Origin: Candidatus Xianfuyuplasma coldseepsis
Lineage (GTDB): Bacteria > Bacillota_I > Bacilli_A > Izemoplasmatales > Izemoplasmataceae
DNA: 64,000 bases
Assembly: GCF_014023125.1 (NCBI RefSeq)
Contig: NZ_CP048914.1
Location: 1,392,698-1,456,697 of the forward strand
Direction: 5' to 3'
The notes under the pieces: model-generated
Databases searched by the model: none
Seen by the model: the letters and a program-made list of their open reading frames with translations, nothing else
What the model was told of the DNA's origin: nothing
Position numbers and translations under genes: made by a program
In this document: positions 1-64,000 of the stretch, piece after piece
Layout of the letters: each line of letters begins with the position of its first letter
How positions within the stretch are numbered: the stretch's first letter is position 1

Positions 1-2
1 CG

Positions 3-1181
3 CTGTATCTGAATGAATATGAAGTGAATCGCGATGCGTTTTTAGTGATGAAAAATCGCGAACTGCAGATTGCACCACATGAACGCGGTTTTGGTGGTAA
101 AACCAAGGCCCAACGTTTTTGGGCAATTTTTGGTGGACCGTTAATGAACTTCTTATTGGCGATTGTCGTCTTCTTTATCGTCAATCTGATCGTTGGTTTC
201 CCGAACACAGATTCCGCGGAAATCGGCATCATCGGTGATAATTATCCAGCGGACGGAATCTTTGAAATTGGTGATGATATCATCTCTGTTGAGGGTGTCG
301 CTGTTGATAGCTGGAATAAAATGAGTGACGTCTTAAACGATTCGATGTCCGACCGTGATTTGGAGTTTGTTGTCAACCGTGATGGCAGCGTCATGACATT
401 GCACGTGACACCAACCTTGTATTTCTATAGCGTTGGATTCCGTAGTGGTGAGGATAGTGGTGACAGTCTTGTAATTGGTGAAGTTGCGGAAGATACGAAA
501 GCTGAATCCGCTGGGTTTGAACAAGGCGATACAATCGTATCAATTGATGGTATTGCAATGACTACATGGGACGACGTGATTAATGCAATCACGACCATTG
601 GTAATTTACCATATGAAGAAGGACGCCAAGTTACCTTTGTTGTTGATCGCAATGGTACTCAAGAAACCTTAACAATTATTGAACCCTATTCCGCAGCATT
701 TTTAGAAACACAGGGGATTGATATCGTTGAGAGTCGGATTGGAATTAGTCCTGTATACGAATTTAGCCTGTTAAAAAGCATTCCAACTAGTCTACAAGAT
801 GTCGGGCGCAGTAGTATGATTATTTTTACAACCATCGGCCTTTTGTTTGACAGTGATGATGCAGGCGCAGGAATTGGTGTCGATAGTTTAGCTGGACCAC
901 TTGGTATCTATGAGATAACGTCTGCGGCATTAAGTCAAGGATTCATTTCGTTGTTGAGTTGGATTGGACTCTTAAGCGTTAACTTGGGGATTGTCAATTT
1001 ACTGCCGATTCCAGCACTTGACGGAGGTCGTTTAGTGTTCTTAGGCTATGAAGCAGTGACTGGACGTAAACCAAATACAAAAGTAGAAAATACGTTGCAT
1101 TATGTGATGTATATTGCACTAATGGGATTGTTTGTGTTTATCACATTTAATGATTTATTGCGATTATTGAATTTGAAATAG
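3..1181 (+). CDS. rseP: RseP/RasP-type site-2 intramembrane zinc protease (5' end missing)
   Basis: Intramembrane metalloprotease (M50) of regulated proteolysis. The reading frame is open to the first base, so the N terminus with the HExxH zinc site lies outside the window. What remains shows a membrane segment near the GGPLMNFLLAI stretch, two successive PDZ domains (about residues 65-125 and 148-225 of the visible part), and the C-terminal membrane core with NLLPIPALDGGR, which carries the third zinc ligand (LDG). Two PDZ domains is more like E. coli RseP than the single PDZ of Bacillus RasP. It stops 11 bases before proS, the common Firmicutes order dxr-rseP-proS, so both are probably in one operon. 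The internal GTG at 24 is not the start. Confidence 0.93.
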   Translation: MYLNEYEVNRDAFLVMKNRELQIAPHERGFGGKTKAQRFWAIFGGPLMNFLLAIVVFFIVNLIVGFPNTDSAEIGIIGDNYPADGIFEIGDDIISVEGVAVDSWNKMSDVLNDSMSDRDLEFVVNRDGSVMTLHVTPTLYFYSVGFRSGEDSGDSLVIGEVAEDTKAESAGFEQGDTIVSIDGIAMTTWDDVINAITTIGNLPYEEGRQVTFVVDRNGTQETLTIIEPYSAAFLETQGIDIVESRIGISPVYEFSLLKSIPTSLQDVGRSSMIIFTTIGLLFDSDDAGAGIGVDSLAGPLGIYEITSAALSQGFISLLSWIGLLSVNLGIVNLLPIPALDGGRLVFLGYEAVTGRKPNTKVENTLHYVMYIALMGLFVFITFNDLLRLLNLK

Positions 1182-1192
1182 AGGTGACGACT

Positions 1193-2431
1193 ATGAAACA
1201 AAGTTTGTTGTTTGTACCAACATTAAAAGAAGCACCGAAAGACGCGGAAGTGCGAAGTCATAAATTGATGAGTCGTGCTGGACTGGTGAAACAAGTTGCT
1301 GCAGGAATCTACAGTTACTTACCACTAGGGTATCGTGTTATTAAGAAGATTGAGAATATCATTCGTGAAGAATTGGATAAAATCGGTTCTAGTGAATTAT
1401 TGATGCCTGCCTTGCAACCGCGGGATTTGTGGGAAGAAAGTGGACGTTGGGACAAATATGGACCGGAATTAATGCGACTTACTGACCGTAAGGATCGCGA
1501 GTTTTGTTTGGGTCCAACGCATGAGGAAATCATTACGCAAGTGGTACGTGATTATTTGAACAGTTATAAAAAATTACCATTAGCCCTCTATCAAATTCAA
1601 ACCAAGTTTCGCGATGAAATGCGGCCGCGATTTGGTTTAATGCGAGGACGAGAATTTATTATGAAAGATGCCTATAGTTTCCATGAAACCGAAGCCGAAC
1701 TCGATGAGTGGTATAAAAAATTTGCCCAGGCATATACGACAATCTTTGCACGTTGTGGACTCGCAACCCGAATCGTGAGTAGCGACGTTGGCCAAATCGG
1801 TGGGAATGAAGCCGATGAATTCATGGTGATGAGTGAAGTTGGCGAAGATACCATTACCTACTGCATGAGTTGTAGCTATGCGGCGAATCAAGAACATAGT
1901 GGATTGGAAGAAGGGGACAAATGTCCAGTCTGTGGTGGAACGATTAAAACCGCTAAAGGAATTGAAGTTGGAAACATCTTTAAACTTGGTACGAAGTATT
2001 CGGAGAGTATGAATGCGAAAGTGATCAACAAAGATGGACAACAAGTTCCTGTAGTGATGGGATGTTATGGAATTGGAATCAGTCGGACACTAATGGCAAG
2101 TGTCGAGCAACACTCCAGCGATGATGGCATTGTTTGGCCCGATGAAATTGCACCATTCAAAGTTCACCTAATTCCGATCAACTACGATAATGATGTCCAA
2201 AAAGAGGTGACTGATACCCTGTATCAAGAACTTATAGAAAGTGGAATTGAAGTGTTACTTGATGATCGCAAAGAACGAGCTGGTGTCAAGTTTAAAGATG
2301 CTGATCTTATTGGATTACCATTCCGTGTCATTATTGGTAAGGATGCAAGTGATGGCAAGGTGGAATTTGTGGACCGTAAACAAGGTGAGAAAACCGTCCT
2401 TCCAGTAGCAGAAGTTATCAATAATATATAA
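1193..2431 (+). CDS. proS: Prolyl-tRNA synthetase lacking the INS editing domain
   Basis: Class II prolyl-tRNA synthetase, 412 aa. Class II motifs are visible: motif 2 around FRDEMRPRFGLMRGREF and motif 3 around GCYGIGISRTLMA, then a C-terminal anticodon-binding domain. The start is ATG 1193, preceded by GAGGTGA at 1181-1187. Bacterial-type enzymes are normally about 565-570 aa because a YbaK-like editing domain of about 180 aa is inserted between motifs 2 and 3. Here that insertion is missing: the flanking stretches SYAANQE and KGIEVGNIFKLGTKYSE are joined by a short linker with two Cys pairs, C224-x2-C227 and C244-x2-C247, which may bind zinc. Synthetic function is confident; loss of cis editing of Ala-tRNAPro is inferred from the missing domain. 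Confidence 0.95.
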   Translation: MKQSLLFVPTLKEAPKDAEVRSHKLMSRAGLVKQVAAGIYSYLPLGYRVIKKIENIIREELDKIGSSELLMPALQPRDLWEESGRWDKYGPELMRLTDRKDREFCLGPTHEEIITQVVRDYLNSYKKLPLALYQIQTKFRDEMRPRFGLMRGREFIMKDAYSFHETEAELDEWYKKFAQAYTTIFARCGLATRIVSSDVGQIGGNEADEFMVMSEVGEDTITYCMSCSYAANQEHSGLEEGDKCPVCGGTIKTAKGIEVGNIFKLGTKYSESMNAKVINKDGQQVPVVMGCYGIGISRTLMASVEQHSSDDGIVWPDEIAPFKVHLIPINYDNDVQKEVTDTLYQELIESGIEVLLDDRKERAGVKFKDADLIGLPFRVIIGKDASDGKVEFVDRKQGEKTVLPVAEVINNI

Positions 2432-2441
2432 TATAGAAATT

Positions 2442-2463
2442 AGAGGAGGTAACTCCTCTTTTG
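2442..2463 (+). terminator. Intrinsic terminator after proS
   Basis: Seven-base-pair stem AGAGGAG/CTCCTCT with a GTAA loop, followed by a short T run. It closes the rseP-proS unit just before the rrn promoters. Confidence 0.75.
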
Positions 2464-2489
2464 TTGAATGTTAAATATGGTCAAATTTG

Positions 2490-2518
2490 TTGACATTGAT
2501 TTTGGCTTTTGATATACT
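2490..2518 (+). promoter_or_regulatory. rrn promoter P1
   Basis: TTGACA (2490-2495), 17-base spacer, TATACT (2513-2518): close to the sigma-A consensus. It is the first of three tandem promoters before 16S. Its transcript would meet a hairpin and T run at 2538-2576 almost at once. Confidence 0.8.
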
Positions 2519-2537
2519 TGTCCCAGTGAAATAAAAG

Positions 2538-2576
2538 ACCACTGTTTTCCTACGAAAATGGTGCCCTCTTTTTTTT
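2538..2576 (+). terminator. Hairpin plus T8 run just downstream of rrn P1
   Basis: Imperfect hairpin: TTTTC (2545-2549) pairs with GAAAA (2554-2558), and ACCA (2538-2541) with TGGT (2559-2562). Eight T follow at 2569-2576. It looks like an intrinsic terminator or attenuator about 15-50 bases after the P1 start point. It could be leaky and overridden by antitermination, or could end a very short RNA. Confidence 0.45.
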
Positions 2577-2682
2577 ACTGCAAAAGAGTTGAGAATATCG
2601 CTTTTGAACAGGGAATTAAAGTCGCTGTTTACCGCCATATAGACGCTTTTACGAACATTTTACGAAAAGTTCAAAAAAAGTG

Positions 2683-2711
2683 TTGACATTGGCCTTGATA
2701 TTTACTATACT
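2683..2711 (+). promoter_or_regulatory. rrn promoter P2
   Basis: TTGACA (2683-2688), 17-base spacer, TATACT (2706-2711). A small hairpin GGGTCC/GGACCC (2721-2726 with 2736-2741) sits right at the predicted transcript 5' end. Confidence 0.82.
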
Positions 2712-2782
2712 CTTTATTGCGGGTCCATGAAAAAGGGACCCAGTTATTATGAAAAAACACACAAAAAAAGTTGTTAAAAGTG

Positions 2783-2811
2783 TTGACAAGATATCCTATG
2801 TATAGTAGAAT
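2783..2811 (+). promoter_or_regulatory. rrn promoter P3
   Basis: TTGACA (2783-2788), 17-base spacer, TAGAAT (2806-2811). The predicted transcript begins with a seven-base-pair hairpin (2822-2828 with 2833-2839). This is the promoter nearest to 16S. Confidence 0.8.
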
Positions 2812-2848
2812 ATTTAACGCACGCACAATTATTTGTGTGCTGAATTTA

Positions 2849-2871
2849 GGTCTTTGAAAACTGAATAGAAC
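2849..2871 (+). other. 5' arm of the pre-16S processing stem
   Basis: The 23 bases beginning GGTCTTTGAAAACTG are nearly complementary, allowing G-U pairs, to 4524-4546 beyond the 16S 3' end. The two arms form the long helix that brackets pre-16S rRNA and is normally cut by RNase III. Confidence 0.7.
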
Positions 2872-2932
2872 AAGTCAATTTGAGTTTAGGAAAGTACTTA
2901 TAATTTTAATATTATATTAAACAATTCATATA

Positions 2933-4472
<1,540 letters not shown>

Positions 4473-4523
4473 AGGGAGAAAGACTAAAACAAAACATCAT
4501 TACCCTAAACAACAAGTTGATAC

Positions 4524-4546
4524 GTTCTATTTGGTTTTGAGAGACC
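4524..4546 (+). other. 3' arm of the pre-16S processing stem
   Basis: GTTCTATTTGGTTTTGAGAG and the following ACC pair with 2849-2871. The 16S-23S spacer (4473-4601) holds this arm and the 5' arm of the 23S stem; no spacer tRNA is present. Confidence 0.68.
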
Positions 4547-4573
4547 TAAAATCTCTCTGTAGTAGTAAAGAAG

Positions 4574-4600
4574 GTCTTTGAAAAGTGAATAATACTGTAT
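4574..4600 (+). other. 5' arm of the pre-23S processing stem
   Basis: This segment is nearly complementary to 7454-7480 after the 23S 3' end (two mismatches over the best 20 bases), forming the pre-23S helix. The GTCTTTGAAAA core repeats the sequence before 16S (2849-2871). Confidence 0.7.
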
Positions 4601-4601
4601 A

Positions 4602-7450
<2,849 letters not shown>

Positions 7451-7453
7451 TAA

Positions 7454-7480
7454 ATACGGTATTATTCAGTTTTGAGAGAC
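7454..7480 (+). other. 3' arm of the pre-23S processing stem
   Basis: ATACGGTATTATTCAGTTTT and the following GAGAGAC pair with 4574-4600, closing the pre-23S helix just before 5S. Confidence 0.68.
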
Positions 7481-7483
7481 AAA

Positions 7484-7593
7484 GTCTGGTGGCGATGGCA
7501 AAGAGGATACACCTGTTCCCATCCCGAACACAGAAGTTAAGCTCTTTAGCGCCGATGGTAGTACATTGTGCAAGAGTAGGACGCCGCCAGGCT
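7484..7593 (+). rRNA. rrf: 5S ribosomal RNA
   Basis: About 110 nt. It begins GTCTGGTGGCGATGGC and ends ACGCCGCCAGGC, which pair as the terminal helix; the conserved CCCATCCCGAACACAG-type loop lies near 7520. It sits about 35 bases after 23S. No terminator follows it before the tRNA genes. Confidence 0.95.
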
Positions 7594-7643
7594 TGTTTCT
7601 TTATTATTACAACTTACAATTGATGTCTGCAACAACCTAAAAT

Positions 7644-7720
7644 GCCTAATTAGCTCAGTTGGTTAGAGCACATGACTGTTAATCATGGGGTCCTAGGTTC
7701 GAGTCCTAGATTGGGCGCCA
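7644..7720 (+). tRNA. tRNA-Asn (GTT)
   Basis: Full cloverleaf of 77 nt with encoded CCA. The acceptor GCCTAAT pairs with ATTGGGC, the anticodon loop CTGTTAA reads GTT, and the T stem is CTAGG/CCTAG. It is probably co-transcribed with the rrn operon. Confidence 0.96.
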
Positions 7721-7728
7721 TTTTTTTT

Positions 7729-7805
7729 GGCCCGTTGGAGAAGCGGTTTAACTCACATGCCTTTCACGCATGCATTCACGGGTTCGAATCCCGTACGGGT
7801 CACCA
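7729..7805 (+). tRNA. tRNA-Glu (TTC)
   Basis: Full cloverleaf with encoded CCA, only eight T away from tRNA-Asn. Acceptor GGCCCGT pairs with ACGGGTC; the anticodon loop contains TTC. It is the last gene of the rrn transcript. Confidence 0.95.
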
Positions 7806-7818
7806 GATGGACCTTGAG

Positions 7819-7846
7819 TACTTATCGGAAGATAAGTATTTTTTTT
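7819..7846 (+). terminator. Terminator of the rrn-tRNA operon
   Basis: Eight-base-pair stem TACTTATC/GATAAGTA with a GGAA loop, followed by eight T. First strong terminator after 5S, so the two tRNAs belong to the rrn transcript. Confidence 0.9.
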
Positions 7847-7940
7847 ATTTGTGAAAGGCTTCGCTTGTTTAGAAAATAAGGTATATCAATTCCTTAATTA
7901 TAATAAATTTAATAAACTAGTAGTACAAGGAGGTAATACC

Positions 7941-8789
7941 ATGAAAAAACTATTATTACTTAGTACAATTGGATTATTTGTATTTGGACTCAGTGCCTGC
8001 ACAAATGATGATCCAGATCGTACAAATGACCCAACAGATGATGAACTAACCGAATATACCTTAACGGAACTGGCGATGTACGATGGCCAAGACGGAATGG
8101 ATGCGTATATTGCGGTGGATGGATATGTCTATGATGTCACCGATGATCCCAACTGGGAAGGTGGAAGCCATAACGGTTTTATGGCTGGACAAGATTGGAC
8201 TGAAGAAATCGGCAGTGCATCACCCCATGGAAGTAGCGTGTTAAGTGGAGTACCGAAAATCGGAATCATTGTTGAAGAAGATGATACGACTACCGAAACG
8301 ATGTACTTTACGATTACAGAACTTTCAATGTATGACGGCCAAAACGGAAATGATGCTTATATCGCATTTGAAGGAAAAGTATATGACGTCACCGATAACT
8401 CAAACTGGAGCGGTGGAAGTCATGCTGGAATTGATGCGGGTCAAGATATTACTGCTGAAATCGCAGGTTCACCACACGGCGATAGTGTTGTTGCTGGTTT
8501 AACAGAAATTGGTGAATTGGTTGTGGACAAAACCGGAGATGCTCCATATGATCCATATCTATATTTAACTCTAACCGATCTTGCCATGTATGATGGAACT
8601 GGTGATATGGATGCCTATGTTGCCGTCAGTGATGTGGTTTACGATGTAACCAACTCAGCGGCTTGGACGGATGGAACTCATAACGGCAACAGTGCCGGAT
8701 TGGATCTAACCGATGAAATATTATCTGCACCACATGGAGAAAGTGTCCTTGATGGACTTACTATTGTTGGGGAAATTGTAGCTGAATAA
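7941..8789 (+). CDS. Lipoprotein with three tandem cytochrome b5-like domains
   Basis: 282-aa predicted surface lipoprotein. ATG 7941 follows AAGGAGGT, and the protein begins with a signal ending in the lipobox LSAC (Cys20). After an Asp-rich linker come three tandem copies of about 70-75 residues, each starting YTLTELAMYDG-like and ending SPHG/APHG, matching the bacterial cytochrome b5-like heme/steroid-binding domain (Cyt-b5 family). Each copy keeps two His at equivalent places, one in GGSHNG, GGSHAG or DGTHNG and one in SPHG or APHG; these are candidate axial heme ligands (inference). It is a single gene with its own terminator. A role as an extracytoplasmic electron carrier or heme binder is plausible but unproven. 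Confidence 0.85.
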   Translation: MKKLLLLSTIGLFVFGLSACTNDDPDRTNDPTDDELTEYTLTELAMYDGQDGMDAYIAVDGYVYDVTDDPNWEGGSHNGFMAGQDWTEEIGSASPHGSSVLSGVPKIGIIVEEDDTTTETMYFTITELSMYDGQNGNDAYIAFEGKVYDVTDNSNWSGGSHAGIDAGQDITAEIAGSPHGDSVVAGLTEIGELVVDKTGDAPYDPYLYLTLTDLAMYDGTGDMDAYVAVSDVVYDVTNSAAWTDGTHNGNSAGLDLTDEILSAPHGESVLDGLTIVGEIVAE

Positions 8790-8790
8790 A

Positions 8791-8816
8791 AAAAGTGCTT
8801 GCGAGCACTTTTTTTT
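8791..8816 (+). terminator. Terminator after the b5-like lipoprotein
   Basis: Stem AAAAGTGCT/AGCACTTTT with a TGCG loop and a T run. Confidence 0.88.
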
Positions 8817-8886
8817 AGTTTTACACAAAAACTATTTTATGTCAAAATAAATTATGATATGATAAATATAGAAAGAGGTGTAAACA

Positions 8887-9450
8887 ATGGGGTTTAAAGA
8901 ACAATTTGAAAAAGAACGAAGTGAGTTACAAAACGTAAAACGTCCGTACGAAACGGCGGCATTTTTAATTTTTGCAGTGATGTTTATCCAACAAATTGGA
9001 TATTGGGTCTTACGCACGTTGGAACAACTAAAAGACATCAAAGATGCAGCAGGAGCTTGGAACCCATCTTTTAGTACCAATTTACCTACTACACCAGCAT
9101 TTGTTACGCGTATTATAAATATAGATGCAACAAAATGGTTGTGGGTCATTGTTGGATTCCTAGCCTTAGCACTATGGTACTTCTTGATTTATCTATTTGT
9201 ATGGCGTTATTGTCAAAATCACGGCTATGCAAAATGGACATGGACTGTATTAATCGTATTCTTACCAACGACATTATTCTTAGTTCCAGTCTATGTGTGG
9301 TATGCGATTTATGTATTCCGTCCTTACATTATGCGATTCCTGAAAAGAGCGGTGGTCGAATTCAAGGAATTTAATCCGAACCATCAGTTTACAGAAGAAG
9401 TTGAGGAAGTAGAACCACCAAAACAACCAATGCAAGAAGAATCGGAATAA
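8887..9450 (+). CDS. Small membrane protein of unknown function
   Basis: 187 aa, not recognised. Start ATG 8887 follows AAAGAGGTG. There are three likely membrane segments: about residues 22-42 (AAFLIFAVMFIQQIGYWVL), 82-106 (WLWVIVGFLALALWYFLIYL) and 115-145 (WTVLIVFLPTTLFLVPVYVW). A charged, Glu-rich C-terminal tail is probably cytoplasmic. It has its own promoter region and a terminator shared with the convergent redox operon. No catalytic motif is visible. Confidence 0.75.
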   Translation: MGFKEQFEKERSELQNVKRPYETAAFLIFAVMFIQQIGYWVLRTLEQLKDIKDAAGAWNPSFSTNLPTTPAFVTRIINIDATKWLWVIVGFLALALWYFLIYLFVWRYCQNHGYAKWTWTVLIVFLPTTLFLVPVYVWYAIYVFRPYIMRFLKRAVVEFKEFNPNHQFTEEVEEVEPPKQPMQEESE

Positions 9451-9478
9451 AAAAATGAGGAATTTTCCTCATTTTTTT
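9451..9478. terminator. Bidirectional terminator
   Basis: Stem AAAAATGAGGAA/TTCCTCATTTTT with A and T runs on both sides. It serves the small membrane protein on the plus strand and the NqrF-Rnf operon on the minus strand. Confidence 0.88.
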
Positions 9479-10560
9479 TAACTAAATTTATCATAGAATA
9501 TATGGGACTCATCCAAATCTTTATCAGTTAGCACGTCAATACAAGCATCAATCATTCCTGGTGAACCACACAAATAGGCTTCCTGATTGGATAAGTCATT
9601 GTAGTATTTCGCAACGACTTCAGTGATTAGTCCTTTTTCTCCATCCCATGTCTCGTCATCATCGGCGTGACTTAAGGCGGGGATGTATTCAAAGTTTGGG
9701 AACTCCTGTTCTAAAGCCTTGAACTCATCGGTCATATAGAGATCATCTTGGGTTCTTGCACCAAAGAAGTAACGAACTTTTCGGGGCATATTCTGATCCT
9801 TCAAGACTTGTAAGATGGAACGAATTGGAGCTTTTCCACTACCACCAGCAATACAGATAATATCACGTGAGGAATCTTCTTGTAAGAAGAAATCTCCATA
9901 CGGACCTGTAATAGTAATATCATCATTGTTCTCGAGTGCTTTGTGAACAAAGGTTGTTGCTTTTCCTTTGGGTACTAAGCGGATGATAAATTCGATGATG
10001 TTGTTATGTTTTGGATTTGAAGCTATTGAATACGCTCGTTCAATTTCCATTCCTGGCACACGTATCTGGGCGTATTGTCCTGGCTTAAAATCCATGGTTC
10101 TTGGTTCGATTAGTTCCAAACGAACTAGTTTTATGTCATAGGTTAAATCTTCAATCGCAGTCACTTTGGCACTATATTCTTGCGCATTTAACAGTTCGCG
10201 CATAACTTCGATTTTCATGCTACTGCGTACTTTTGTTTGGCATGCGAGACGAACATTATTTTCCTGTTCTTCAGGTGAGAGAAGTGGTGCTTCGACAGGA
10301 GACATTTCAGGTCCGCCATCAATCAGTTTAAATTTACATGCACCACATGTGGCTTTTCCACCACAAGCAGAAGGTAGAAAGATTTTTTCGTTATTTAAGG
10401 TATTGAGTAAAGTGTCTGCGGCATTGACGTGGATAACTTGTTCATCATTGATCGTAACAGTATGATCGGCATCATTACCAATCAATGTATCAATCACAAG
10501 CAACAAAACGGTAATGAGAAGAAGGACACCAATAATGATTATGGGAACAAAGAAATTCAT
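9478..10560 (-). CDS. NqrF-type NADH dehydrogenase subunit of an Rnf/Nqr-like complex
   Basis: 360 aa. Order: N-terminal membrane anchor (residues 2-25), a 2Fe-2S ferredoxin domain with CGGKATCGAC and a fourth Cys in LACQT, an FAD domain with RAYSIAS, and an NAD-binding domain with AGGSGKAPIRS, ending FYDKF. This is the domain order of NqrF, which takes electrons from NADH to FAD and 2Fe-2S at the cytoplasmic face of Na+-NQR. It is the last gene of a five-gene minus-strand operon (D-G-E-A-F), in the place where Rnf operons carry rnfB. It is somewhat shorter than usual NqrF (about 405 aa). Subunit type is confident; the electron acceptor of the whole complex is not. Confidence 0.9.
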   Translation of the reverse strand: MNFFVPIIIIGVLLLITVLLLVIDTLIGNDADHTVTINDEQVIHVNAADTLLNTLNNEKIFLPSACGGKATCGACKFKLIDGGPEMSPVEAPLLSPEEQENNVRLACQTKVRSSMKIEVMRELLNAQEYSAKVTAIEDLTYDIKLVRLELIEPRTMDFKPGQYAQIRVPGMEIERAYSIASNPKHNNIIEFIIRLVPKGKATTFVHKALENNDDITITGPYGDFFLQEDSSRDIICIAGGSGKAPIRSILQVLKDQNMPRKVRYFFGARTQDDLYMTDEFKALEQEFPNFEYIPALSHADDDETWDGEKGLITEVVAKYYNDLSNQEAYLCGSPGMIDACIDVLTDKDLDESHIFYDKFS

Positions 10561-10572
10561 AGGGTTACCTCC

Positions 10573-11154
10573 TTATACACTGGCGATACCCGTAAATCCA
10601 ATAAAGGCTAAGGCAAGGATTCCAAGAATGATAAAGGTCATTCCTTTACCCATAAGGCCTTTGGGGACATTACTTTGGGTCGCCATTTTTTCTCTTATTG
10701 CTGCGAGTAATACAATTGCAAATAGCCATCCTACGGAGGAACCTAGACTAAATGAAACGGTCTCGGCAAAGGTGTATTCCCGGGTGACAAAGAATAAACT
10801 GACAGCGAGAACGACACAGTTTACCGTAATCAGTGGTAAGTAGATTCCAAATGAGTTGTAGAGTCTTGGGATAAATTTCTCCAAGAACATTTCTAAGAAT
10901 TGTACCGTTGCCGCAATGGTGATGATGAATACCAGTAAAGATAGTTGCGTCGCATCGGCACTTTTTAGAATCATATAAATCGGATAATTGATAATCGAGG
11001 TTAATGTTACGACAAAGATGACGGCTAATCCCATACCTTTGGCGTTTTTGACATTGGTTGATATCGCTATTAAAGGACACATACCAAGGATGTAGATCAA
11101 CGCAATGTTGTGATTCAAAATGGATGCAAAAAAGATTTCAATAATATTGTTCAT
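10573..11154 (-). CDS. rnfA: RnfA/NqrE-type membrane subunit
   Basis: 193-aa protein with six predicted membrane helices. It keeps the two Cys of this family, Cys26 in GMCPL and one in LITVNCVV; with two Cys of the neighbouring RnfE/NqrD subunit they hold an intramembrane 2Fe-2S cluster in Nqr and Rnf structures. It lies 12 bases before the NqrF gene and 15 after rnfE, so it is co-transcribed. It helps carry electrons across the membrane and forms part of the ion path. RnfA and NqrE are homologous; the short RnfD and RnfG partners favour the Rnf name. Confidence 0.93.
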   Translation of the reverse strand: MNNIIEIFFASILNHNIALIYILGMCPLIAISTNVKNAKGMGLAVIFVVTLTSIINYPIYMILKSADATQLSLLVFIITIAATVQFLEMFLEKFIPRLYNSFGIYLPLITVNCVVLAVSLFFVTREYTFAETVSFSLGSSVGWLFAIVLLAAIREKMATQSNVPKGLMGKGMTFIILGILALAFIGFTGIASV

Positions 11155-11169
11155 TGTGTGTCTCCTTTC

Positions 11170-11793
11170 CTAGGTTGTCACCTCATAATTTTTGGTTAGT
11201 TCACGGATGAGCCAAATGAATAGTCCGAGAACGAAGAATCCACCTGGAGCCATCGCCATCGATACCCAGTTAACCCAGTTGTCACCGACAACTTGGAAGT
11301 TTAGAATCGTTCCAAAGGCGAGTAATTCACGAATGATAGATACGGCAATCAGAACATAAGTGTATCCAAGTCCACTAGCCAGTCCATCAACAATCGAGTA
11401 TTTAATCGGATTTTTCGAGGCGAATGCTTCACTTCGACCCATGACGATACAATTGGTGATAATCAGTCCAACGTAAGCACCGAGTTGGGATGCGATCGAA
11501 GGATAAAATGCTTCTAAAAACATTTGGACAGCTATAACGTAAGAGGAGATAATCACCATATAGGTTACCATTCGTACTTTATTTGGGATAAAGGAACGAA
11601 TCGCACTGACGGTAAGACTGGAGGCGATGATAACAAATGTAACACCCAGTCCCATGGCAATCGCATTTTCAACGCGATTGGTAACTGCAAGGGCACTACA
11701 TATTCCGAGTACAGCGATGGCAATCGGATTATCTGCAGCTAGTCCACGTTTAAAGATATTATATGATTTTGTGTATTTATATCGTTGTTTCAT
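11170..11793 (-). CDS. rnfE: RnfE/NqrD-type membrane subunit
   Basis: 207 aa. The start is ATG 11793 behind TAGGTGAT rather than the upstream in-frame GTG. It has six membrane helices and the family signatures GICSALAVTNRVENAIAMG and ITNCIVMGRSEAFAS, each holding one Cys ligand of the shared intramembrane 2Fe-2S cluster. It pairs with the RnfA/NqrE protein as an inverted-topology partner. It lies nine bases after rnfG in the same operon. Confidence 0.93.
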   Translation of the reverse strand: MKQRYKYTKSYNIFKRGLAADNPIAIAVLGICSALAVTNRVENAIAMGLGVTFVIIASSLTVSAIRSFIPNKVRMVTYMVIISSYVIAVQMFLEAFYPSIASQLGAYVGLIITNCIVMGRSEAFASKNPIKYSIVDGLASGLGYTYVLIAVSIIRELLAFGTILNFQVVGDNWVNWVSMAMAPGGFFVLGLFIWLIRELTKNYEVTT

Positions 11794-11802
11794 AGCTATC
11801 AC

Positions 11803-12381
11803 CTACTCCTGATTCGCTTGCCATACAGCAAGGTACTCGCGATAATTTTCATTTAATACTATTTCAAATAAGTCACTGGTTCTCGTAGCTCCTGTAATCG
11901 AATCGACTTGAGAATTTGTTAGAGGCTGTGTTGTTTTCACAATGCTGATTTCCATTTCTTTTTCAACAAACATATCCAAGTATTCTCGCGATCCGACGAC
12001 ACCTCCAAGCCCCGGTGTTTCTTCTTGTGCTAAAACACTAATATGGGCTATGGTTTCAAAGTCGCTTTCAAGCGTTAGGATTCCTGTGATTGGACCCCAT
12101 AAACCACTACCTTCGAAGTAAAAACTAATACGACCGGTATCGGTGTCGGTATAAAATGTATACTCGTTAATTTCTTCAATCGTAACATGTTCGGTGAAGG
12201 TTTCATTGATACTGGATGGGGAGTAAGAGATTTCAAATCCATCTAAGATGGCAGCTTCTTTTAAGGCCTCTTCGTTTTCAATGATGCGCTCTTCGGTTAT
12301 TAGGTCCATACCGAGTAATATGACCGATGTGAACACACCGAGTATCAAGATGAAGAGAATCGTTTTTACTTGTTCACTCAT
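11803..12381 (-). CDS. rnfG: RnfG/NqrC-type flavoprotein subunit with covalent FMN site
   Basis: 192 aa. One N-terminal membrane helix (about residues 7-25), then an extracytoplasmic FMN-binding domain with GLWGPITGILTLE and ETPGLGGVV. The sequence DSITGATRTS fits the ApbE flavinylation consensus Dxx(S/T)GAT, so FMN is probably ester-linked to that Thr. Its length matches RnfG rather than the longer NqrC (about 255 aa). The ATG overlaps the stop of rnfD by four bases, so translation is coupled. No apbE gene is in the window, but one must exist if the site is used. Confidence 0.93.
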   Translation of the reverse strand: MSEQVKTILFILILGVFTSVILLGMDLITEERIIENEEALKEAAILDGFEISYSPSSINETFTEHVTIEEINEYTFYTDTDTGRISFYFEGSGLWGPITGILTLESDFETIAHISVLAQEETPGLGGVVGSREYLDMFVEKEMEISIVKTTQPLTNSQVDSITGATRTSDLFEIVLNENYREYLAVWQANQE

Positions 12382-13274
12382 ACGGATTTCTCCTTTGTGA
12401 AGAGACTATCCAACATCGGTGAAATCGCACTCATGATGATGACGGCAAAGATGACACCTTCAGGAAACGCCGCAAACATCCGGATGATGATGGTGATGAT
12501 TGCTAAACCAAGCCCGTATAATAGTTTCGCCCATGTGTTTTTTGGAGCGACAGTCTCATCGGTGATAAGAAAGACTGAGGCGAATAGTACGGTTCCAGTA
12601 ATGAGTGAATAGAAGGGATCAAATGGACCAGCAAAGACATTCATAATCACTTGTACAACTACTATGGAAATTAAAAAACTGAGGGTAATCTTATAGTCGA
12701 TGGTTCGTAATAACATTAACAAAACACCGAGAACCATAATCGCTAAGCGAACGGTTTCCCCGATTGCACCCGCACTAAAACCAAGTAGAAGTTCATTCAC
12801 GGACAGGGGAAATGGGTTGAAGGGTAAACTGCTTACTGCAGTATAGGTTTGAATTTGTCCCGTTGAGGGATGAAGCCACATCGTGTTAAGTTCTGCGGGA
12901 AAGGTGATGATCAAAAACAAAACACCTACCGCAGCGGGAGGGAAGATATAGGCACCTTCGCCACCAAATAAACTCTTTCCAAAGAATGTACCAAAAACAC
13001 TCCCAACAACAGCCATCCATAGAGGAATGGTTGGAGGTAATAGTAAAACATAAATGAGTGGAGTGATGATGATGCTTAACGTGAGGGGTAATTTGCGTGT
13101 TTTAAAGAATCCAAATTCAACGAGAATGGATGATACAATCGATACCAAGGCAATCAGCCATACCGTACCACCAAAGATGATACTTGCGTATCCTAAGACG
13201 ATTAGTAAAGCCAATAACATAAATACTTGTTGCCGAAGACGAGGTTGCCTTCGAAGTTCCGAAATCAAGTTCAT
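12378..13274 (-). CDS. rnfD: RnfD/NqrB-type membrane subunit lacking the usual FMN-attachment motif
   Basis: 298-aa polytopic protein. Start ATG 13274 follows AGGAGGT; an upstream in-frame ATG at 13292 has no ribosome site. Family signatures are present: FGGEGAYIFPPAAVG, FSAGAIGETVRLA, LITDETVAP and AAFPEGVIFAVIIM. The canonical SGATPL motif, whose Thr carries covalent FMN in NqrB and RnfD, should lie before the GAIGET stretch; there the sequence reads AVSSLPFNPFP, with Leu at the Thr position in my alignment. It is the first gene of the operon, with a promoter upstream. Upstream of it I see no rnfC, rnfB or nqrA. Confidence 0.88.
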   Translation of the reverse strand: MNLISELRRQPRLRQQVFMLLALLIVLGYASIIFGGTVWLIALVSIVSSILVEFGFFKTRKLPLTLSIIITPLIYVLLLPPTIPLWMAVVGSVFGTFFGKSLFGGEGAYIFPPAAVGVLFLIITFPAELNTMWLHPSTGQIQTYTAVSSLPFNPFPLSVNELLLGFSAGAIGETVRLAIMVLGVLLMLLRTIDYKITLSFLISIVVVQVIMNVFAGPFDPFYSLITGTVLFASVFLITDETVAPKNTWAKLLYGLGLAIITIIIRMFAAFPEGVIFAVIIMSAISPMLDSLFTKEKSV

Positions 13275-13309
13275 TGGGGACCTCCTGATCATTATAGTTA
13301 TTCATAAAT

Positions 13310-13338
13310 ATTATAAACTGAAAAGCAAAAAATGTTAA
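13310..13338 (-). promoter_or_regulatory. Promoter of the rnfD-G-E-A-nqrF operon
   Basis: On the minus strand: TTAACA (13338-13333), 17-base spacer, TATAAT (13315-13310), about 36 bases before the rnfD ATG. It lies downstream of the ridA terminator, so the operon has its own promoter. Confidence 0.78.
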
Positions 13339-13361
13339 GTAAAGTGGTTACCTTTCTAAAT

Positions 13362-13386
13362 AAAAAACAGTACTACAAATAGTACT
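13362..13386 (-). terminator. Terminator after ridA
   Basis: On the minus strand, AGTACTA/TAGTACT with a four-base loop, followed by a T run. The stem overlaps the ridA stop codon. Confidence 0.85.
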
Positions 13387-13762
13387 ATTCTTTCACGGCA
13401 ATCGCATCGATTTCCACCAAAACGTCCAGTGGTAATCGGGCTACTTCCACAGCAAAACGAGCAGGTTTATGATCGCCAAATATTTCTGCGTAAATGGCAT
13501 TCATATCACCGAACATGCTGAGGTCTTTTAAAAACACACCGCACTTAACAATGTTCTCTTTTTGGAATCCTGCTTCCTTCACAATTGCCAGGACATTCAT
13601 CAAGCTTTGTCTTGTTTGTGATTGAATATCATCTCCTGCTGGTGTCATGGTTTCAGGAACATACGGTATTTGACCTGACACATATAATGTATCATTTGCG
13701 ACAATTCCTTGACTATAGGGACCAACTGCTTTGGGGGCATGTTTTGTTTCAATGATTTTCAT
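13385..13762 (-). CDS. ridA: RidA family enamine/imine deaminase
   Basis: 125 aa, the usual length. RidA (YjgF/YER057c/UK114) hydrolyses reactive 2-aminoacrylate-type enamines and imines released by PLP enzymes such as threonine or serine dehydratase. Signatures seen: GPYSQGIVANDTLYVSGQIP near the N terminus, and PARFAVEVARLPLDVLVEIDAIA near the C terminus, which includes the catalytic Arg. It is single-gene, with a TATACT -10 on the minus strand at 13791-13786 and a terminator overlapping the stop. It fits an amino-acid-degrading organism. Confidence 0.95.
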   Translation of the reverse strand: MKIIETKHAPKAVGPYSQGIVANDTLYVSGQIPYVPETMTPAGDDIQSQTRQSLMNVLAIVKEAGFQKENIVKCGVFLKDLSMFGDMNAIYAEIFGDHKPARFAVEVARLPLDVLVEIDAIAVKE

Positions 13763-13823
13763 TTGTTCACTCTCCTTACTATTCTAGTATACCGTGTATT
13801 CGTAGTTTTGAATAGAAATTAAT

Positions 13824-13852
13824 TTGAAAAAGGATATGGCCTGGCGTATAAT
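13824..13852 (+). promoter_or_regulatory. Promoter of the superoxide reductase gene
   Basis: TTGAAA (13824-13829), 17-base spacer, TATAAT (13847-13852), 29 bases before the ATG. Confidence 0.75.
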
Positions 13853-13881
13853 AAAAGTAGATAAAAGAGGAGGAATGATGA

Positions 13882-14166
13882 ATGGAAGTATTAACTGGAA
13901 ACGTCAATGAAGAGCGTCATGTACCATGGGTACAAGAACTAGAAACAGGATATCGGGTAACGGTTGGTAAGCCATCACTACATCCAATGGATGATATTCA
14001 TTACATTGAATATGTCGAACTCTATGTCGATGGTGAAATGGTTGGAAAACATGAGTTTCAACCAGGAGATAAACCAGAAGCAGAATTTGAAGTTGACAAA
14101 GGAAAACAAGTGTTTGCCCGTGAATTCTGTAATCTACATGGTTTATGGCAAGGAGAGTTGGAATAA
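13882..14166 (+). CDS. Superoxide reductase (neelaredoxin type)
   Basis: 94-aa single-domain superoxide reductase, which reduces superoxide to hydrogen peroxide without making oxygen and is typical of anaerobes. The mononuclear iron site is complete: His13 (ERHVP), His34 (HPM), His40 (HYIEY), Cys83 and His86 (CNLHGLW). It lacks the N-terminal desulforedoxin (FeCys4) domain, so it is the one-iron class. The usual active-site Lys in the EKHVP loop is Arg here (E-R-H-V-P), a possibly functional change. Start ATG 13882 follows AGAGGAGG. Single gene with promoter and terminator. Electron donor, usually rubredoxin, is not in the window. Confidence 0.95.
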   Translation: MEVLTGNVNEERHVPWVQELETGYRVTVGKPSLHPMDDIHYIEYVELYVDGEMVGKHEFQPGDKPEAEFEVDKGKQVFAREFCNLHGLWQGELE

Positions 14167-14170
14167 GAAG

Positions 14171-14195
14171 AGAACTGAGTCTCAGTTCTTTTTTA
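14171..14195 (+). terminator. Terminator after superoxide reductase
   Basis: Stem AGAACTG/CAGTTCT followed by T6. Confidence 0.85.
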
Positions 14196-14247
14196 TTGAC
14201 CACAAAACAATCAAAATTGTAATTACAATAATTATACAAAACACTGA

Positions 14248-14276
14248 TTGACATCCCCATTCTAGTGTGGTAGTAT
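14248..14276 (+). promoter_or_regulatory. Promoter of the uracil permease unit
   Basis: TTGACA (14248-14253), 17-base spacer, TAGTAT (14271-14276). Transcript would start near 14283, just before the PyrR-binding leader. Confidence 0.75.
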
Positions 14277-14287
14277 GCTTATAGAAT

Positions 14288-14320
14288 ACCTTTAAGGTAG
14301 TCCAGAGAGACTAGTAAGGA
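14288..14320 (+). promoter_or_regulatory. PyrR-binding RNA leader element
   Basis: The core AGTCCAGAGAGACT (14299-14312) matches the PyrR-binding loop consensus ARUCCNGNGAGGYU with one base different, and is flanked by CCTTTAAGG upstream and AAGG downstream that close the hairpin. In Bacillus-type pyr control, PyrR with UMP or UTP stabilises this anti-antiterminator, letting the downstream terminator form. A second small hairpin AGGAC/GTCCT lies at 14332-14346. Confidence 0.88.
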
Positions 14321-14366
14321 ATTCATAAAATAGGACGGGTATGTCCTCTATATTATGAAGAACACT

Positions 14367-14395
14367 TTCTATGTCTTTCGACTTAGAATTTTTTT
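14367..14395 (+). terminator. PyrR-controlled attenuator terminator
   Basis: Stem TTCTATGTC/GACTTAGAA (one mismatch), loop TTTC, then seven T, ending 29 bases before the permease start. High UMP should cause termination here. The ATG at 14371 lies inside the stem and is not a start. Confidence 0.85.
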
Positions 14396-14424
14396 ATACC
14401 AAAAAAACGAAAAGGAGAAAGAAA

Positions 14425-15819
14425 GTGGAAAAAACAAACAATTTAATCGTAGGGATTCAAGAACGTCCTAGTAGTATAGGACAATGGGTAGTACTTAGTT
14501 TACAACATGTATTTGCAATGTTTGGTGCAACTGTATTAGTACCATTATTAACCGGTTTAGATGTTGGGGTTGCGTTAGTAGCAAGTGGACTTGGTACACT
14601 GATTTACATCGTATCAACAAAAGGAAAAGCACCGGTTTATTTAGGAAGTAGTTTTGCATATATTGCTGCGATTATCGCCAGTGTTTTAAATAGTGCTAAT
14701 GCACTGAACGTTACAGTTAATGGTGAAGTGCATACGTTCTCAACGATATGGGGAGATGCTGATGCAGGAGTGTATGGTGTTATGGATGCTGTAAATGATG
14801 GCTTGTTTACATTTAAAGATGTCTACAGTAGCGCATTTATAGGCTTGATTATCGTAGGGTTAATCTACGTTGTTGTAGCGTTAATCATCAAATTCGTTGG
14901 TAGCGAATGGCTTAAAAAGCTGTTACCTCCAGTTGTTATCGGACCAATGATTATTATAATCGGGTTAGGATTGGCACCTGTTGCAATAAGTAGTGCTGGA
15001 TTAGGAGGAGGAGCAGGATGGCAAATACCCCTTGTTGCCTTTGTAACTTTTGCCACTGTTGTCGCAATTAGCCTCTTAGGAAAAGGATTTGTAAAAATTG
15101 TTCCATTCATTATTGCAGTATTAGTAGGTTACCTTTTTGCAGCCGCACTAGGTCTTGTTGATTTTGATACCTTTGCCAATTATCGATTCTTCCAAGCACC
15201 AAACTTTTCAATCGTAGGTACTTATGCAGTAAATTGGTCTTCGGTATTAATGTTTGCACCAATTGCCTTTGTAACAATTGCGGAACACATTGGTGATCAT
15301 ACAGTTTTAGGAGAAATTTGTGAAAAAGACTTTATCACGGATCCAGGATTAGATAAAACCTTAATGGGGGATGGTATTGCAACTGCAATCAGTGGAGCAC
15401 TTGGTGGTCCAGCCAATACGACATATGGTGAAAATACTGGAGTTGTTGCGATGACAAAAGTTGGAAGCGTATATGTAACTGGTCTTGCTGCATTGTTTGC
15501 GATCTCACTAGGATTCTTTGGTTATATTCAGGCTTTCATAAACAGTATTCCATGGGCCGTAATTGGTGGAATGACAATCGTATTATATGGATTGATTGCT
15601 GGAAATGGAGTAAAAGTTCTTGTTAAATCTCAGGTCAATCTAGGAAACATGAAAAACTTAATTATTGTTGCGACAATGTTGGTTATTGGACTAGGTGGAG
15701 CAAGCCTTCCACTAAATGATGCAGTAAGTTTAACTGGTATGAGTTTAGCAGCTCTTGTTGGTATCGGATTGAATGCATTACTTAACTTCTTTGAATCAAA
15801 AGGATTACTTAATCAATAG
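14425..15819 (+). CDS. Uracil permease (NCS2 family)
   Basis: 464-aa NCS2 nucleobase transporter with about 14 membrane segments. The start is GTG 14425, preceded by AAAGGAGAAAG at 14411-14421. Family signatures: QHVFAMFGATVLVPLLTG near the N terminus, the two substrate-site Glu in FVTIAEHIGDH and TTYGENTG, and the GGPANTTYGENTGV signature. The PyrR leader marks it as a pyrimidine transporter, so uracil is the best substrate. Single gene with terminator. Equivalent names are pyrP and uraA. Confidence 0.94.
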   Translation: MEKTNNLIVGIQERPSSIGQWVVLSLQHVFAMFGATVLVPLLTGLDVGVALVASGLGTLIYIVSTKGKAPVYLGSSFAYIAAIIASVLNSANALNVTVNGEVHTFSTIWGDADAGVYGVMDAVNDGLFTFKDVYSSAFIGLIIVGLIYVVVALIIKFVGSEWLKKLLPPVVIGPMIIIIGLGLAPVAISSAGLGGGAGWQIPLVAFVTFATVVAISLLGKGFVKIVPFIIAVLVGYLFAAALGLVDFDTFANYRFFQAPNFSIVGTYAVNWSSVLMFAPIAFVTIAEHIGDHTVLGEICEKDFITDPGLDKTLMGDGIATAISGALGGPANTTYGENTGVVAMTKVGSVYVTGLAALFAISLGFFGYIQAFINSIPWAVIGGMTIVLYGLIAGNGVKVLVKSQVNLGNMKNLIIVATMLVIGLGGASLPLNDAVSLTGMSLAALVGIGLNALLNFFESKGLLNQ

Positions 15820-15822
15820 TTT

Positions 15823-15848
15823 AAAAAGCCACTGCGGTGGCTTTTTTT
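15823..15848 (+). terminator. Terminator after uracil permease
   Basis: Stem GCCAC/GTGGC flanked by A4 and T7, loop TGCG. Confidence 0.88.
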
Positions 15849-15924
15849 ATTCGTATATCAGTTGAAAACAATATTAATACAAGAGTATACTAAAGTTAGA
15901 AGAATATATAAAGGAGATAGAGAA

Positions 15925-16326
15925 ATGTTTGGATTATTTAAACGTCGTAAGAAAAAGCATGTCAAACAACCAGAAGAACCTGTAAAAAAAGAGCGTAAAG
16001 TAGAAGATGTACCACGCCCATTTGAAGAAGCCGTTGATGCTGCTGAAGAAGAAGTAAATAGACTAGAAAAAGGAATAGCCGAAGCCCTTTCAGAAGAGGT
16101 CGAACCAACGACAGAAGAACCCAAAAAAGAACGTAAAATGTCATATCACATTACAAAGCATCCAAAGGGTGGATGGCAGTTGAAAAAGGGGAAAGCCGAT
16201 CGTGCATTAAAACGCTTTGATACTCAAAAAGAAGCGATTGATTATGCGGAACAACTGGAAAAAGAACGAGGCATTAGCTTTGTAATTCACAAGGCGGACG
16301 GGTCCGTACGTAGGAAAAAATACTAA
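15925..16326 (+). CDS. DUF2188 domain protein
   Basis: 133 aa. Start ATG 15925 follows AAAGGAGATAG. The first 15 residues are very basic (FGLFKRRKKKH), followed by an acidic, Glu-rich linker of about 55 residues. The C-terminal 60 residues (SYHITKHPKGGWQLKKGKA to IHKADGSVRRKKY) match the small DUF2188 fold, found in bacteria and phage with unknown function. No membrane segment. Single gene with terminator. Confidence 0.8.
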   Translation: MFGLFKRRKKKHVKQPEEPVKKERKVEDVPRPFEEAVDAAEEEVNRLEKGIAEALSEEVEPTTEEPKKERKMSYHITKHPKGGWQLKKGKADRALKRFDTQKEAIDYAEQLEKERGISFVIHKADGSVRRKKY

Positions 16327-16330
16327 AACA

Positions 16331-16355
16331 AAAACCTAGATACTAGGTTTTTTGT
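16331..16355 (+). terminator. Terminator after the DUF2188 gene
   Basis: Stem AAAACCTAG/CTAGGTTTT with a three-base loop and T run; immediately followed by a TATAAT for the next gene. Confidence 0.8.
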
Positions 16356-16376
16356 TATAATAGGTGTGGTGATACT

Positions 16377-16883
16377 ATGAAAATTTCCTATAGACAAGGA
16401 TACCTAAAACAACCAACTTATGATGATTTAATGTATACAAAACGATTATGGGAAGATGAGGAGACCATGGCATTTAATAAAAAGTGGGGTGGAACCATCG
16501 TATTTCCGAAAGAGGAGTGGATGTCTTTTTATGAGCGATACTGTATAGATGATCCCCATTATGTCTATTATCACATTTACAATAATAATCATGAGTTTAT
16601 CGGTGAAGTATCCTCCCGCTCAAGTGACTTGATTACGCATCACTTAAATATCAAAGTACTTGCTAGTATGCGTGGTCATCAACACGGATATCATGCATTA
16701 AATGCCTATCTAGAATATTTGTTTAACACGCCGCATGCAACAATCGTAGTCGATGATGTTGCTAGTGATAATCAGGGGGCAATTCACCTGCTTAAAAAAT
16801 GCGGATTTATCATCGAAAAAGAGAATTCAGAGATTGTCTATATGCGACTTGATAAACATCAGTTTGACGGCCACAATAAATGA
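16377..16883 (+). CDS. GNAT family N-acetyltransferase
   Basis: 168 aa. GNAT-type fold: a substrate-binding N-terminal half, a central strand with HHLNIKVLASMRGHQHGYHAL, where RGHQHG sits at the acetyl-CoA pyrophosphate loop (motif A, QxxGxG/A-like but degenerate), and a C-terminal VASDNQGAIHLLKKCGFIIEKE motif typical of RimJ/RimL-like enzymes. Substrate unknown. The ATG at 16377 lies close behind the -10, so the 5' leader is short. Followed by the tRNA cluster after 118 bases with no clear terminator. Confidence 0.82.
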   Translation: MKISYRQGYLKQPTYDDLMYTKRLWEDEETMAFNKKWGGTIVFPKEEWMSFYERYCIDDPHYVYYHIYNNNHEFIGEVSSRSSDLITHHLNIKVLASMRGHQHGYHALNAYLEYLFNTPHATIVVDDVASDNQGAIHLLKKCGFIIEKENSEIVYMRLDKHQFDGHNK

Positions 16884-17001
16884 AATTATTGATTTATATC
16901 ACTTGCATCTAAGAAACGAATTTGGTATTATGGAAAACGACAAAAAAAGTATTGATTTGCACTACTATGTATGATATAATTTTTTTGCTGCTCGAATTCG
17001 T

Positions 17002-17077
17002 GGTCCAGTAGTGTAGTGGTTAACATGTCGGTCTGTCACACCGAAGATCGCGGGTTCAAGTCCCGTCTGGACCGCCA
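17002..17077 (+). tRNA. tRNA-Asp (GTC)
   Basis: Acceptor GGTCCAG/CTGGACC, discriminator G, encoded CCA; anticodon loop CTGTCAC reads GTC. Confidence 0.96.
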
Positions 17078-17083
17078 TCAAAT

Positions 17084-17160
17084 GCGCCCATAGCTCAATT
17101 GGATAGAGTGCTTGACTACGGATCAAGAGGTTAGGGGTTCGACTCCTCTTGGGCGCGCCA
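17084..17160 (+). tRNA. tRNA-Arg (ACG)
   Basis: Acceptor GCGCCCA/TGGGCGC, encoded CCA. The anticodon ACG implies A34-to-inosine editing by TadA for CGN codons. Confidence 0.96.
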
Positions 17161-17165
17161 CTTTT

Positions 17166-17242
17166 CGGGATGTAGCTTAGCTTGGTAGAGCGCTTGGTTT
17201 GGGACCAAGAGGTCGAAGGTTCAAATCCTTTCATCCCGACCA
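17166..17242 (+). tRNA. tRNA-Pro (TGG)
   Basis: Acceptor CGGGATG/CATCCCG, discriminator A, encoded CCA; anticodon loop TTTGGGA reads TGG. Last gene of the Asp-Arg-Pro cluster. Confidence 0.96.
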
Positions 17243-17252
17243 TGAAAAGTAC

Positions 17253-17279
17253 AAAATGATGAGAAATCATCATTTTTTT
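17253..17279 (+). terminator. Terminator of the Asp-Arg-Pro tRNA cluster
   Basis: Stem AATGATGA/TCATCATT with a GAAA loop and T7. Confidence 0.88.
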
Positions 17280-17309
17280 ATTACTTATTTTTTGTTATAA
17301 TATAGAACA

Positions 17310-17386
17310 CGGGATGTAGTTCAGCTTGGTAGAACGCTTGCTTCGGGAGTAAGAGGTCGCAGGTTCAAATCCTGTCATCCCGACCA
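17310..17386 (+). tRNA. tRNA-Pro (CGG)
   Basis: Acceptor CGGGATG/CATCCCG, encoded CCA; anticodon loop TTCGGGA reads CGG. It resembles tRNA-Pro(TGG) just upstream, so a local duplication is likely. It has its own TATAAT at 17296-17301. Confidence 0.95.
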
Positions 17387-17395
17387 AAACAATAA

Positions 17396-17420
17396 AACGA
17401 CGAATGCATTCGTCGTTATT
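17396..17420 (+). terminator. Terminator after tRNA-Pro (CGG)
   Basis: Stem AACGACGAA/TTCGTCGTT with loop TGCA, followed by ATTTT. Confidence 0.8.
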
Positions 17421-17452
17421 TTCATATATAATGAAAGAGAGGAGTTGATGTT

Positions 17453-18385
17453 ATGGATCGAATCAAATGGTTACTTGAAGGGGATGTAAGTATCCAATAT
17501 CAAGTTCATCGTGATCTGTTAGACGATGACAACGAAAGCCTGAGAAATCGCATAACGTATGAAGGTTGGGGAAAACAACTACTTGATTTACAACAAGATA
17601 ACGGGCACTGGGGTGGAGGATATTATCACTATAAATGGATAAGCACCCATTATACATTGATGGAATTGCGACGACTTAATATCAAACCAAATCCATCCAT
17701 ATTGCGAATATGTAATATCATTGCAGATGATTATAAAACCAATGACGGAGGAATTACACCCAATCCCCAACATTGGGAATTTAGTGATGTCTGCATCAAT
17801 GGGATGAGTTTATACTTTATGTGTTATTTTGGGATTGCCGAGGAGAAACTAAAGTCCGTCATTGATTTTATCATTTCCCAACAATTGCCAGACGGCGGGT
17901 TTAACTGTAACTATAATTATGAGAAATACGGGGCACGACATAGTTCTCTGCATTCAACGGTATCCATGGTAGAAGGATTTAATTCGTTTCTTCAAAATGG
18001 GTATAACTACAAGAAAGATGACGTTATCCGGATGCGAGAAGAAGCCATCGAGTTTATGTTGATGCATCGTTTGTTTAAATCCGATCATACAGGTGAAGTT
18101 ATCAAAAAGCAATTTACGATGCTATCGTATCCACCACGATGGAAGTATGACATCCTACGAGCTCTTGATGCGATGCGTGAAGCAGGTATCACCTACGATG
18201 AACGAATGGCCGATGCGTTTGTAATATTAGAGAAGAAGCAGCGAAAGGATGGAACGTGGCCACTGCAGAATAAACATTCTGGTAAAGTTCATTTCGATAT
18301 GGAAAAGCCAGGGTCGTCGAGTCGCTGGAATACGTTACGAGTCCTTCGGGTATACAAACATTTTCTTCCCCATAAAACCATATAA
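17453..18385 (+). CDS. Prenyltransferase/squalene-cyclase-like alpha-toroid protein
   Basis: 310 aa, no signal peptide or membrane segment. It has repeated motifs of the terpenoid-cyclase/prenyltransferase alpha-alpha toroid: LLDLQQDNGHWGGG (about residues 43-56), FIISQQLPDGGFNCNYN (about 140-156) and ILEKKQRKDGTWPLQ (about 260-275). The DxDD acid motif of squalene-hopene cyclases is not seen, and the protein is half their length, so it is not a full cyclase. It may be a soluble toroid-fold protein with an unknown ligand. ATG 17453 follows AGAGGAGTTGATG. Single gene between terminators. Confidence 0.7.
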   Translation: MDRIKWLLEGDVSIQYQVHRDLLDDDNESLRNRITYEGWGKQLLDLQQDNGHWGGGYYHYKWISTHYTLMELRRLNIKPNPSILRICNIIADDYKTNDGGITPNPQHWEFSDVCINGMSLYFMCYFGIAEEKLKSVIDFIISQQLPDGGFNCNYNYEKYGARHSSLHSTVSMVEGFNSFLQNGYNYKKDDVIRMREEAIEFMLMHRLFKSDHTGEVIKKQFTMLSYPPRWKYDILRALDAMREAGITYDERMADAFVILEKKQRKDGTWPLQNKHSGKVHFDMEKPGSSSRWNTLRVLRVYKHFLPHKTI

Positions 18386-18410
18386 AAACGACGATTACTC
18401 GTCGTTTTTT
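18384..18410. terminator. Bidirectional terminator
   Basis: Stem ACGACGA/TCGTCGT with a TTAC loop and A/T runs on both sides, between the toroid gene and the convergent GH31 gene. Confidence 0.85.
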
Positions 18411-20788
18411 AGTGCTCTTTGTGCGGTTTTATATATAAACTTTTTCGCATATTTTGGAATCTTGAGTTGATCAATATCGTCTACCTTTTCATCAAGTGGT
18501 TTATCCCAAGATAACCATCCTCGACTTTCTTGTGGTTTTACGATATCAATATAACCAATCTCATTTTTCTCTTCGGTATCCAGTGCCGATAAATCGATAC
18601 TATTCATAATCTCTTCAGTGAAGGAAAATGGATTTGATAGGATTGTGTTGTCACTTGTGATTGTCATATCAAGTGGTGTGTCCATATCATAAGGTACCTG
18701 TATACGTAATGTATTGTTGTACGAATCTTTGGTTGTTTCATAGGCTGAATCTGTTGCAACAGTACTCTTTATATCCACAGATCGAAATAGGAGATTGAAT
18801 GTTCTGTTTTTTGATAGTTTTGGGGTTGTTTGAACCATAAGGGTCATACTGGTTTCTGTGCATGTCAGTGTGAATGAGGTTTTATATACAACACCATCTT
18901 GATCTTCAATTAAGGTAAACACATTATTGTTTCCTGGGAAGAGATGGATGTCTAAAGACGCTGGCAAGTCGTCCAATCCATTTTCATGATTGGATGCAAA
19001 TGGGATGATTGCTCCTTCTTTGGCAAAGACGTTGATATCACGCATGCAACCGTAGAATGTATAGGTTCCTGGATTTGTGATGTATTCCCCACTGAAGAAG
19101 TGGAACCATCCTCCGTCTTTGAACCATACCTGTTCCTTTGCCATACGTAATTTCTTGATTGTTTTACTGGTGAATGGGCGAACCATTAGTTCAGTACCAA
19201 AGAAATACTGATTGGTATATTTATAGGCTTTTTTCTCATTAGGCCATTGATAATATAAAGGTCGAATGAGTGGTAACTCTCCATCTGCATGAAGATGATT
19301 AAAGGTGTGAAGATAGGGAATCATTTGATGGCGTAATTGCATAAAGTGCTTCACCGTTGTTTCGACTTCTTGATTATAGCGCCATGGTTCACGGCGACTA
19401 TAATAGGATTTGGTTGAGTGAAGCCGCATCACGGGACTAAAGACTCCTAGTTGAACCCATCTGGTGTAGAGTTCTTCATCATGGGTTCCACCTTGGTGGC
19501 CACCGATATCATGGCTCCACCATCCATACCCTACATTTGATGCAGTGGCAGTGAAGTAGGGTTGAAAGTCAAGGGATTCCCAAGTGGTAAAGGTGTCGCC
19601 ACTAAATCCGATTGGATAGCGGTGACTACCGAGTTTACTCCATCTGGAGAAGATAAAATAGTGGTCCTTACCTCGATTTAACCCATCGATAAAATGATAG
19701 TGATTTAAGGCGAATAGAGGATCGAGGTTTTTCATTTTTGACTGAGTTCCTTGTTGCCAATCTATCCACCAGAAATCGACACCTTGATCTTCAAACACAT
19801 GATGAATGTCTTTAAAGTATGCTTCGATAAACAAAGGGTTTGTTAAGTCGAAATCAATGATTTGTTTATCTTTTGGATCAATTCCCATCCGTTTACAAAC
19901 CGCTTCATAGCAATCATCAAAGGGACGAATGCCATCGGCAGGATGGAGGTTCATTGAGATTTTAAGACCTTTTTCATGGAGCCAATCCATAAAGGCTTGT
20001 GGGTTAGGGAATAAGTCTTTATTCCATGTGTAACCAGTCCACCCTCCACGTAATTCTTGAGGGACATTGGTAATGTGCCAATCCATATCAATAATGGCAA
20101 CACTTAAGGGAATATTACGTTGTTGGAAATTATTGATTACCGCTTTATAGGTTTCATCGGTATAATTCCAATACCGACTCCACCAGTTCCCAAATACATA
20201 CTTGGGAATCAAAGGCGTTTTGCCGCTGACTAAATAAAAATCTTTGATTGCCTGTTCATAGTCATGTCCATAACCAAATACATACAAATCGATTTCATTA
20301 TTATTGACACCGACAATCTCACCTTGTTCAAAGACGACACTACTAGAATCATCGTATATCGTGATGCCACGTTTTGACAGAAGACCAGGTTCTAGATCAA
20401 TTGCTCCGTTTGCCATATCAAGTGTACGATGAGTCCCATTCAAGTTCTTTGAATCACTATCGGGATAGGTTATAGTTGTCTTCCCATCAATTGACGTAAT
20501 CGTTAAACCATCTAGTTGATCCTTCGACTCATCTAAAGCAATAACCCAGTTCTTTGTAGTGATTGTATGAACACTATCATTTGATGAGACCTCAAATGGT
20601 ACGGTGATGTTTCGGTGCCATACGGTTTGTGTGGGGCGGTCTTCAAATTGCTTGCTTGGATCATATTCAATCCGAAATAATTGATTCGTAAAGATTGTAA
20701 TCCGATACGAAGAAAACTGTACATATGCGGTTTTCTCAGCTTGTGAATGTGCGGTGAACTGAAGATTTGATGTGATATAGGATTTCAT
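18395..20788 (-). CDS. Glycoside hydrolase family 31 (alpha-glycosidase)
   Basis: 797 aa, no signal peptide, so intracellular. N-terminal beta domain, then a TIM barrel with the GH31 core: FGNWWSRYWNYTDE, VAIIDMDWH, and the nucleophile region FWWIDWQQG with Asp343. The acid/base is probably Asp398 in FSGDTFTTWESL. The distal beta domains contain VWFKDGGWFHFFSGEY, a common C-terminal GH31 signature. The usual nucleophile context is W-x-D-M/L-N/S-E; the DWQQG variant suggests a different subgroup and possibly another substrate than simple alpha-glucosides. Single gene; ATG 20788 follows AAGGACGG. Confidence 0.9.
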   Translation of the reverse strand: MKSYITSNLQFTAHSQAEKTAYVQFSSYRITIFTNQLFRIEYDPSKQFEDRPTQTVWHRNITVPFEVSSNDSVHTITTKNWVIALDESKDQLDGLTITSIDGKTTITYPDSDSKNLNGTHRTLDMANGAIDLEPGLLSKRGITIYDDSSSVVFEQGEIVGVNNNEIDLYVFGYGHDYEQAIKDFYLVSGKTPLIPKYVFGNWWSRYWNYTDETYKAVINNFQQRNIPLSVAIIDMDWHITNVPQELRGGWTGYTWNKDLFPNPQAFMDWLHEKGLKISMNLHPADGIRPFDDCYEAVCKRMGIDPKDKQIIDFDLTNPLFIEAYFKDIHHVFEDQGVDFWWIDWQQGTQSKMKNLDPLFALNHYHFIDGLNRGKDHYFIFSRWSKLGSHRYPIGFSGDTFTTWESLDFQPYFTATASNVGYGWWSHDIGGHQGGTHDEELYTRWVQLGVFSPVMRLHSTKSYYSRREPWRYNQEVETTVKHFMQLRHQMIPYLHTFNHLHADGELPLIRPLYYQWPNEKKAYKYTNQYFFGTELMVRPFTSKTIKKLRMAKEQVWFKDGGWFHFFSGEYITNPGTYTFYGCMRDINVFAKEGAIIPFASNHENGLDDLPASLDIHLFPGNNNVFTLIEDQDGVVYKTSFTLTCTETSMTLMVQTTPKLSKNRTFNLLFRSVDIKSTVATDSAYETTKDSYNNTLRIQVPYDMDTPLDMTITSDNTILSNPFSFTEEIMNSIDLSALDTEEKNEIGYIDIVKPQESRGWLSWDKPLDEKVDDIDQLKIPKYAKKFIYKTAQRALKNDE

Positions 20789-20946
20789 TGATTTTTCCGT
20801 CCTTATGGATTGTATTTAGTATCTATAGTATATCATAAAAATAATATTCACTAACATTGAAACGGTTCCATCTTTTTCCACAAATGACTGGGAAAAACAC
20901 TTGCCTTTTAACCCTAAAGATACTATAATATTTAACGGACACTTTT

Positions 20947-21021
20947 GGTCCCGTAGCCAAGTGGCTAAGGCAATGGACTGCAACTCCGTGATCACCGGTT
21001 CAAATCCGGTCGGGACCTCCA
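20947..21021 (+). tRNA. tRNA-Cys (GCA)
   Basis: Acceptor GGTCCCG/CGGGACC, discriminator T, encoded CCA; anticodon loop CTGCAAC reads GCA. Promoter TTGCCT (20901-20906), 17 bases, TATAAT (20924-20929). Confidence 0.96.
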
Positions 21022-21035
21022 TATTTGATATACAT

Positions 21036-21063
21036 AGACACTTTAATAAGTGTCTTCTTTTTT
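21036..21063 (+). terminator. Terminator after tRNA-Cys
   Basis: Stem AGACACTT/AAGTGTCT, loop TAAT, then TCTTTTTT. Confidence 0.87.
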
Positions 21064-21117
21064 ATATAAGAAAACATGGTATAATATACATATCTTATGA
21101 AACTAAGAGGTGGACAA

Positions 21118-21504
21118 ATGATGATTTTTGATATCTTGTTGGCGATACTGTATATATTGTTTGTTATTCTAGTTATTGCTTTGGTTTTAGTCTTGGCAAT
21201 TCCTGCTGCTATTTTGTACGTGATATACTGGCTGCTGTTTGTCAAATTGTTCCGAATCAAACGAAAAACAAAGTCGAAGAAACGTATTAGTAGAAATTAT
21301 GGAGACAAGTATGCGAATATCGGAAAACAGTACTCGTCCAAATATAAAAATAAAAAAGTAAAGGCGAAAGATATTCAAGATATCGTTCATAAAGCCTTAC
21401 AGGCAAAGAAAGATGGAACAATTGATTCTGATGGGTTTGAGAAAGAAATCAACGATTTTGTCAACAAAGTCACACCCTCAGACAATGAAGATAAAGAACA
21501 ATAA
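21118..21504 (+). CDS. Small membrane-anchored basic protein, unknown function
   Basis: 128 aa, not recognised. Start ATG 21118 follows AAGAGGTGG at 21105-21113; the earlier in-frame ATG at 21097 overlaps the ribosome site and is unlikely. Residues 3-43 form one long or two closely spaced membrane segments (IFDILLAILYILFVI and AIPAAILYVIYWLLFV). The rest is hydrophilic and Lys-rich, ending in about 45 residues (KDIQDIVHKALQAKKDGTID) that look like a small helical domain, perhaps SHOCT-like (weak). Single gene with terminator. Confidence 0.7.
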   Translation: MMIFDILLAILYILFVILVIALVLVLAIPAAILYVIYWLLFVKLFRIKRKTKSKKRISRNYGDKYANIGKQYSSKYKNKKVKAKDIQDIVHKALQAKKDGTIDSDGFEKEINDFVNKVTPSDNEDKEQ

Positions 21505-21515
21505 AATAGAAAACC

Positions 21516-21549
21516 AAACGATTTAAGCGTGTGCTTAGATCGTTTTTTT
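21516..21549 (+). terminator. Terminator
   Basis: Long stem AAACGAT-TAAGC/GCTTA-ATCGTTT with loop GTGT and T7. Confidence 0.88.
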
Positions 21550-21596
21550 GATATAATGTGATAAAGACGAATGATATTGTATAAAGAGGTGACTTC

Positions 21597-23285
21597 ATGA
21601 GTAAGTTAGATAAATTATTTCTCTATTCATTGATCGGTGGTGTAGTGTTCTCGCTGGTCATTCTGTTGATGCCGACATCGATTTATGATTTTTATCCGAA
21701 TCCGGAAATCTATGATTATGGATTTAACTATTATCTATGGAAATTCCGGGCGATTGATCAATCAATGGTTGCACGAGTTACCGCATGGGTATTGTTCTTT
21801 GCACACTTTGGATCCGTAGTATATCTACTAAATCAACTAAAAAAACATCAGGCAGAGAAACAAGATGGATATACCAAATACAATGTCTATTTGCTTGTAA
21901 CCAATGCCTTGTTCATTGTTTTGCATTACATTCATACATGGCTGTGGTATGATGCCTTAGCCCAAGATACTCCTGTATGGAGTTCGCAAGGTAGTGTCAT
22001 TGTGATGTTGGTGTTAATTTTAATCATTGAGAACCGCAGAAGAGGATTGTTCTTCGGTAAGAAAATGCCTTTTCCCAAAGAATCAACACGGGCGGTAATG
22101 AAATATCATGGTATTTACATTGCCCTCGCAACCATCTTTACTTTCTGGTATCATCCGATGGAGAATACATCGTGGCACATTGTTGGATTCTTCTATATGT
22201 ACTTATTGTTCATTCAAATGTCCTTTGCCCGAACAAAACTGCATCAAAATAAATACTTTAATGTAACGCTTGAAGTGATGGTGCTATTCCATGGAACCGC
22301 CGTGGCATTGTATTCGGGAAATGCGCCGTGGGCAATGTTCCTGTTTGGCTTCGCCACAATCTTCTTTATCACGCAAATCTATGGCTTAGGACTTAACAAG
22401 ACAACAATTCATATCATGCAAGGATTGTTTGTATTGATTGCTTTAGCTACATATTCTGGATTGTTTAATGACCGTGCATTCTATGAAATCAATGAAGTCG
22501 TTCGTATTCCCTTTATTGAATATGGCCTTGTGTTTGTCTTTGTCTACATGATTTATGGTTGGATCAAATTACCAGTGAAACCCTGGGTGAAGAACACCAT
22601 TGGCGGAGTCTTGATTGCTACTCTTGGATTCTTCACAATCCTCACAGTCTACACGATGAGTAGTTACTATGCCGAACCAGAGATGTATGATGCGATTGTT
22701 GATATCGAAGGGTTAACCCGAAGTGAAACATCGAAATCCATCGTGTATGAAACAGAATCCTATGATACGAATATTATTCTTATTCCAGGTGGAAAAGTCG
22801 ATACAGGAGCCTATGAGTATTTGGCGTACTTGATTGCTCAAGAAGGGTATAAAGTAACGATTGTGAAGAACCCATTCAACCTTGCGATACTACTTCCATA
22901 TCGCGCCAATCAGTTTTATGAAGCGGATAAAAACAATGTAATTATGGGTCACAGTTTGGGTGGCGTTGTTGCGTCAATGAACGCCAGTCGATTGGACTAT
23001 GACATGTTAGTTATTATGGGGTCGTATCCGATTAGTGATGTAGGGGATACGGTGACATTATTACTTGTTGGAAGTGAAGAAAATCTATTGGATAATGAGG
23101 CGTATTATGAAAATCGGAATACACTTGCGAACTACACGGAACATATAATCCCGGGTGGTAATCATGCATACTTTGGATATTATGGGGAACAAAAAGGGGA
23201 CAATCCTGCGATGGTTACCAATCAAGAAAACCAGGAGTATGTTGCTGGATATATCGTCACATCGATTGAAAACGAAGTGGAATAG
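21597..23285 (+). CDS. Polytopic membrane protein fused to an alpha/beta hydrolase domain
   Basis: 562 aa. Residues 1-355 contain about ten hydrophobic segments in an unrecognised integral-membrane domain. Residues 385-555 form an alpha/beta hydrolase (hydrolase_5-like): NIILIPGGKVDTGAYEYLAYL, the nucleophile elbow GHSLGG with Ser453, an Asp in GSEENLLDNE and a His in PGGNHAYFGYYG. The same architecture with the hydrolase at the C terminus suggests an extracytoplasmic or membrane-lipid-directed esterase, but topology was only judged by eye. ATG 21597 follows GAGGTGA. Confidence 0.8.
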   Translation: MSKLDKLFLYSLIGGVVFSLVILLMPTSIYDFYPNPEIYDYGFNYYLWKFRAIDQSMVARVTAWVLFFAHFGSVVYLLNQLKKHQAEKQDGYTKYNVYLLVTNALFIVLHYIHTWLWYDALAQDTPVWSSQGSVIVMLVLILIIENRRRGLFFGKKMPFPKESTRAVMKYHGIYIALATIFTFWYHPMENTSWHIVGFFYMYLLFIQMSFARTKLHQNKYFNVTLEVMVLFHGTAVALYSGNAPWAMFLFGFATIFFITQIYGLGLNKTTIHIMQGLFVLIALATYSGLFNDRAFYEINEVVRIPFIEYGLVFVFVYMIYGWIKLPVKPWVKNTIGGVLIATLGFFTILTVYTMSSYYAEPEMYDAIVDIEGLTRSETSKSIVYETESYDTNIILIPGGKVDTGAYEYLAYLIAQEGYKVTIVKNPFNLAILLPYRANQFYEADKNNVIMGHSLGGVVASMNASRLDYDMLVIMGSYPISDVGDTVTLLLVGSEENLLDNEAYYENRNTLANYTEHIIPGGNHAYFGYYGEQKGDNPAMVTNQENQEYVAGYIVTSIENEVE

Positions 23286-23364
23286 AATATAAGTAGGAAG
23301 CTAAAAAGAGGACTCGTGTTCCTCTTTTCTTGTTGGATAGAAAACACTTACATCCAAAGTTGTA

Positions 23365-23394
23365 TTGACATTTGATACAAACATCGTGTAAGAT
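23365..23394 (+). promoter_or_regulatory. Promoter of the lysine-riboswitch ABC operon
   Basis: TTGACA (23365-23370), 18-base spacer, TAAGAT (23389-23394); transcript would begin just before the aptamer. Confidence 0.7.
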
Positions 23395-23410
23395 TTGACT
23401 ATCATAAAAA

Positions 23411-23567
23411 TTTAGAGGCAGCGATGCAAATGAGTATGGTGTGGAGTCGGTAGACTGCGAAACACCTGAAAGGTAACCATCGCCGAATATCTCAAGAAGA
23501 CATTCTTGATGATATGGGGTCATGAGAAATACTCATGACACTCCTACAATTGTGTAGTGGCGCTAAA
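23411..23567 (+). promoter_or_regulatory. Lysine riboswitch (L box) aptamer
   Basis: P1 is TTTAG (23411-23415) with CTAAA (23563-23567). Conserved parts follow in order: AGAGGCAGCGATG, the ATGAGTATGG loop, GAAACACCTGAAAGG, ATCGCCGAATAT, GGGGTC and GTGGCGCTAAA. This matches the lysine riboswitch consensus known from Bacillus lysC. It precedes an amino-acid ABC transporter operon, so lysine should repress its own uptake. Confidence 0.9.
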
Positions 23568-23593
23568 TGAACAATTTGCTTATTGTTTGTTAC

Positions 23594-23620
23594 GAGCGTC
23601 CAAATGGACGCTCTTTCTTT
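23594..23620 (+). terminator. Lysine-riboswitch expression-platform terminator
   Basis: Stem GAGCGTCC/GGACGCTC, loop AAAT, then TTTCTTT. The left arm bases AGCGTC (23595-23600) can instead pair, with one G-U, with GGCGCT (23559-23564) in the P1 3' strand, giving a direct switch: lysine-bound aptamer leaves the terminator free. Confidence 0.88.
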
Positions 23621-23655
23621 ATTTTTGTGAAATACAATAGTCTAGGAGACAAAAA

Positions 23656-24471
23656 ATGAACAGAGTAGTAACCGTATTAATGCTTGGGATTGTATTCCTC
23701 CTAAGCGCTTGTCAACAAGCAGAAGAAGCGAATACATTAGTGGTTGGTATCGAGTGTGCGTATGCGCCGTTTGATTGGACAACTAGTGAAGAAAATGATC
23801 ATACTGTAGCACTGTTTGATTCCGATTTGTATTGTGATGGATACGATGTCGATGTTGCGAATCATATCGCCGATGAATTGGACATGGACCTCGTTATTAA
23901 AAAAATTGAATGGACAGGTTTGATTCCTGCGTTACAAAGTGGTGTGATTGATGTCATTATATCAGCGATGAGCCCCACGGCAGAGCGTGCCGAAAGCGTA
24001 TTGTTCTCGGATGAGTATTATCGTGTGAATACGGTGATGGTTGTCGCAGCAGATGGGAACTTCGTGGATGCGACATCATTAAGTGATTTTTCTGGTGCAA
24101 ATGTCATTGCGCAACAAGATACGATTCAAGATGATTTAATTGATCAAATTGATGATGTGAATCATCTGCTAGCATTGGCACAAACAAGTGAGTTGGTCAT
24201 TAATCTATCCAGTGGTGTGAGCGATGCATTGGTGACAGAATTACCTGTAGCAGAAGCCATTGTCGAAGCCAACCCATCACTAGCGATTGTCGAGTTTACC
24301 GATGGTAATGGATTTGTCGTTGATGATACATTAGTAACCGTGGCTGTTGCAGTTCGTCTGGGTGAAGAGGAACTTGTCGGTACCATCAATGATGCCTTAG
24401 CATTATTGGATCAAGATACACGGGAACAATGGATGGATGCTGCTTCTGATCGACAACCAATCGGAGAGTAG
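23656..24471 (+). CDS. Amino-acid ABC transporter substrate-binding lipoprotein (predicted lysine)
   Basis: 271 aa. Signal peptide with lipobox LSAC, then a bacterial family 3 solute-binding fold: TLVVGIECAYAPFDW, YDVDVANHIADELDMDL, WTGLIPALQSGVIDVIISAMSPTAERAE, FSDEYY. First gene of a three-gene operon with permease and ATPase. The upstream lysine riboswitch gives the substrate prediction; the sequence alone would only say polar amino acid. ATG 23656 follows AGGAGAC. Confidence 0.92.
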   Translation: MNRVVTVLMLGIVFLLSACQQAEEANTLVVGIECAYAPFDWTTSEENDHTVALFDSDLYCDGYDVDVANHIADELDMDLVIKKIEWTGLIPALQSGVIDVIISAMSPTAERAESVLFSDEYYRVNTVMVVAADGNFVDATSLSDFSGANVIAQQDTIQDDLIDQIDDVNHLLALAQTSELVINLSSGVSDALVTELPVAEAIVEANPSLAIVEFTDGNGFVVDDTLVTVAVAVRLGEEELVGTINDALALLDQDTREQWMDAASDRQPIGE

Positions 24472-24477
24472 ATTCAC

Positions 24478-25242
24478 ATGTTAGCAATTATGCCATCAGG
24501 CTTCTTTGAAATTGTCTGGTTCTTAATACAAGAGGAGTACCCTCTGTATCTAAGTGGTATTCGTTTTACGATAGTCATTGCTGTTGTTGGGACATTTCTT
24601 GGACTTTTGGTCGCCTTTTTGCTATCGGTTTTACGCTTGGGTGATCGCGACCCTCGCGATGCGAAGATCTCTATAGTACTTAAGAGAATTGGCAATATTG
24701 TCGGATTATCGTATGTGGAGTTCTTTCGCGGGACGCCGATGATTGTACAAGCGATGATTTTCTATTATGGATTGGCCATGCTTGGTCTCAGGTTGGAGTT
24801 AATGTTAGCTGGTATTATTGTTGTAACACTAAATACTGCCGCCTATTTATCTGAAGTGTTACGTGCTGGAATTAACTCCATCGATCCTGGCCAAATGGAA
24901 GCCGCTCGTTCGATTGGGATGACCAAAGGCCAAGGATATATTCACGTTATTTTTCCCCAGGTTGTTCGGAATATGGTGCCAGCCATCGGGAATGAACTTG
25001 TTATCAATATCAAGGATACTGCCGTTCTTAGTGTTATTGGTGTTGGCGAACTATTTTATATGGGTCGAAGCGTTGCTGGAACGTATTATCGTTATACGGA
25101 ATCGTTTGTTATTGTCGCGTTTATCTACTTGATTATCGTACTCATAACAACGAGAATCTTAAATGCCGTGGTCGCTAGGATGAATCGTAATACAACGACG
25201 AATCTTCCCGATAATCAATTGGATACGGGGGCGACACTATGA
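24478..25242 (+). CDS. Amino-acid ABC transporter permease (predicted lysine)
   Basis: 254 aa, five to six membrane segments. HisM/GlnP-type permease with FFRGTPMIVQAMIFYYGLAM and the EAA motif region SIGMTKGQGYIHVIFPQVVRNMVPAIGNE that contacts the ATPase. Begins six bases after the binding-protein stop and overlaps the ATPase gene by four bases, so it is translationally coupled. Confidence 0.93.
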   Translation: MLAIMPSGFFEIVWFLIQEEYPLYLSGIRFTIVIAVVGTFLGLLVAFLLSVLRLGDRDPRDAKISIVLKRIGNIVGLSYVEFFRGTPMIVQAMIFYYGLAMLGLRLELMLAGIIVVTLNTAAYLSEVLRAGINSIDPGQMEAARSIGMTKGQGYIHVIFPQVVRNMVPAIGNELVINIKDTAVLSVIGVGELFYMGRSVAGTYYRYTESFVIVAFIYLIIVLITTRILNAVVARMNRNTTTNLPDNQLDTGATL

Positions 25243-25967
25243 ACATTTTACGTACGAAAAATCTCGTAAAACGGTTTGATCAAGAGGACGTATTAAAAGG
25301 TATTACGATTGCGTTTGAACAGGGGACTGTTACGTCCATTATCGGTCCATCTGGTAGCGGTAAGAGTACATTGCTTCGTTGTTTAAATCAATTGGAAGCC
25401 GTCAGTGATGGACAGGTGTTTTATCGCGATCAGGATTTAACCAACCGCCATGTGAACATCAATCACATCCGTAGTCGTATTGGGATGGTGTTTCAATCGT
25501 TCAATTTGTTTGATAATATGAGTGTTTTGCGAAACATCACGATTGGACAGGAATTGATTTTAAAACGATCCAAAGAAGAAGCAAAAGAACGGGCACTCCA
25601 TTATTTGGAGAAAGTTGGCCTACTGGCCTTTCGCGACCGACGCGTAAACCGTTTATCTGGAGGACAGAAGCAACGCGTTGCGATTGCAAGAACCTTGGCG
25701 ATGGATCCAGAAATCATTTTGTTTGACGAACCAACAAGTTCATTGGATCCGTTGATGGTTGGAGAAGTACTCCGCGTAATTCGTGATGTTGTTCGTGAAG
25801 ATTTTACTGTGATTGTTGTAACGCACGAAATGGAATTTGCTCGGGACATAAGTGAACGTGTGATTTACATGGAAGATGGTGAGATTGTTGTTGATGATGA
25901 TAGTACTACCGTATTTACAAATCCAACCAATCCTAAACTACAACATTTTCTGAAGCGCGTTTTATAA
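25239..25967 (+). CDS. Amino-acid ABC transporter ATPase (predicted lysine)
   Basis: 242-aa GlnQ-type ATPase. Walker A GPSGSGKST, Q-loop MVFQSFNLFDNM, signature LSGGQKQRVAIART, Walker B IILFDEPTSSLDP and switch His in VVTHEMEFA are all intact. Overlaps the permease stop (ATGA). Followed by a weak hairpin at 25970-25988 without a good T run. Confidence 0.95.
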   Translation: MNILRTKNLVKRFDQEDVLKGITIAFEQGTVTSIIGPSGSGKSTLLRCLNQLEAVSDGQVFYRDQDLTNRHVNINHIRSRIGMVFQSFNLFDNMSVLRNITIGQELILKRSKEEAKERALHYLEKVGLLAFRDRRVNRLSGGQKQRVAIARTLAMDPEIILFDEPTSSLDPLMVGEVLRVIRDVVREDFTVIVVTHEMEFARDISERVIYMEDGEIVVDDDSTTVFTNPTNPKLQHFLKRVL

Positions 25968-26078
25968 AAGAGAGACTGAGTCTCTCTATTATATAGTAAA
26001 ATAAAATAATTCGTTCTTGAAGATAAGAATTTGGTATAATAGAATAGGTAACGTAGTTTAGAGCAACGAGGTATTTGT

Positions 26079-27119
26079 ATGAAATCAAGAATATATACTG
26101 TGGATGACTTACAACGTCAAGAAGTGCAACGTGATATCCAAACAACATTTCAACGTGGTGGAAATGTTGTTTTTCCAACGGAAACCGTATATGGTATTGG
26201 TGCAAGTGCTCTGAATCAAGAAGGTATCAATGGTATTTATGCAATCAAGGGAAGACCGCAGGACAATCCCCTCATTATGCACCTAGTGGATACAACGAGT
26301 TTAGAAGAATATGTCGATGTTGATCAACCTTATATTAACACATTAATGGAACGATTCTGGCCAGGGCCATTGACAATGGTGTTTACCAAAAAAGAGATCG
26401 TTCCCCACTATTTTACAGGTGGACTACAGACAGTCGGTGTTCGGATACCGGGAAGTGATGTTGCACGAAAAGTGATTGCCATTGCAGGAGTTCCTGTATG
26501 TGCACCAAGTGCCAACATTAGTGGCCGTCCCTCTGCAACTCTTTTTAAACATGTGCTCGAAGATTTTCAGGATAAAGTTGACATCCTCATTGATGGAGGG
26601 AAATCCGAGGTAGGACTGGAATCCACTGTATTAGATGTCACAAGCGATACCCCAGTTATTTTGCGCCCAGGGATGATTACGTATGAAATGATACAAGAAG
26701 TTGTTCCTAGTGTGCAAATGAATCAAGAAGTATTGGGAGAACAAACACCAAAATCACCTGGGATGAAATACAAACACTATGCACCAAAGGCACTATTAAC
26801 AATTGTCGAAGGAAACAAGGATGATGTTGTTGCCTATATCAACCAACAAACCAAGCAGCATCATCTAGAGAATCAACGTGTTGGTGTGATTGTGACCGAT
26901 GATGTCAAACATCGGTTCATCGCCAAGCATCAATTTGTTATTGGTCGACTGGATCAAGATGCCGAAATAGCATCGAACTTATTTGCAGCATTACGAGAAA
27001 TGGATACGTTAGATGTGGATTACATTTATTCACTATCCTTTCATCAAGGAAGCTATAGTGAGGCGATCATGAACCGACTCCTTAAGGCCGCGAATAATCG
27101 GATTATAAAAGTAAATTAG
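26079..27119 (+). CDS. L-threonylcarbamoyladenylate synthase, Sua5 type
   Basis: 346 aa: an N-terminal YrdC/TsaC domain (about residues 1-200) and a C-terminal Sua5 domain. It makes threonylcarbamoyl-AMP from threonine, bicarbonate and ATP for t6A37 of ANN-decoding tRNAs. Seen: VVFPTETVYGIGASAL, YAIKGRPQDNPLIMHL, GVRIPGSDVARKVI, PVCAPSANISGRPS and ESTVLDV, then SPGMKYKHYAPKA at the start of the Sua5 part. Equivalent to Bacillus ywlC. Followed by a terminator. Confidence 0.96.
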   Translation: MKSRIYTVDDLQRQEVQRDIQTTFQRGGNVVFPTETVYGIGASALNQEGINGIYAIKGRPQDNPLIMHLVDTTSLEEYVDVDQPYINTLMERFWPGPLTMVFTKKEIVPHYFTGGLQTVGVRIPGSDVARKVIAIAGVPVCAPSANISGRPSATLFKHVLEDFQDKVDILIDGGKSEVGLESTVLDVTSDTPVILRPGMITYEMIQEVVPSVQMNQEVLGEQTPKSPGMKYKHYAPKALLTIVEGNKDDVVAYINQQTKQHHLENQRVGVIVTDDVKHRFIAKHQFVIGRLDQDAEIASNLFAALREMDTLDVDYIYSLSFHQGSYSEAIMNRLLKAANNRIIKVN

Positions 27120-27168
27120 GGCTTTACACCCCATTGCATATCACTTGAAAATATGAAATTTGAACGTG

Positions 27169-27192
27169 AAAGATACCACTGGTATCTTTTTT
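27169..27192 (+). terminator. Terminator after the Sua5 gene
   Basis: Stem AAAGATACC/GGTATCTTT, three-base loop, T run. Confidence 0.85.
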
Positions 27193-27223
27193 CTATGATA
27201 TAATTATGATGGTGGTGATATCG

Positions 27224-28033
27224 ATGGACTTACAAACAGTTCTCTTTGCTTTTGGACTAACATTATTTGCCGGATTATCTACCGGTATTGGTAGTGCATT
27301 AGCATTTTATACAAAGAAAACCAATGAGACATTTCTTAGTGTTGCTCTAGGTTTTAGTGCAGGTGTAATGATTTACGTATCATTAATCGAGATTTTTGTA
27401 AAAGCACGAGCATCCCTTGAAGATCATTTTGCTAATGGACAATTTGCATATCTAATCACAACAGTATCATTTTTTGGTGGAATTGCCTTAATTGCGATTA
27501 TTGATAAGTTGGTTCCAAGTGCGGAGAATCCGCATGAAATTCATGATGTCTCCGAGATGAATGACGTTGATAAGAAGAAAAAAGCGTTGTTGCGAATGGG
27601 TTTGTTTAGTGCCCTTGCCATAGCGATTCATAATTTTCCCGAGGGACTCGCAACGTTTATGTCGGCAATACAGGATCCAACATTGGGGATATCGATTGCG
27701 ATTGCGATTGCGATTCATAATGTACCAGAAGGGATTGCTGTCAGTGTCCCGGTATTTTATGCCACAGGATCCAAACGAAAAGCATTTATGTATTCCTTCC
27801 TTAGTGGATTAGCCGAACCGGTTGGAGCATTAATCGGGTATTTCATATTATATAATGTCTTAAGTGAGGCATTGTTTGGTATTGTCTTTGCATCGGTAGC
27901 AGGGATTATGGTGTATATCTCACTCGATGAGTTATTGCCAACTGCCGAGAAATACGGTAAACATCACTTCGCCATTGGTGGGTTGATTGCCGGTATGGCT
28001 GTTATGGCGATTAGTCTTGTATTGTTTGCATAA
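27224..28033 (+). CDS. zupT: ZIP family zinc/divalent metal transporter (ZupT-like)
   Basis: 269 aa, eight membrane segments. The metal-path helices are intact: [15 protein letters not shown] and [16 protein letters not shown] (HNxPEG twice). ATG 27224 is preferred because GGTGGTGAT precedes it at 27211-27219; the in-frame ATG at 27206 overlaps that site. It imports zinc and other divalent cations. It is followed after 17 bases by an S51-type peptidase gene and is probably in an operon with it. Confidence 0.93.
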
Positions 28034-28050
28034 GAAATGTAGGTGATCTC

Positions 28051-28851
28051 ATGGTACTCTTGACATCAAGCGGCTTTATTACGGACAGTAATATTCGTTT
28101 AGCACGTAAATACATTTATAAAACATACGAAAAAGCGGTCATCATTGTGACCGCTTCTTCCTATAAAAAACAAGATAAACATATTCCAGAGTTGAAGGAA
28201 CAGTTATCCAAACTAGGACTTGTCAGTGAGTTGTTTGATTTTGATACCGATTCAATAGAGGGTTTGTCCCAATACGATGTGATGGTATTAGGGGGTGGAA
28301 ATCCTCTGTATTTAATGAAACAGATTCAACGGGTTAACGCCCGAGAGATTATTGAAGAGTTTGCCAAAAATCGTCTATTGATTGGGGTAAGTGGGGGAAG
28401 TATTGTGTTAGGGAAACATATGGATATCATTCAAGAATTCAATCCGGAATTTAATGATGATGTGCAACTGGAGTCCTACCAGGGTCTTAATATCTCGGTA
28501 AATACATGTCCCCACTATGATCGTTATCAGGATCGATATGACCGATTTGAAGAACGAATTCAAGCAGTAGAAGATTTCATTGAAGCTCCGATTTACCGCT
28601 TGGAGGAAGATATGATCTATGTTCATCAACTTCGAGAGTTGTCACCATGGATTCAAAGGGCGTTTAAATTCCTTTTATTCGTTGTGATATTTTCGATGTT
28701 TAGTGTGATATTCTCGGTGGCTATTGGTGAAGGAGGAACACTATTTCGTATTATTTTGTGGTTGTTTATTGGGAGTAGTACCATATTAGGAGGAATTCTT
28801 TTAGGGTGGTATAGTAGGATGAAACGCAAACGAAAAACGTTTAAAGATTGA
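28051..28851 (+). CDS. Peptidase S51 (dipeptidase E-like) with C-terminal membrane hairpin
   Basis: 266 aa. Residues 1-200 follow the S51 fold: MVLLTSSGF, DVMVLGGGNPLYLM, GVSGGSIVLG with the nucleophile Ser114, and NTCPHYD with His155. Family members cleave Asp-Xaa dipeptides or cyanophycin products. Residues 205-260 add two membrane segments (FKFLLFVVIFSMFSVIFSVAI and ILWLFIGSSTILGGILLG), a fusion not usual for soluble peptidase E. Probably co-transcribed with zupT upstream and a nucleotidyltransferase-like gene downstream. Confidence 0.8.
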   Translation: MVLLTSSGFITDSNIRLARKYIYKTYEKAVIIVTASSYKKQDKHIPELKEQLSKLGLVSELFDFDTDSIEGLSQYDVMVLGGGNPLYLMKQIQRVNAREIIEEFAKNRLLIGVSGGSIVLGKHMDIIQEFNPEFNDDVQLESYQGLNISVNTCPHYDRYQDRYDRFEERIQAVEDFIEAPIYRLEEDMIYVHQLRELSPWIQRAFKFLLFVVIFSMFSVIFSVAIGEGGTLFRIILWLFIGSSTILGGILLGWYSRMKRKRKTFKD

Positions 28852-28867
28852 TGATTGGGTGAGAAAA

Positions 28868-29338
28868 ATGGATATATCAAAACAAGAACAAGCACTGATA
28901 GTACTCGCAGAAGAGTTGAATAAACAGTCGATTCCGTGGGCGCTAGGAGGATCGATGTTACTTTGGTATAAAGGTATTGTTAATCAAGTCCAAGATCTTG
29001 ATATCATGATCTTGGAACAAGATGAAAAGATTGTATCCTCAATCATTCAAACAATTGGCACCATACAACCGCAACATAAACGAGACAATCAAGAGTGTCA
29101 TTCAACGGTGTTTATCGAAGCAGTTATCAATGGTATTGATGTGGATATCATTGGTGGGTTTACGATCGACAGTAATAATGAAGCACACTATTGTCCACTG
29201 CAGGTAGATAAAATCGAACATATTCACATCGATGATACTGTGATTTATCTTGATTCATTGGAATTATGGAAAACATACTACACGTTGATGGGACGAACCA
29301 CACGCGCCAATCAAATCGCTCAATTTTTAACCGAGTAA
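28868..29338 (+). CDS. Nucleotidyltransferase-fold protein
   Basis: 156 aa. Start ATG 28868 behind GGGTGAG. It has a nucleotidyltransferase core: WALGGSMLLWYKGIVNQVQDLDIMI, where GGS followed by D-x-D (DLDI) is the metal-binding pattern, and a third acidic strand in VDIIGGF. This is like stand-alone minimal NTases and DUF6036-type proteins. The target is unknown. No toxin or antitoxin partner is adjacent. Last gene of the likely zupT operon. Confidence 0.72.
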   Translation: MDISKQEQALIVLAEELNKQSIPWALGGSMLLWYKGIVNQVQDLDIMILEQDEKIVSSIIQTIGTIQPQHKRDNQECHSTVFIEAVINGIDVDIIGGFTIDSNNEAHYCPLQVDKIEHIHIDDTVIYLDSLELWKTYYTLMGRTTRANQIAQFLTE

Positions 29339-29398
29339 ATGGTTTTTATTGCATTCTTTTTTTAGATGAAGTATAATGTTTTTGCACGTGTCGATGAT

Positions 29399-29474
29399 GG
29401 GGGCATAGCTCAGCTGGGAGAGCGCATGGCTGGCAGCCATGAGGTCGGGAGTTCGAGCCTCCTTGTCTCCACCA
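29399..29474 (+). tRNA. tRNA-Ala (GGC)
   Basis: Acceptor GGGGGCA/TGTCTCC includes the G3-U70 wobble that AlaRS recognises; anticodon loop CTGGCAG reads GGC; encoded CCA. Single tRNA with terminator downstream. Confidence 0.95.
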
Positions 29475-29484
29475 TATTGATGAT

Positions 29485-29513
29485 AAAAAGACTCAAAAAA
29501 TGGGTCTTTTTTT
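29485..29513 (+). terminator. Terminator after tRNA-Ala
   Basis: Stem AAAAAGACTC/GGGTCTTTTT with an A-rich loop, then T run. Confidence 0.82.
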
Positions 29514-29554
29514 ATTCAAGATATGGTACAATAAGAATCAAAGAAGGTGGGCTA

Positions 29555-30058
29555 ATGAGTATGATATCATTACGTGATGCAACGGTGAAAGATGCATCGA
29601 CAATCTATCAATGGAAAACCGATCCTTTTCTTCGAAAAATGGCATTGGATGAGTCGTATCAGACGACCGAAGAAGAACAGGAAGAAGATATTGATCGCGC
29701 TGTTGGAAGTGAAGATGCGGAATACAAAATCATTCTCCTAAAACAACAACCAATCGGCTATATACGTATTGACTATATGGATGAACATAACGAGATGGCT
29801 TGGCTTCGATTTGCGCTTGGTAAAGAACGGGGTAAAGGATATGGCAAAATAGCTCTTCAAATGTACATTGACGACTTGTTTTCTCGTGGGGTAAAGCGAA
29901 TTGAAGGAGAGGTATACGAGTACAATGAGCGATCACAAAAATTACTGGAATCTGTAGGGTTTGTCAAAGAGGGACAAAAACGTCAAGCTCATTTGTATCA
30001 TAAACAATATTGTGATATTCTAGTGTATGGTTTATTACATGAGGATTATGTGACATAA
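29555..30058 (+). CDS. GNAT family N-acetyltransferase
   Basis: 167 aa. Start ATG 29555 follows AGAAGGTGG; the frame extends upstream through the tRNA-Ala gene but that part is not coding. GNAT motif A is FALGKERGKGYGKIALQMYIDD, motif B is VYEYNERSQKLLESVGFVKEGQKRQA. Typical RimJ/RimL or SpeG-like small-molecule or protein acetyltransferase; substrate unknown. Its stop codon ends one base before tRNA-Leu, with no terminator between. Confidence 0.9.
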   Translation: MSMISLRDATVKDASTIYQWKTDPFLRKMALDESYQTTEEEQEEDIDRAVGSEDAEYKIILLKQQPIGYIRIDYMDEHNEMAWLRFALGKERGKGYGKIALQMYIDDLFSRGVKRIEGEVYEYNERSQKLLESVGFVKEGQKRQAHLYHKQYCDILVYGLLHEDYVT

Positions 30059-30059
30059 T

Positions 30060-30142
30060 GCGGTCGTGGCGGAATGGCAGACGCGCTGTCTTCAGGCGGC
30101 AGTGTCTTTGACGTGTGGGTTCAAATCCCATCGACCGCACCA
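30060..30142 (+). tRNA. tRNA-Leu (CAG)
   Basis: 83 nt with a long variable arm; acceptor GCGGTCG/CGACCGC, anticodon loop TTCAGGC reads CAG, encoded CCA. It begins one base after the GNAT stop codon, so it is probably cut from a shared transcript. Confidence 0.95.
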
Positions 30143-30152
30143 ATAAAATAAC

Positions 30153-30178
30153 AAACACGTGATAACGTGTTTTCTTTT
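30153..30178 (+). terminator. Terminator after tRNA-Leu
   Basis: Stem AAACACGT/ACGTGTTT, loop GATA, then TTCTTTTA. Confidence 0.82.
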
Positions 30179-30260
30179 ATACTCAAGTACGAGGTTGGAT
30201 AGAACAATAATTAGTTTGTGTATTGTAGAGGAAGATGTATAATAAAAACAAGGTGATTTG

Positions 30261-31649
30261 ATGGAAACAATGACACGTTCAGAACTGCTAGGACAATACG
30301 ATGTAAAAAAATTACTAATTAAATTAGCCTTACCTGCTACCGCTGGTATGGTGATTAATGCACTATATAATTTGGTGGATACTTTTTTTGTTGGACAGGG
30401 TGTTGGAACGGTTGCAATTACTGCACTTGGATTTGCATTCCCAGTGCAAGTTATTATCATGGCATTTGGTCTGATGTTTGGTATTGGTGCGGCATCGGTA
30501 TTCTCCCGAGCATATGGTCGACAAGATCATGAGCAAATGCGGCATGTGGCCAACACGGCTATTCGGATTGATCTAATTGTGGCGTTGATATTTTCGATAA
30601 CTGGCTTTTTCTTTATCCGTCCATTACTGGAGTTCTTCGGTGCAAATGAAGATAATATGCAGTACGGTATCGATTATCTGAGTGTGATATTGATTGGGTT
30701 GGCACCACTAACGATGTCAATGGTGTTAAACAGTCTAACCCGAGCTGAAGGACGCGCGAAAATTGCGATGTATTCGATGATTATTGGGGCAGGGTTGAAC
30801 ATTGTTCTTGATCCGATCTTTATCTTTGTTCTTGATATGGGGGTTCGTGGAGCGGCCATCGCGACCGTTATTTCACAGATTGTTGGCTTTACATATATCT
30901 TTTTACAATCACAATCGAATCAATCCGAACTTCATATGAATGTTAAAGAGTGGTTGGACATTGATCTAAACACCATATGGGAAATCATTAAGATTGGCTT
31001 CCCAACCTTTTTACGAAATGGGATTGGAGCATTCTTGATGGTGTATATCTTTCGCGTTATTATCCGTTATGGTGGTGATGATATTACGATGTATCAAGCG
31101 ATTTATACAACGATTAATCGCGTCATCATGTTTATCTTGTTTCCGGCTTTTGGATTAAATCAGGGTCTGGCACCTGTGGCGGGATTTAACTACGGTGCGA
31201 AAAACTATAAACGGCTTCATGATGTCATCATTTTTGCGATTAAGATTTCCGTTGTGTATTTCTTGATGGCGTTCTTGTTTGTTCAATTGATGGCACCTCT
31301 TATTTTCACAGCATTTAGTAAGGAGAATCTTCCGTTCTTTATTGATAACGGAGCTCGCATCTTCCGGATCATTTCCATTGGATTTGTCGTAATTGGATTT
31401 CAAATATTGCTCGGTAGTCTGTATCAATCGCTAGGGTATCCAATTCGGGCGATGTTGGTAGCATTGTCGCGACAATTCTTACTATTTGTACCAATCGCGC
31501 TAATCTTAACGTCGATTTTTGATCTCAATGGACTATGGTATACCTTTGCATCCGCTGATTTGATTGCAGGAGTACTTAGTTTATTCGCCATTATTTATGA
31601 GCTTCGTGTGATTTATAAAAAACATCAAGAGCTACCTTCTCTAGGGTAG
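30261..31649 (+). CDS. MATE family multidrug/Na+ efflux protein
   Basis: 462 aa with 12 predicted membrane segments in two repeats. Family signatures: LALPATAGMVINALYNLVDTFFVGQ near the N terminus and LNQGLAPVAGFNYGAKNYKR at the start of the second half. Closest in pattern to MepA/DinF-type members. Start ATG 30261 lies behind AAGGTGA; spacing is short, so ATG 30270 is an alternative. Followed by a terminator that overlaps its stop. Confidence 0.93.
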   Translation: METMTRSELLGQYDVKKLLIKLALPATAGMVINALYNLVDTFFVGQGVGTVAITALGFAFPVQVIIMAFGLMFGIGAASVFSRAYGRQDHEQMRHVANTAIRIDLIVALIFSITGFFFIRPLLEFFGANEDNMQYGIDYLSVILIGLAPLTMSMVLNSLTRAEGRAKIAMYSMIIGAGLNIVLDPIFIFVLDMGVRGAAIATVISQIVGFTYIFLQSQSNQSELHMNVKEWLDIDLNTIWEIIKIGFPTFLRNGIGAFLMVYIFRVIIRYGGDDITMYQAIYTTINRVIMFILFPAFGLNQGLAPVAGFNYGAKNYKRLHDVIIFAIKISVVYFLMAFLFVQLMAPLIFTAFSKENLPFFIDNGARIFRIISIGFVVIGFQILLGSLYQSLGYPIRAMLVALSRQFLLFVPIALILTSIFDLNGLWYTFASADLIAGVLSLFAIIYELRVIYKKHQELPSLG

Positions 31650-31660
31650 CCTCTTTTTTT
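31628..31660 (+). terminator. Terminator after the MATE gene
   Basis: Stem GCTACC/GGTAGC with surrounding AGA/TCT pairs and T8; overlaps the last codons of the gene. Confidence 0.85.
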
Positions 31661-31696
31661 TGATTATGGTATAATGCTATCATATGAGGTGATGTT

Positions 31697-32266
31697 ATGT
31701 ACGAGAAATTACGTCAGTATCAACCGGTGAATGAACAAGAAATGATGGACAAACAAGCGATGCTGGATTTTATTGATAAGAACGCGGATGCTCTTGATCG
31801 GAGTAATTTGGTTGCCCATGTGACAAGTAGTGCCATTGTCGTGAATGAAACGTTGGACAAGGTCTTGTTTGCGCATCATAATATCTATGATTCCTATGGC
31901 TGGATTGGGGGCCATAATGATGGGGATGGTGATTGTTTGCGTGTCGCGTTAAAAGAAGCGCATGAAGAAACAGGATTAGTACATATTCGCCCATATAATG
32001 ATGAGATTCTTGGGGTGGATATCATTCATGTTACCAACCACATCAAGAAGGGGTTGTTTGTACCGGATCATCTTCATTTGAATGTGACCTATTTATTGGT
32101 CGCAGATGAAACGGAAACACCCGCTGTAAATCCAGAAGAACACTCCGCCATCCAATGGTTTTCGATGGATGAGGTGTTTGACGTTATTGATGAAGAACGA
32201 ATGATTCCAATCTATACAAAATTATTTCAGAAAGTTGAACAAATCAGGGAAGGGACATCAGTATGA
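31697..32266 (+). CDS. NUDIX hydrolase
   Basis: 189 aa. The Nudix box region reads GGHNDGDGDCLRVALKEAHEETGL: the helix with EAHEETG is intact, the first Gly-Glu part is altered (an Asp-rich loop) and the usual Arg is Lys. Family enzymes cleave nucleoside diphosphates linked to X; this subgroup has no assigned substrate. Shares a four-base overlap with the next small membrane protein gene. Confidence 0.87.
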   Translation: MYEKLRQYQPVNEQEMMDKQAMLDFIDKNADALDRSNLVAHVTSSAIVVNETLDKVLFAHHNIYDSYGWIGGHNDGDGDCLRVALKEAHEETGLVHIRPYNDEILGVDIIHVTNHIKKGLFVPDHLHLNVTYLLVADETETPAVNPEEHSAIQWFSMDEVFDVIDEERMIPIYTKLFQKVEQIREGTSV

Positions 32267-32688
32267 AAATAGTATCGATAGTACGATTCAATCCAATGAC
32301 AATATTGTTTAGTGTAATCTCATTATTGTCGATTATCGCATTAGGTACGTTTGTAGAATCTGGACAATACATAGGTGCCGGAATATCAGGTGCCGTATTA
32401 GTAGGTGGGTTGATTGGTGTCATCATCATAATCCGAACATTTCTCCACAAGATGGCCATGTACAAGAAGTATCAAGTCGATGGCTTCGTCATGACACAAG
32501 AACGGTATGGGGACCATCAGTATCGGGTTGTTGTATCGTATGAATATGAGGGCGTTGAATACCGTATTACACGTACCTTGCCTCGGGCGACATGTCGTAA
32601 CTTGGCGATTTTAGAAGGAGAATTGGTACGTGTTGGAGTGAATAAATACAACCCAAAACAAGCGATAATTTTAGATCTATACGAATAA
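32263..32688 (+). CDS. DUF3592-like small membrane protein
   Basis: 141 aa, start ATG overlapping the NUDIX stop. Two membrane segments (about residues 12-30 and 38-60), then a soluble beta-rich tail with GDHQYRVVVSYEYEGVEYRI and VNKYNPKQAIIL, resembling the DUF3592 fold. Function unknown. Ends at a bidirectional terminator. Confidence 0.7.
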   Translation: MKIVSIVRFNPMTILFSVISLLSIIALGTFVESGQYIGAGISGAVLVGGLIGVIIIIRTFLHKMAMYKKYQVDGFVMTQERYGDHQYRVVVSYEYEGVEYRITRTLPRATCRNLAILEGELVRVGVNKYNPKQAIILDLYE

Positions 32689-32690
32689 AA

Positions 32691-32720
32691 AAACAGTTCA
32701 ATGTTGAACTGTTTTTTTTG
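32691..32720. terminator. Bidirectional terminator
   Basis: Stem AAACAGTTCAA/TTGAACTGTTT with A and T runs on either side. Confidence 0.87.
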
Positions 32721-32726
32721 TTGTGA

Positions 32727-33068
32727 TTAGACACCAACGTATTGGTCATCACCAAACGCTAGTAATGGGAAGAATACAAAGCTGAGCAAAATCAAACCGA
32801 TGGCGTATACGCCATCTTTTCCAAATGCTTTCGCAAAATTGATATAGACAAGTACTATATAAACAATGTTTACGATTGGAACAAAAATTAATAGCATCGA
32901 AATTCCACTGTATCCGGCAATTTTTACAAGGATGTAAAAATTATAGATTGGGATGATAGCTCCCCATCCAGGATAATCGGCTTTCTCAAATAACTTCCAC
33001 ATTGATACGATCATTATAACCGCAATTACGAGTGATACAAAACTACTTCCCCCACCAAATTCTGGCAT
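32727..33068 (-). CDS. DUF5684-like small membrane protein
   Basis: 113 aa, three to four membrane segments. Features of the DUF5684 family: KADYPGWGAIIPIYNFYILVKIAG, then VNIVYIVLVYINFAKAFGK and the C-terminal LLAFGDDQYVG. Some members sit near signal peptidase genes; nothing here gives a function. Start ATG 33068 follows AAAGGAGATGAC on the minus strand. Single gene. Confidence 0.75.
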   Translation of the reverse strand: MPEFGGGSSFVSLVIAVIMIVSMWKLFEKADYPGWGAIIPIYNFYILVKIAGYSGISMLLIFVPIVNIVYIVLVYINFAKAFGKDGVYAIGLILLSFVFFPLLAFGDDQYVGV

Positions 33069-33222
33069 TATGTCATCTCCTTTGTTTCTATTACGGGGAA
33101 TCGTAATAGATGTTGTTTTGTATTATTATACCATATTATCCGTTGGAAAATAATGAATATTTCATGAAATTATGGTATAGTATCTTGTAGTTATTTAGTA
33201 TACGATAGATTGAGGTGATGAT

Positions 33223-33840
33223 ATGGCACTACTGTATTCCTATGGATTTGTATTTGCAGTGATTGGAGTGAGTGCATTACTTGGTAAGGTTGGTCTATTG
33301 AGCGATGAAGGTAGTCGTAAATTTATTCATATAGGTGTTGGTAACTGGATTATTCTCGCTTATATGTTGTTTGATAATCTTCTTATTGCGTTGATTGGTC
33401 CAGCGTCTTTTATTGTTCTTAATTATCTCAGTTATCGCTATCATTGGATTGCAGCAATGGAACGACAAGATGATACAAGGAATAGTCTTGGAACTGTCTA
33501 TTATGCGATAAGCTTGTTTGTCGTTGTGTTCCTGGATTATCTCATTGAAGGGGCTTGGGCGTATAGTCTGTTACCGATACTAGTCATGGCGTATGGGGAC
33601 GGATTGAGTGCGATTGTGGGGTTGAAATTCTCCTCAAAACAATTGATTAATCATAAATCGGTCTATGGAACGATGACAATGTTTGTCGTTACGTTGATTA
33701 TTGGTTTTATTCTATTGAGCACCGTATGGATGGTTGTCATTGTTGCGGTGGTCGCAACGCTCGTGGAACTGTTTAGTCCTCGAGGATATGATAATTTAAG
33801 TGTTCCTCTTGTTTTATATATTGTGATGCTTTTGCTATAG
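33223..33840 (+). CDS. Phytol/dolichol kinase family membrane protein (VTE5-like)
   Basis: 205 aa, six to seven membrane segments. Signatures of the phytol kinase (VTE5), dolichol kinase (SEC59) and CTP-dependent kinase group: SRKFIHIGVGNWIIL, MAYGDGLSAIVG, HKSVYGTMTMF and SPRGYDNLSVPL. Such enzymes phosphorylate isoprenoid alcohols (phytol, geranylgeraniol, farnesol) to the monophosphate. The adjacent gene is a DUF92/VTE6 homologue, eight bases away, giving a two-step salvage pair. Substrate here is inferred. Confidence 0.85.
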   Translation: MALLYSYGFVFAVIGVSALLGKVGLLSDEGSRKFIHIGVGNWIILAYMLFDNLLIALIGPASFIVLNYLSYRYHWIAAMERQDDTRNSLGTVYYAISLFVVVFLDYLIEGAWAYSLLPILVMAYGDGLSAIVGLKFSSKQLINHKSVYGTMTMFVVTLIIGFILLSTVWMVVIVAVVATLVELFSPRGYDNLSVPLVLYIVMLLL

Positions 33841-33848
33841 GAGGATAT

Positions 33849-34598
33849 ATGGAGTTTATTGCGGAACATATGACAGAACTGATCATCGGAATGGTTGTTG
33901 CTAGCAGCATTTCGATTTTTGCGTATGTGAAACAATCATTGTCGCTTTCAGGAATGATTGCTGCATGGATTCTCGGGGTCGTTGTAACGGTTTGTGGTGG
34001 GTATCTATCTATGAGTGCGATGTTGGTGTTCTTTATCAGCAGTTCACTTTTCACAAAACTCCATAAAGAGGAGAAGAAACACTCACCAAGAACAGCGTAT
34101 CAAGTGCTTGCCAACGGTGGTATTGCGATGGTCCTTAGTGTCTTGCATGCAATCGATAATAATGCGGGATTTCAGTTACTCTTTTTCCTCAGTTTATCGA
34201 TTAGTACAGCGGATACATGGGCCAGTGAAATTGGAACGTTGTCACCACACAAACCACGCCACATCATAACCTTACAACAACTGCAAACAGGGGAAGATGG
34301 TGGCGTGACATGGATTGGTTTTATCGCATCCTTAGCTGGTAGTATTGTAATCTCGTTATTCTATCAATTGCATTGGATCATTATTGCAGGAGGCTTTTTG
34401 GGTAGCATTGTTGATAGTTTGTTAGGGACGATTCAACGAACCTATCAACTGGATAATCAAGTGATTGTGAATCATCTTGAACAAAATCAAGTTGCGATGT
34501 CCTCGCGAGGAATCCCCTATCTAACGAATAGTGTTGTCAACTTCTTAAGTAATCTGATTGTTGTCACGGTGGTGTATCTTCTATTCTTGGTTCTTTAA
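33849..34598 (+). CDS. DUF92 family membrane protein (VTE6-like phytyl-phosphate kinase)
   Basis: 249 aa, about six membrane segments. DUF92 signatures: RTAYQVLANGGIAMVLS, STADTWASEIGTLS, GEDGGVTWIGFIASLAGS, GSIVDSLLGTIQRTYQL and SSRGIPYLTNSVVNF. Plant VTE6 and the Synechocystis homologue phosphorylate phytyl phosphate to the diphosphate. Placed right after a VTE5-like gene in an operon, so the two together may make isoprenyl diphosphate from free isoprenoid alcohols. Terminator follows. Confidence 0.87.
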   Translation: MEFIAEHMTELIIGMVVASSISIFAYVKQSLSLSGMIAAWILGVVVTVCGGYLSMSAMLVFFISSSLFTKLHKEEKKHSPRTAYQVLANGGIAMVLSVLHAIDNNAGFQLLFFLSLSISTADTWASEIGTLSPHKPRHIITLQQLQTGEDGGVTWIGFIASLAGSIVISLFYQLHWIIIAGGFLGSIVDSLLGTIQRTYQLDNQVIVNHLEQNQVAMSSRGIPYLTNSVVNFLSNLIVVTVVYLLFLVL

Positions 34599-34622
34599 GA
34601 CATCTTGTGATGTCTTTTTTTG
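34597..34622 (+). terminator. Terminator after the VTE5-VTE6-like pair
   Basis: Stem AAGACATC/GATGTCTT, loop TTGT, T run. Confidence 0.87.
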
Positions 34623-34688
34623 TTCTGCCACTAGATATATTATGAAATCTGTCGTATAATATTGTGGTAAGTAGATGGAGGTAATCGT

Positions 34689-35258
34689 ATGGATTTATTA
34701 TGGAAAATATTTTACTCGTTTTTGAAAACCGGAACCTTTGGATTTGGAGGAGGACAAGCAACGATTCCACTCATCCAAGAAGAGGTCGTGGAAAAACATG
34801 CGTGGTTAACTGAAGAACAGTTTATAGATTATTTAGCGATGGGAAATACGCTCCCGGGGCCAATTGCGACAAAAATGAGTGTCATTATTGGATATGATTT
34901 AGGGGGATATATTGGTGCGGCAGCAGCGTTGCTTGGGATGTTGTTACCGAGTACACTGGCGATTTTAATCTTATTCCAACTATTTTTAGAATATAAAGAT
35001 ACAGCATTTGTTAAAGGGATGCAAGCAGCAGCGAAGCCAGTGGTTGTTGTATTGATTGCAGGGGTTGCATTTAGTATGGCTCGGTCGAGTGTATTTAGTG
35101 GTGTGGACTTTGCGACCAGTCGAACTTGGATTGTGTTTGGCCTTTTCACTGTGGCGACCATCCTTGTCTTGCTGAATGAACTGGTGCCATCGTTTAATGT
35201 ACATCCGGCGTTAATTATCATGGTATCCCTATTAATTGGTGGACTATTTATACGATAG
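34689..35258 (+). CDS. Chromate transporter family protein (single half, ChrA)
   Basis: 189 aa, about six membrane segments. CHR-domain signatures: FGFGGGQATIPLIQEEV, EEQFIDYLAMGNTLPGPIATK and GMLLPSTLAILI. Short CHR proteins usually occur as adjacent pairs (ChrA1/ChrA2); here no second half is next to it, so it may work alone or with a distant partner. Real substrate in anaerobes is unknown. Single gene with terminator. Confidence 0.9.
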   Translation: MDLLWKIFYSFLKTGTFGFGGGQATIPLIQEEVVEKHAWLTEEQFIDYLAMGNTLPGPIATKMSVIIGYDLGGYIGAAAALLGMLLPSTLAILILFQLFLEYKDTAFVKGMQAAAKPVVVVLIAGVAFSMARSSVFSGVDFATSRTWIVFGLFTVATILVLLNELVPSFNVHPALIIMVSLLIGGLFIR

Positions 35259-35286
35259 AACAGATGGTGAATCTGTTCTTTTTTTT
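35259..35286 (+). terminator. Terminator after the chromate transporter gene
   Basis: Stem AACAGAT/ATCTGTT, loop GGTGA, T run. Confidence 0.86.
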
Positions 35287-35346
35287 ATCGGTTTTAAAAA
35301 AAATAATGTATAATGGAAATGATGCATAGGAAAGCGAGGTAAGAAA

Positions 35347-36474
35347 ATGGATAAACGGATTGAATTATCACAAAAATTAATTACGAAAGATCCTTCAACA
35401 CTAAATATGGTGATTGGATTTGATGGTTTTGTCGATGAGATTATTCATGTTGTCGATAAACGAATGGACAGTGAACATTTTACACGCGTTGATACGATTT
35501 CGCAATTAGCCGATCGGATTCAAAAAGCTAGTGGGTTATCAACCAATATTGAACTGGTGTCTACGTATAAAAAAATCGGTGGCAATGGACCAATTATGTG
35601 TAATGCCCTAGCGATAAATAAGCCAGCAATGTCGTATATTGGAGCACTTGGATTCCCGACGATTGATGATGTGTTTAGTGTCATGGAAGATGCAGTGGAT
35701 TTATATAGTATCGCAACCAATGGCCATACCGATGCCTTGGAGTTTGATGATGGAAAATTGTTGCTTGGGAAAATGTCGACATTAAATGATGTAACATACG
35801 AACGACTACTTGAAGAAGTTGGATTGGATAAACTGATTCAATTATTAAGTGAAGCGAACTTATTTGCATCGGTAAACTGGTCGATGCTACCAAATATGAC
35901 GGACATTTATAAGAAACTGCTAGAACATGTCTTGCCACAACTCCCCGCATCCTCGACACCACGCTATATGTTTATCGATTTAGCCGACCCAGAAAAACGT
36001 GAAGATGATGAAGTACAAAGACTTTTGTCGATGCTAAAAGAGTTCTCTAAGTACTATGTTGTGGTACTTGGATTAAATAAAAAAGAAGCATATGATGTTG
36101 CAGGTGTCTTGGAATTGTTTGATAAAACCAGTTTGGAAAACATGCAGATTTCCTTGGAAGATTTGAATCAAGCACTCTATGAATTTTTGGAGATTGGTGC
36201 TGTCGTGATTCACCCGGTTGATCGCTCATGTTGTGTTGTCGATGGTGTGTTTTACGAAGAACTAGGGCCATACATCGCGAAGCCGAAATTATCCACCGGT
36301 GCTGGAGATAACTTTAATGCCGGATTCATGCTTGGTATGTTACTGGGCGTGACACCGGATGAAGCACTGTTATGTGGCATGTCTACGAGTGGTTTTTATG
36401 TTCGAAATGCCCGCAGTCCCCGATTTGATGAGTTGATTGTATTCATGAATGATTGGGCCAATAATACGATATAG
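35347..36474 (+). CDS. PfkB family carbohydrate/nucleoside kinase
   Basis: 375 aa, longer than most ribokinase-type enzymes (about 310). N-terminal VIGFDGFVDEIIHVV, middle KKIGGNGPIMCNALA (sugar-site GGNGPN-like), and C-terminal STGAGDNFNAGFMLGML with the catalytic Asp of GAGD. The substrate is not clear; the GFDGFVDEI start recalls uncharacterised PfkB subgroups. Start ATG 35347 follows AGCGAGGT. Single gene; convergent with clpB. Confidence 0.9.
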   Translation: MDKRIELSQKLITKDPSTLNMVIGFDGFVDEIIHVVDKRMDSEHFTRVDTISQLADRIQKASGLSTNIELVSTYKKIGGNGPIMCNALAINKPAMSYIGALGFPTIDDVFSVMEDAVDLYSIATNGHTDALEFDDGKLLLGKMSTLNDVTYERLLEEVGLDKLIQLLSEANLFASVNWSMLPNMTDIYKKLLEHVLPQLPASSTPRYMFIDLADPEKREDDEVQRLLSMLKEFSKYYVVVLGLNKKEAYDVAGVLELFDKTSLENMQISLEDLNQALYEFLEIGAVVIHPVDRSCCVVDGVFYEELGPYIAKPKLSTGAGDNFNAGFMLGMLLGVTPDEALLCGMSTSGFYVRNARSPRFDELIVFMNDWANNTI

Positions 36475-36475
36475 A

Positions 36476-36502
36476 AAAATCCTAGGATTCCTAGGATTTT
36501 TT
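36476..36502. terminator. Bidirectional terminator
   Basis: Stem ATCCTAGG/CCTAGGAT with A and T runs; lies between the PfkB gene and the convergent clpB. Confidence 0.86.
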
Positions 36503-39079
36503 TTCAATATCAAATGCGATATCATCTTGTTGAATCGATACGTGAACAATGTTTTGAGGGAGAATCTGTCCTTCGATAATTAACTTACTGATGGGGACTT
36601 CGATGTATCGTTCAATGTATCGTTTCATTGGGCGAGCTCCATAATGGATATCATAGGCATGATTCATGATGTATTGTTTGGCTTGTATATCTACCTCGAG
36701 ATGAAATTGTTGTTCTTGTAACTTACGGTTTAAATCGGCTAGTTCCAGATCAATAATCGCCAGGATTTCTGATCTTGACAAAGGTTTAAACATCACAATA
36801 TCATCAATTCGGTTGAGAAATTCTGGCTTGAATGTTTGTTTTAAACGCCGTTCGACTTGTTGTCTTGCATCGGTTGTTATCGTACCATCGTCGGATATAC
36901 CATCAAGAAGAAACTCGCTACCAATATTGGATGTCATAATAATAATTGTGTTTTTAAAGTCAACAGTGCGTCCTTTGGCGTCGGTAAGACGACCATCATC
37001 CAGTAGTTGTAATAGTGTGTTAAATACTTCGGGATGTGCTTTTTCGATTTCATCGAACAAAATGACACTATAGGGTTTGCGGCGGACCGCTTCGGTAAGT
37101 TGTCCCCCTTCATCGTACCCAATGTATCCGGGTGGAGCACCGATTAAACGGGCAACGGTATGACGCTCTTGATACTCGCTCATGTCAATCCGAATTAGAT
37201 TTTTCTCGGTATCAAAGAGTTGTTTCGATAAGGTTTTTGCCAAATGTGTTTTACCCACACCTGTGGGTCCAAGGAAAATGAAACTACCAATTGGTTTGTT
37301 GGGTGCTTTTAGTCCGCTTTTAGTCCGTAGGACACTGTTTGCGACAGCGGTAACAGCTTCATCTTGACCGATGACTGTTTTGTGTAAAATAGTGTCTAAT
37401 TTTAGGAGTTTTTCACGTTCGCTTTCCACCAATTTACTGACCGGTATGCCTGTCCATTTACTGATGATGTCGGCGATTTCATCTTCGGTAACTTCCTCCT
37501 TTAACATTGTGTTCTCGGAGGTGCTTACGAGGTCTTCGAGTGTCGATTCAAGTTGAGGTAAGGAGCCGTGTTTTAATCGAGCAAGTTGCTCTAAGTCATA
37601 CTGCCGTTCAGCGGTTTCGATTTGCTGTTTGACGTCATCAATTTTAGCTTTGACATCTTTGATGTTTGAAATCACAGTCTTCTCTTTTTCCCATGTAGCT
37701 CGAAGTTCTTTTTCGTTATCTTTCAATTCCGCTAGCTCTGATTTTAAAGCACTAAGACGTTCTTTTGATAAAGCGTCTTTTTCTTTTTTAAGGGATTGTT
37801 GTTCGATCTCTAGTTGCATAATTTTCCGACTGATTTCATCAATGACAGCTGGATGGGAATCAATTTCTGTTTTGATCATCGCGGCTGCTTCGTCCATCAA
37901 ATCAATGGCTTTATCGGGTAAGAACCGATCGCTGATGTATTTATTGGATAGTGTTGCACAGGCGACGATGGCATTGTCGGTAATACGGACACCGTGGTGG
38001 ATTTCAAACTTGTCTTTGATTCCACGAAGAATACTGATGGTATCCTCAACGGAGGGTTCTTCAACAAGTACTGGTTGAAAACGACGCTCTAGAGCAGCAT
38101 CTTTTTCAATGTATTTACGGTATTCATCTAGCGTGGTTGCGCCGATACAGTGCAACTCACCACGGGCAAGAAGTGGTTTGAGTAAGTTTGATGCGTCCAT
38201 GGCACCTTCGGTTTTTCCAGCTCCAACAATGTTATGCAACTCATCAATAAATAAGAGAATGTTTCCGTTGCTTTTTTGGACTTCATCCAGTACGGCTTTG
38301 AGGCGTTCTTCAAATTCGCCACGATATTTCGCACCGGCTATGAGTGCGCCCATATCGAGGGCAAAGATGGTTTTGTCTTTCAATCCCTCGGGGACATCTT
38401 GGTTGAGCATACGTTGAGCCAACCCTTCGACAATCGCTGTTTTTCCTACGCCGGGTTCTCCGATGAGTACGGGATTGTTTTTCGTGCGACGGGATAAGAT
38501 GCGAATCGTGCGCCGAATCTCATCATCACGACCGATGACCGGATCAATTTTTCCATCTCGCGCCATTTCCACGAGATTCCGTCCATATTTTGTGAGGACT
38601 TCATAGGTTCCTTCGGGATTGTCACTTTTTACTTGTTGATTACCTCGGACTTTTTTAAGTGCTTCTAAAAAGGCATCTTCGCGAATCCCTGCTTGCTGCA
38701 GAATTTTGAAAGATGGGGTTTTATTAAATGTCAGTAGTGCTAGAAATATGTGTTCGACACTAACATAGTCATCTTTGAAAGTTTGTTTGATGTGCTCACT
38801 CTCAATTAATACTTGATTGGCGAGTCGTGATAAGGTTGGTTGTTGTGTGGAACCAGTCACACGTGGTATTTTTGATAGTTCGGATTTAATTGCCTCTGTT
38901 AATGAGGATGTATTGATGTTCATGTGTTGAAGTAGAGTTGGAATGAGACCGTCTGGTTGCTGAATCATCGCCTGAAGAAGATGGACATCTTCGATTTGTT
39001 GATGATTTTGTCTGGTTGCCGTATCGAAGGCATTATTAATAATATTTTTGGATTGATTGGTAAAGGAATTAATGTCCAT
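36491..39079 (-). CDS. clpB: ATP-dependent disaggregase ClpB
   Basis: 862-aa full-length ClpB: N domain (residues 1-145), first AAA+ module with Walker A GEPGVGKT, a middle coiled-coil domain (about 400-530, many Lys/Glu heptads), second AAA+ module with GPTGVGKT and the C-terminal oligomerisation domain. It solubilises aggregates with DnaK. ATG 39079 follows AGGAGGGATATT on the minus strand. Control by HrcA is shown by a perfect CIRCE in the 5' leader. Single gene. Confidence 0.98.
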
Positions 39080-39103
39080 AATATCCCTCCTATGTTCGTA
39101 TTG

Positions 39104-39130
39104 TTAGCACTCCGATATAACGAGTGCTAA
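39104..39130 (-). promoter_or_regulatory. CIRCE operator (HrcA site) of clpB
   Basis: Exact TTAGCACTC-N9-GAGTGCTAA inverted repeat (39104-39112, 39122-39130), between the promoter and the clpB start. HrcA repression is relieved on heat shock. HrcA control of clpB (as well as dnaK or groES) is typical of Mollicutes and some low-GC bacteria. Confidence 0.96.
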
Positions 39131-39139
39131 ATCAATTAT

Positions 39140-39168
39140 ATCTTACTCCTTTTTGACTCATATGTCAA
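39140..39168 (-). promoter_or_regulatory. clpB promoter
   Basis: Minus strand: TTGACA (39168-39163), 17-base spacer, TAAGAT (39145-39140), immediately upstream of CIRCE. Confidence 0.75.
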
Positions 39169-39241
39169 TATATAACCCTTATTGTTGCGATAAAATTGTG
39201 AATCTCTTATAATAGAACTATAGAGAAAAGGATGGTGACGC

Positions 39242-40087
39242 ATGGAAAAATTAGTTTTTAAGAATCATATTTTGAATATTGTTGTTGGTGGAATATTAGT
39301 TCTTGTCGCGTTCTTAGGTTATTTTTTAGGGTGGTTTGAAGACTTCTTACCATATTTTATTGGAGCGATTTTGCTATTACTATCGGTAAAACGATTTGTA
39401 TTTACCTTTAAAAAAGTGGTTAGTAAGTATGCCACATTGATTCTAATTATTGAGATGATTTTAGATGTTGCCTTTGTCGCATTAATGATTTATTTTGATG
39501 ATCGGGTTGACTTATTTATGGGTTTGATCATCTATACCCGTGGGGTATCCTATTTGATCATTAACTATGTAACAACGAGAAAGGTTGACTTGACACAATA
39601 TATCTTTAATATTGGGTATGTGACCGTGGGTGCGTTCTTTATGTTCGCACAAATCAGTAGTGTCGATATAATGGTATACGCGTTGAGTTTCTTATCCTTG
39701 GTGATTGGTGCCATTTTCCTCCAAAAAGGAATTGTGACGCTTGTCAATAAAGAAAAGGTTGAAGAACTTCAAGAAAAACTGAATGAGACACAGATGAAAA
39801 ATCTTAAGAAAAAACACAAAGAAGAAGAGAAAGAACTTCGTGAAGCCCAAAAGACAAGTGAAGAGATTGAAGATATTAAAAAGCAAATCAAAGAAGTTGA
39901 AAAAGATATCAAACCGGTCTTAAAGGAAGCAACGAAACCAGAACCAAAAAAAGAAGTTACCAAAGAACCGAAGGATGACTTATCTTCAAAAACAGTGGTT
40001 CAGTTGAAGGAACTAGCAAAGGAAAAAGGATTAACCGGGTATTCGTCAATGACAAAAGCAGAATTAATTGACGTGTTAAAAAAATAA
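39242..40087 (+). CDS. Membrane protein with coiled coil and C-terminal SAP/Rho_N-like domain
   Basis: 281 aa. Residues 8-165 contain about six membrane segments (HdeD/DUF308-like feel but unassigned). Residues 168-225 are a highly charged coiled coil (KVEELQEKLNETQMKNLKKK and onward). After a Pro/Lys linker, the last 38 residues (SSKTVVQLKELAKEKGLTGY then SSMTKAELIDVLKK) match the SAP/Rho_N-type helix-extended-helix module that often binds nucleic acid. This layout could tether nucleic acid to the membrane (inference). Single gene, diverging from clpB. Confidence 0.78.
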   Translation: MEKLVFKNHILNIVVGGILVLVAFLGYFLGWFEDFLPYFIGAILLLLSVKRFVFTFKKVVSKYATLILIIEMILDVAFVALMIYFDDRVDLFMGLIIYTRGVSYLIINYVTTRKVDLTQYIFNIGYVTVGAFFMFAQISSVDIMVYALSFLSLVIGAIFLQKGIVTLVNKEKVEELQEKLNETQMKNLKKKHKEEEKELREAQKTSEEIEDIKKQIKEVEKDIKPVLKEATKPEPKKEVTKEPKDDLSSKTVVQLKELAKEKGLTGYSSMTKAELIDVLKK

Positions 40088-40141
40088 TAAAACGAAAAGA
40101 GTATGCTGTAGCATTCTCTTTTCCTTGTATGAGGTGATTCG

Positions 40142-41308
40142 ATGATTAATTTTACATATCAAAATCCAACGAAAATGGTGTTTGGTAAACTAGTGGAAGA
40201 ACAAGTCGGTGAACTGACGAAAAAGTATGGTAAAAAAATATTGCTTCACTATGGGTCTAGAAGCATTAAACAATATGGGTTATACGATCGCATTATTCGT
40301 AGTTTACAAGCGGCTGATGTTGCCTATGTCGAACTCGGTGGTGTCATTGCCAATCCGAGTTTGGAGTTGGTCTATGAAGGAATTAAGTTGTGTAAGAAAG
40401 AACACGTTGATTTCATTTTAGCCGTCGGTGGTGGGAGTGTTATTGACAGTGCCAAAGCCATTGCTATGGGTGTGTATTATCCACATGATGTGTGGGATTT
40501 TTACGTCAAAGGTGTTGTGCCTAAACAGGCTCTTCCGATTGGAACCGTGCTAACGATTCCTGCTGCCGGTAGTGAAAGTAGTATTGCGACCGTTATTACC
40601 AATTACAAAGCAGGGTTAAAACGGGCTTGTCGATTTGATATTTTACGGCCGGTATTTGCAGTTATGAATCCAGAGATTACGATGACGTTACCACCGTATC
40701 AAACAGCAAGTGGTGTCATCGATATGATCGGTCATGTCATTGAGCGCTATTTTACTAACACAAGTCATGTTTCGTTAATTGATCGGATGAGTGAGGGATT
40801 GATTCGTACAGTGATTGAACAAGGACGAATCGTCATGAACAACCCCACAAACTATGATGCACGAGCCGAGATTATGTTGGCGGGGGCATTGGCCCATAAT
40901 GGATCCTTAGGTGTCGGTCGCATCGAAGACTGGGCGTGTCACAACATGGAATATGAGATTACCCAAGTAAGTGGGATATCTCACGGACATGGACTCGCGA
41001 TTTTGTATCCGGTTTGGATGCGCTATGTGATGGATCATGATGTTGAACGGTTTGCGATGTTTGCCAATAAAGTCTTTGATGTACCGTATTCGGATGACTT
41101 AGAAACCATGGCGAGAACAGGGATTGATTTTCTCGAAGCTTTTTATCGTGAGATGGGAATGAAGATGTCACTGCGTGAGGTGGGAATTACCAAAGACCAG
41201 TTGCCACAAATGGCAGATTTGGTATCGAAAAGCGGAACGATTACGATTGGGAATTTTGTGACGTTGGATCGAAACGATATTCTTACCATATACACAAACG
41301 CATTGTAG
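40142..41308 (+). CDS. Iron-containing alcohol dehydrogenase (butanol dehydrogenase type)
   Basis: 388 aa, group III Fe-ADH of the YugJ/BdhA type. N-terminal nucleotide-binding domain with AVGGGSVIDSAKAIAMG, then the iron-binding helical domain with DMIGHVIERYF and GISHGHGLAILYP; with an upstream Asp, these supply the metal ligands. It probably reduces aldehydes to alcohols with NAD(P)H as a fermentative electron sink. ATG 40142 follows GAGGTGATTCG. Single gene with terminator. Confidence 0.94.
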   Translation: MINFTYQNPTKMVFGKLVEEQVGELTKKYGKKILLHYGSRSIKQYGLYDRIIRSLQAADVAYVELGGVIANPSLELVYEGIKLCKKEHVDFILAVGGGSVIDSAKAIAMGVYYPHDVWDFYVKGVVPKQALPIGTVLTIPAAGSESSIATVITNYKAGLKRACRFDILRPVFAVMNPEITMTLPPYQTASGVIDMIGHVIERYFTNTSHVSLIDRMSEGLIRTVIEQGRIVMNNPTNYDARAEIMLAGALAHNGSLGVGRIEDWACHNMEYEITQVSGISHGHGLAILYPVWMRYVMDHDVERFAMFANKVFDVPYSDDLETMARTGIDFLEAFYREMGMKMSLREVGITKDQLPQMADLVSKSGTITIGNFVTLDRNDILTIYTNAL

Positions 41309-41333
41309 AGACGGGTAATCCGTCTTTTTTTTG
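41309..41333 (+). terminator. Terminator after the alcohol dehydrogenase gene
   Basis: Stem AGACGG/CCGTCT, five-base loop, T8. Confidence 0.86.
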
Positions 41334-41386
41334 TGTTTTTTTAACATAGAGTGATATAATAGAACTAGTAGAAAGTAGGTGTATGT

Positions 41387-42616
41387 ATGACGTTTTTCCG
41401 TCAAGCATTGAAATTCTTAACCAATCGATACAACATCATTTTGACGATTTTACTTGTTGCTATCTTTGTTACCATCCGCTTTTTTATTCAGCCAATATTA
41501 GTGGATACAAATGCAACGTGGATATTTAGTTCCTCGATGCAAACACTAGCTGCACTGATTGCGTTGTTACCAATCTCCTATGGGTATTACATCAACAATC
41601 TGGACAATGAAAAAAGTGATGATTATGACTCGTATATTGTTGAGCGGTTGAAACGAGATGTCTATTATGAAATGATGACTGTGATCATCTATAGTTTGGT
41701 TGTTATTATCGTGAATTTGTTGAGTTTGTTCAATGAGACAAACTCGTATTTCTCATTGATTATTGCGCTGTTAACAGTCGAAGGAATTGGGTTAATCGCA
41801 CTCTATATTTATCGGTTGTTTGATCCAAACAAGGTGCGTGAAATTCTCAAAGAGTTTGATACGACATCAACGATGGATCCGAATCAACAAACCGTATCGC
41901 TTGATACATTTATCACGGAATATTTGGAACTGGAGTCGACGGTGAAGGATTTTATCTCTAATGAAAATGATAATGAGATGGTCGATACCTTACCGCTTTA
42001 TGATATTGTTGATAATCTATCGAAGGATTTTCCGGAACTACAGGAACACTACGATACGTTTAAAGAAATCATCTTCCATCGAAATAATGTCATCCATAAT
42101 TATACGGAGACGATTGTCGACTATAATAAATATGCGAAGATTCTGGAATTGAAAGATGTCTATGAAAAATTGAACAATCAGTTTGTTCAAAAGAAAATAT
42201 TTTCCAATGTTATATCGATTCGTAAGAATGTCGAGAAGTGTTTACACGAATACTTAATGGATGCGGAAAATGCTGATGTTGAAATTGGAACCGTTCCCGA
42301 TGATTACCGGGAAGACATTGTGTCATTGCTACATTCTTATTTCATTAGTGATTACTATTTTTCCAACAGTTTAGAGGATGCGCATGATGTTGATTTTGAA
42401 GTGATTCAGAACAATTATTCTGAACGTAAATTGTTGGGGTTGGATATCAAGTCATTACAACCAAAGAATTTAAAATCGATTGCAACAGCCTATTTTAAAC
42501 GGTTGAATCAACGCTATATGTATTTATTTTTAATTAACTTTGATTCGAAGAAACATCAATTTATCATTATGTACAAAACCAAGGATCACGAACTTCGTAG
42601 TCTTGTGGTAAAGTAG
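41387..42616 (+). CDS. Membrane protein with a HEPN-type RX4HXY motif
   Basis: 409 aa, not assigned to a named family. Four membrane segments: about residues 18-38, 48-66, 96-116 and 122-140. A long cytoplasmic part follows with helical stretches. In it FKEIIFHRNNVIHNYTETI contains Arg232-N-N-V-I-His237-N-Tyr239, an exact RX4HXY, the catalytic motif of HEPN ribonucleases such as HepT. The context (long helices around it) suits a HEPN fold but this was judged by eye. It is nine bases upstream of corA, with AGGAGG between, so it is co-transcribed. Function unknown. Confidence 0.65.
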   Translation: MTFFRQALKFLTNRYNIILTILLVAIFVTIRFFIQPILVDTNATWIFSSSMQTLAALIALLPISYGYYINNLDNEKSDDYDSYIVERLKRDVYYEMMTVIIYSLVVIIVNLLSLFNETNSYFSLIIALLTVEGIGLIALYIYRLFDPNKVREILKEFDTTSTMDPNQQTVSLDTFITEYLELESTVKDFISNENDNEMVDTLPLYDIVDNLSKDFPELQEHYDTFKEIIFHRNNVIHNYTETIVDYNKYAKILELKDVYEKLNNQFVQKKIFSNVISIRKNVEKCLHEYLMDAENADVEIGTVPDDYREDIVSLLHSYFISDYYFSNSLEDAHDVDFEVIQNNYSERKLLGLDIKSLQPKNLKSIATAYFKRLNQRYMYLFLINFDSKKHQFIIMYKTKDHELRSLVVK

Positions 42617-42625
42617 GAGGTCTGT

Positions 42626-43639
42626 ATGAAATCAAAACGTAACGCCATTCCAGGAACGTTAATGTATACGGGTGATTCGACCAAAGAAACCGTGATTCAA
42701 CATATGAAATACAATGCCAAAACATATGATGTGTTTGAGTCGGTTCAACCACTTCAGGACGATGTTGTCGACTGGATTGCGGTGGAAGGGTTATCCACGG
42801 AATCAAAAGTGAAAGAACTCTGTGAATCATTTCAAATGGATCCCTTGGTGATTGAGGATATTTTACATGTGAATCAACGGACCAAAATTGAGATTCATGA
42901 CGGTTATATTTTTACCGTTATAAAGTACGCGTATGTGCGTGACGATATCATTCAACATGACTATATATCGATGGTCTTGTTTCATAATGTCTTCTTAACG
43001 TTCAGTGAACAAAAGAATTTATTCATCGAGCAAGTTCATGAGCGGATTCAACACACCAAATCATTAATCCGTCATTTTGATCATGACTATTTATTCTATG
43101 TCTTGTTTGATATGATTGTGGATGAATCGATGGATGTCTTGCACGTATTAGATGCCCGACTGGATGTTGTCGAGGAATCGGTATTGGAACTTGATGAAAA
43201 GGATCAAATTCGATTATATAATATCCGTAAAGAACTTATATTCTTACGAAGTATGACCAGTCAATTAATGATGAATAATATTAAAGAAGTGGTGTTGAAG
43301 GAATCGTATTTTAGTTCCCAAACGCATAAATTCTACGATGATGTATATGACCATTTATTAAATATTAATGCACGGGTGTTAAGTTTGCTGGACAATGCCA
43401 AACACCTTCTAGATGTGTATATGAATAACATGTCGAATAAGATGAATAAAATCATGACATTATTGACGATATTTAGTGCAATTTTTATTCCACTTAGTTT
43501 TATTGCGGGTGTATTCGGGATGAACTTTACCAATTTCCCGATTTTAACAAATCAATACGGGTTGATTTATTTCATCTTGATTTGTGTTTTAATCCCAACG
43601 ATTATGTTGGTGTATTTCAAAGTGAAGAAGTGGTTCTAA
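42626..43639 (+). CDS. corA: CorA family Mg2+/Co2+ transporter
   Basis: 337 aa. Cytoplasmic N-terminal domain, long stalk helices, then two C-terminal membrane helices with the GMN filter in GVFGMNFTNFP, followed by a periplasmic loop and the basic KKW C terminus. ATG 42626 follows AGGAGG. Co-transcribed with the preceding membrane HEPN-motif gene. Confidence 0.95.
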   Translation: MKSKRNAIPGTLMYTGDSTKETVIQHMKYNAKTYDVFESVQPLQDDVVDWIAVEGLSTESKVKELCESFQMDPLVIEDILHVNQRTKIEIHDGYIFTVIKYAYVRDDIIQHDYISMVLFHNVFLTFSEQKNLFIEQVHERIQHTKSLIRHFDHDYLFYVLFDMIVDESMDVLHVLDARLDVVEESVLELDEKDQIRLYNIRKELIFLRSMTSQLMMNNIKEVVLKESYFSSQTHKFYDDVYDHLLNINARVLSLLDNAKHLLDVYMNNMSNKMNKIMTLLTIFSAIFIPLSFIAGVFGMNFTNFPILTNQYGLIYFILICVLIPTIMLVYFKVKKWF

Positions 43640-43779
43640 AACAAGAGTACTAGTAATTTTTGGAAAACTAGTTTATATTTTCAACAATGTTGTATAATAG
43701 GATTGTAGGCGCATGAGACAGCTGCGTTATGTACTATAGAATAGATGACATCTATGAATTCAAAACAAGGAGGAACATC

Positions 43780-45078
43780 ATGAATTTACTGAGTTTGTTT
43801 TTTGTTTTTGAAGACATCCATTCCAATTTGTTTATTGACATCGCCCTGCTTGTTACCATTGGTATTATTGGTGGTAAACTAGCCGAGTTGGCGCATTTAC
43901 CACGCGTTACAGGGTATATTATTATCGGGATGATCTTCGGTCCAAACTTATTGAATTTATTTAATGCGGAAATCATTGCGGATTTTAAAGCATTGAAAAT
44001 TTTAGGATTGGGATTTATTGGATATAATGTGGGTCTTGAAGTAAATTTCAAGATGTTGAAATACAACCGTAATGAAGTGTTGTTTGTCACTTTGTTTCAG
44101 GCATTGTTTACCTTCTTCCTTGTGGGCGGTACCATTCTCTTAGTTGTCAATGAGTTCGCATGGACCTATGCTTTGATTTTTGGGGCAATTGCCAGTGTTA
44201 CAACACCGGCACCAATTGTCGCTTGTATTCGTAGTTATCACACCAAGGGACGGTTAACACAGTTGCTTTGTCCGATGATTGCCCTCGATGATGTCTTTGG
44301 AGTCATCTTGTTTGCACTTGTGTTACCAATTAGTGTATACCTTGCTGGTCATACCGGCCAGGAAATGACCTTTGGTATTTTACTCGGGGAACCGTTACTC
44401 GAAATTGGTCTTAGTATTCTGATTGGTGGGATTATTGGATTTGCTGTGGAATGGTTATTGACGTATTTCAATAAAGGCGATGCAATAACAATTTTTCTCA
44501 TCATTGTCGTAGGGCTCTTGTTTGGAATTGGATTTTCCTACATGTTTGAAACATCAACGATTCTCTTACCAATGATGATTGGGACGGTATTGTCGAATAA
44601 ACTGAGTTTTGATATGCGCGACCGGGTACGAAGGATCAGTGATAACCTCATCTTACCGATTTTGCTCGTATTTTTTACACTGAGTGGAGCAGAACTCGAT
44701 ATCGCAATTTTATCAACGCTTGAAATCATTGGAATCATCTACGTATTGGTACGTGTTGCTGGTAAATTACTCGGTACTTTGATGGCAACATCCATACTGG
44801 GTGAAGAGGCCAAAGTACGTAAGTATTTGGGTCCAGCTTTAATTCCTCAGGGTGGTGTCGCGATTGATATGGCAATCTTGGCCGAAATCCGTTTCATCCA
44901 ACTTGCTACAGAAACGGGTAATGATGTGTATACCAATGTTGGTTCGACGATTCTTACGGTTGTTCTTGGAGCGGTTGTACTCTATAAAATCTTTGGTGAA
45001 ATTATTGTTAAATGGGCGTTCCGAAAAGCCAATGAAATTACCGAAGATGATCATACATCACATGCTCATTTAATATAA
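43780..45078 (+). CDS. CPA2-type cation/proton antiporter (KefB/GerN-like)
   Basis: 432 aa, about 12 membrane segments. Start ATG 43780 follows CAAGGAGGAAC. CPA2 motifs include GGKLAELAHLPRVTGYIIIGM and the unwound-helix region SVTTPAPIVACIRSY, followed by ALDDVFGVILF with the paired Asp used for cation/proton exchange. There is no C-terminal TrkA-N domain, so it is the short form. Substrate Na+ or K+ is not decided. Promoter TATAAT at 43693-43698 leaves a leader of about 75 nt. Confidence 0.92.
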   Translation: MNLLSLFFVFEDIHSNLFIDIALLVTIGIIGGKLAELAHLPRVTGYIIIGMIFGPNLLNLFNAEIIADFKALKILGLGFIGYNVGLEVNFKMLKYNRNEVLFVTLFQALFTFFLVGGTILLVVNEFAWTYALIFGAIASVTTPAPIVACIRSYHTKGRLTQLLCPMIALDDVFGVILFALVLPISVYLAGHTGQEMTFGILLGEPLLEIGLSILIGGIIGFAVEWLLTYFNKGDAITIFLIIVVGLLFGIGFSYMFETSTILLPMMIGTVLSNKLSFDMRDRVRRISDNLILPILLVFFTLSGAELDIAILSTLEIIGIIYVLVRVAGKLLGTLMATSILGEEAKVRKYLGPALIPQGGVAIDMAILAEIRFIQLATETGNDVYTNVGSTILTVVLGAVVLYKIFGEIIVKWAFRKANEITEDDHTSHAHLI

Positions 45079-45080
45079 AG

Positions 45081-45102
45081 ACACTTCGCAGAAGTGTTTT
45101 TT
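45081..45102 (+). terminator. Terminator after the antiporter gene
   Basis: Stem ACACTTC/GAAGTGT, three-base loop, T run. Confidence 0.85.
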
Positions 45103-45179
45103 ATATATAGTGGTAATCCCATTTAATGATATAATAATAATGAACGTTACAATGAAATCTTGGGAAAGGAGTGATTTTG

Positions 45180-45857
45180 ATGCGGGTTCTATTGGTTGAA
45201 CACAATCATCATTTTCATGATTTGATTATTGGCAGTTTACCACATAATCTCTATCGAGTGGATGCGGTATTTGATGGGATGGACGGATACCACTATCTAA
45301 TTAGTGGTCTGTATGATGTTATCCTCATAAACAATCATGTACCAACAATGAATGGTGAAGACATTATTCGTCGCGTACGTCAAGAGAACCATCATTCACC
45401 GATTATTCTTTATACGTTAAAGCCCACTCCTGAAATCATTCATGTACAAGACGAATTTCAAGACGTTTACGTTGTAACACCATGTACCATCGAGGCAGTG
45501 TTAGCCCACGTTCATGCATTACGACGTAGACTACAAAAAGATGACGATGAATCGATTGTACGCATCGGGAATGTTGAATGCAATCGCATCACGGGTGAGT
45601 TGTTTCATCAACACAAATCTACTTCACTCACAAACTTGGAGTGGCAGTTACTACATCTCTTGTCGTTAAATCAAAATAGGATCGTATCCAAACGACAAAT
45701 CATGCAAGCTCTGTGGGGCGAGCACTCTACGGTGGATGAAAATAATGTTGAGGTGTACATCTCGTTTCTCCGTAAAAAACTTCGATCGATTGAGGCGAAT
45801 ATTGTAATTAAAACAACGCGTAATCGTGGATATTCACTACAAATAACACGGGATTGA
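45180..45857 (+). CDS. OmpR/PhoB-type regulator with a degenerate receiver domain
   Basis: 225 aa. Start ATG 45180, eight bases after AAAGGAG; a GTG at 45171 overlaps that site. C-terminal winged-helix DNA-binding domain is intact (LTNLEWQLLHLLSLNQNRIVSK, VDENNVEVYISFLRKKLR, TRNRGYSL). In the receiver domain the phospho-acceptor Asp is Asn51 (VILINNHVP), the acidic pair is E7-H8, and the conserved Lys before Pro is Thr (VVTPC). It should not be phosphorylated in the normal way. No histidine kinase is adjacent. Probable constitutive or ligand-controlled regulator. Confidence 0.88.
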   Translation: MRVLLVEHNHHFHDLIIGSLPHNLYRVDAVFDGMDGYHYLISGLYDVILINNHVPTMNGEDIIRRVRQENHHSPIILYTLKPTPEIIHVQDEFQDVYVVTPCTIEAVLAHVHALRRRLQKDDDESIVRIGNVECNRITGELFHQHKSTSLTNLEWQLLHLLSLNQNRIVSKRQIMQALWGEHSTVDENNVEVYISFLRKKLRSIEANIVIKTTRNRGYSLQITRD

Positions 45858-45973
45858 TAATCCATGAAGTGTGTAAATTTATGGCGATAAAAGTAATTAT
45901 TGTAGTATCATTTCAATCTATTTCTTCTTGATGAAAGCGTTTGTAATTAAAAAAATAAAAAAAATCTAATAAT

Positions 45974-46019
45974 AAACATCATTTAAGGCCTTAACTAAGG
46001 TCTTGAATGATGTTTTTTA
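45974..46019 (+). terminator. Long terminator after the orphan regulator
   Basis: Extended stem AACATCATT-AAGG-CCTT with AAGG-CTT-AATGATGTT, followed by T6. The gap 45858-46111 (254 bases) otherwise holds only A-rich sequence and the next promoter. Confidence 0.85.
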
Positions 46020-46046
46020 AATGTTTGTTTTCTAAATAAAAAATGG

Positions 46047-46075
46047 TTTCAAAATGAAACTAGTTTACCTATAAT
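46047..46075 (+). promoter_or_regulatory. Promoter of the hydrogenase operon
   Basis: TTTCAA (46047-46052), 17-base spacer, TATAAT (46070-46075), 36 bases before the first gene. Confidence 0.65.
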
Positions 46076-46111
46076 AATAGTGGGACTACAAAAACAAGAA
46101 GGAGGACGATT

Positions 46112-46585
46112 ATGAGTATCCAACAAATCATACAATCCTACCCAGCAAAAAGTGAGTATTTACTGGAGATGTTGATTGCTGTCGACCAACAAAAGAAACA
46201 TCATTATATCAGTGCCGAAGAAATTAATGAAATTGCCTCCTACGTGAAGGTGAAAGAGAGTCATGTTTGTAGCGTGATGAGTTTTTATACGTTGCTTTCA
46301 ACTCAACCACGTGGCGAATACGTAATTCAAGTCTGTAAAGACGTACCGTGCTATATCAATGATGATTTCAATGTTGTATTAACCATTGAAGAAGAACTAG
46401 GCATTGTTCTAGGCCAAACAACAAACTGTGGACGGTTCTCTTTGGAACAAACCGCATGTATTGGTTGTTGTGATGAGGCACCAGCAATGCGAATTAATCA
46501 TGAAATATATACCAACCTAACCAAAGAAAAAGTACTTGATATTATTCATACATTGCGAGGTGATGCAAATGGTAGAACGACGTGA
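46112..46585 (+). CDS. hydC: NuoE/HydC-type [2Fe-2S] subunit of NADH-linked hydrogenase
   Basis: 157-aa thioredoxin-fold 2Fe-2S protein. The four cluster Cys are visible: two in VCKDVPCYI and two in ACIGCCDEAP. It supports electron transfer between the FMN subunit and the hydrogenase subunit. First gene of a three-gene operon; the next gene starts inside its end (17-base overlap). ATG 46112 follows AAGGAGGACG. Confidence 0.93.
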   Translation: MSIQQIIQSYPAKSEYLLEMLIAVDQQKKHHYISAEEINEIASYVKVKESHVCSVMSFYTLLSTQPRGEYVIQVCKDVPCYINDDFNVVLTIEEELGIVLGQTTNCGRFSLEQTACIGCCDEAPAMRINHEIYTNLTKEKVLDIIHTLRGDANGRTT

Positions 46586-47834
46586 ACTGACAAAACGATT
46601 TGATCAAATAAATCCAGAACAGATTCAGGACTTTTTAGCTCTTGATGGCTTTTCAATGTTAGAAAAGGCATTGAAAATGACTCCCTCAGAAGTTCGCGAT
46701 GAAATTCGTGCATCAAGACTCACCGGTCGTGGGGGTGCTGGATTTTTAACGAGCATTAAGATGGATAGTTTTGCGGCGGAAACAGGAAAGAAATATATTG
46801 TCTGCAACGCTGATGAAGGAGAACCAGGTAATTTCAAAGATCGATATTTGATGGAGAAGGATCCCTTTCAAGTGATTGAAGGAATGTGCATTAGTGCCTA
46901 TGCGACCGGAGCTCAAGAAGGATTTATCTATATTCGTGGTGAATATCAAACGTCCATAAAACGAATCCAGAATGCGATTGATGAATCACGTAAACATCAT
47001 TATCTTGGGACACATATATTACAATCCGCATTTTCATTTGATATCACAATTCGTCAAGGTGCGGGAGCATATGTATGTGGTGAAGAGTTTGCCTTGATTG
47101 AGTCACTAGAAGGAAAACCAGGAAGAACTCGTGTAAAACCACCATATCCTGCTCAAGAAGGATACTTCAGTTACCCAACATTAATCAATAATGTCGAAAC
47201 ATTTTGTAACTTACCATTTATTGTACGAATTGGGGGCGACGCGTATCGTCAAATCGGAAGTGATTTTGCATCCGGTACGAAACTGATCAGTTTGTCGGGG
47301 AATGTGAAACATAAAGGACTGTATGAAGTTCCTTATGGAACGACCATTCGTGATGTTATATTTAAACTTGGTGGGGGAACACCGAATCATCGAGCGATTA
47401 AAATGGTACAATTAGGGGGTGCCTGCGGGGCAATTATCCCAGATGAGTTATTGGATATGGATATTGACAATGAACGATTCCAGATCTTTGATTCTAAAAT
47501 GGGTGCCGGAGCCATTATTGTTATGGACGACAGTCATGATTTGTTTGACATCATTCATCGAAATATGGAGTTCTTTGCCCATGAATCATGTGGAAAATGC
47601 ACACCATGCCGCGAAGGTCATATTCAGCTTGTGAAGTTGATTGAAAAATTCATTATCAATGAAGCGTCGCAAAAAGATTATGATACACTTCGGTCGTTAG
47701 CACAAGTAATTCATGACACAACACTTTGCGGACTTGGGCAAACATCACCGACTTGTATATTGTCAACCATGGAATTCTTCCCCGAGGAATACAATCGTCG
47801 AATTGCCTATAGAAAACGAGGTGGTCAAGCATGA
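46569..47834 (+). CDS. hydB: NuoF/HydB-type NADH-oxidising subunit, short form
   Basis: 421 aa. Start ATG 46569 follows GAGGTGA at 46557-46563. NAD/FMN core: GRGGAGFLTSIK, CNADEGEPGNFKDR, GAGAYVCGEEFALIESLEGKPG, and the 4Fe-4S ligands in ESCGKCTPCREG plus a Cys in TTLCGLG. It lacks both the N-terminal 2Fe-2S domain and the C-terminal 2x[4Fe-4S] extension of electron-bifurcating HydB (about 600 aa). It resembles the NADH-only type seen in Syntrophomonas. Oxidises or reduces NAD(H). Overlaps hydA by four bases. Confidence 0.93.
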   Translation: MVERRELTKRFDQINPEQIQDFLALDGFSMLEKALKMTPSEVRDEIRASRLTGRGGAGFLTSIKMDSFAAETGKKYIVCNADEGEPGNFKDRYLMEKDPFQVIEGMCISAYATGAQEGFIYIRGEYQTSIKRIQNAIDESRKHHYLGTHILQSAFSFDITIRQGAGAYVCGEEFALIESLEGKPGRTRVKPPYPAQEGYFSYPTLINNVETFCNLPFIVRIGGDAYRQIGSDFASGTKLISLSGNVKHKGLYEVPYGTTIRDVIFKLGGGTPNHRAIKMVQLGGACGAIIPDELLDMDIDNERFQIFDSKMGAGAIIVMDDSHDLFDIIHRNMEFFAHESCGKCTPCREGHIQLVKLIEKFIINEASQKDYDTLRSLAQVIHDTTLCGLGQTSPTCILSTMEFFPEEYNRRIAYRKRGGQA

Positions 47835-49555
47835 TTCATGCAAAAATAAATCATATTGATGTTGTCGTAGAGGAAGGTACAACAATTTTAGAAGCAGCTA
47901 AGAAATACAACATAAACATTCCTACATTATGTCATTATCCCGATTTACACATCAATAGCGATTGCCGAATATGTGTTGTTGAGATTGATGGGTATCGTGG
48001 GCTAAAGACCTCTTGCTCAACACCGATTCGTGATGGGATGATGATAAAAACAAATTCACCACGCGTATTGAATTCGAGAAAAACGGTTACGGAACTTATA
48101 TTAGCTAATCATGATGTGAATTGTACGTCTTGTACCAGAAATATGAACTGTGAATTACAACAACTATCCAAAAATCTCGGGATTGATACGAGTCGTTTTG
48201 ATAATGTCTTGGAATACAAAGATATTGATGATCAGAATCCGAGTATTGTCCGTAATCCCAATCGGTGTATTAAGTGTGGTCGTTGTGTCGATGTCTGTCA
48301 ACATGTGCAAGGGATGCATGTCTTAGAACGAATGGGTCGAGGACATGATATGGATATCTCTCCGGCATTTGGGTTACCGCTAAATGATCAATCTTGTTCA
48401 TTCTGTGGTCAATGTGCAAATGTTTGTCCAGTAGGAGCGATCATCGAGAAGGATAATACCAATCTTGTGTGGGAAAAATTGCATGATCCAACGAAACACG
48501 TGATGGTTCAAATTGCTCCTGCAGTTCGTGTATCAATTGGTGAAGAAATCGGTCTTGAATCCGGACTAATTAGTAATGGAAAACTGGTTGCAGCAATGAA
48601 ACATTTAGGATTTAATCATGTTTATGATACAAATTTCACTGCTGATTTAACGATCATGGAAGAGGGAACGGAACTAATATCACGAATCAATAACGGTGGA
48701 ACTCTACCACTGATGACGTCGTGTTGTCCAGGTTGGATCAATATGGCTGAGCAAGAATTTCCTGAAATTCTACCCCATATTAGTAGTTGTAAGTCGCCTC
48801 AACAGATGTTTGGTACGTTGGCAAAATCGTACTATGCGACCAAAACCAACATGGATCCTGAAGATATCTATGTCGTATCGGTAATGCCGTGCACGGCTAA
48901 AAAATATGAGGCTACGAGAGAAGAATTTTCTGTGGATGGGAAACATCCTGACGTCGATGTTGTTATCACCACAAGAGAACTTGGGAAAATGTTCCGTCAA
49001 ATGGGAATTGATGTCAATCGCTTACCAGAAGTTGAATTCGATTCTCCATTTGGAATAACAACGGGAGCTGCCGCACTCTTTGGAGCAAGTGGTGGTGTCA
49101 CAGAAGCAGCACTTCGTACGGTCTATGAAATTGTCAATGAACGACCGCTTGAAGACATTGTTTTCAATAGTGTTCGAGGGATGGATGGTCTGAAAGAAGC
49201 GGAAGTGAACTTAGCCGGAACCACGGTAAAGGTTGCTGTATCGCATTCACTCAGCAATGCACGGAAGTTGATTGAGGAAGTCATCGCTGGAAAATCACCC
49301 TATACCTTTATTGAAATTATGGCTTGTCCAGGTGGATGCATCGGTGGTGGCGGCCAACCCTATGGAACGACCAATGAAGTTCGCGAACACCGACTTGCAT
49401 CAACATATATTGTCGATGGGAATATGATTTATCGAAAGAGTCATCAAAATCCAGATATTCACAAGTTGTATGAGGAATATCTGCAACAACCCAACTCTCA
49501 TATTGCTCATAAATTATTACATACCGACTATCAGTACCGTAAAAAAAGAACGTGA
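47831..49555 (+). CDS. hydA: [FeFe]-hydrogenase catalytic subunit HydA
   Basis: 574-aa M3-type enzyme. N-terminal 2Fe-2S domain (CHYPD, DCRICVVEI, SC), a His-ligated 4Fe-4S site (HDVNCTSCTRNMNC), two 4Fe-4S ferredoxin sites (CIKCGRCVDVC and CSFCGQCANVCP), then the H-cluster domain with L1 TSCCPGW, L2 MPCTAKKYE and L3 ACPGGCIGGGGQP. All H-cluster Cys are present. Makes H2 from NADH-derived electrons, or the reverse. Maturases HydE, HydF and HydG are not in the window. Confidence 0.97.
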   Translation: MIHAKINHIDVVVEEGTTILEAAKKYNINIPTLCHYPDLHINSDCRICVVEIDGYRGLKTSCSTPIRDGMMIKTNSPRVLNSRKTVTELILANHDVNCTSCTRNMNCELQQLSKNLGIDTSRFDNVLEYKDIDDQNPSIVRNPNRCIKCGRCVDVCQHVQGMHVLERMGRGHDMDISPAFGLPLNDQSCSFCGQCANVCPVGAIIEKDNTNLVWEKLHDPTKHVMVQIAPAVRVSIGEEIGLESGLISNGKLVAAMKHLGFNHVYDTNFTADLTIMEEGTELISRINNGGTLPLMTSCCPGWINMAEQEFPEILPHISSCKSPQQMFGTLAKSYYATKTNMDPEDIYVVSVMPCTAKKYEATREEFSVDGKHPDVDVVITTRELGKMFRQMGIDVNRLPEVEFDSPFGITTGAAALFGASGGVTEAALRTVYEIVNERPLEDIVFNSVRGMDGLKEAEVNLAGTTVKVAVSHSLSNARKLIEEVIAGKSPYTFIEIMACPGGCIGGGGQPYGTTNEVREHRLASTYIVDGNMIYRKSHQNPDIHKLYEEYLQQPNSHIAHKLLHTDYQYRKKRT

Positions 49556-49572
49556 TTCATTCACGTTCTTTA
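49544..49572. terminator. Bidirectional terminator
   Basis: Stem GAACGTGA/TCACGTTC with loop TTCA and A/T runs; between hydA and the convergent guanylate-kinase-like gene. Confidence 0.8.
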
Positions 49573-50156
49573 TTATTCTTTTCATCGGTGCGTAATACAT
49601 CAAAGATACTCATTTGATTCTCTTGATCAATCACATGATGGTACAAATCGTTAATCTTTTCTGCTAGTTCGTCTTGAGTACCTTCGGTTGTATTGACAAT
49701 GAAATCGATGTGATGTAGTTGTGATTTGTCAAAGTGGGCATTGTCTTTTTCAAGACGATCAATGATTTGAATCAAGGTGTCACCTCGTTCCAACATTCGT
49801 TCTTTGCGAATCTCTTCAGCGGTTTCTAAAAGGATAATGACAATATCGGGTAATTCTTTATCGTAGATGCTGTTTGCCCCTTCGGGATCGACAATCAATA
49901 CCTTGTCTTTGGTAGCGCCTTTTTTAGGGGTTCCGTAATAGTGATTGTTGTATTGAACATACTCTAAGAAGCGATCCTTAGCAATACGGTTTTCAAATAC
50001 TTTTTTACTAATGAAATGATAATCCACATGGTTCTCCTCTCCTTTACGAGGTCGTCGAGAAGTCGTCGTTACCATTTTTTGAAATCCGTAATCGCGAATC
50101 AGGATTTTTGCAATATCCGTTTTTCCACTGGCGCTTGCGCCAACTAGTATCAGCAT
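49557..50156 (-). CDS. Guanylate kinase-like P-loop protein
   Basis: 199 aa. Start ATG 50156 on the minus strand, eight bases after AGGAG; earlier in-frame GTG and ATG are too close. P-loop GASASGKT, GMP-site MVTTTSRRPRKGEENHVDYHF and YVQYNNHYYGTPK match guanylate kinase. It differs in a GASASGKT rather than GPSGxGKS loop and in a long acidic C-terminal tail, so it may be a second, divergent Gmk-type enzyme. Single gene. Confidence 0.85.
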   Translation of the reverse strand: MLILVGASASGKTDIAKILIRDYGFQKMVTTTSRRPRKGEENHVDYHFISKKVFENRIAKDRFLEYVQYNNHYYGTPKKGATKDKVLIVDPEGANSIYDKELPDIVIILLETAEEIRKERMLERGDTLIQIIDRLEKDNAHFDKSQLHHIDFIVNTTEGTQDELAEKINDLYHHVIDQENQMSIFDVLRTDEKNNKERE

Positions 50157-50284
50157 TGTCATCACTCCTAAGAATATCTATAAACCATTATACCCAAAAT
50201 TGAGGAAAAATGATATAGAAGATTTTACAGCTCATTGTGTTATAATGGAATCAAAGATTATTGTCGATGAAAAAAGGAGAAAAT

Positions 50285-51454
50285 ATGAAGATTATTACTA
50301 ACGCAAGACTGTTTACCGTAGCGAATGAAAATGATGTTTTAGGATCGATTGTTGTTGATCAAGATAAGATTGTTGCCGTAGGGAAAGACATTGATCCAAA
50401 AACATATCCAGATGCGGAAATCATTGATGCGAAAGGGTTGATTGTAACCCCTGGATTGGTTGATCCGCATTGTCATATTGGTGTGATGGAAGAAGGGATT
50501 CGCTTTGAGGGAAATGATACCAATGAAACCAGTGGCCCAATCTACCCTGAATTACGAGGAATCGATAGTGTCTATGCCAAAGATATGGCATTTGAATACA
50601 CGTATAAATCCGGGGTAACAACCGTGAATACCGGACCGGGGAGTGCGAATATTATCGGTGGTACGTTTACGGCTATCAAAACCTATGGTGAAACCATCGA
50701 TGACATGATTGTCAAAGAAGAAACGTGCATGAAAATGGCACTCGGAGAAAATCCAAAACGTGTGTATGGAACAGCGAATAAAAACCCAGGAACAAGAATG
50801 GCTAGCGCTGCGCTAATGCGAGAATGGTTGTTTAAAGCAAAAGATTATCATAAAAAGATTCATGCTTGGAAGAATGAAGAAGAGGATGCGAAAGAACCAG
50901 CGTTTGATATGAAATTACATTCGTTAATGCGTGTCTTCGAAGGGATGCCAGTTAAAATTCATGCCCACCGTGCCGATGATATTGTTACGGCGTTACGGAT
51001 TGCCAAGGAATTTGATTTGAATGTTACAATAGATCATGCAACTGAAGCATATTTGATCCCAGAAAAAATGAAGTTGGAAAATGCTCGTTTGATTTTAGGA
51101 CCAACTCTGGGGTATGCAAGTAAGTACGAACTTGTGAACAAATCGTTTACATCAGCCAAAGTACTCGAAGATCATGGTGTTGAATTTGCGATTATGACGG
51201 ATCATCCCGTCATTACACTGGATACAACCTTGGTTCAAGCAGCACTCTTTATCAAAGAAGGATTAAGTGAGAAAACGGCCTTGGAAGCGTTGACCTTAAC
51301 CAGTGCTCGATTAAATGGTATCGATAACCGTGTCGGATCGTTAGAAGTTGGTAAAGATGCGGATATTGTCGTCTGGGATGGACCCATCTTTGACTTGATG
51401 ACACGCCCAGAAATGGTTTTCATCAATGGTGAACTAGTACATAAAAAAGCTTAG
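50285..51454 (+). CDS. Imidazolonepropionase-like metal-dependent amidohydrolase
   Basis: 389 aa. Start ATG 50285 follows AAAAGGAGAAAAT. Amidohydrolase TIM barrel: VTPGLVDPHCHIGVMEEG (HxH-type metal site), VKIHAHRADDI, VTIDHATEA and IMTDHPVITLD; C-terminal beta part with GSLEVGKDADIVVWDG. The class deaminates or hydrolyses cyclic imides or related compounds; substrate unknown. Followed after 11 bases by a membrane protein gene. Confidence 0.9.
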   Translation: MKIITNARLFTVANENDVLGSIVVDQDKIVAVGKDIDPKTYPDAEIIDAKGLIVTPGLVDPHCHIGVMEEGIRFEGNDTNETSGPIYPELRGIDSVYAKDMAFEYTYKSGVTTVNTGPGSANIIGGTFTAIKTYGETIDDMIVKEETCMKMALGENPKRVYGTANKNPGTRMASAALMREWLFKAKDYHKKIHAWKNEEEDAKEPAFDMKLHSLMRVFEGMPVKIHAHRADDIVTALRIAKEFDLNVTIDHATEAYLIPEKMKLENARLILGPTLGYASKYELVNKSFTSAKVLEDHGVEFAIMTDHPVITLDTTLVQAALFIKEGLSEKTALEALTLTSARLNGIDNRVGSLEVGKDADIVVWDGPIFDLMTRPEMVFINGELVHKKA

Positions 51455-51465
51455 AGAGGTGACTT

Positions 51466-52155
51466 ATGTATCGACGCAACTATCGTTCTGATGAACTCAT
51501 TAGTAACGTGATTGTAACCTTGATCGCGTCTTTAATTATCGGTTTTATGATTAGTTGGAAACTCGTCGGAGTCGATACTTTTGATGCGGAGATGATTGTC
51601 TATTTATCGATTGGTGGATTATTGTTCATCTTGTTCGTCATCACCGTTATCTTATTTTTTATCGGTAATCGGAAACCGTTTGTCGATTTGGAAATTGATT
51701 TTGAGAATGAAATCATAACGACCTTGAATCGAACAATCACCTATCACTTTAAAGATATTTCATTGTTTTCGTACAATACACGTCATCATCAAGTTCGCTT
51801 GTACGTTAAACGGCGATTATTGGGGTTTTCGATTGATGAAATGGAACATCGCAAGCAAGGCATTATGACCGTGGAACAAGCGATGAAGATTGGTCGTTAT
51901 GCAATGACTGTGGAACCAAAGAAGTTGTACAATTATGGATTATTATTGAACTTGGTCTGGATCGGTATCGCGATATTCTATATCATTTATTTTGGTCGAA
52001 ACCAAGTTGCCTTGTTCAATAATGTATACATCCCCACGTACTATGCGTTTGTGTTTATCGTGGTGATGGTTGGTCTTACGATTGGCGTTCATTCCGCCTT
52101 ATTAAATCGAATGATATCTCGAAAAGAAACGACTCAAGACACTAGTAATAACTAG
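51466..52155 (+). CDS. Membrane protein, four predicted helices, unknown function
   Basis: 229 aa, not recognised. Two membrane helices at about residues 13-32 and 42-67, a middle soluble part of about 90 residues with beta character (VDLEIDFENEIITTLNRTIT), then two helices at about 160-178 and 190-212. ATG 51466 follows AGAGGTGAC. Probably co-transcribed with the amidohydrolase. Stop lies inside a terminator. Confidence 0.75.
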   Translation: MYRRNYRSDELISNVIVTLIASLIIGFMISWKLVGVDTFDAEMIVYLSIGGLLFILFVITVILFFIGNRKPFVDLEIDFENEIITTLNRTITYHFKDISLFSYNTRHHQVRLYVKRRLLGFSIDEMEHRKQGIMTVEQAMKIGRYAMTVEPKKLYNYGLLLNLVWIGIAIFYIIYFGRNQVALFNNVYIPTYYAFVFIVVMVGLTIGVHSALLNRMISRKETTQDTSNN

Positions 52156-52165
52156 TGTCTTATTT
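52136..52165 (+). terminator. Terminator before the proline-type operon
   Basis: Stem AAGACACTAGT/ACTAGTGTCTT, loop AATA, then ATTTG; overlaps the stop of the preceding gene. Confidence 0.78.
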
Positions 52166-52234
52166 GATAAAAATATCCAAAAATCCGTTTGGAGTGAAAA
52201 CGCTTTTATGATAAAATGGTAACGGAGAGGAGAG

Positions 52235-52555
52235 ATGACGTTGAGAATACAAGAACATCCGATATTAGATTTTAAACAGAACAACATCATTCACTTCACA
52301 TATGATGGACAAGCGGTCGAAGGTATTGAAGGTGATACCATCGCATCGGCTCTCCATAATTTGGGGATACGAAAATTAAGCCACAGCATCAAACACCACC
52401 GAGCGCGTGGTTTTTATTGTGCCATAGGGAATTGTGCTTCGTGTAACATGATTGTCAATGGATTACCCAATGTTCGTACGTGTATCACGAAACTAGAAGA
52501 AGGTATGGTTGTGAAAACACAAACCGATAAAGGTGTCTTATATGAACATGTATGA
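52235..52555 (+). CDS. [2Fe-2S] subunit (HcnA/Fer2_4 type) of an amino-acid dehydrogenase complex
   Basis: 106 aa. Fer2_4 fold as in the N terminus of sarcosine oxidase alpha and HcnA: the ligands are in FYCAIGNCASCNM plus a Cys in VRTCIT. First gene of a six-gene unit (2Fe-2S, FAD, 4Fe-4S, BFD, FAD, ALDH) with overlapping ends. Equivalent to a small subunit of archaeal dye-linked L-proline dehydrogenase. ATG 52235 lies close to GGAGAGGAG. Confidence 0.88.
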   Translation: MTLRIQEHPILDFKQNNIIHFTYDGQAVEGIEGDTIASALHNLGIRKLSHSIKHHRARGFYCAIGNCASCNMIVNGLPNVRTCITKLEEGMVVKTQTDKGVLYEHV

Positions 52556-53636
52556 TCTCGTTATTATTGGTGGTGGGCCAGCAGGTTTAAGCGCAGCGAA
52601 AACAGCAGCTGAAGCTGGTGTAAAAGCGTTGATTGTGGAACGTGATTATAAAATTGGTGGCCAACTTGTCAAACAAACCCACATGTTTTTCGGTAGTGAA
52701 AAACAGTATGCGAAAACCAGGGGAATCGACATTGCTCAAATCCTGATTGATGATGTTATGAAATATCCCGATCAGATTGAGATTATGACCGAGGCGACGG
52801 TCGTAGGGCTATATCCCGATTATGTTGTTACAATTGTCCAACACGACGTGTATACGAAAGTTCAAGCCAAGGCGATTTTGGTCGCAACCGGTGCAAGTGA
52901 AAAATTCTTAGCCTTTGAAAACAACGATTTGCCGGGTATTTATGGCGCTGGTGCTGTGCAAACACTCATGAATGTTCACGGTGTGTTACCGGGACAAAGC
53001 GTGATTATGGTTGGTAGTGGGAACATTGGTTTGATTGTGAGTTATCAACTGATACAAGCTGGTGTGAACGTACTAATGGTGATTGAAGCTGCTCCAACAA
53101 TTGGTGGATATAAAGTGCATGCATCCAAGTTAAAACGACTTGGCGTGGATATCAAAACAAACACAACTATTCAACGGGCCATCGGCAGGGAATCCTTAGA
53201 ACAAATTGAAATTGTAGAAGTTGATGAACACTGGAATCCGATTGCTGGTACCGAAGAAGTCCATGACGTAGATGCGCTATGCATCAGTGTCGGTCTTAGT
53301 CCATTATCGAATCTATTGTCGATGATCGATGCCGATATGAAGTATGTCGGTCTCTTAGGAGGATGGGTAGCCGTAATCGATGAGTTTCACGAAACCAGTG
53401 TGAAGAACGTCTTTGTTGCTGGAGATGTCTGTGGTGTCGAAGAAGCAAGTAGTGCGATTGTTGAGGGGTATTATACCGGATTGATTATTGCGAAGCGACT
53501 CGGTTTTCAACACCCTGAGTTTGATACATTAAAAGCCGACTATAAGGCTCAATTGGATAATCTTCGTAGTGGACCATTTGGTGAAAAGACAAGACGTGGT
53601 TTGGAAGAATTGCGAGGTGAGCAAGTTGCTAAATAA
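52542..53636 (+). CDS. NAD(P)/FAD oxidoreductase subunit (PDH alpha/HcnB-like)
   Basis: 364 aa. ATG 52542 follows AAAGGTG, overlapping the previous gene by 14 bases. Dinucleotide-binding motifs: DLVIIGGGPAGLSAAKTAAE at the N terminus (FAD) and VIMVGSGNIGLIVSYQL in the middle (NAD(P)H); ATGASEKFLAF and VFVAGDVCGVEEASSA complete the fold. In PDH and Hcn complexes this subunit often carries a C-terminal BFD-like iron-sulfur domain; here that domain is a separate gene (54102-54383). Predicted to pass electrons to or from NAD. Confidence 0.9.
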   Translation: MNMYDLVIIGGGPAGLSAAKTAAEAGVKALIVERDYKIGGQLVKQTHMFFGSEKQYAKTRGIDIAQILIDDVMKYPDQIEIMTEATVVGLYPDYVVTIVQHDVYTKVQAKAILVATGASEKFLAFENNDLPGIYGAGAVQTLMNVHGVLPGQSVIMVGSGNIGLIVSYQLIQAGVNVLMVIEAAPTIGGYKVHASKLKRLGVDIKTNTTIQRAIGRESLEQIEIVEVDEHWNPIAGTEEVHDVDALCISVGLSPLSNLLSMIDADMKYVGLLGGWVAVIDEFHETSVKNVFVAGDVCGVEEASSAIVEGYYTGLIIAKRLGFQHPEFDTLKADYKAQLDNLRSGPFGEKTRRGLEELRGEQVAK

Positions 53637-54105
53637 AAATGGTGTACCAAGCAAAGACTTGATCTTATCTCGTTTTCCTGATAATGATATATTAGTAAAA
53701 CCCAAAGCAATTACCGAGTGTTATGAAGAAATACCTTGTAATCCGTGTAGCACATCCTGTCCCTTTCATGCGATTACCGTAGGAGATGATATCAACACTC
53801 CACCACAAGTCGATTTTGAATTGTGTACCGGTTGTGGAATATGTGTCTATAACTGTCCTGGATTAGCGATTTTTACCGTTCAAATCAAAGGCGATTACGC
53901 AATTTATAAAATACCATATGAATTCGTTCCGCGTCCTCAAAAAGGCGATATTATGGATGCGGTTAATCGCAATGGTGACGTCATTGGACAATGTCTCATT
54001 GAAAAGGTCACGTTTGGTGCAAAACAAGATAAAACAGCACTACTCCAAGTGCAGGTCCCTGTTACACTGTTGCATGAATTTATTACCGTGAGGAGACCAC
54101 TATGA
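53626..54105 (+). CDS. 4Fe-4S ferredoxin-type subunit
   Basis: 159 aa. Start is taken as TTG 53626, five bases after GAGGTGA at 53614-53620; GTG 53617 overlaps that site. Two cluster motifs: CYEEIPCNPCSTSCPFHAI and CTGCGICVYNCPGLAIF. Links the FAD subunits by electron transfer. Overlaps the previous gene by 11 and the next by four bases. Confidence 0.85.
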   Translation: MLNKNGVPSKDLILSRFPDNDILVKPKAITECYEEIPCNPCSTSCPFHAITVGDDINTPPQVDFELCTGCGICVYNCPGLAIFTVQIKGDYAIYKIPYEFVPRPQKGDIMDAVNRNGDVIGQCLIEKVTFGAKQDKTALLQVQVPVTLLHEFITVRRPL

Positions 54106-54383
54106 ATCCAAACAATATAATCATTTGTCGCTGTGAGGATGTCACATTGCAGGAATTACATGATGTTTTAGAAGAGGGATATACGACATTCGAAGATGTT
54201 AAACGAATTCTTCGTATTGGTATGGGTCCGTGTCAGGGCAACAGTTGTGGGTTGTTGGTCCAACGAGAAATTGCGAAGGTTTTGAAGAAACCCTTGCAAG
54301 AAGTACAAATTCATAAAACACGGCCGTTAATCACTGGTGTCAAACTTCAATCGATTGTGGAGGCGACCAAAAATGAACGCTAA
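54102..54383 (+). CDS. BFD-like [2Fe-2S] subunit
   Basis: 93 aa. Bacterioferritin-ferredoxin fold: ICRCEDVTLQEL at the N terminus and GMGPCQGNSCGLLV supply C-x-C and C-x4-C ligands. Usually fused to the C terminus of the FAD alpha subunit; here a separate gene. Overlaps by four bases upstream and 11 downstream, consistent with tight stoichiometry. Confidence 0.9.
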   Translation: MNPNNIIICRCEDVTLQELHDVLEEGYTTFEDVKRILRIGMGPCQGNSCGLLVQREIAKVLKKPLQEVQIHKTRPLITGVKLQSIVEATKNER

Positions 54384-55518
54384 TGTCGTGATTATTGGGG
54401 GCGGTATCAGTGGTGTCGCAATCGCCTATAATTTAGCAAAAAAGGGTATGAAGGACATTGTTGTCTTTGACGACAACTATATGACCGGGGGTGCCACGGG
54501 ACGATGTGGGGCCGGTGTTCGCCAACAATGGAGTTCCAAAGGAAACTGTATTATGGCGAAAATGAGCATTGATTTCTTCGAACGAGCTCAAGAAGAACTC
54601 GAGTATCATCGCGATGTCGAGTTTAAACAAGAAGGGTATCTGATTGTGGCAACGACCGATGAAGAAGATGAGCAATTTTCAAAGAATGTCGCTCTTCAAA
54701 ATGAAGTGGGGATTCCATCCAAAAAATTAACTTTAGAAGAAGCATTACAAATTGTTCCTCATTTAAACAAAAAGATCGTAAAAAGTGCCACGTTCTGTCC
54801 GACTGACGGCCATTTGAATCCATTTTTGATGACCGATGCCTATTATACTGCAGCCAAAAAACTCGGTGTTCAATTTTTCTATCGCGAACGCGTCAACGAG
54901 ATTGTCGTAAAAGATGGTGTTATTCAAAAAGTAATTACCGATCATCATGAAGTACTAACCAGTAAGGTTGTCAATGCGGCCGGAGGATACAGTTACGAAG
55001 TCGGACAAATGGCAGGTGTTGATATTCCTGTCTATTCCGAAAATCATGAAATCCTTGTTACAGAACCAATTGAAAAGATTCAAGGACCTATGGTCATTAG
55101 TTTCAGTAAAAATATATACTGTCAACAAGTACCTCACGGTAGTTTCATCATGGGTCGTAGCAATCCCAATGTGGAGCATAATCACGATATATCCAGTAGC
55201 CACGAGTTTTTGGATGAAATGGCAAAAACTGCAGTAGAGTTGCTACCACCATTAGGACAACTTCGAGTGATTCGACAATGGGGTGGAAGTTACAATGTTA
55301 GTCCGGATCGGCAACCAATTCTTGGTGATACGGACCAGTTAGAAGGGTATTACTTAGCATGTGGTTTTAGTGGACATGGGTTTATGTTCGCCCCGATGAC
55401 AGGACTGCTTCTCAGTGAAATTATATTAAATCAACCACCAACGATTGACATGAGTGAACTACATATCAGTCGCTTTAAAAATAGCACACACAATACTTAT
55501 GAAAAAAGTGTTGTCTAG
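54373..55518 (+). CDS. DAO-type FAD dehydrogenase (predicted L-proline dehydrogenase beta subunit)
   Basis: 381 aa. ATG 54373 follows GGAGGCGA. FAD-binding VVIIGGGISGVAIAYNLAKKG, a GRCGAGVRQQWS active-site-like stretch, and C-terminal IRQWGGSYNVSPDRQPILGD with ACGFSGHGFMFAP, all typical of the DAO family that includes archaeal PDH beta, sarcosine oxidase beta and HcnC. Substrate is inferred as proline because a P5C dehydrogenase follows in the operon; sarcosine, glycine, hydroxyproline or opines remain possible. Confidence 0.85.
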   Translation: MNANVVIIGGGISGVAIAYNLAKKGMKDIVVFDDNYMTGGATGRCGAGVRQQWSSKGNCIMAKMSIDFFERAQEELEYHRDVEFKQEGYLIVATTDEEDEQFSKNVALQNEVGIPSKKLTLEEALQIVPHLNKKIVKSATFCPTDGHLNPFLMTDAYYTAAKKLGVQFFYRERVNEIVVKDGVIQKVITDHHEVLTSKVVNAAGGYSYEVGQMAGVDIPVYSENHEILVTEPIEKIQGPMVISFSKNIYCQQVPHGSFIMGRSNPNVEHNHDISSSHEFLDEMAKTAVELLPPLGQLRVIRQWGGSYNVSPDRQPILGDTDQLEGYYLACGFSGHGFMFAPMTGLLLSEIILNQPPTIDMSELHISRFKNSTHNTYEKSVV

Positions 55519-55534
55519 AAAGGATGTATAAAAA

Positions 55535-57091
55535 ATGGCTATTTATTCCTACCAAACAGAACCATTAACCGATTTTACCAACCCTGAAAATGTTCAGAAG
55601 TATAAAGACGCTCTCGCCCTTGTAGAAGGGTATATGGGAGAAACCTATCCCCTCATCATCAATGGGGAACATGTTGTAACAGATGATCTCTATACATCGT
55701 ACAACCCCGCCAATCATAACGAGATTATCGGGTATGTCCATCAAGCCAATGAAGCCGTTGCTGAGATTGCAATGGAAGCGGCATTGAAGACGTTTGAAAC
55801 CTGGAAAAAAGTACCGGCTAAGGTACGAGCAGATGTCTTGTTTAAAGCGGCAGCTATTTTACGCAGACGCCGTTTTGAGTTCAATGCCTTGATGACGAAA
55901 GAAGCCGGAAAACCATGGATTGAAGCTGATGCGGATACCGCTGAGGCGATTGATTTCTTGGAGTATTATGGACGGCAAATGATCGCGATTGAAGAAGCCG
56001 ATAAGCAAGTATTATCAAGACGGAATGTCGAACGAAACGAATTTATGTATATTCCCCTTGGTGTTGCGGCAGTCATAACACCGTGGAATTTCCCAACAGC
56101 AATCTTAACAGGAATGACAAGTGCGGCTGTTGTGGCGGGGAATACCGTGTTGCTGAAACCAGCGATTACAACGCAAGTGATTGCATATAAGTTTATGGAA
56201 GTATTGCATGAAGCTGGACTACCCGATGGCGTCGTAAACTTTATTCCTGGTGATGGACCAGAAATCGGAGAGTGGATGGTTCAGCATCCTCAAACCAGAT
56301 TTGTATCTTTTACCGGTAGTAAAGCCGTTGGTCAGATTATCAATCTCAATGCAGCGAAAATACAAAAAGGCCAAAAATGGTTAAAACGTGTCATCGCCGA
56401 GATGGGTGGAAAAGATGCGATGTTAGTCGATGGTGATGCCGATACAGAACTTGCAGCAGAATCGATTGTCAAGGCAGCATTTGGCTTCAGTGGCCAAAAA
56501 TGTAGTGCATGCTCACGGGCAATTATTCATCAAGATGTCTACGATGAAGTAGTTGCGAAAATCAAGGAAAAAACCGAAGCTTTACGTGTCGGTGATCCAC
56601 GTGATTTTGATAATTTCATGGGGCCACTAAATGATGAAAAAGCATTTGAGAAAGTGACATCTTACATTGAAATTGGTCGTCAAGAAGGTACGCTTCTCAC
56701 GGGAGGTACATCACGAAAAGATGTGGGATGGTTTGTTGATCCGACCGTGATTATCGATTGTGATCCTGAATCCCGAATCATGCAAGAAGAAGTCTTTGGT
56801 CCTGTACTAGCTGTTACGAAAGTATCGAGTTTCCAAGAAGGATTGGACGTTGCAAACAATACCGAGTACGGACTTACCGGTGCCGTTATATCCAATAATC
56901 GGATGCATCTTGAACAAGCTCGACATGAATTCCATGTTGGTAATTTATACTTCAATCGAAAATGTACCGGAGCGATTGTAGGTTATCAACCATTTGGTGG
57001 GTTCAATATGAGTGGTACCGACAGCAAAGCTGGTGGACCGGACTATTTATTGTTGCATATGCAAGCTAAATCCATTAGTGAGTGGTTGTAA
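55535..57091 (+). CDS. rocA: 1-Pyrroline-5-carboxylate dehydrogenase
   Basis: 518-aa aldehyde dehydrogenase of the RocA type. It converts P5C (as glutamate semialdehyde) to glutamate with NAD+. N-terminal [17 protein letters not shown], catalytic Glu in MGGKDAML, catalytic Cys in [12 protein letters not shown], and [10 protein letters not shown] then [22 protein letters not shown]. Last gene of the operon; terminator follows. Its presence is the main reason for reading the complex as proline dehydrogenase. Confidence 0.94.
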
Positions 57092-57117
57092 AAAAGGCAA
57101 TTTATTGCCTTTTTTTT
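57091..57117 (+). terminator. Terminator of the proline-type operon
   Basis: Stem AAAAAGGCAA/TTGCCTTTTT, loop TTTA, T run. Confidence 0.87.
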
Positions 57118-57156
57118 GAGTTTCCAATGTATAATAGAAGTACTAGGGGTGGTTAG

Positions 57157-58434
57157 ATGAACATCAATTTACAAATCCATAAGAAACACTCGCAAGTAAT
57201 CTTAGGAATCACATTGCGTTATGCACGATTAAAAGCCAATCTATCGTTGCGCGACCTCTCGGAATTGGCGAATATTTCACATACATTTATAGCCAATATT
57301 GAAACGGGAAAAGTCGTAGCCAACTCGGAAACGCTTCGTGATTTATTTGCGATTCTTCACATTGAATATCGTGATGATGAAACACTGATTTCGGAGTTTA
57401 CTGAACGCTATAATCGTGTTTTTAACAACCTATATATGGATCGTTTAGAACGGACATTGGATGATATCTCAATCCTTGAGGCAGAAGAGGAAAAATATCT
57501 CAATTCCATCGTCATCATCGATTATTCATTGCTGCGATTCTTACATGCAGCAATTAGTGACTCGATGACGTCTTATTTACGTCAGAATTTAGATTTATTA
57601 AAGCGGGTTAGCTCCCTTCTTTCCGAGGAGCAACAACAAGTTAAATTCCTTATATTTGGGATTGATGCGTATAACCATGGGGATTATAAGCGCGGTTATG
57701 AGATGTTGTTACAAGCTCGAAAAATAGGGAATGCAAGTATTGATCCACTGATCAATGATTATGTTATTCGCTGTGAAGTAAAAATGTTTATGTTTATGGA
57801 TGCGCAACAATTAGCGGATCAAACCATTGATGAGTTAGAAGCGGATATCAATTATATGCGAGCGATGAAAGTCCGATTATCGATCGCCTATTCTCACATG
57901 TTGCTTCATAAGTATGATGCTGTTGATTTGTATTTGGATAAAGTGTGTCATTATGGAACGGAGTTCAATGAGCTATCACTGCTCGATCAATGCCACAGTA
58001 TTCGCGCGGTATCTTATTTATTGCAAAAACGATATCAAGATGTCGAACGAACCGTGAATCTCGTTGTGCATGATAATCCAATTAGTCTGATTGTAAAAAT
58101 GGATGTAGCAGCGTATCAAGGGAATATTGATAGAGTTAGAGAAATGTATCAACATGCGATGCAGGATGTAATCCTAGTCCATCACAAACGTGATCAGATG
58201 TTCTTTACATTGGTTGCACATACATTGCAAGCATATGTCTTAGAAGAAACAGTGTATGTTGCAAAACTAGAAGAACTCATCGATTTTACAAAAGCGCATA
58301 TGGATTTGGAACTGTTAATGTTCGCATATGATTTACTGATTGTGTACTATCGTCAAAGTCGACATTACAAACAAGCTTTAGAACTGAGTGAACAAGCACG
58401 TGGAATTCGTAGCTTTGGACAGTTAAATTCGTAA
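57157..58434 (+). CDS. XRE-type regulator with C-terminal helical (TPR-like) domain
   Basis: 425 aa. N-terminal HTH (residues 15-70: TLRYARLKANLSLRDLSELA, then FIANIETGKVVANSETLRDL) followed by about 340 residues of helical repeats, as in Rgg/PlcR-like TPR regulators. No signal-peptide gene is adjacent. Divergent position between the proline-type operon and the two-component system suggests control of one or both (inference). ATG 57157 follows TAGGGGTGGTTAG. Confidence 0.85.
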   Translation: MNINLQIHKKHSQVILGITLRYARLKANLSLRDLSELANISHTFIANIETGKVVANSETLRDLFAILHIEYRDDETLISEFTERYNRVFNNLYMDRLERTLDDISILEAEEEKYLNSIVIIDYSLLRFLHAAISDSMTSYLRQNLDLLKRVSSLLSEEQQQVKFLIFGIDAYNHGDYKRGYEMLLQARKIGNASIDPLINDYVIRCEVKMFMFMDAQQLADQTIDELEADINYMRAMKVRLSIAYSHMLLHKYDAVDLYLDKVCHYGTEFNELSLLDQCHSIRAVSYLLQKRYQDVERTVNLVVHDNPISLIVKMDVAAYQGNIDRVREMYQHAMQDVILVHHKRDQMFFTLVAHTLQAYVLEETVYVAKLEELIDFTKAHMDLELLMFAYDLLIVYYRQSRHYKQALELSEQARGIRSFGQLNS

Positions 58435-58528
58435 ATAATAACAATAAGTACACCTATTTTGTTTACAATGAAGTATTCAGAGTGCTTAATGATAATATTT
58501 AAGTATATTGTAAAATAACATGTATCTC

Positions 58529-58557
58529 TTGAATTCTACCCGAATATCAGTAATAAT
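58529..58557 (+). promoter_or_regulatory. Candidate promoter of the 58.6-kb structured RNA
   Basis: TTGAAT (58529-58534), 17-base spacer, AATAAT (58552-58557). The match is moderate. Confidence 0.4.
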
Positions 58558-58563
58558 ATAAGT

Positions 58564-58651
58564 AAGGGATTACCATTGCGGATACGGGAAGAATTATGTC
58601 AAGAGAAGGGACGCAATTTAAAAAATAATGACGATTGTCATTATTTTTTTT
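58564..58651 (+). ncRNA. Unassigned structured RNA with terminator
   Basis: About 88 nt between the regulator and the histidine kinase genes. ATTGCG (58575-58580) pairs with CGCAAT (58612-58617), enclosing 31 purine-rich bases including GGATACGGGAAG and GAAGGGA. It is followed at once by a strong terminator AATAATGAC/GTCATTATT (58624-58645) and T8. Either a leader riboswitch for the histidine kinase or a separate small RNA. It does not fit riboswitch classes I can recall. Confidence 0.5.
58624..58651 (+). terminator. Terminator before the histidine kinase gene
   Basis: Stem AATAATGAC/GTCATTATT, loop GATT, T8 at 58644-58651. A TATAAT at 58678-58683 beyond it could restart transcription. Confidence 0.88.
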
Positions 58652-58702
58652 GTGTATAAGGAGACTCTTTCATATGATATAATAAAGAAAGAGAGTGATG
58701 TT

Positions 58703-60274
58703 ATGAAATTTAAACCAGCTAATCGCATTATTGTTATTCTTGCCGTTTTAATGCTCGTCGTCTATACATTGATGGCATTTTTTGTAATTACCCAAGAATT
58801 TCATCACATTGATTCTACGTATAATACCAACTTGTTGAATATCACAAATATCATTGCCACAGACGAAGAGATTATCGCTCAATTACAAGGGAATCAAACT
58901 ACAATCAATCAAATGGTAGAATCCTATTATGATGATGTTCCCTTGTTGTCATTGATTGAGATTGTCAGTGTGGATAAAATTCGATATTCCCATGTCGAGG
59001 AATCTTTGATTTCCTCACCGTATGAACAAGACGATGTCAATCGGGCCTTACAAGGAGAGACGTATGTATTAACCGATTCGTCTAGTTTAGGAGAGTCTCG
59101 CAAAGCATTTGTTCCGATTGTTGATGATGATACAATCATCGGGGCTGCTATTGTTGAAGTACTGATTGAGGATATTAACCAGGTTAAGTTACATACAGTA
59201 CTCGTCTATTCATCCGGATTTGGTGTTGGCTTTGTGATATCGGTTGTCGGATTGATTTGGCTAAGTAAACGATATATTAGTGAACTTTTAGGATTCCGTC
59301 CTGATGAAATCGCCTTGTTGTATTCCGAAAACAAAAGCGTAATTGAACAATTAAATGAAGCATTGATATCAATTGATAAGGACTATATCATAACCACGAT
59401 TAATCCGATGTTAAAGAGTATGTTTCATGTGTCCGATGATATTGTTGGGTTAAATGTAAAAGACGTGTTCCCGTATGTTGATTTTCAAGAGATTATCGAA
59501 CGAGAAACCCACGTTCTGAATAAATATAAAAAAATTCAAGATTTGAAATTACTAATGAATGCCTTCCCGTTATATCAAAATAATGAAGTCATTGGGGCAA
59601 CCGCAATTTTCCGTACTCATTTAGAGGTTGATTCGTTGATTGATCAAATAAAAGGATATCAACAAATTGCTGAGGCGTTACGGTCGCAAAAACATGAATT
59701 CCAAAATAAATTGCATGTTGTACTTGGTTTAATTAAGATGAAAGATTATCAACAAGCTGAAAACTACATTATGGAGCGGGTATATACGACCAATCTCGCG
59801 AGTGATTACTATACTTCACGCTTAAAAGATGATAAGGTGCTAGCGTTGTTTGTTGGAAAAGAGATCCAGTCGAAAGAGTATAATGCAACATTGTTGCTAA
59901 CAAGTGATTCCTATCTCGGAAAGAAACATTCACCAATTAGCTCAGATGACATTGTCTTAGTCCTTGGGAATCTCATTGATAACTCGTTTGAAGCATATGC
60001 TGCACGGGATATTGAAAGTAAACGCATTGTTGTTGATATTATTGAAGACGATGACATGATAAAAATGACAGTAATTGATCAAGCCGGTGGTATTGCATCT
60101 GAGGTCCTAGATAAAATGTTTGAACGTGGTGTTAGTACTAAACAAGGAACAAGTCGGGGAACAGGACTTAGTCTTGTCAATGAAATTGTACTTCTATATC
60201 AAGGTTCTAAGAACATCAAGAGTAGTGCGAAAGAAACCAAAATTGAGATTATATTAATGAAGGTGACAGAATGA
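58703..60274 (+). CDS. CitA/DcuS-type sensor histidine kinase
   Basis: 523 aa. Start ATG 58703 behind AGAGAGTGATG. Membrane helix (about 12-32), extracytoplasmic sensor (about 35-165), membrane helix (about 170-193), cytoplasmic PAS (about 215-325), then an Spo0B-type H-box with RSQKHEFQNKLHVVLGLIKMK and an ATPase with DNSFEAYA, DQAGG and TSRGTGLSLVN. This class senses citrate, C4-dicarboxylates or related acids. Overlaps its response regulator gene by four bases. Confidence 0.92.
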   Translation: MKFKPANRIIVILAVLMLVVYTLMAFFVITQEFHHIDSTYNTNLLNITNIIATDEEIIAQLQGNQTTINQMVESYYDDVPLLSLIEIVSVDKIRYSHVEESLISSPYEQDDVNRALQGETYVLTDSSSLGESRKAFVPIVDDDTIIGAAIVEVLIEDINQVKLHTVLVYSSGFGVGFVISVVGLIWLSKRYISELLGFRPDEIALLYSENKSVIEQLNEALISIDKDYIITTINPMLKSMFHVSDDIVGLNVKDVFPYVDFQEIIERETHVLNKYKKIQDLKLLMNAFPLYQNNEVIGATAIFRTHLEVDSLIDQIKGYQQIAEALRSQKHEFQNKLHVVLGLIKMKDYQQAENYIMERVYTTNLASDYYTSRLKDDKVLALFVGKEIQSKEYNATLLLTSDSYLGKKHSPISSDDIVLVLGNLIDNSFEAYAARDIESKRIVVDIIEDDDMIKMTVIDQAGGIASEVLDKMFERGVSTKQGTSRGTGLSLVNEIVLLYQGSKNIKSSAKETKIEIILMKVTE

Positions 60275-60942
60275 AACTAAATATTCTTATCGTAGAAGAC
60301 GATCCGATGGTGGCTCATATTCATAAGCATTACTTAAATGAATTGGGTAGTTTTAATATTCTTGAAACGATTGATAATGGGTTGGAGGCGTTTGAGTATA
60401 TAAAACTCAATGAAGCGTCTATTGATTTGGTGATTTTAGATGTGCAGATGCCGAAACTAACAGGACTTGAAGTGTTGAAATTGTTGCGTGAAGAAGGTAG
60501 CACCATCAGCGTGATACCAATTACCGCAGTAAATGATAATAAAACAATCAGTGAGTTTTTGAATCTGGGTGTTGTCGATTACTTGGTAAAACCATTTTCA
60601 CAAGAGCGTTTTAACCAAGCGGTTTTACGCTGCGAGTTGAAATATAAAATGTTTACCGAAAATGGTAAGTTATCCCAAAAAGAAATCGATCAGATGTTTA
60701 GCAATGGTAGTGATACAGCACTACCAAAAGGGTTGCAAGAGAGTACGTTACTCTATGTTACCGAAGCATTGCATAAACACAAACATCGTTTATTGGATGT
60801 CGAGGAGATATCAGAGATTACGAATTTGAGTAAGGTATCGTTACGCAAGTATTTGGATTACCTTTCGGAAAACGGTTCAATCGATAAACAAATGGATTAT
60901 GGTACAGTTGGTCGTCCGAAGTATAAATACTACATAAAATAG
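60271..60942 (+). CDS. CitB/DcuR-type response regulator
   Basis: 223 aa. Receiver with EDD (residues 9-11), phospho-acceptor Asp57 in LVILDVQMP, Thr in IPITA and Lys in YLVKPF, all intact. C-terminal HTH with LDVEEISEITNLSKVSLRKYL. ATG overlaps the kinase stop. Likely targets are nearby amino-acid or organic-acid genes (inference). Terminator follows. Confidence 0.93.
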   Translation: MKLNILIVEDDPMVAHIHKHYLNELGSFNILETIDNGLEAFEYIKLNEASIDLVILDVQMPKLTGLEVLKLLREEGSTISVIPITAVNDNKTISEFLNLGVVDYLVKPFSQERFNQAVLRCELKYKMFTENGKLSQKEIDQMFSNGSDTALPKGLQESTLLYVTEALHKHKHRLLDVEEISEITNLSKVSLRKYLDYLSENGSIDKQMDYGTVGRPKYKYYIK

Positions 60943-60963
60943 CCTCGATTGAGGCTTTTTTTT
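60941..60963 (+). terminator. Terminator of the two-component operon
   Basis: Stem AGCCTC/GAGGCT, loop GATT, T8. Confidence 0.88.
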
Positions 60964-61011
60964 ATTTTCTTTAATTTCGAAAATTATATTGTTAGTTTTC
61001 TCTTGTTATAA

Positions 61012-61103
61012 TAAGGTTGCAACAGTGTCATATTTTTTCGACATATGTGCTCCGCAAGTAACAAGAAAAGGAGGAAAATCCCCACAATTTTCCTTTTTTT
61101 CTT
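61012..61103 (+). ncRNA. Candidate small RNA between the two-component system and tdh
   Basis: A TATAAT (61007-61012) is followed about 60-90 bases later by a terminator: GGAAAAT/ATTTTCC (61073-61079 with 61087-61093) and T7. Between them TTGC/GCAA and CATAT/ATATG pairings are possible, and AAGGAGG at 61069-61074 looks like a ribosome site but no start codon follows. No open frame. The unit is closed before the tdh promoter, so it is a free-standing RNA or a decoy. Confidence 0.4.
61073..61100 (+). terminator. First of two tandem terminators before tdh
   Basis: Stem GGAAAAT/ATTTTCC with a seven-base loop CCCCACA, then T7. Confidence 0.8.
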
Positions 61104-61108
61104 TGAAA

Positions 61109-61148
61109 ATATTTTCATCGAAAAAGTGAAAAATATGTTTTTTTTGAG
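61109..61148 (+). terminator. Second hairpin with T8 before tdh
   Basis: ATATTTTC pairs with GAAAAATAT (one bulge), followed by G and T8. Confidence 0.55.
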
Positions 61149-61164
61149 AGAATGAGAATAACCC

Positions 61165-61192
61165 TTAACATTATTGTTTATTGTGTTATAAT
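61165..61192 (+). promoter_or_regulatory. tdh-kbl promoter
   Basis: TTAACA (61165-61170), 16-base spacer, TATAAT (61187-61192), about 48 bases before the tdh ATG. Confidence 0.72.
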
Positions 61193-61239
61193 AGGCTTGT
61201 ATGTAAGCGTTTTTATTAAACTTGATGAAGGAGACCATT

Positions 61240-62301
61240 ATGACAGATGAATTGAATGGCATGATGCGCGTGGTTGTCAAAGATCAACCACAACAAGGAC
61301 TAACATTAACAACAAAGCCAATACCCTCAGAGTTGCAACCGGATGAGGTCTTGATTCGTGTTACATATACAAGTATATGTGGTACGGACCATCATATTTA
61401 TGAGTACGATGATTGGGCCAAAAAACGATTAAAACTCCCCTTTACAGCTGGCCATGAATTTTGTGGTGAAGTTGTCAAAATTGGTACAGAGGTGACGCGT
61501 GTAAAACTCGGCGACATTGTTAGTGCGGAAACGCATATCATATGTGGTGAGTGTCAATTTTGTAAAAGTGATAATGGACACATATGTGAAAACACAAAAA
61601 TCATTGGTGTCGATACCGATGGAGCCTTTGCGGAATATGTACGAATTCCAGCGATGAATTGCTTTGTCAACTCTCCAGATAAAAATCCACTGCATTTAAG
61701 TGTTCAAGAACCACTTGGAAATGCCGTGCATACTATGGCCCATTTTCCGGTTGAAGGAAAGGATGTTGTTATTGTTGGGTGTGGACCAATTGGGCTAATG
61801 GGTGTGAATGTTGCAAAGGCGTATAAAGCAACAAAAATCATCGCTGTCGAAGTGAATGAATATCGACTAGGTCTTGCGAAAAAACTTGGAGCGGATGTTG
61901 TAATTAATCCGCTGAAAGAAGATGTGATTCAACGCGTTTTAGAAGAAACCGAAGGGCGTGGAGTTGATGTCATTGGTGAGTTCAGTGGAAACAAGACGGC
62001 GATTGAACAGTCCTTTAAGTACTTAAAACGTGGTGGCGGATTAAGTATGCTCGGGATTCCATCAAAAGATATTGATGTTGATGTGGCGAATGATATCGTC
62101 TTTAAAGGAATTCAAATATATGGTGTTGTCGGTCGGCGAATTTATGAGACTTGGCATCAAGTGAAAGAGTTAATCGACAACGACATGCTCGATCTCGATA
62201 CCTTGATTACACATACGTATCCGATGAGTAAAATCGAAGAAGCGATGGAGATTATGGGTAGTGGAAACTGCGGCAAAATAATTGTCGATCCAAGGAAGTG
62301 A
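61240..62301 (+). CDS. tdh: L-threonine 3-dehydrogenase
   Basis: 353-aa zinc medium-chain dehydrogenase. Start ATG 61240 follows GAAGGAGACC. It oxidises threonine to 2-amino-3-ketobutyrate with NAD+. Catalytic zinc region [15 protein letters not shown] with GHEFCGEV, structural zinc Cys in [18 protein letters not shown]-binding [12 protein letters not shown]. The next gene, kbl, starts four bases after its stop and completes the path to glycine and acetyl-CoA. Confidence 0.96.
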
Positions 62302-62305
62302 TACG

Positions 62306-63490
62306 ATGAACAAACATGAGTTAACATATTTAAAAGAGAAAATTGAACAACTGAAAAATGATGGAGTATATCGCGAATTACCAGTTAATTACGGACCGTG
62401 TGATAATGTGATTAACCTAAATGGACATGAGGTTGTAAACCTCTCAAGTAACAACTATTTGGGACTCGCAAATCATCCACGTGTAAAACAAGCAGCGATT
62501 GATGCGGTACAAAAATACGGTGCGGGAGCAGGGGCTGTTCGAACCATTGTCGGTAATTATGATTTAATTGAACAACTAGAAGATTTGTTGGCAGAGTTCA
62601 AACACGAAGATGCTGTAATGTGTTTTCAATCCGGCTTAAATTGTAATATTGGTGTGATTCAAGCGATTGTAGATCGTGGTGACTTGATTATTAGTGATGA
62701 GTTGAATCATGCATCGATTATTGATGGTGTACGGTTAAGTAAAGCAGATAAAGCGATATTTAAACATAGTGATATGAACGATTTACGTCGCGTTTTGGAG
62801 GAAAAACGACATAATTATAAGAACGTGTTAATTATTACCGATGGTGTCTTCAGTATGGACGGTGATTTGGCAAAACTACCAGACATTGTTGCACTTGCCG
62901 AAGAGTTCGATGCAATGACATATGTCGACGATGCTCATGGTAGTGGTGTTTTAGGTGAAAGTGGGCGAGGTAGTGTTGATCACTTTGGTTTGCATGGTCG
63001 CGTTGATTTCATTATCGGAACATTGAGTAAGGCGATTGGTGTTGTTGGTGGTTATGTAGCGTCCAAAAAAGAAACCAAAACATGGCTCAGTCATCGTGCG
63101 CGACCATTACTATTCAGTACTGCTCTTCCACCGGCTGCAACTGCTGCTGCTATCGAGAGTGTCAAGATGCTAATGGAAAGTGATGAATACACAACTAAAC
63201 TGTGGGATAATGCAACATACTTCAAAGAAAAGCTTGGTACTCTAGGGTTTGATACAGGTCATAGTGAAACACCGATTACACCTGTAATCATAGGCAATGA
63301 AGCAAAAACAATGGCGTTCTCAAAAGCCTTGCTTGAAGCAGGTGTTTATGTATCAGGAATTGTGTTCCCAACAGTTCCGAAAGGTACGGGTCGATTACGT
63401 GTTATGATCAGTGCCTCCCATACAAAAGACAATTTAGACTTTGCGATTGCGCAGTTTGAACGAGTTGGAAAAGAACTGAACATCATTTAA
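62306..63490 (+). CDS. kbl: Glycine C-acetyltransferase (2-amino-3-ketobutyrate CoA ligase)
   Basis: 394-aa PLP enzyme of the alpha-oxoamine synthase family. Start ATG 62306. Motifs: [42 protein letters not shown] and the PLP Lys in [15 protein letters not shown]. Splits 2-amino-3-ketobutyrate with CoA to glycine and acetyl-CoA. Directly after tdh with the same promoter. Confidence 0.96.
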
Positions 63491-63519
63491 AAAAAGAGAA
63501 CAATTTTGTTCTCTTTTTT
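63491..63519. terminator. Bidirectional terminator
   Basis: Stem AAAAGAGAACA/TGTTCTCTTTT with A and T runs; between kbl and the convergent repeat protein. Confidence 0.86.
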
Positions 63520-63534
63520 GTTGAATTGTTGATA

Positions 63535-64000
63535 TTATTCTTCGTCAAACATTCGATGACGATGCCACGGACGTTGCATGTGTTGGAATCGATCTTGAAA
63601 TGTTGGAAGCTCGAATCCGTATTCATCAGCGACAGCTTGCAGCTCTTCATGAACTGTTTGTAATGCAGTTTCAATTTCTTCATCCGTCATGGTTGCCCAA
63701 TCATAGGTGGCATTTGCTGTATCAATAACGGTTGTGAGAGCAGTTTGTTGTTCCTCGGTAAGGGTGTCCAAAAAGGCTTCACGAGGGTACTGAATTCCAT
63801 TTTCTCGAACATTTTCTGTTCGGCGATGTTGGATTGCTTCACGAATGCGTTCACGGAGTGTAGGACCTTCAATGCCTAGTTCTTCGTAGAGTGCTTGCAT
63901 CTCGTCACGAATGGCGTGTAAGGCATCAATGATTTCTTCTTCACTCATGTTCGCCCAATCGTACTCCGCATTGATTTTATCAATCGTTGTTAAAACTGCT
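63535..64000 (-). CDS. Repeat protein, acidic, unknown function (5' end outside window)
   Basis: At least 155 aa; the frame is open to the last base on the minus strand, so the ATG at 63948 is internal. At least two tandem units of about 75 residues are seen: one with TALTTVIDTANATYDWATMT and DEEIETALQTVHEELQAVAD, and an upstream one with AVLTTIDKINAEYDWANMSE and EEIIDALHAIRDEMQALYEE. Helical, Glu-rich, ending in a His/Arg-rich tail (MQRPWHRHRMFDEE). The signal peptide or membrane anchor, if any, lies outside. Family not recognised. Confidence 0.78.
   Translation of the reverse strand, partial: AVLTTIDKINAEYDWANMSEEEIIDALHAIRDEMQALYEELGIEGPTLRERIREAIQHRRTENVRENGIQYPREAFLDTLTEEQQTALTTVIDTANATYDWATMTDEEIETALQTVHEELQAVADEYGFELPTFQDRFQHMQRPWHRHRMFDEE

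Follow-up and report, generated by a model that had tools for sequence, protein, structure and literature searches.

The Na+-NQR complex (NqrABCDEF) is described as an NADH:quinone reductase. According to published accounts, a form in which NqrA is missing (NqrBCDEF) and the electron acceptor is unknown is present in Pseudothermotoga thermarum, P. lettingae and Clostridium ultunense (PMC4148951, PMC5924567), and Ca. Izimaplasma ZiA1 is also listed with NqrBCDEF (PMC6256511). A further group, the NQR/RNF-like flavinylation clusters of Meheust et al. (2021), was proposed to transfer electrons one way from NAD(P)H to an extracytoplasmic FMN; these clusters encode a fused NqrB/RnfD–NqrF protein and occur mainly in Actinobacteria and CPR (PMC8238504). 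The locus described here lies in a 64,000-nucleotide stretch (the window) of the genome (1,958,905 bp) of Candidatus Xianfuyuplasma coldseepsis zrk13, a wall-less deep-sea bacterium and a cultured Izemoplasma. In contrast to the clusters of Meheust et al., it encodes five separate subunits including the Fe–S pair E/A, and a fused NqrB/RnfD–NqrF protein is absent from the operon.

The five co-directional open reading frames form a tight operon on the minus strand in the order D-G-E-A-F, with junctions of −4, 0, 15 and 12 bp (Table 1). Pfam assigns the RnfD-type product to NQR2_RnfD_RnfE (206.9 bits), the RnfG-type product to FMN_bind (51 bits), the RnfE- and RnfA-type products to Rnf-Nqr (194.6 and 174.8 bits, respectively) and the NqrF-type product to Fer2, FAD_binding_6 and NAD_binding_1. 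The NqrF-type subunit has the 2Fe-2S ligands Cys66, Cys72, Cys75 and Cys107 and the FAD motif RAYS at residue 175. The original prediction, made from the DNA letters, had read the minus strand as encoding RnfD-, RnfG-, RnfE- and RnfA-sized subunits with an NqrF-type subunit and without RnfB, RnfC or NqrA, and this is borne out by the reading frames and the Pfam matches, with none of the three missing genes in or adjoining the operon. Its limits of 9478–13274 need one change, as the first reading frame extends to 13292 and position 13274 marks an internal ATG six codons on. The sigma-70-like promoter is only suggestive, since such sites occur in the region at about the rate expected by chance.

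Table 1. Features of the five-gene operon and its surroundings (positions in the window).
Feature	Position	Strand	Remarks
RnfD/NqrB-type membrane subunit, 304 aa	12378..13292	(-)	RnfD-sized; without the NqrB N-terminal extension
RnfG/NqrC-type extracytoplasmic FMN subunit, 192 aa	11803..12381	(-)	single N-terminal helix; flavinylation motif DSITGATRTS, residue 160
RnfE/NqrD-type membrane subunit, 210 aa	11170..11802	(-)	Fe–S ligands Cys35 and Cys118 present
RnfA/NqrE-type membrane subunit, 193 aa	10573..11154	(-)	Fe–S ligands Cys26 and Cys113 present
NqrF-type NADH input subunit, 360 aa	9478..10560	(-)	N-terminal helix, 2Fe-2S, FAD and NAD(P) domains
Sigma-70-like promoter TTAACA-17-TATAAT, 11/12	13310..13338	(-)	directly upstream of first gene; suggestive
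Putative extracellular lipoprotein, three cytochrome b5-like haem domains	7941..8789	(+)	convergent neighbour of operon

NCBIfam scores and the phylogenetic tree indicate that the E/A pair and subunit G resemble their NQR counterparts more closely than those of RNF. All five proteins fall below the NCBIfam equivalog cut-offs (bits/cut-off: nqrF 257/295, nqrE 196/248, nqrD 213/245, nqrC 72/144 and nqrB 115/350), and the E/A (NqrD/NqrE) core groups with NQR against RNF with branch support of 100/100. Rnf-like aspects look limited to D and to the sizes of D and G. The operon shares with Na+-NQR the NqrF input, the NqrD/E Fe–S pair, the NqrC FMN and the gene order B-C-D-E-F, but it lacks NqrA, has shorter forms of NqrB and NqrC without the quinone-site helices, an NqrF of 360 rather than about 405 residues and a degenerate RnfD FMN site, and its host has no UbiA gene. 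With RNF (RnfABCDGE) it has in common the homologous D-G-E-A core and similar subunit sizes, whereas RnfB and RnfC are missing, the core lies across the fully supported branch and the RNF-type operons of the host are separate. Since the core sits with Na+-NQR and not with RNF, the operon is, on phylogenetic grounds, an NQR that lacks NqrA (NqrBCDEF) and not a new hybrid. The idea that this gene set is neither Rnf nor NQR is not upheld, given its place in the NQR lineage and the earlier record of the form in the accounts cited above. The likeness to the NqrBCDEF systems of Pseudothermotoga, C. ultunense and ZiA1, which have the same five subunits, is one of gene content as given in those accounts.

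What is new here is that the NqrB quinone-site extension is missing, that zrk13 lacks UbiA and that the FMN threonine of RnfG is invariant while the RnfD site is eroded; the passages cited above do not connect NqrBCDEF with quinone-site loss, UbiA absence or cytochrome bd operons. The quinone site of NqrB is built of N-terminal helices that are absent from RnfD (PMC12174285). In the RnfD of the window these helices are missing, and its alignment with NqrB begins only at NqrB residue 122. Its FMN-threonine motif is degenerate (GQIQTYTAV versus D..TTATPL or D..SGATAL), with a threonine aligned at the FMN position but neither the motif's Asp nor its Ala retained. Across the family a threonine occupies this position in 51 of 69 RnfD sequences and the canonical [A/G/S]T is kept in 38 of 69, hence loss of RnfD flavinylation was rejected as a defining feature.

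The ligands along the outward route are strictly conserved, with the four NqrF cysteines found in 79/79 sequences, the two of RnfE in 76/76, the two of RnfA in 78/78 and the FMN threonine of RnfG in 74/74. The order D-G-E-A-F recurs far beyond chance, being found in all 26 relatives that were fetched. It is also seen in 73 of 80 named loci, and contig ends interrupt the remaining seven. These named loci take in Acholeplasma, Spirochaetota and, separately, Ilyobacter; no viral contig carrying the operon was found. In Acholeplasma and Haploplasma the RnfG of the operon is enlarged (656–847 aa) and in two Acholeplasma species it has several FMN domains, as would be expected if RnfG passes electrons onward outside the cell.

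We propose that this NqrA-less complex of the NQR lineage probably oxidizes cytoplasmic NADH and moves the electrons outward to an extracytoplasmic acceptor other than quinone. NADH would be oxidized by the FAD and 2Fe-2S centre of NqrF, from which electrons would pass to the intramembrane 2Fe-2S cluster held by RnfE and RnfA, then to the FMN bound covalently to RnfG at the outer surface and finally to an acceptor that may be a second flavoprotein, a haem protein or an oxidant from the environment. Exit from RnfG appears most likely because the cell lacks both NqrA and a UbiA gene, the operon has no RnfC and its RnfD has no quinone site of the NqrB type. An NADH-fed input subunit and a path to an extracytoplasmic FMN had both been anticipated in the original prediction; the former is supported by the domains and invariant ligands of NqrF, all ligands for the latter are intact and the genome has a single ApbE. 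We infer the electron route, the side of the acceptor and any pumping of Na+ or H+ from sequence; pumping is plausible by homology, although less likely where the RnfD FMN site has been lost.

A complete ion-pumping cycle that borrows its output subunit from elsewhere seems unlikely. For this, the RnfC of another operon would have to dock on RnfD, or electrons would have to return via the FMN of RnfD and riboflavin to a partner in the cytoplasm. The canonical RnfD motif in more than half of the family means that the return path may still work in those members, and RnfC is encoded elsewhere in most genomes and could be shared. Strain zrk13 has no match to NQRA_N, and NqrA is absent from all 61 genomes searched (relatives give only partial, weak matches). 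It does have two RnfC genes and short RnfB proteins. In the original prediction, RnfB and RnfC encoded elsewhere with a matching phylogeny would have spoken against the proposal; here both belong to RNF-type operons on the RNF branch of the tree, apart from the five-gene core, so that their phylogeny does not match and the objection holds only by half. RnfC is present in all 19 distant operon-bearing genomes, yet among relatives it is no commoner with the operon (23/27) than without it (33/34), and two near-complete operon-bearing relatives, G007 (96% complete) and G016 (93%), have none. Neither RnfB nor RnfC is part of the operon at any five-gene locus, and only in Petrocella and HGW-Firmicutes-2 (L120/L121) does an RnfC-like gene stand in front, in the same operon. 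Moreover, electron transfer from NADH to NAD+ via RnfC would be futile. A Complex1_51K match near position 46700 of the window was considered as an RnfC candidate and rejected, because it belongs to a HydABC-like operon, where it represents the HydB-type subunit of a hydrogenase.

It is also improbable that the complex is a true NADH:quinone reductase that has no need of NqrA, with RnfD directly binding a quinone that some relatives synthesize and others scavenge. The core does lie on the NQR branch and the quinone site of NQR is on NqrB, not NqrA (PMC12174285), but the N-terminal helices that form this site are those missing here. A UbiA homologue is commoner in operon-bearing relatives (11/27) than in those without the operon (3/34), so a quinone-like acceptor may serve in the UbiA-bearing ones. 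However, zrk13 has no member of the UbiA family (control matches 14/14) and none scored above the cut-off in any of the 19 more distant class members that have the operon. Respiratory quinone was not detected in Peloplasma (PMC11122141), which carries the five-gene operon (L087). Quinones could be scavenged, which would count against electron export.

As a further alternative, the complex could resemble RSX and serve redox poise or protection from oxidative stress by holding a membrane or extracytoplasmic target in the reduced state. RSX offers a precedent (PMC12174285), and a desulfoferrodoxin gene, suggestive of oxygen defence, lies two genes from the operon in the window and downstream of it in the three spirochaete loci. 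This reading is very unlikely, as the desulfoferrodoxin gene has a divergent orientation in the window, does not adjoin the operon in most loci and is not conserved as an obligatory partner.

With regard to the acceptor in the proposed export of NADH electrons, no gene lies consistently beside the operon among relatives. The cytochrome b5-type lipoprotein is a weak candidate: only 3 of 26 relatives encode it close to the operon, and it was rejected as a conserved acceptor. In four relatives (L130, L131, L141 and L150) the operon comes after a module of cytochrome bd/Rnf type in which none of the module's own four Fe–S cysteines survives, hinting at quinone-free NADH:O2 respiration. Cytochrome bd is at most a partner in some lineages, since the operon occurs in only two of six cydA genomes, G000 (the zrk13 genome) and G002, and an obligatory role was rejected. 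More speculatively, these wall-less bacteria may possess a quinone-free chain of Rnf/Nqr modules in which NqrF-DGEA exports NADH electrons to an outward FMN and, in some lineages, a bd oxidase that lacks the quinol-binding Q-loop and is encoded together with RnfD/G/E/A proteins of its own takes them from FMN to O2. The five-gene form would also be a preserved step between RNF and true NQR, a tentative scheme that we consider possible but somewhat doubtful.

A widespread relative of NQR that has neither NqrA nor the NqrB quinone site, in hosts where no gene for quinone synthesis was detected, would mean that the core NQR machine can serve acceptors other than quinone, and the 'acceptor unknown' remarks on NqrBCDEF would become testable in culturable strains such as zrk13 and Acholeplasma. 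The operon would also bear on the origin of NQR from RNF. In the best tree canonical NQR stands beside the five-gene systems of spirochaetes and Ilyobacter (99/94), contrary to monophyly of the five-gene systems apart from NQR, yet the AU test does not reject such monophyly (p = 0.195) and for this reason we do not claim that NQR arose from within them. In Bacillota, Fusobacteriota and Spirochaetota, NqrF-bearing systems branch no less deeply in the tree than canonical NQR, which fits poorly with the origin of NQR in Bacteroidota given in a 2025 review (PMC12174285).

The window operon consists of five tightly packed ORFs whose junctions range from −4 to +15 bp, and the original prediction of an NqrF–RnfDGEA gene set described it correctly, as judged from the ORFs and their Pfam and NCBIfam assignments. 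In the NCBIfam ranking nqrE scores above rnfA, nqrD above rnfE and nqrC above rnfG, while rnfD ranks above nqrB for the first subunit; none of the window operon's subunits reaches the NQR equivalog cut-offs. These comparisons place the core closer to NQR than to RNF.

Genes of the window operon and related features (C1, contig of strain zrk13; L020 and L021, stretches of the same genome; L120 and L121, Petrocella and HGW-Firmicutes-2 loci)
Feature	Position	Strand	Description
ORF 1, D subunit	window 12378-13292	-	304 aa; Pfam NQR2_RnfD_RnfE
ORF 2, G subunit	window 11803-12381	-	192 aa; Pfam FMN_bind
ORF 3, E subunit	window 11170-11802	-	210 aa; Pfam Rnf-Nqr
ORF 4, A subunit	window 10573-11154	-	193 aa; Pfam Rnf-Nqr
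ORF 5, NqrF-type subunit	window 9478-10560	-	360 aa; Pfam Fer2/FAD_binding_6/NAD_binding_1
b5-like lipoprotein, membrane protein	window 7941-9450		three cytochrome b5-like domains; then 187 aa, no known family
[FeFe] hydrogenase operon	window 46112-49555		HydABC-like, three genes
Operon 1	C1 about 118.8-123.5 kb		RnfC-D-G-E-A, then small Cys-rich ORF and short RnfB
Operon 2	C1 about 127.0-132.5 kb (L020:12500-17951)		cydA-cydB-RnfD-RnfG-RnfE-RnfA-short RnfB
Operon 3	C1 about 328.8-336.9 kb		HydA-like Fe-S protein, RnfC, D, 633-aa RnfG, E, A, short RnfB
Operon 3 region	L021:3820-14985 (C1 about 328.8-340.0 kb)		operon 3 beside rhodanese-domain lipoproteins and ApbE
Short RnfB	L020:4320-4787; L021:3820-4152		about 100 aa; helix and one Fe-S domain
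RnfC-like gene	L120:440-1582; L121:103-1245		truncated N-terminus; ahead of D-G-E-A-F

Xianfuyuplasma coldseepsis zrk13 is a cultured cold-seep Izemoplasma for which an RNF complex, complex I and cytochrome bd have been described and a quinone pool assumed (PMC8397711). Its genome, a single contig of 1,958,905 bp, contains four loci with Rnf/Nqr-type cores, operons 1–3 and the window operon. The original prediction had named rnfB/rnfC or nqrA lying elsewhere with matching phylogeny as evidence against it. RnfC and a short RnfB do exist elsewhere in the genome, but NqrA was not found in it and the phylogenies do not match, since in a concatenated E+A tree (35 rows, some long branches) a branch with 100/100 support separates operons 1–3, which fall with RNF, from the window operon, which falls with NQR. 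Unlike ordinary RnfB, the short RnfB proteins of zrk13 lack the C-terminal ferredoxin-like domain. The RnfG of operon 3 has several FMN domains, and the only ApbE of the genome adjoins this operon, the region of which is possibly an extracellular electron-transfer locus.

Counting the window's own genome, 27 of the 61 searched have close homologues of the NqrF-type subunit (≥54% identity), and the order D-G-E-A-F was kept in all 26 fetched loci of relatives, with RnfB, RnfC and NqrA not adjoining. Some Izemoplasma relatives also have the b5-like lipoprotein and the 187-aa membrane protein close to the operon. Scanning named genomes returned at least 561 related stretches, and among the best 80 of these all five genes occur in the same order in 73, the other seven being cut by contig ends. 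Carriers include Acholeplasma laidlawii, A. oculi, A. equifetale, Haploplasma modicum, Paracholeplasma, Peloplasma, strains zrk2 and MO-XQ, Petrocella and spirochaetes, together with Ilyobacter polytropus, where the five genes are on a large plasmid. The long-known membrane NADH oxidase of A. laidlawii has been described as an iron–sulfur flavoprotein, and the five-gene operon would be a candidate for encoding it.

In the named loci, taken together with the window, NqrF invariably keeps its four cysteines (79/79), RnfE (76/76) and RnfA (78/78) their two each, and RnfG its flavinylated threonine (74/74). In contrast, the FMN position of RnfD is threonine in 51 of 69, and the small residue that normally comes before it is there in only 38 of 69 (GQIQTYTAV in the window). 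The path NADH → FAD → 2Fe-2S → membrane 2Fe-2S → outer FMN is thus strongly constrained, and the return path less so. From homology and these conserved ligands we infer that NADH would be oxidised by NqrF and that electrons would cross the membrane via the E/A Fe-S centre to the FMN of RnfG, from which they could leave for a putative extracytoplasmic acceptor. Ion translocation by the complex is possible.

The UbiA family holds the prenyltransferases of quinone synthesis. No member was found in zrk13 (control found in 14/14), and 19 operon-carrying members of the class that are more distantly related had none above the cut-off; however, a UbiA homologue is present in 11 of 27 operon-bearing close relatives. 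Peloplasma aerotolerans, which carries the five-gene operon (L087), is reported to have no respiratory quinones (PMC11122141). The D subunits of five-gene loci are about 300–340 aa, compared with 390–412 aa for canonical NqrB, and the alignment of the window RnfD with V. cholerae NqrB does not begin until NqrB residue 122. The N-terminal helices that build the NqrB quinone site are absent from RnfD (2025 RNF/NQR review, PMC12174285).

In Acholeplasma and Haploplasma the RnfG of the operon is enlarged to 656–847 aa, with four (A. laidlawii), three (A. oculi) or one (Haploplasma) FMN domains resolved by Pfam. At four named loci (L130, L131, L141 and L150) D-G-E-A-F is immediately preceded by an Rnf-type module that has E and A subunits of its own. 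This module shows cydB in L130, L131 and L150 and cydA in L130 and L150, L141 being cut by a contig end. An RnfD–FMN domain fusion occurs in L150, the corresponding ORFs being 814 aa (L130) and 947 aa (L131). None of the four Fe-S cysteines is left in the upstream E and A, whereas the downstream operon retains them; on the simplest reading, the upstream module has stopped taking electrons from the cytoplasm on its own and receives them on the outside from the NqrF complex. The related operon 2 of zrk13 retains these cysteines and includes a short RnfB of its own; its RnfD has lost the FMN threonine. Its CydA (389 aa) has no Q-loop, residues 5–257 and 264–370 aligning to 7–259 and 384–492 of E. 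coli bd-II; in E. coli the Q-loop completes the quinol site (PMC13189123). The gene order of operon 2 is conserved in four relatives (G001, G002, G013 and G029), and UbiA is absent from all six cydA-bearing genomes, which together with the Q-loop-less CydA suggests quinone-free oxygen reduction. Since operon 2 is separate from the window operon and four of these six genomes lack the five-gene operon, the cytochrome bd module is not its general partner.

ZiA1 is listed with NqrBCDEF and Acholeplasma palmae with NQR (PMC6256511), and one-way flow has been proposed for partial NQR/RNF-like systems with a fused NqrB–NqrF protein (PMC8238504). These precedents make the window operon a variant of already known systems; what the analysis adds is the family-wide gene order, the placement in the NQR lineage, the missing quinone-site region, the differing conservation of the RnfG and RnfD sites, the lack of UbiA and the link to cytochrome bd. 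Canonical NQR is grouped by the E+A tree with the five-gene systems of spirochaetes and Ilyobacter (99/94), the Bacillota/Mollicutes systems forming a neighbouring branch, but a single origin of all five-gene systems is not rejected (p=0.195). The five-gene form may have preceded NQR.

RnfC occurs in 56 of 61 genomes, with and without the operon alike, and none was found in two near-complete, operon-bearing genomes (G007 and G016); the five-gene operon therefore does not generally depend on borrowing RnfC. In Petrocella and HGW-Firmicutes-2, the extra RnfC-like gene would make the product an RnfC-containing, NqrF-fed complex.
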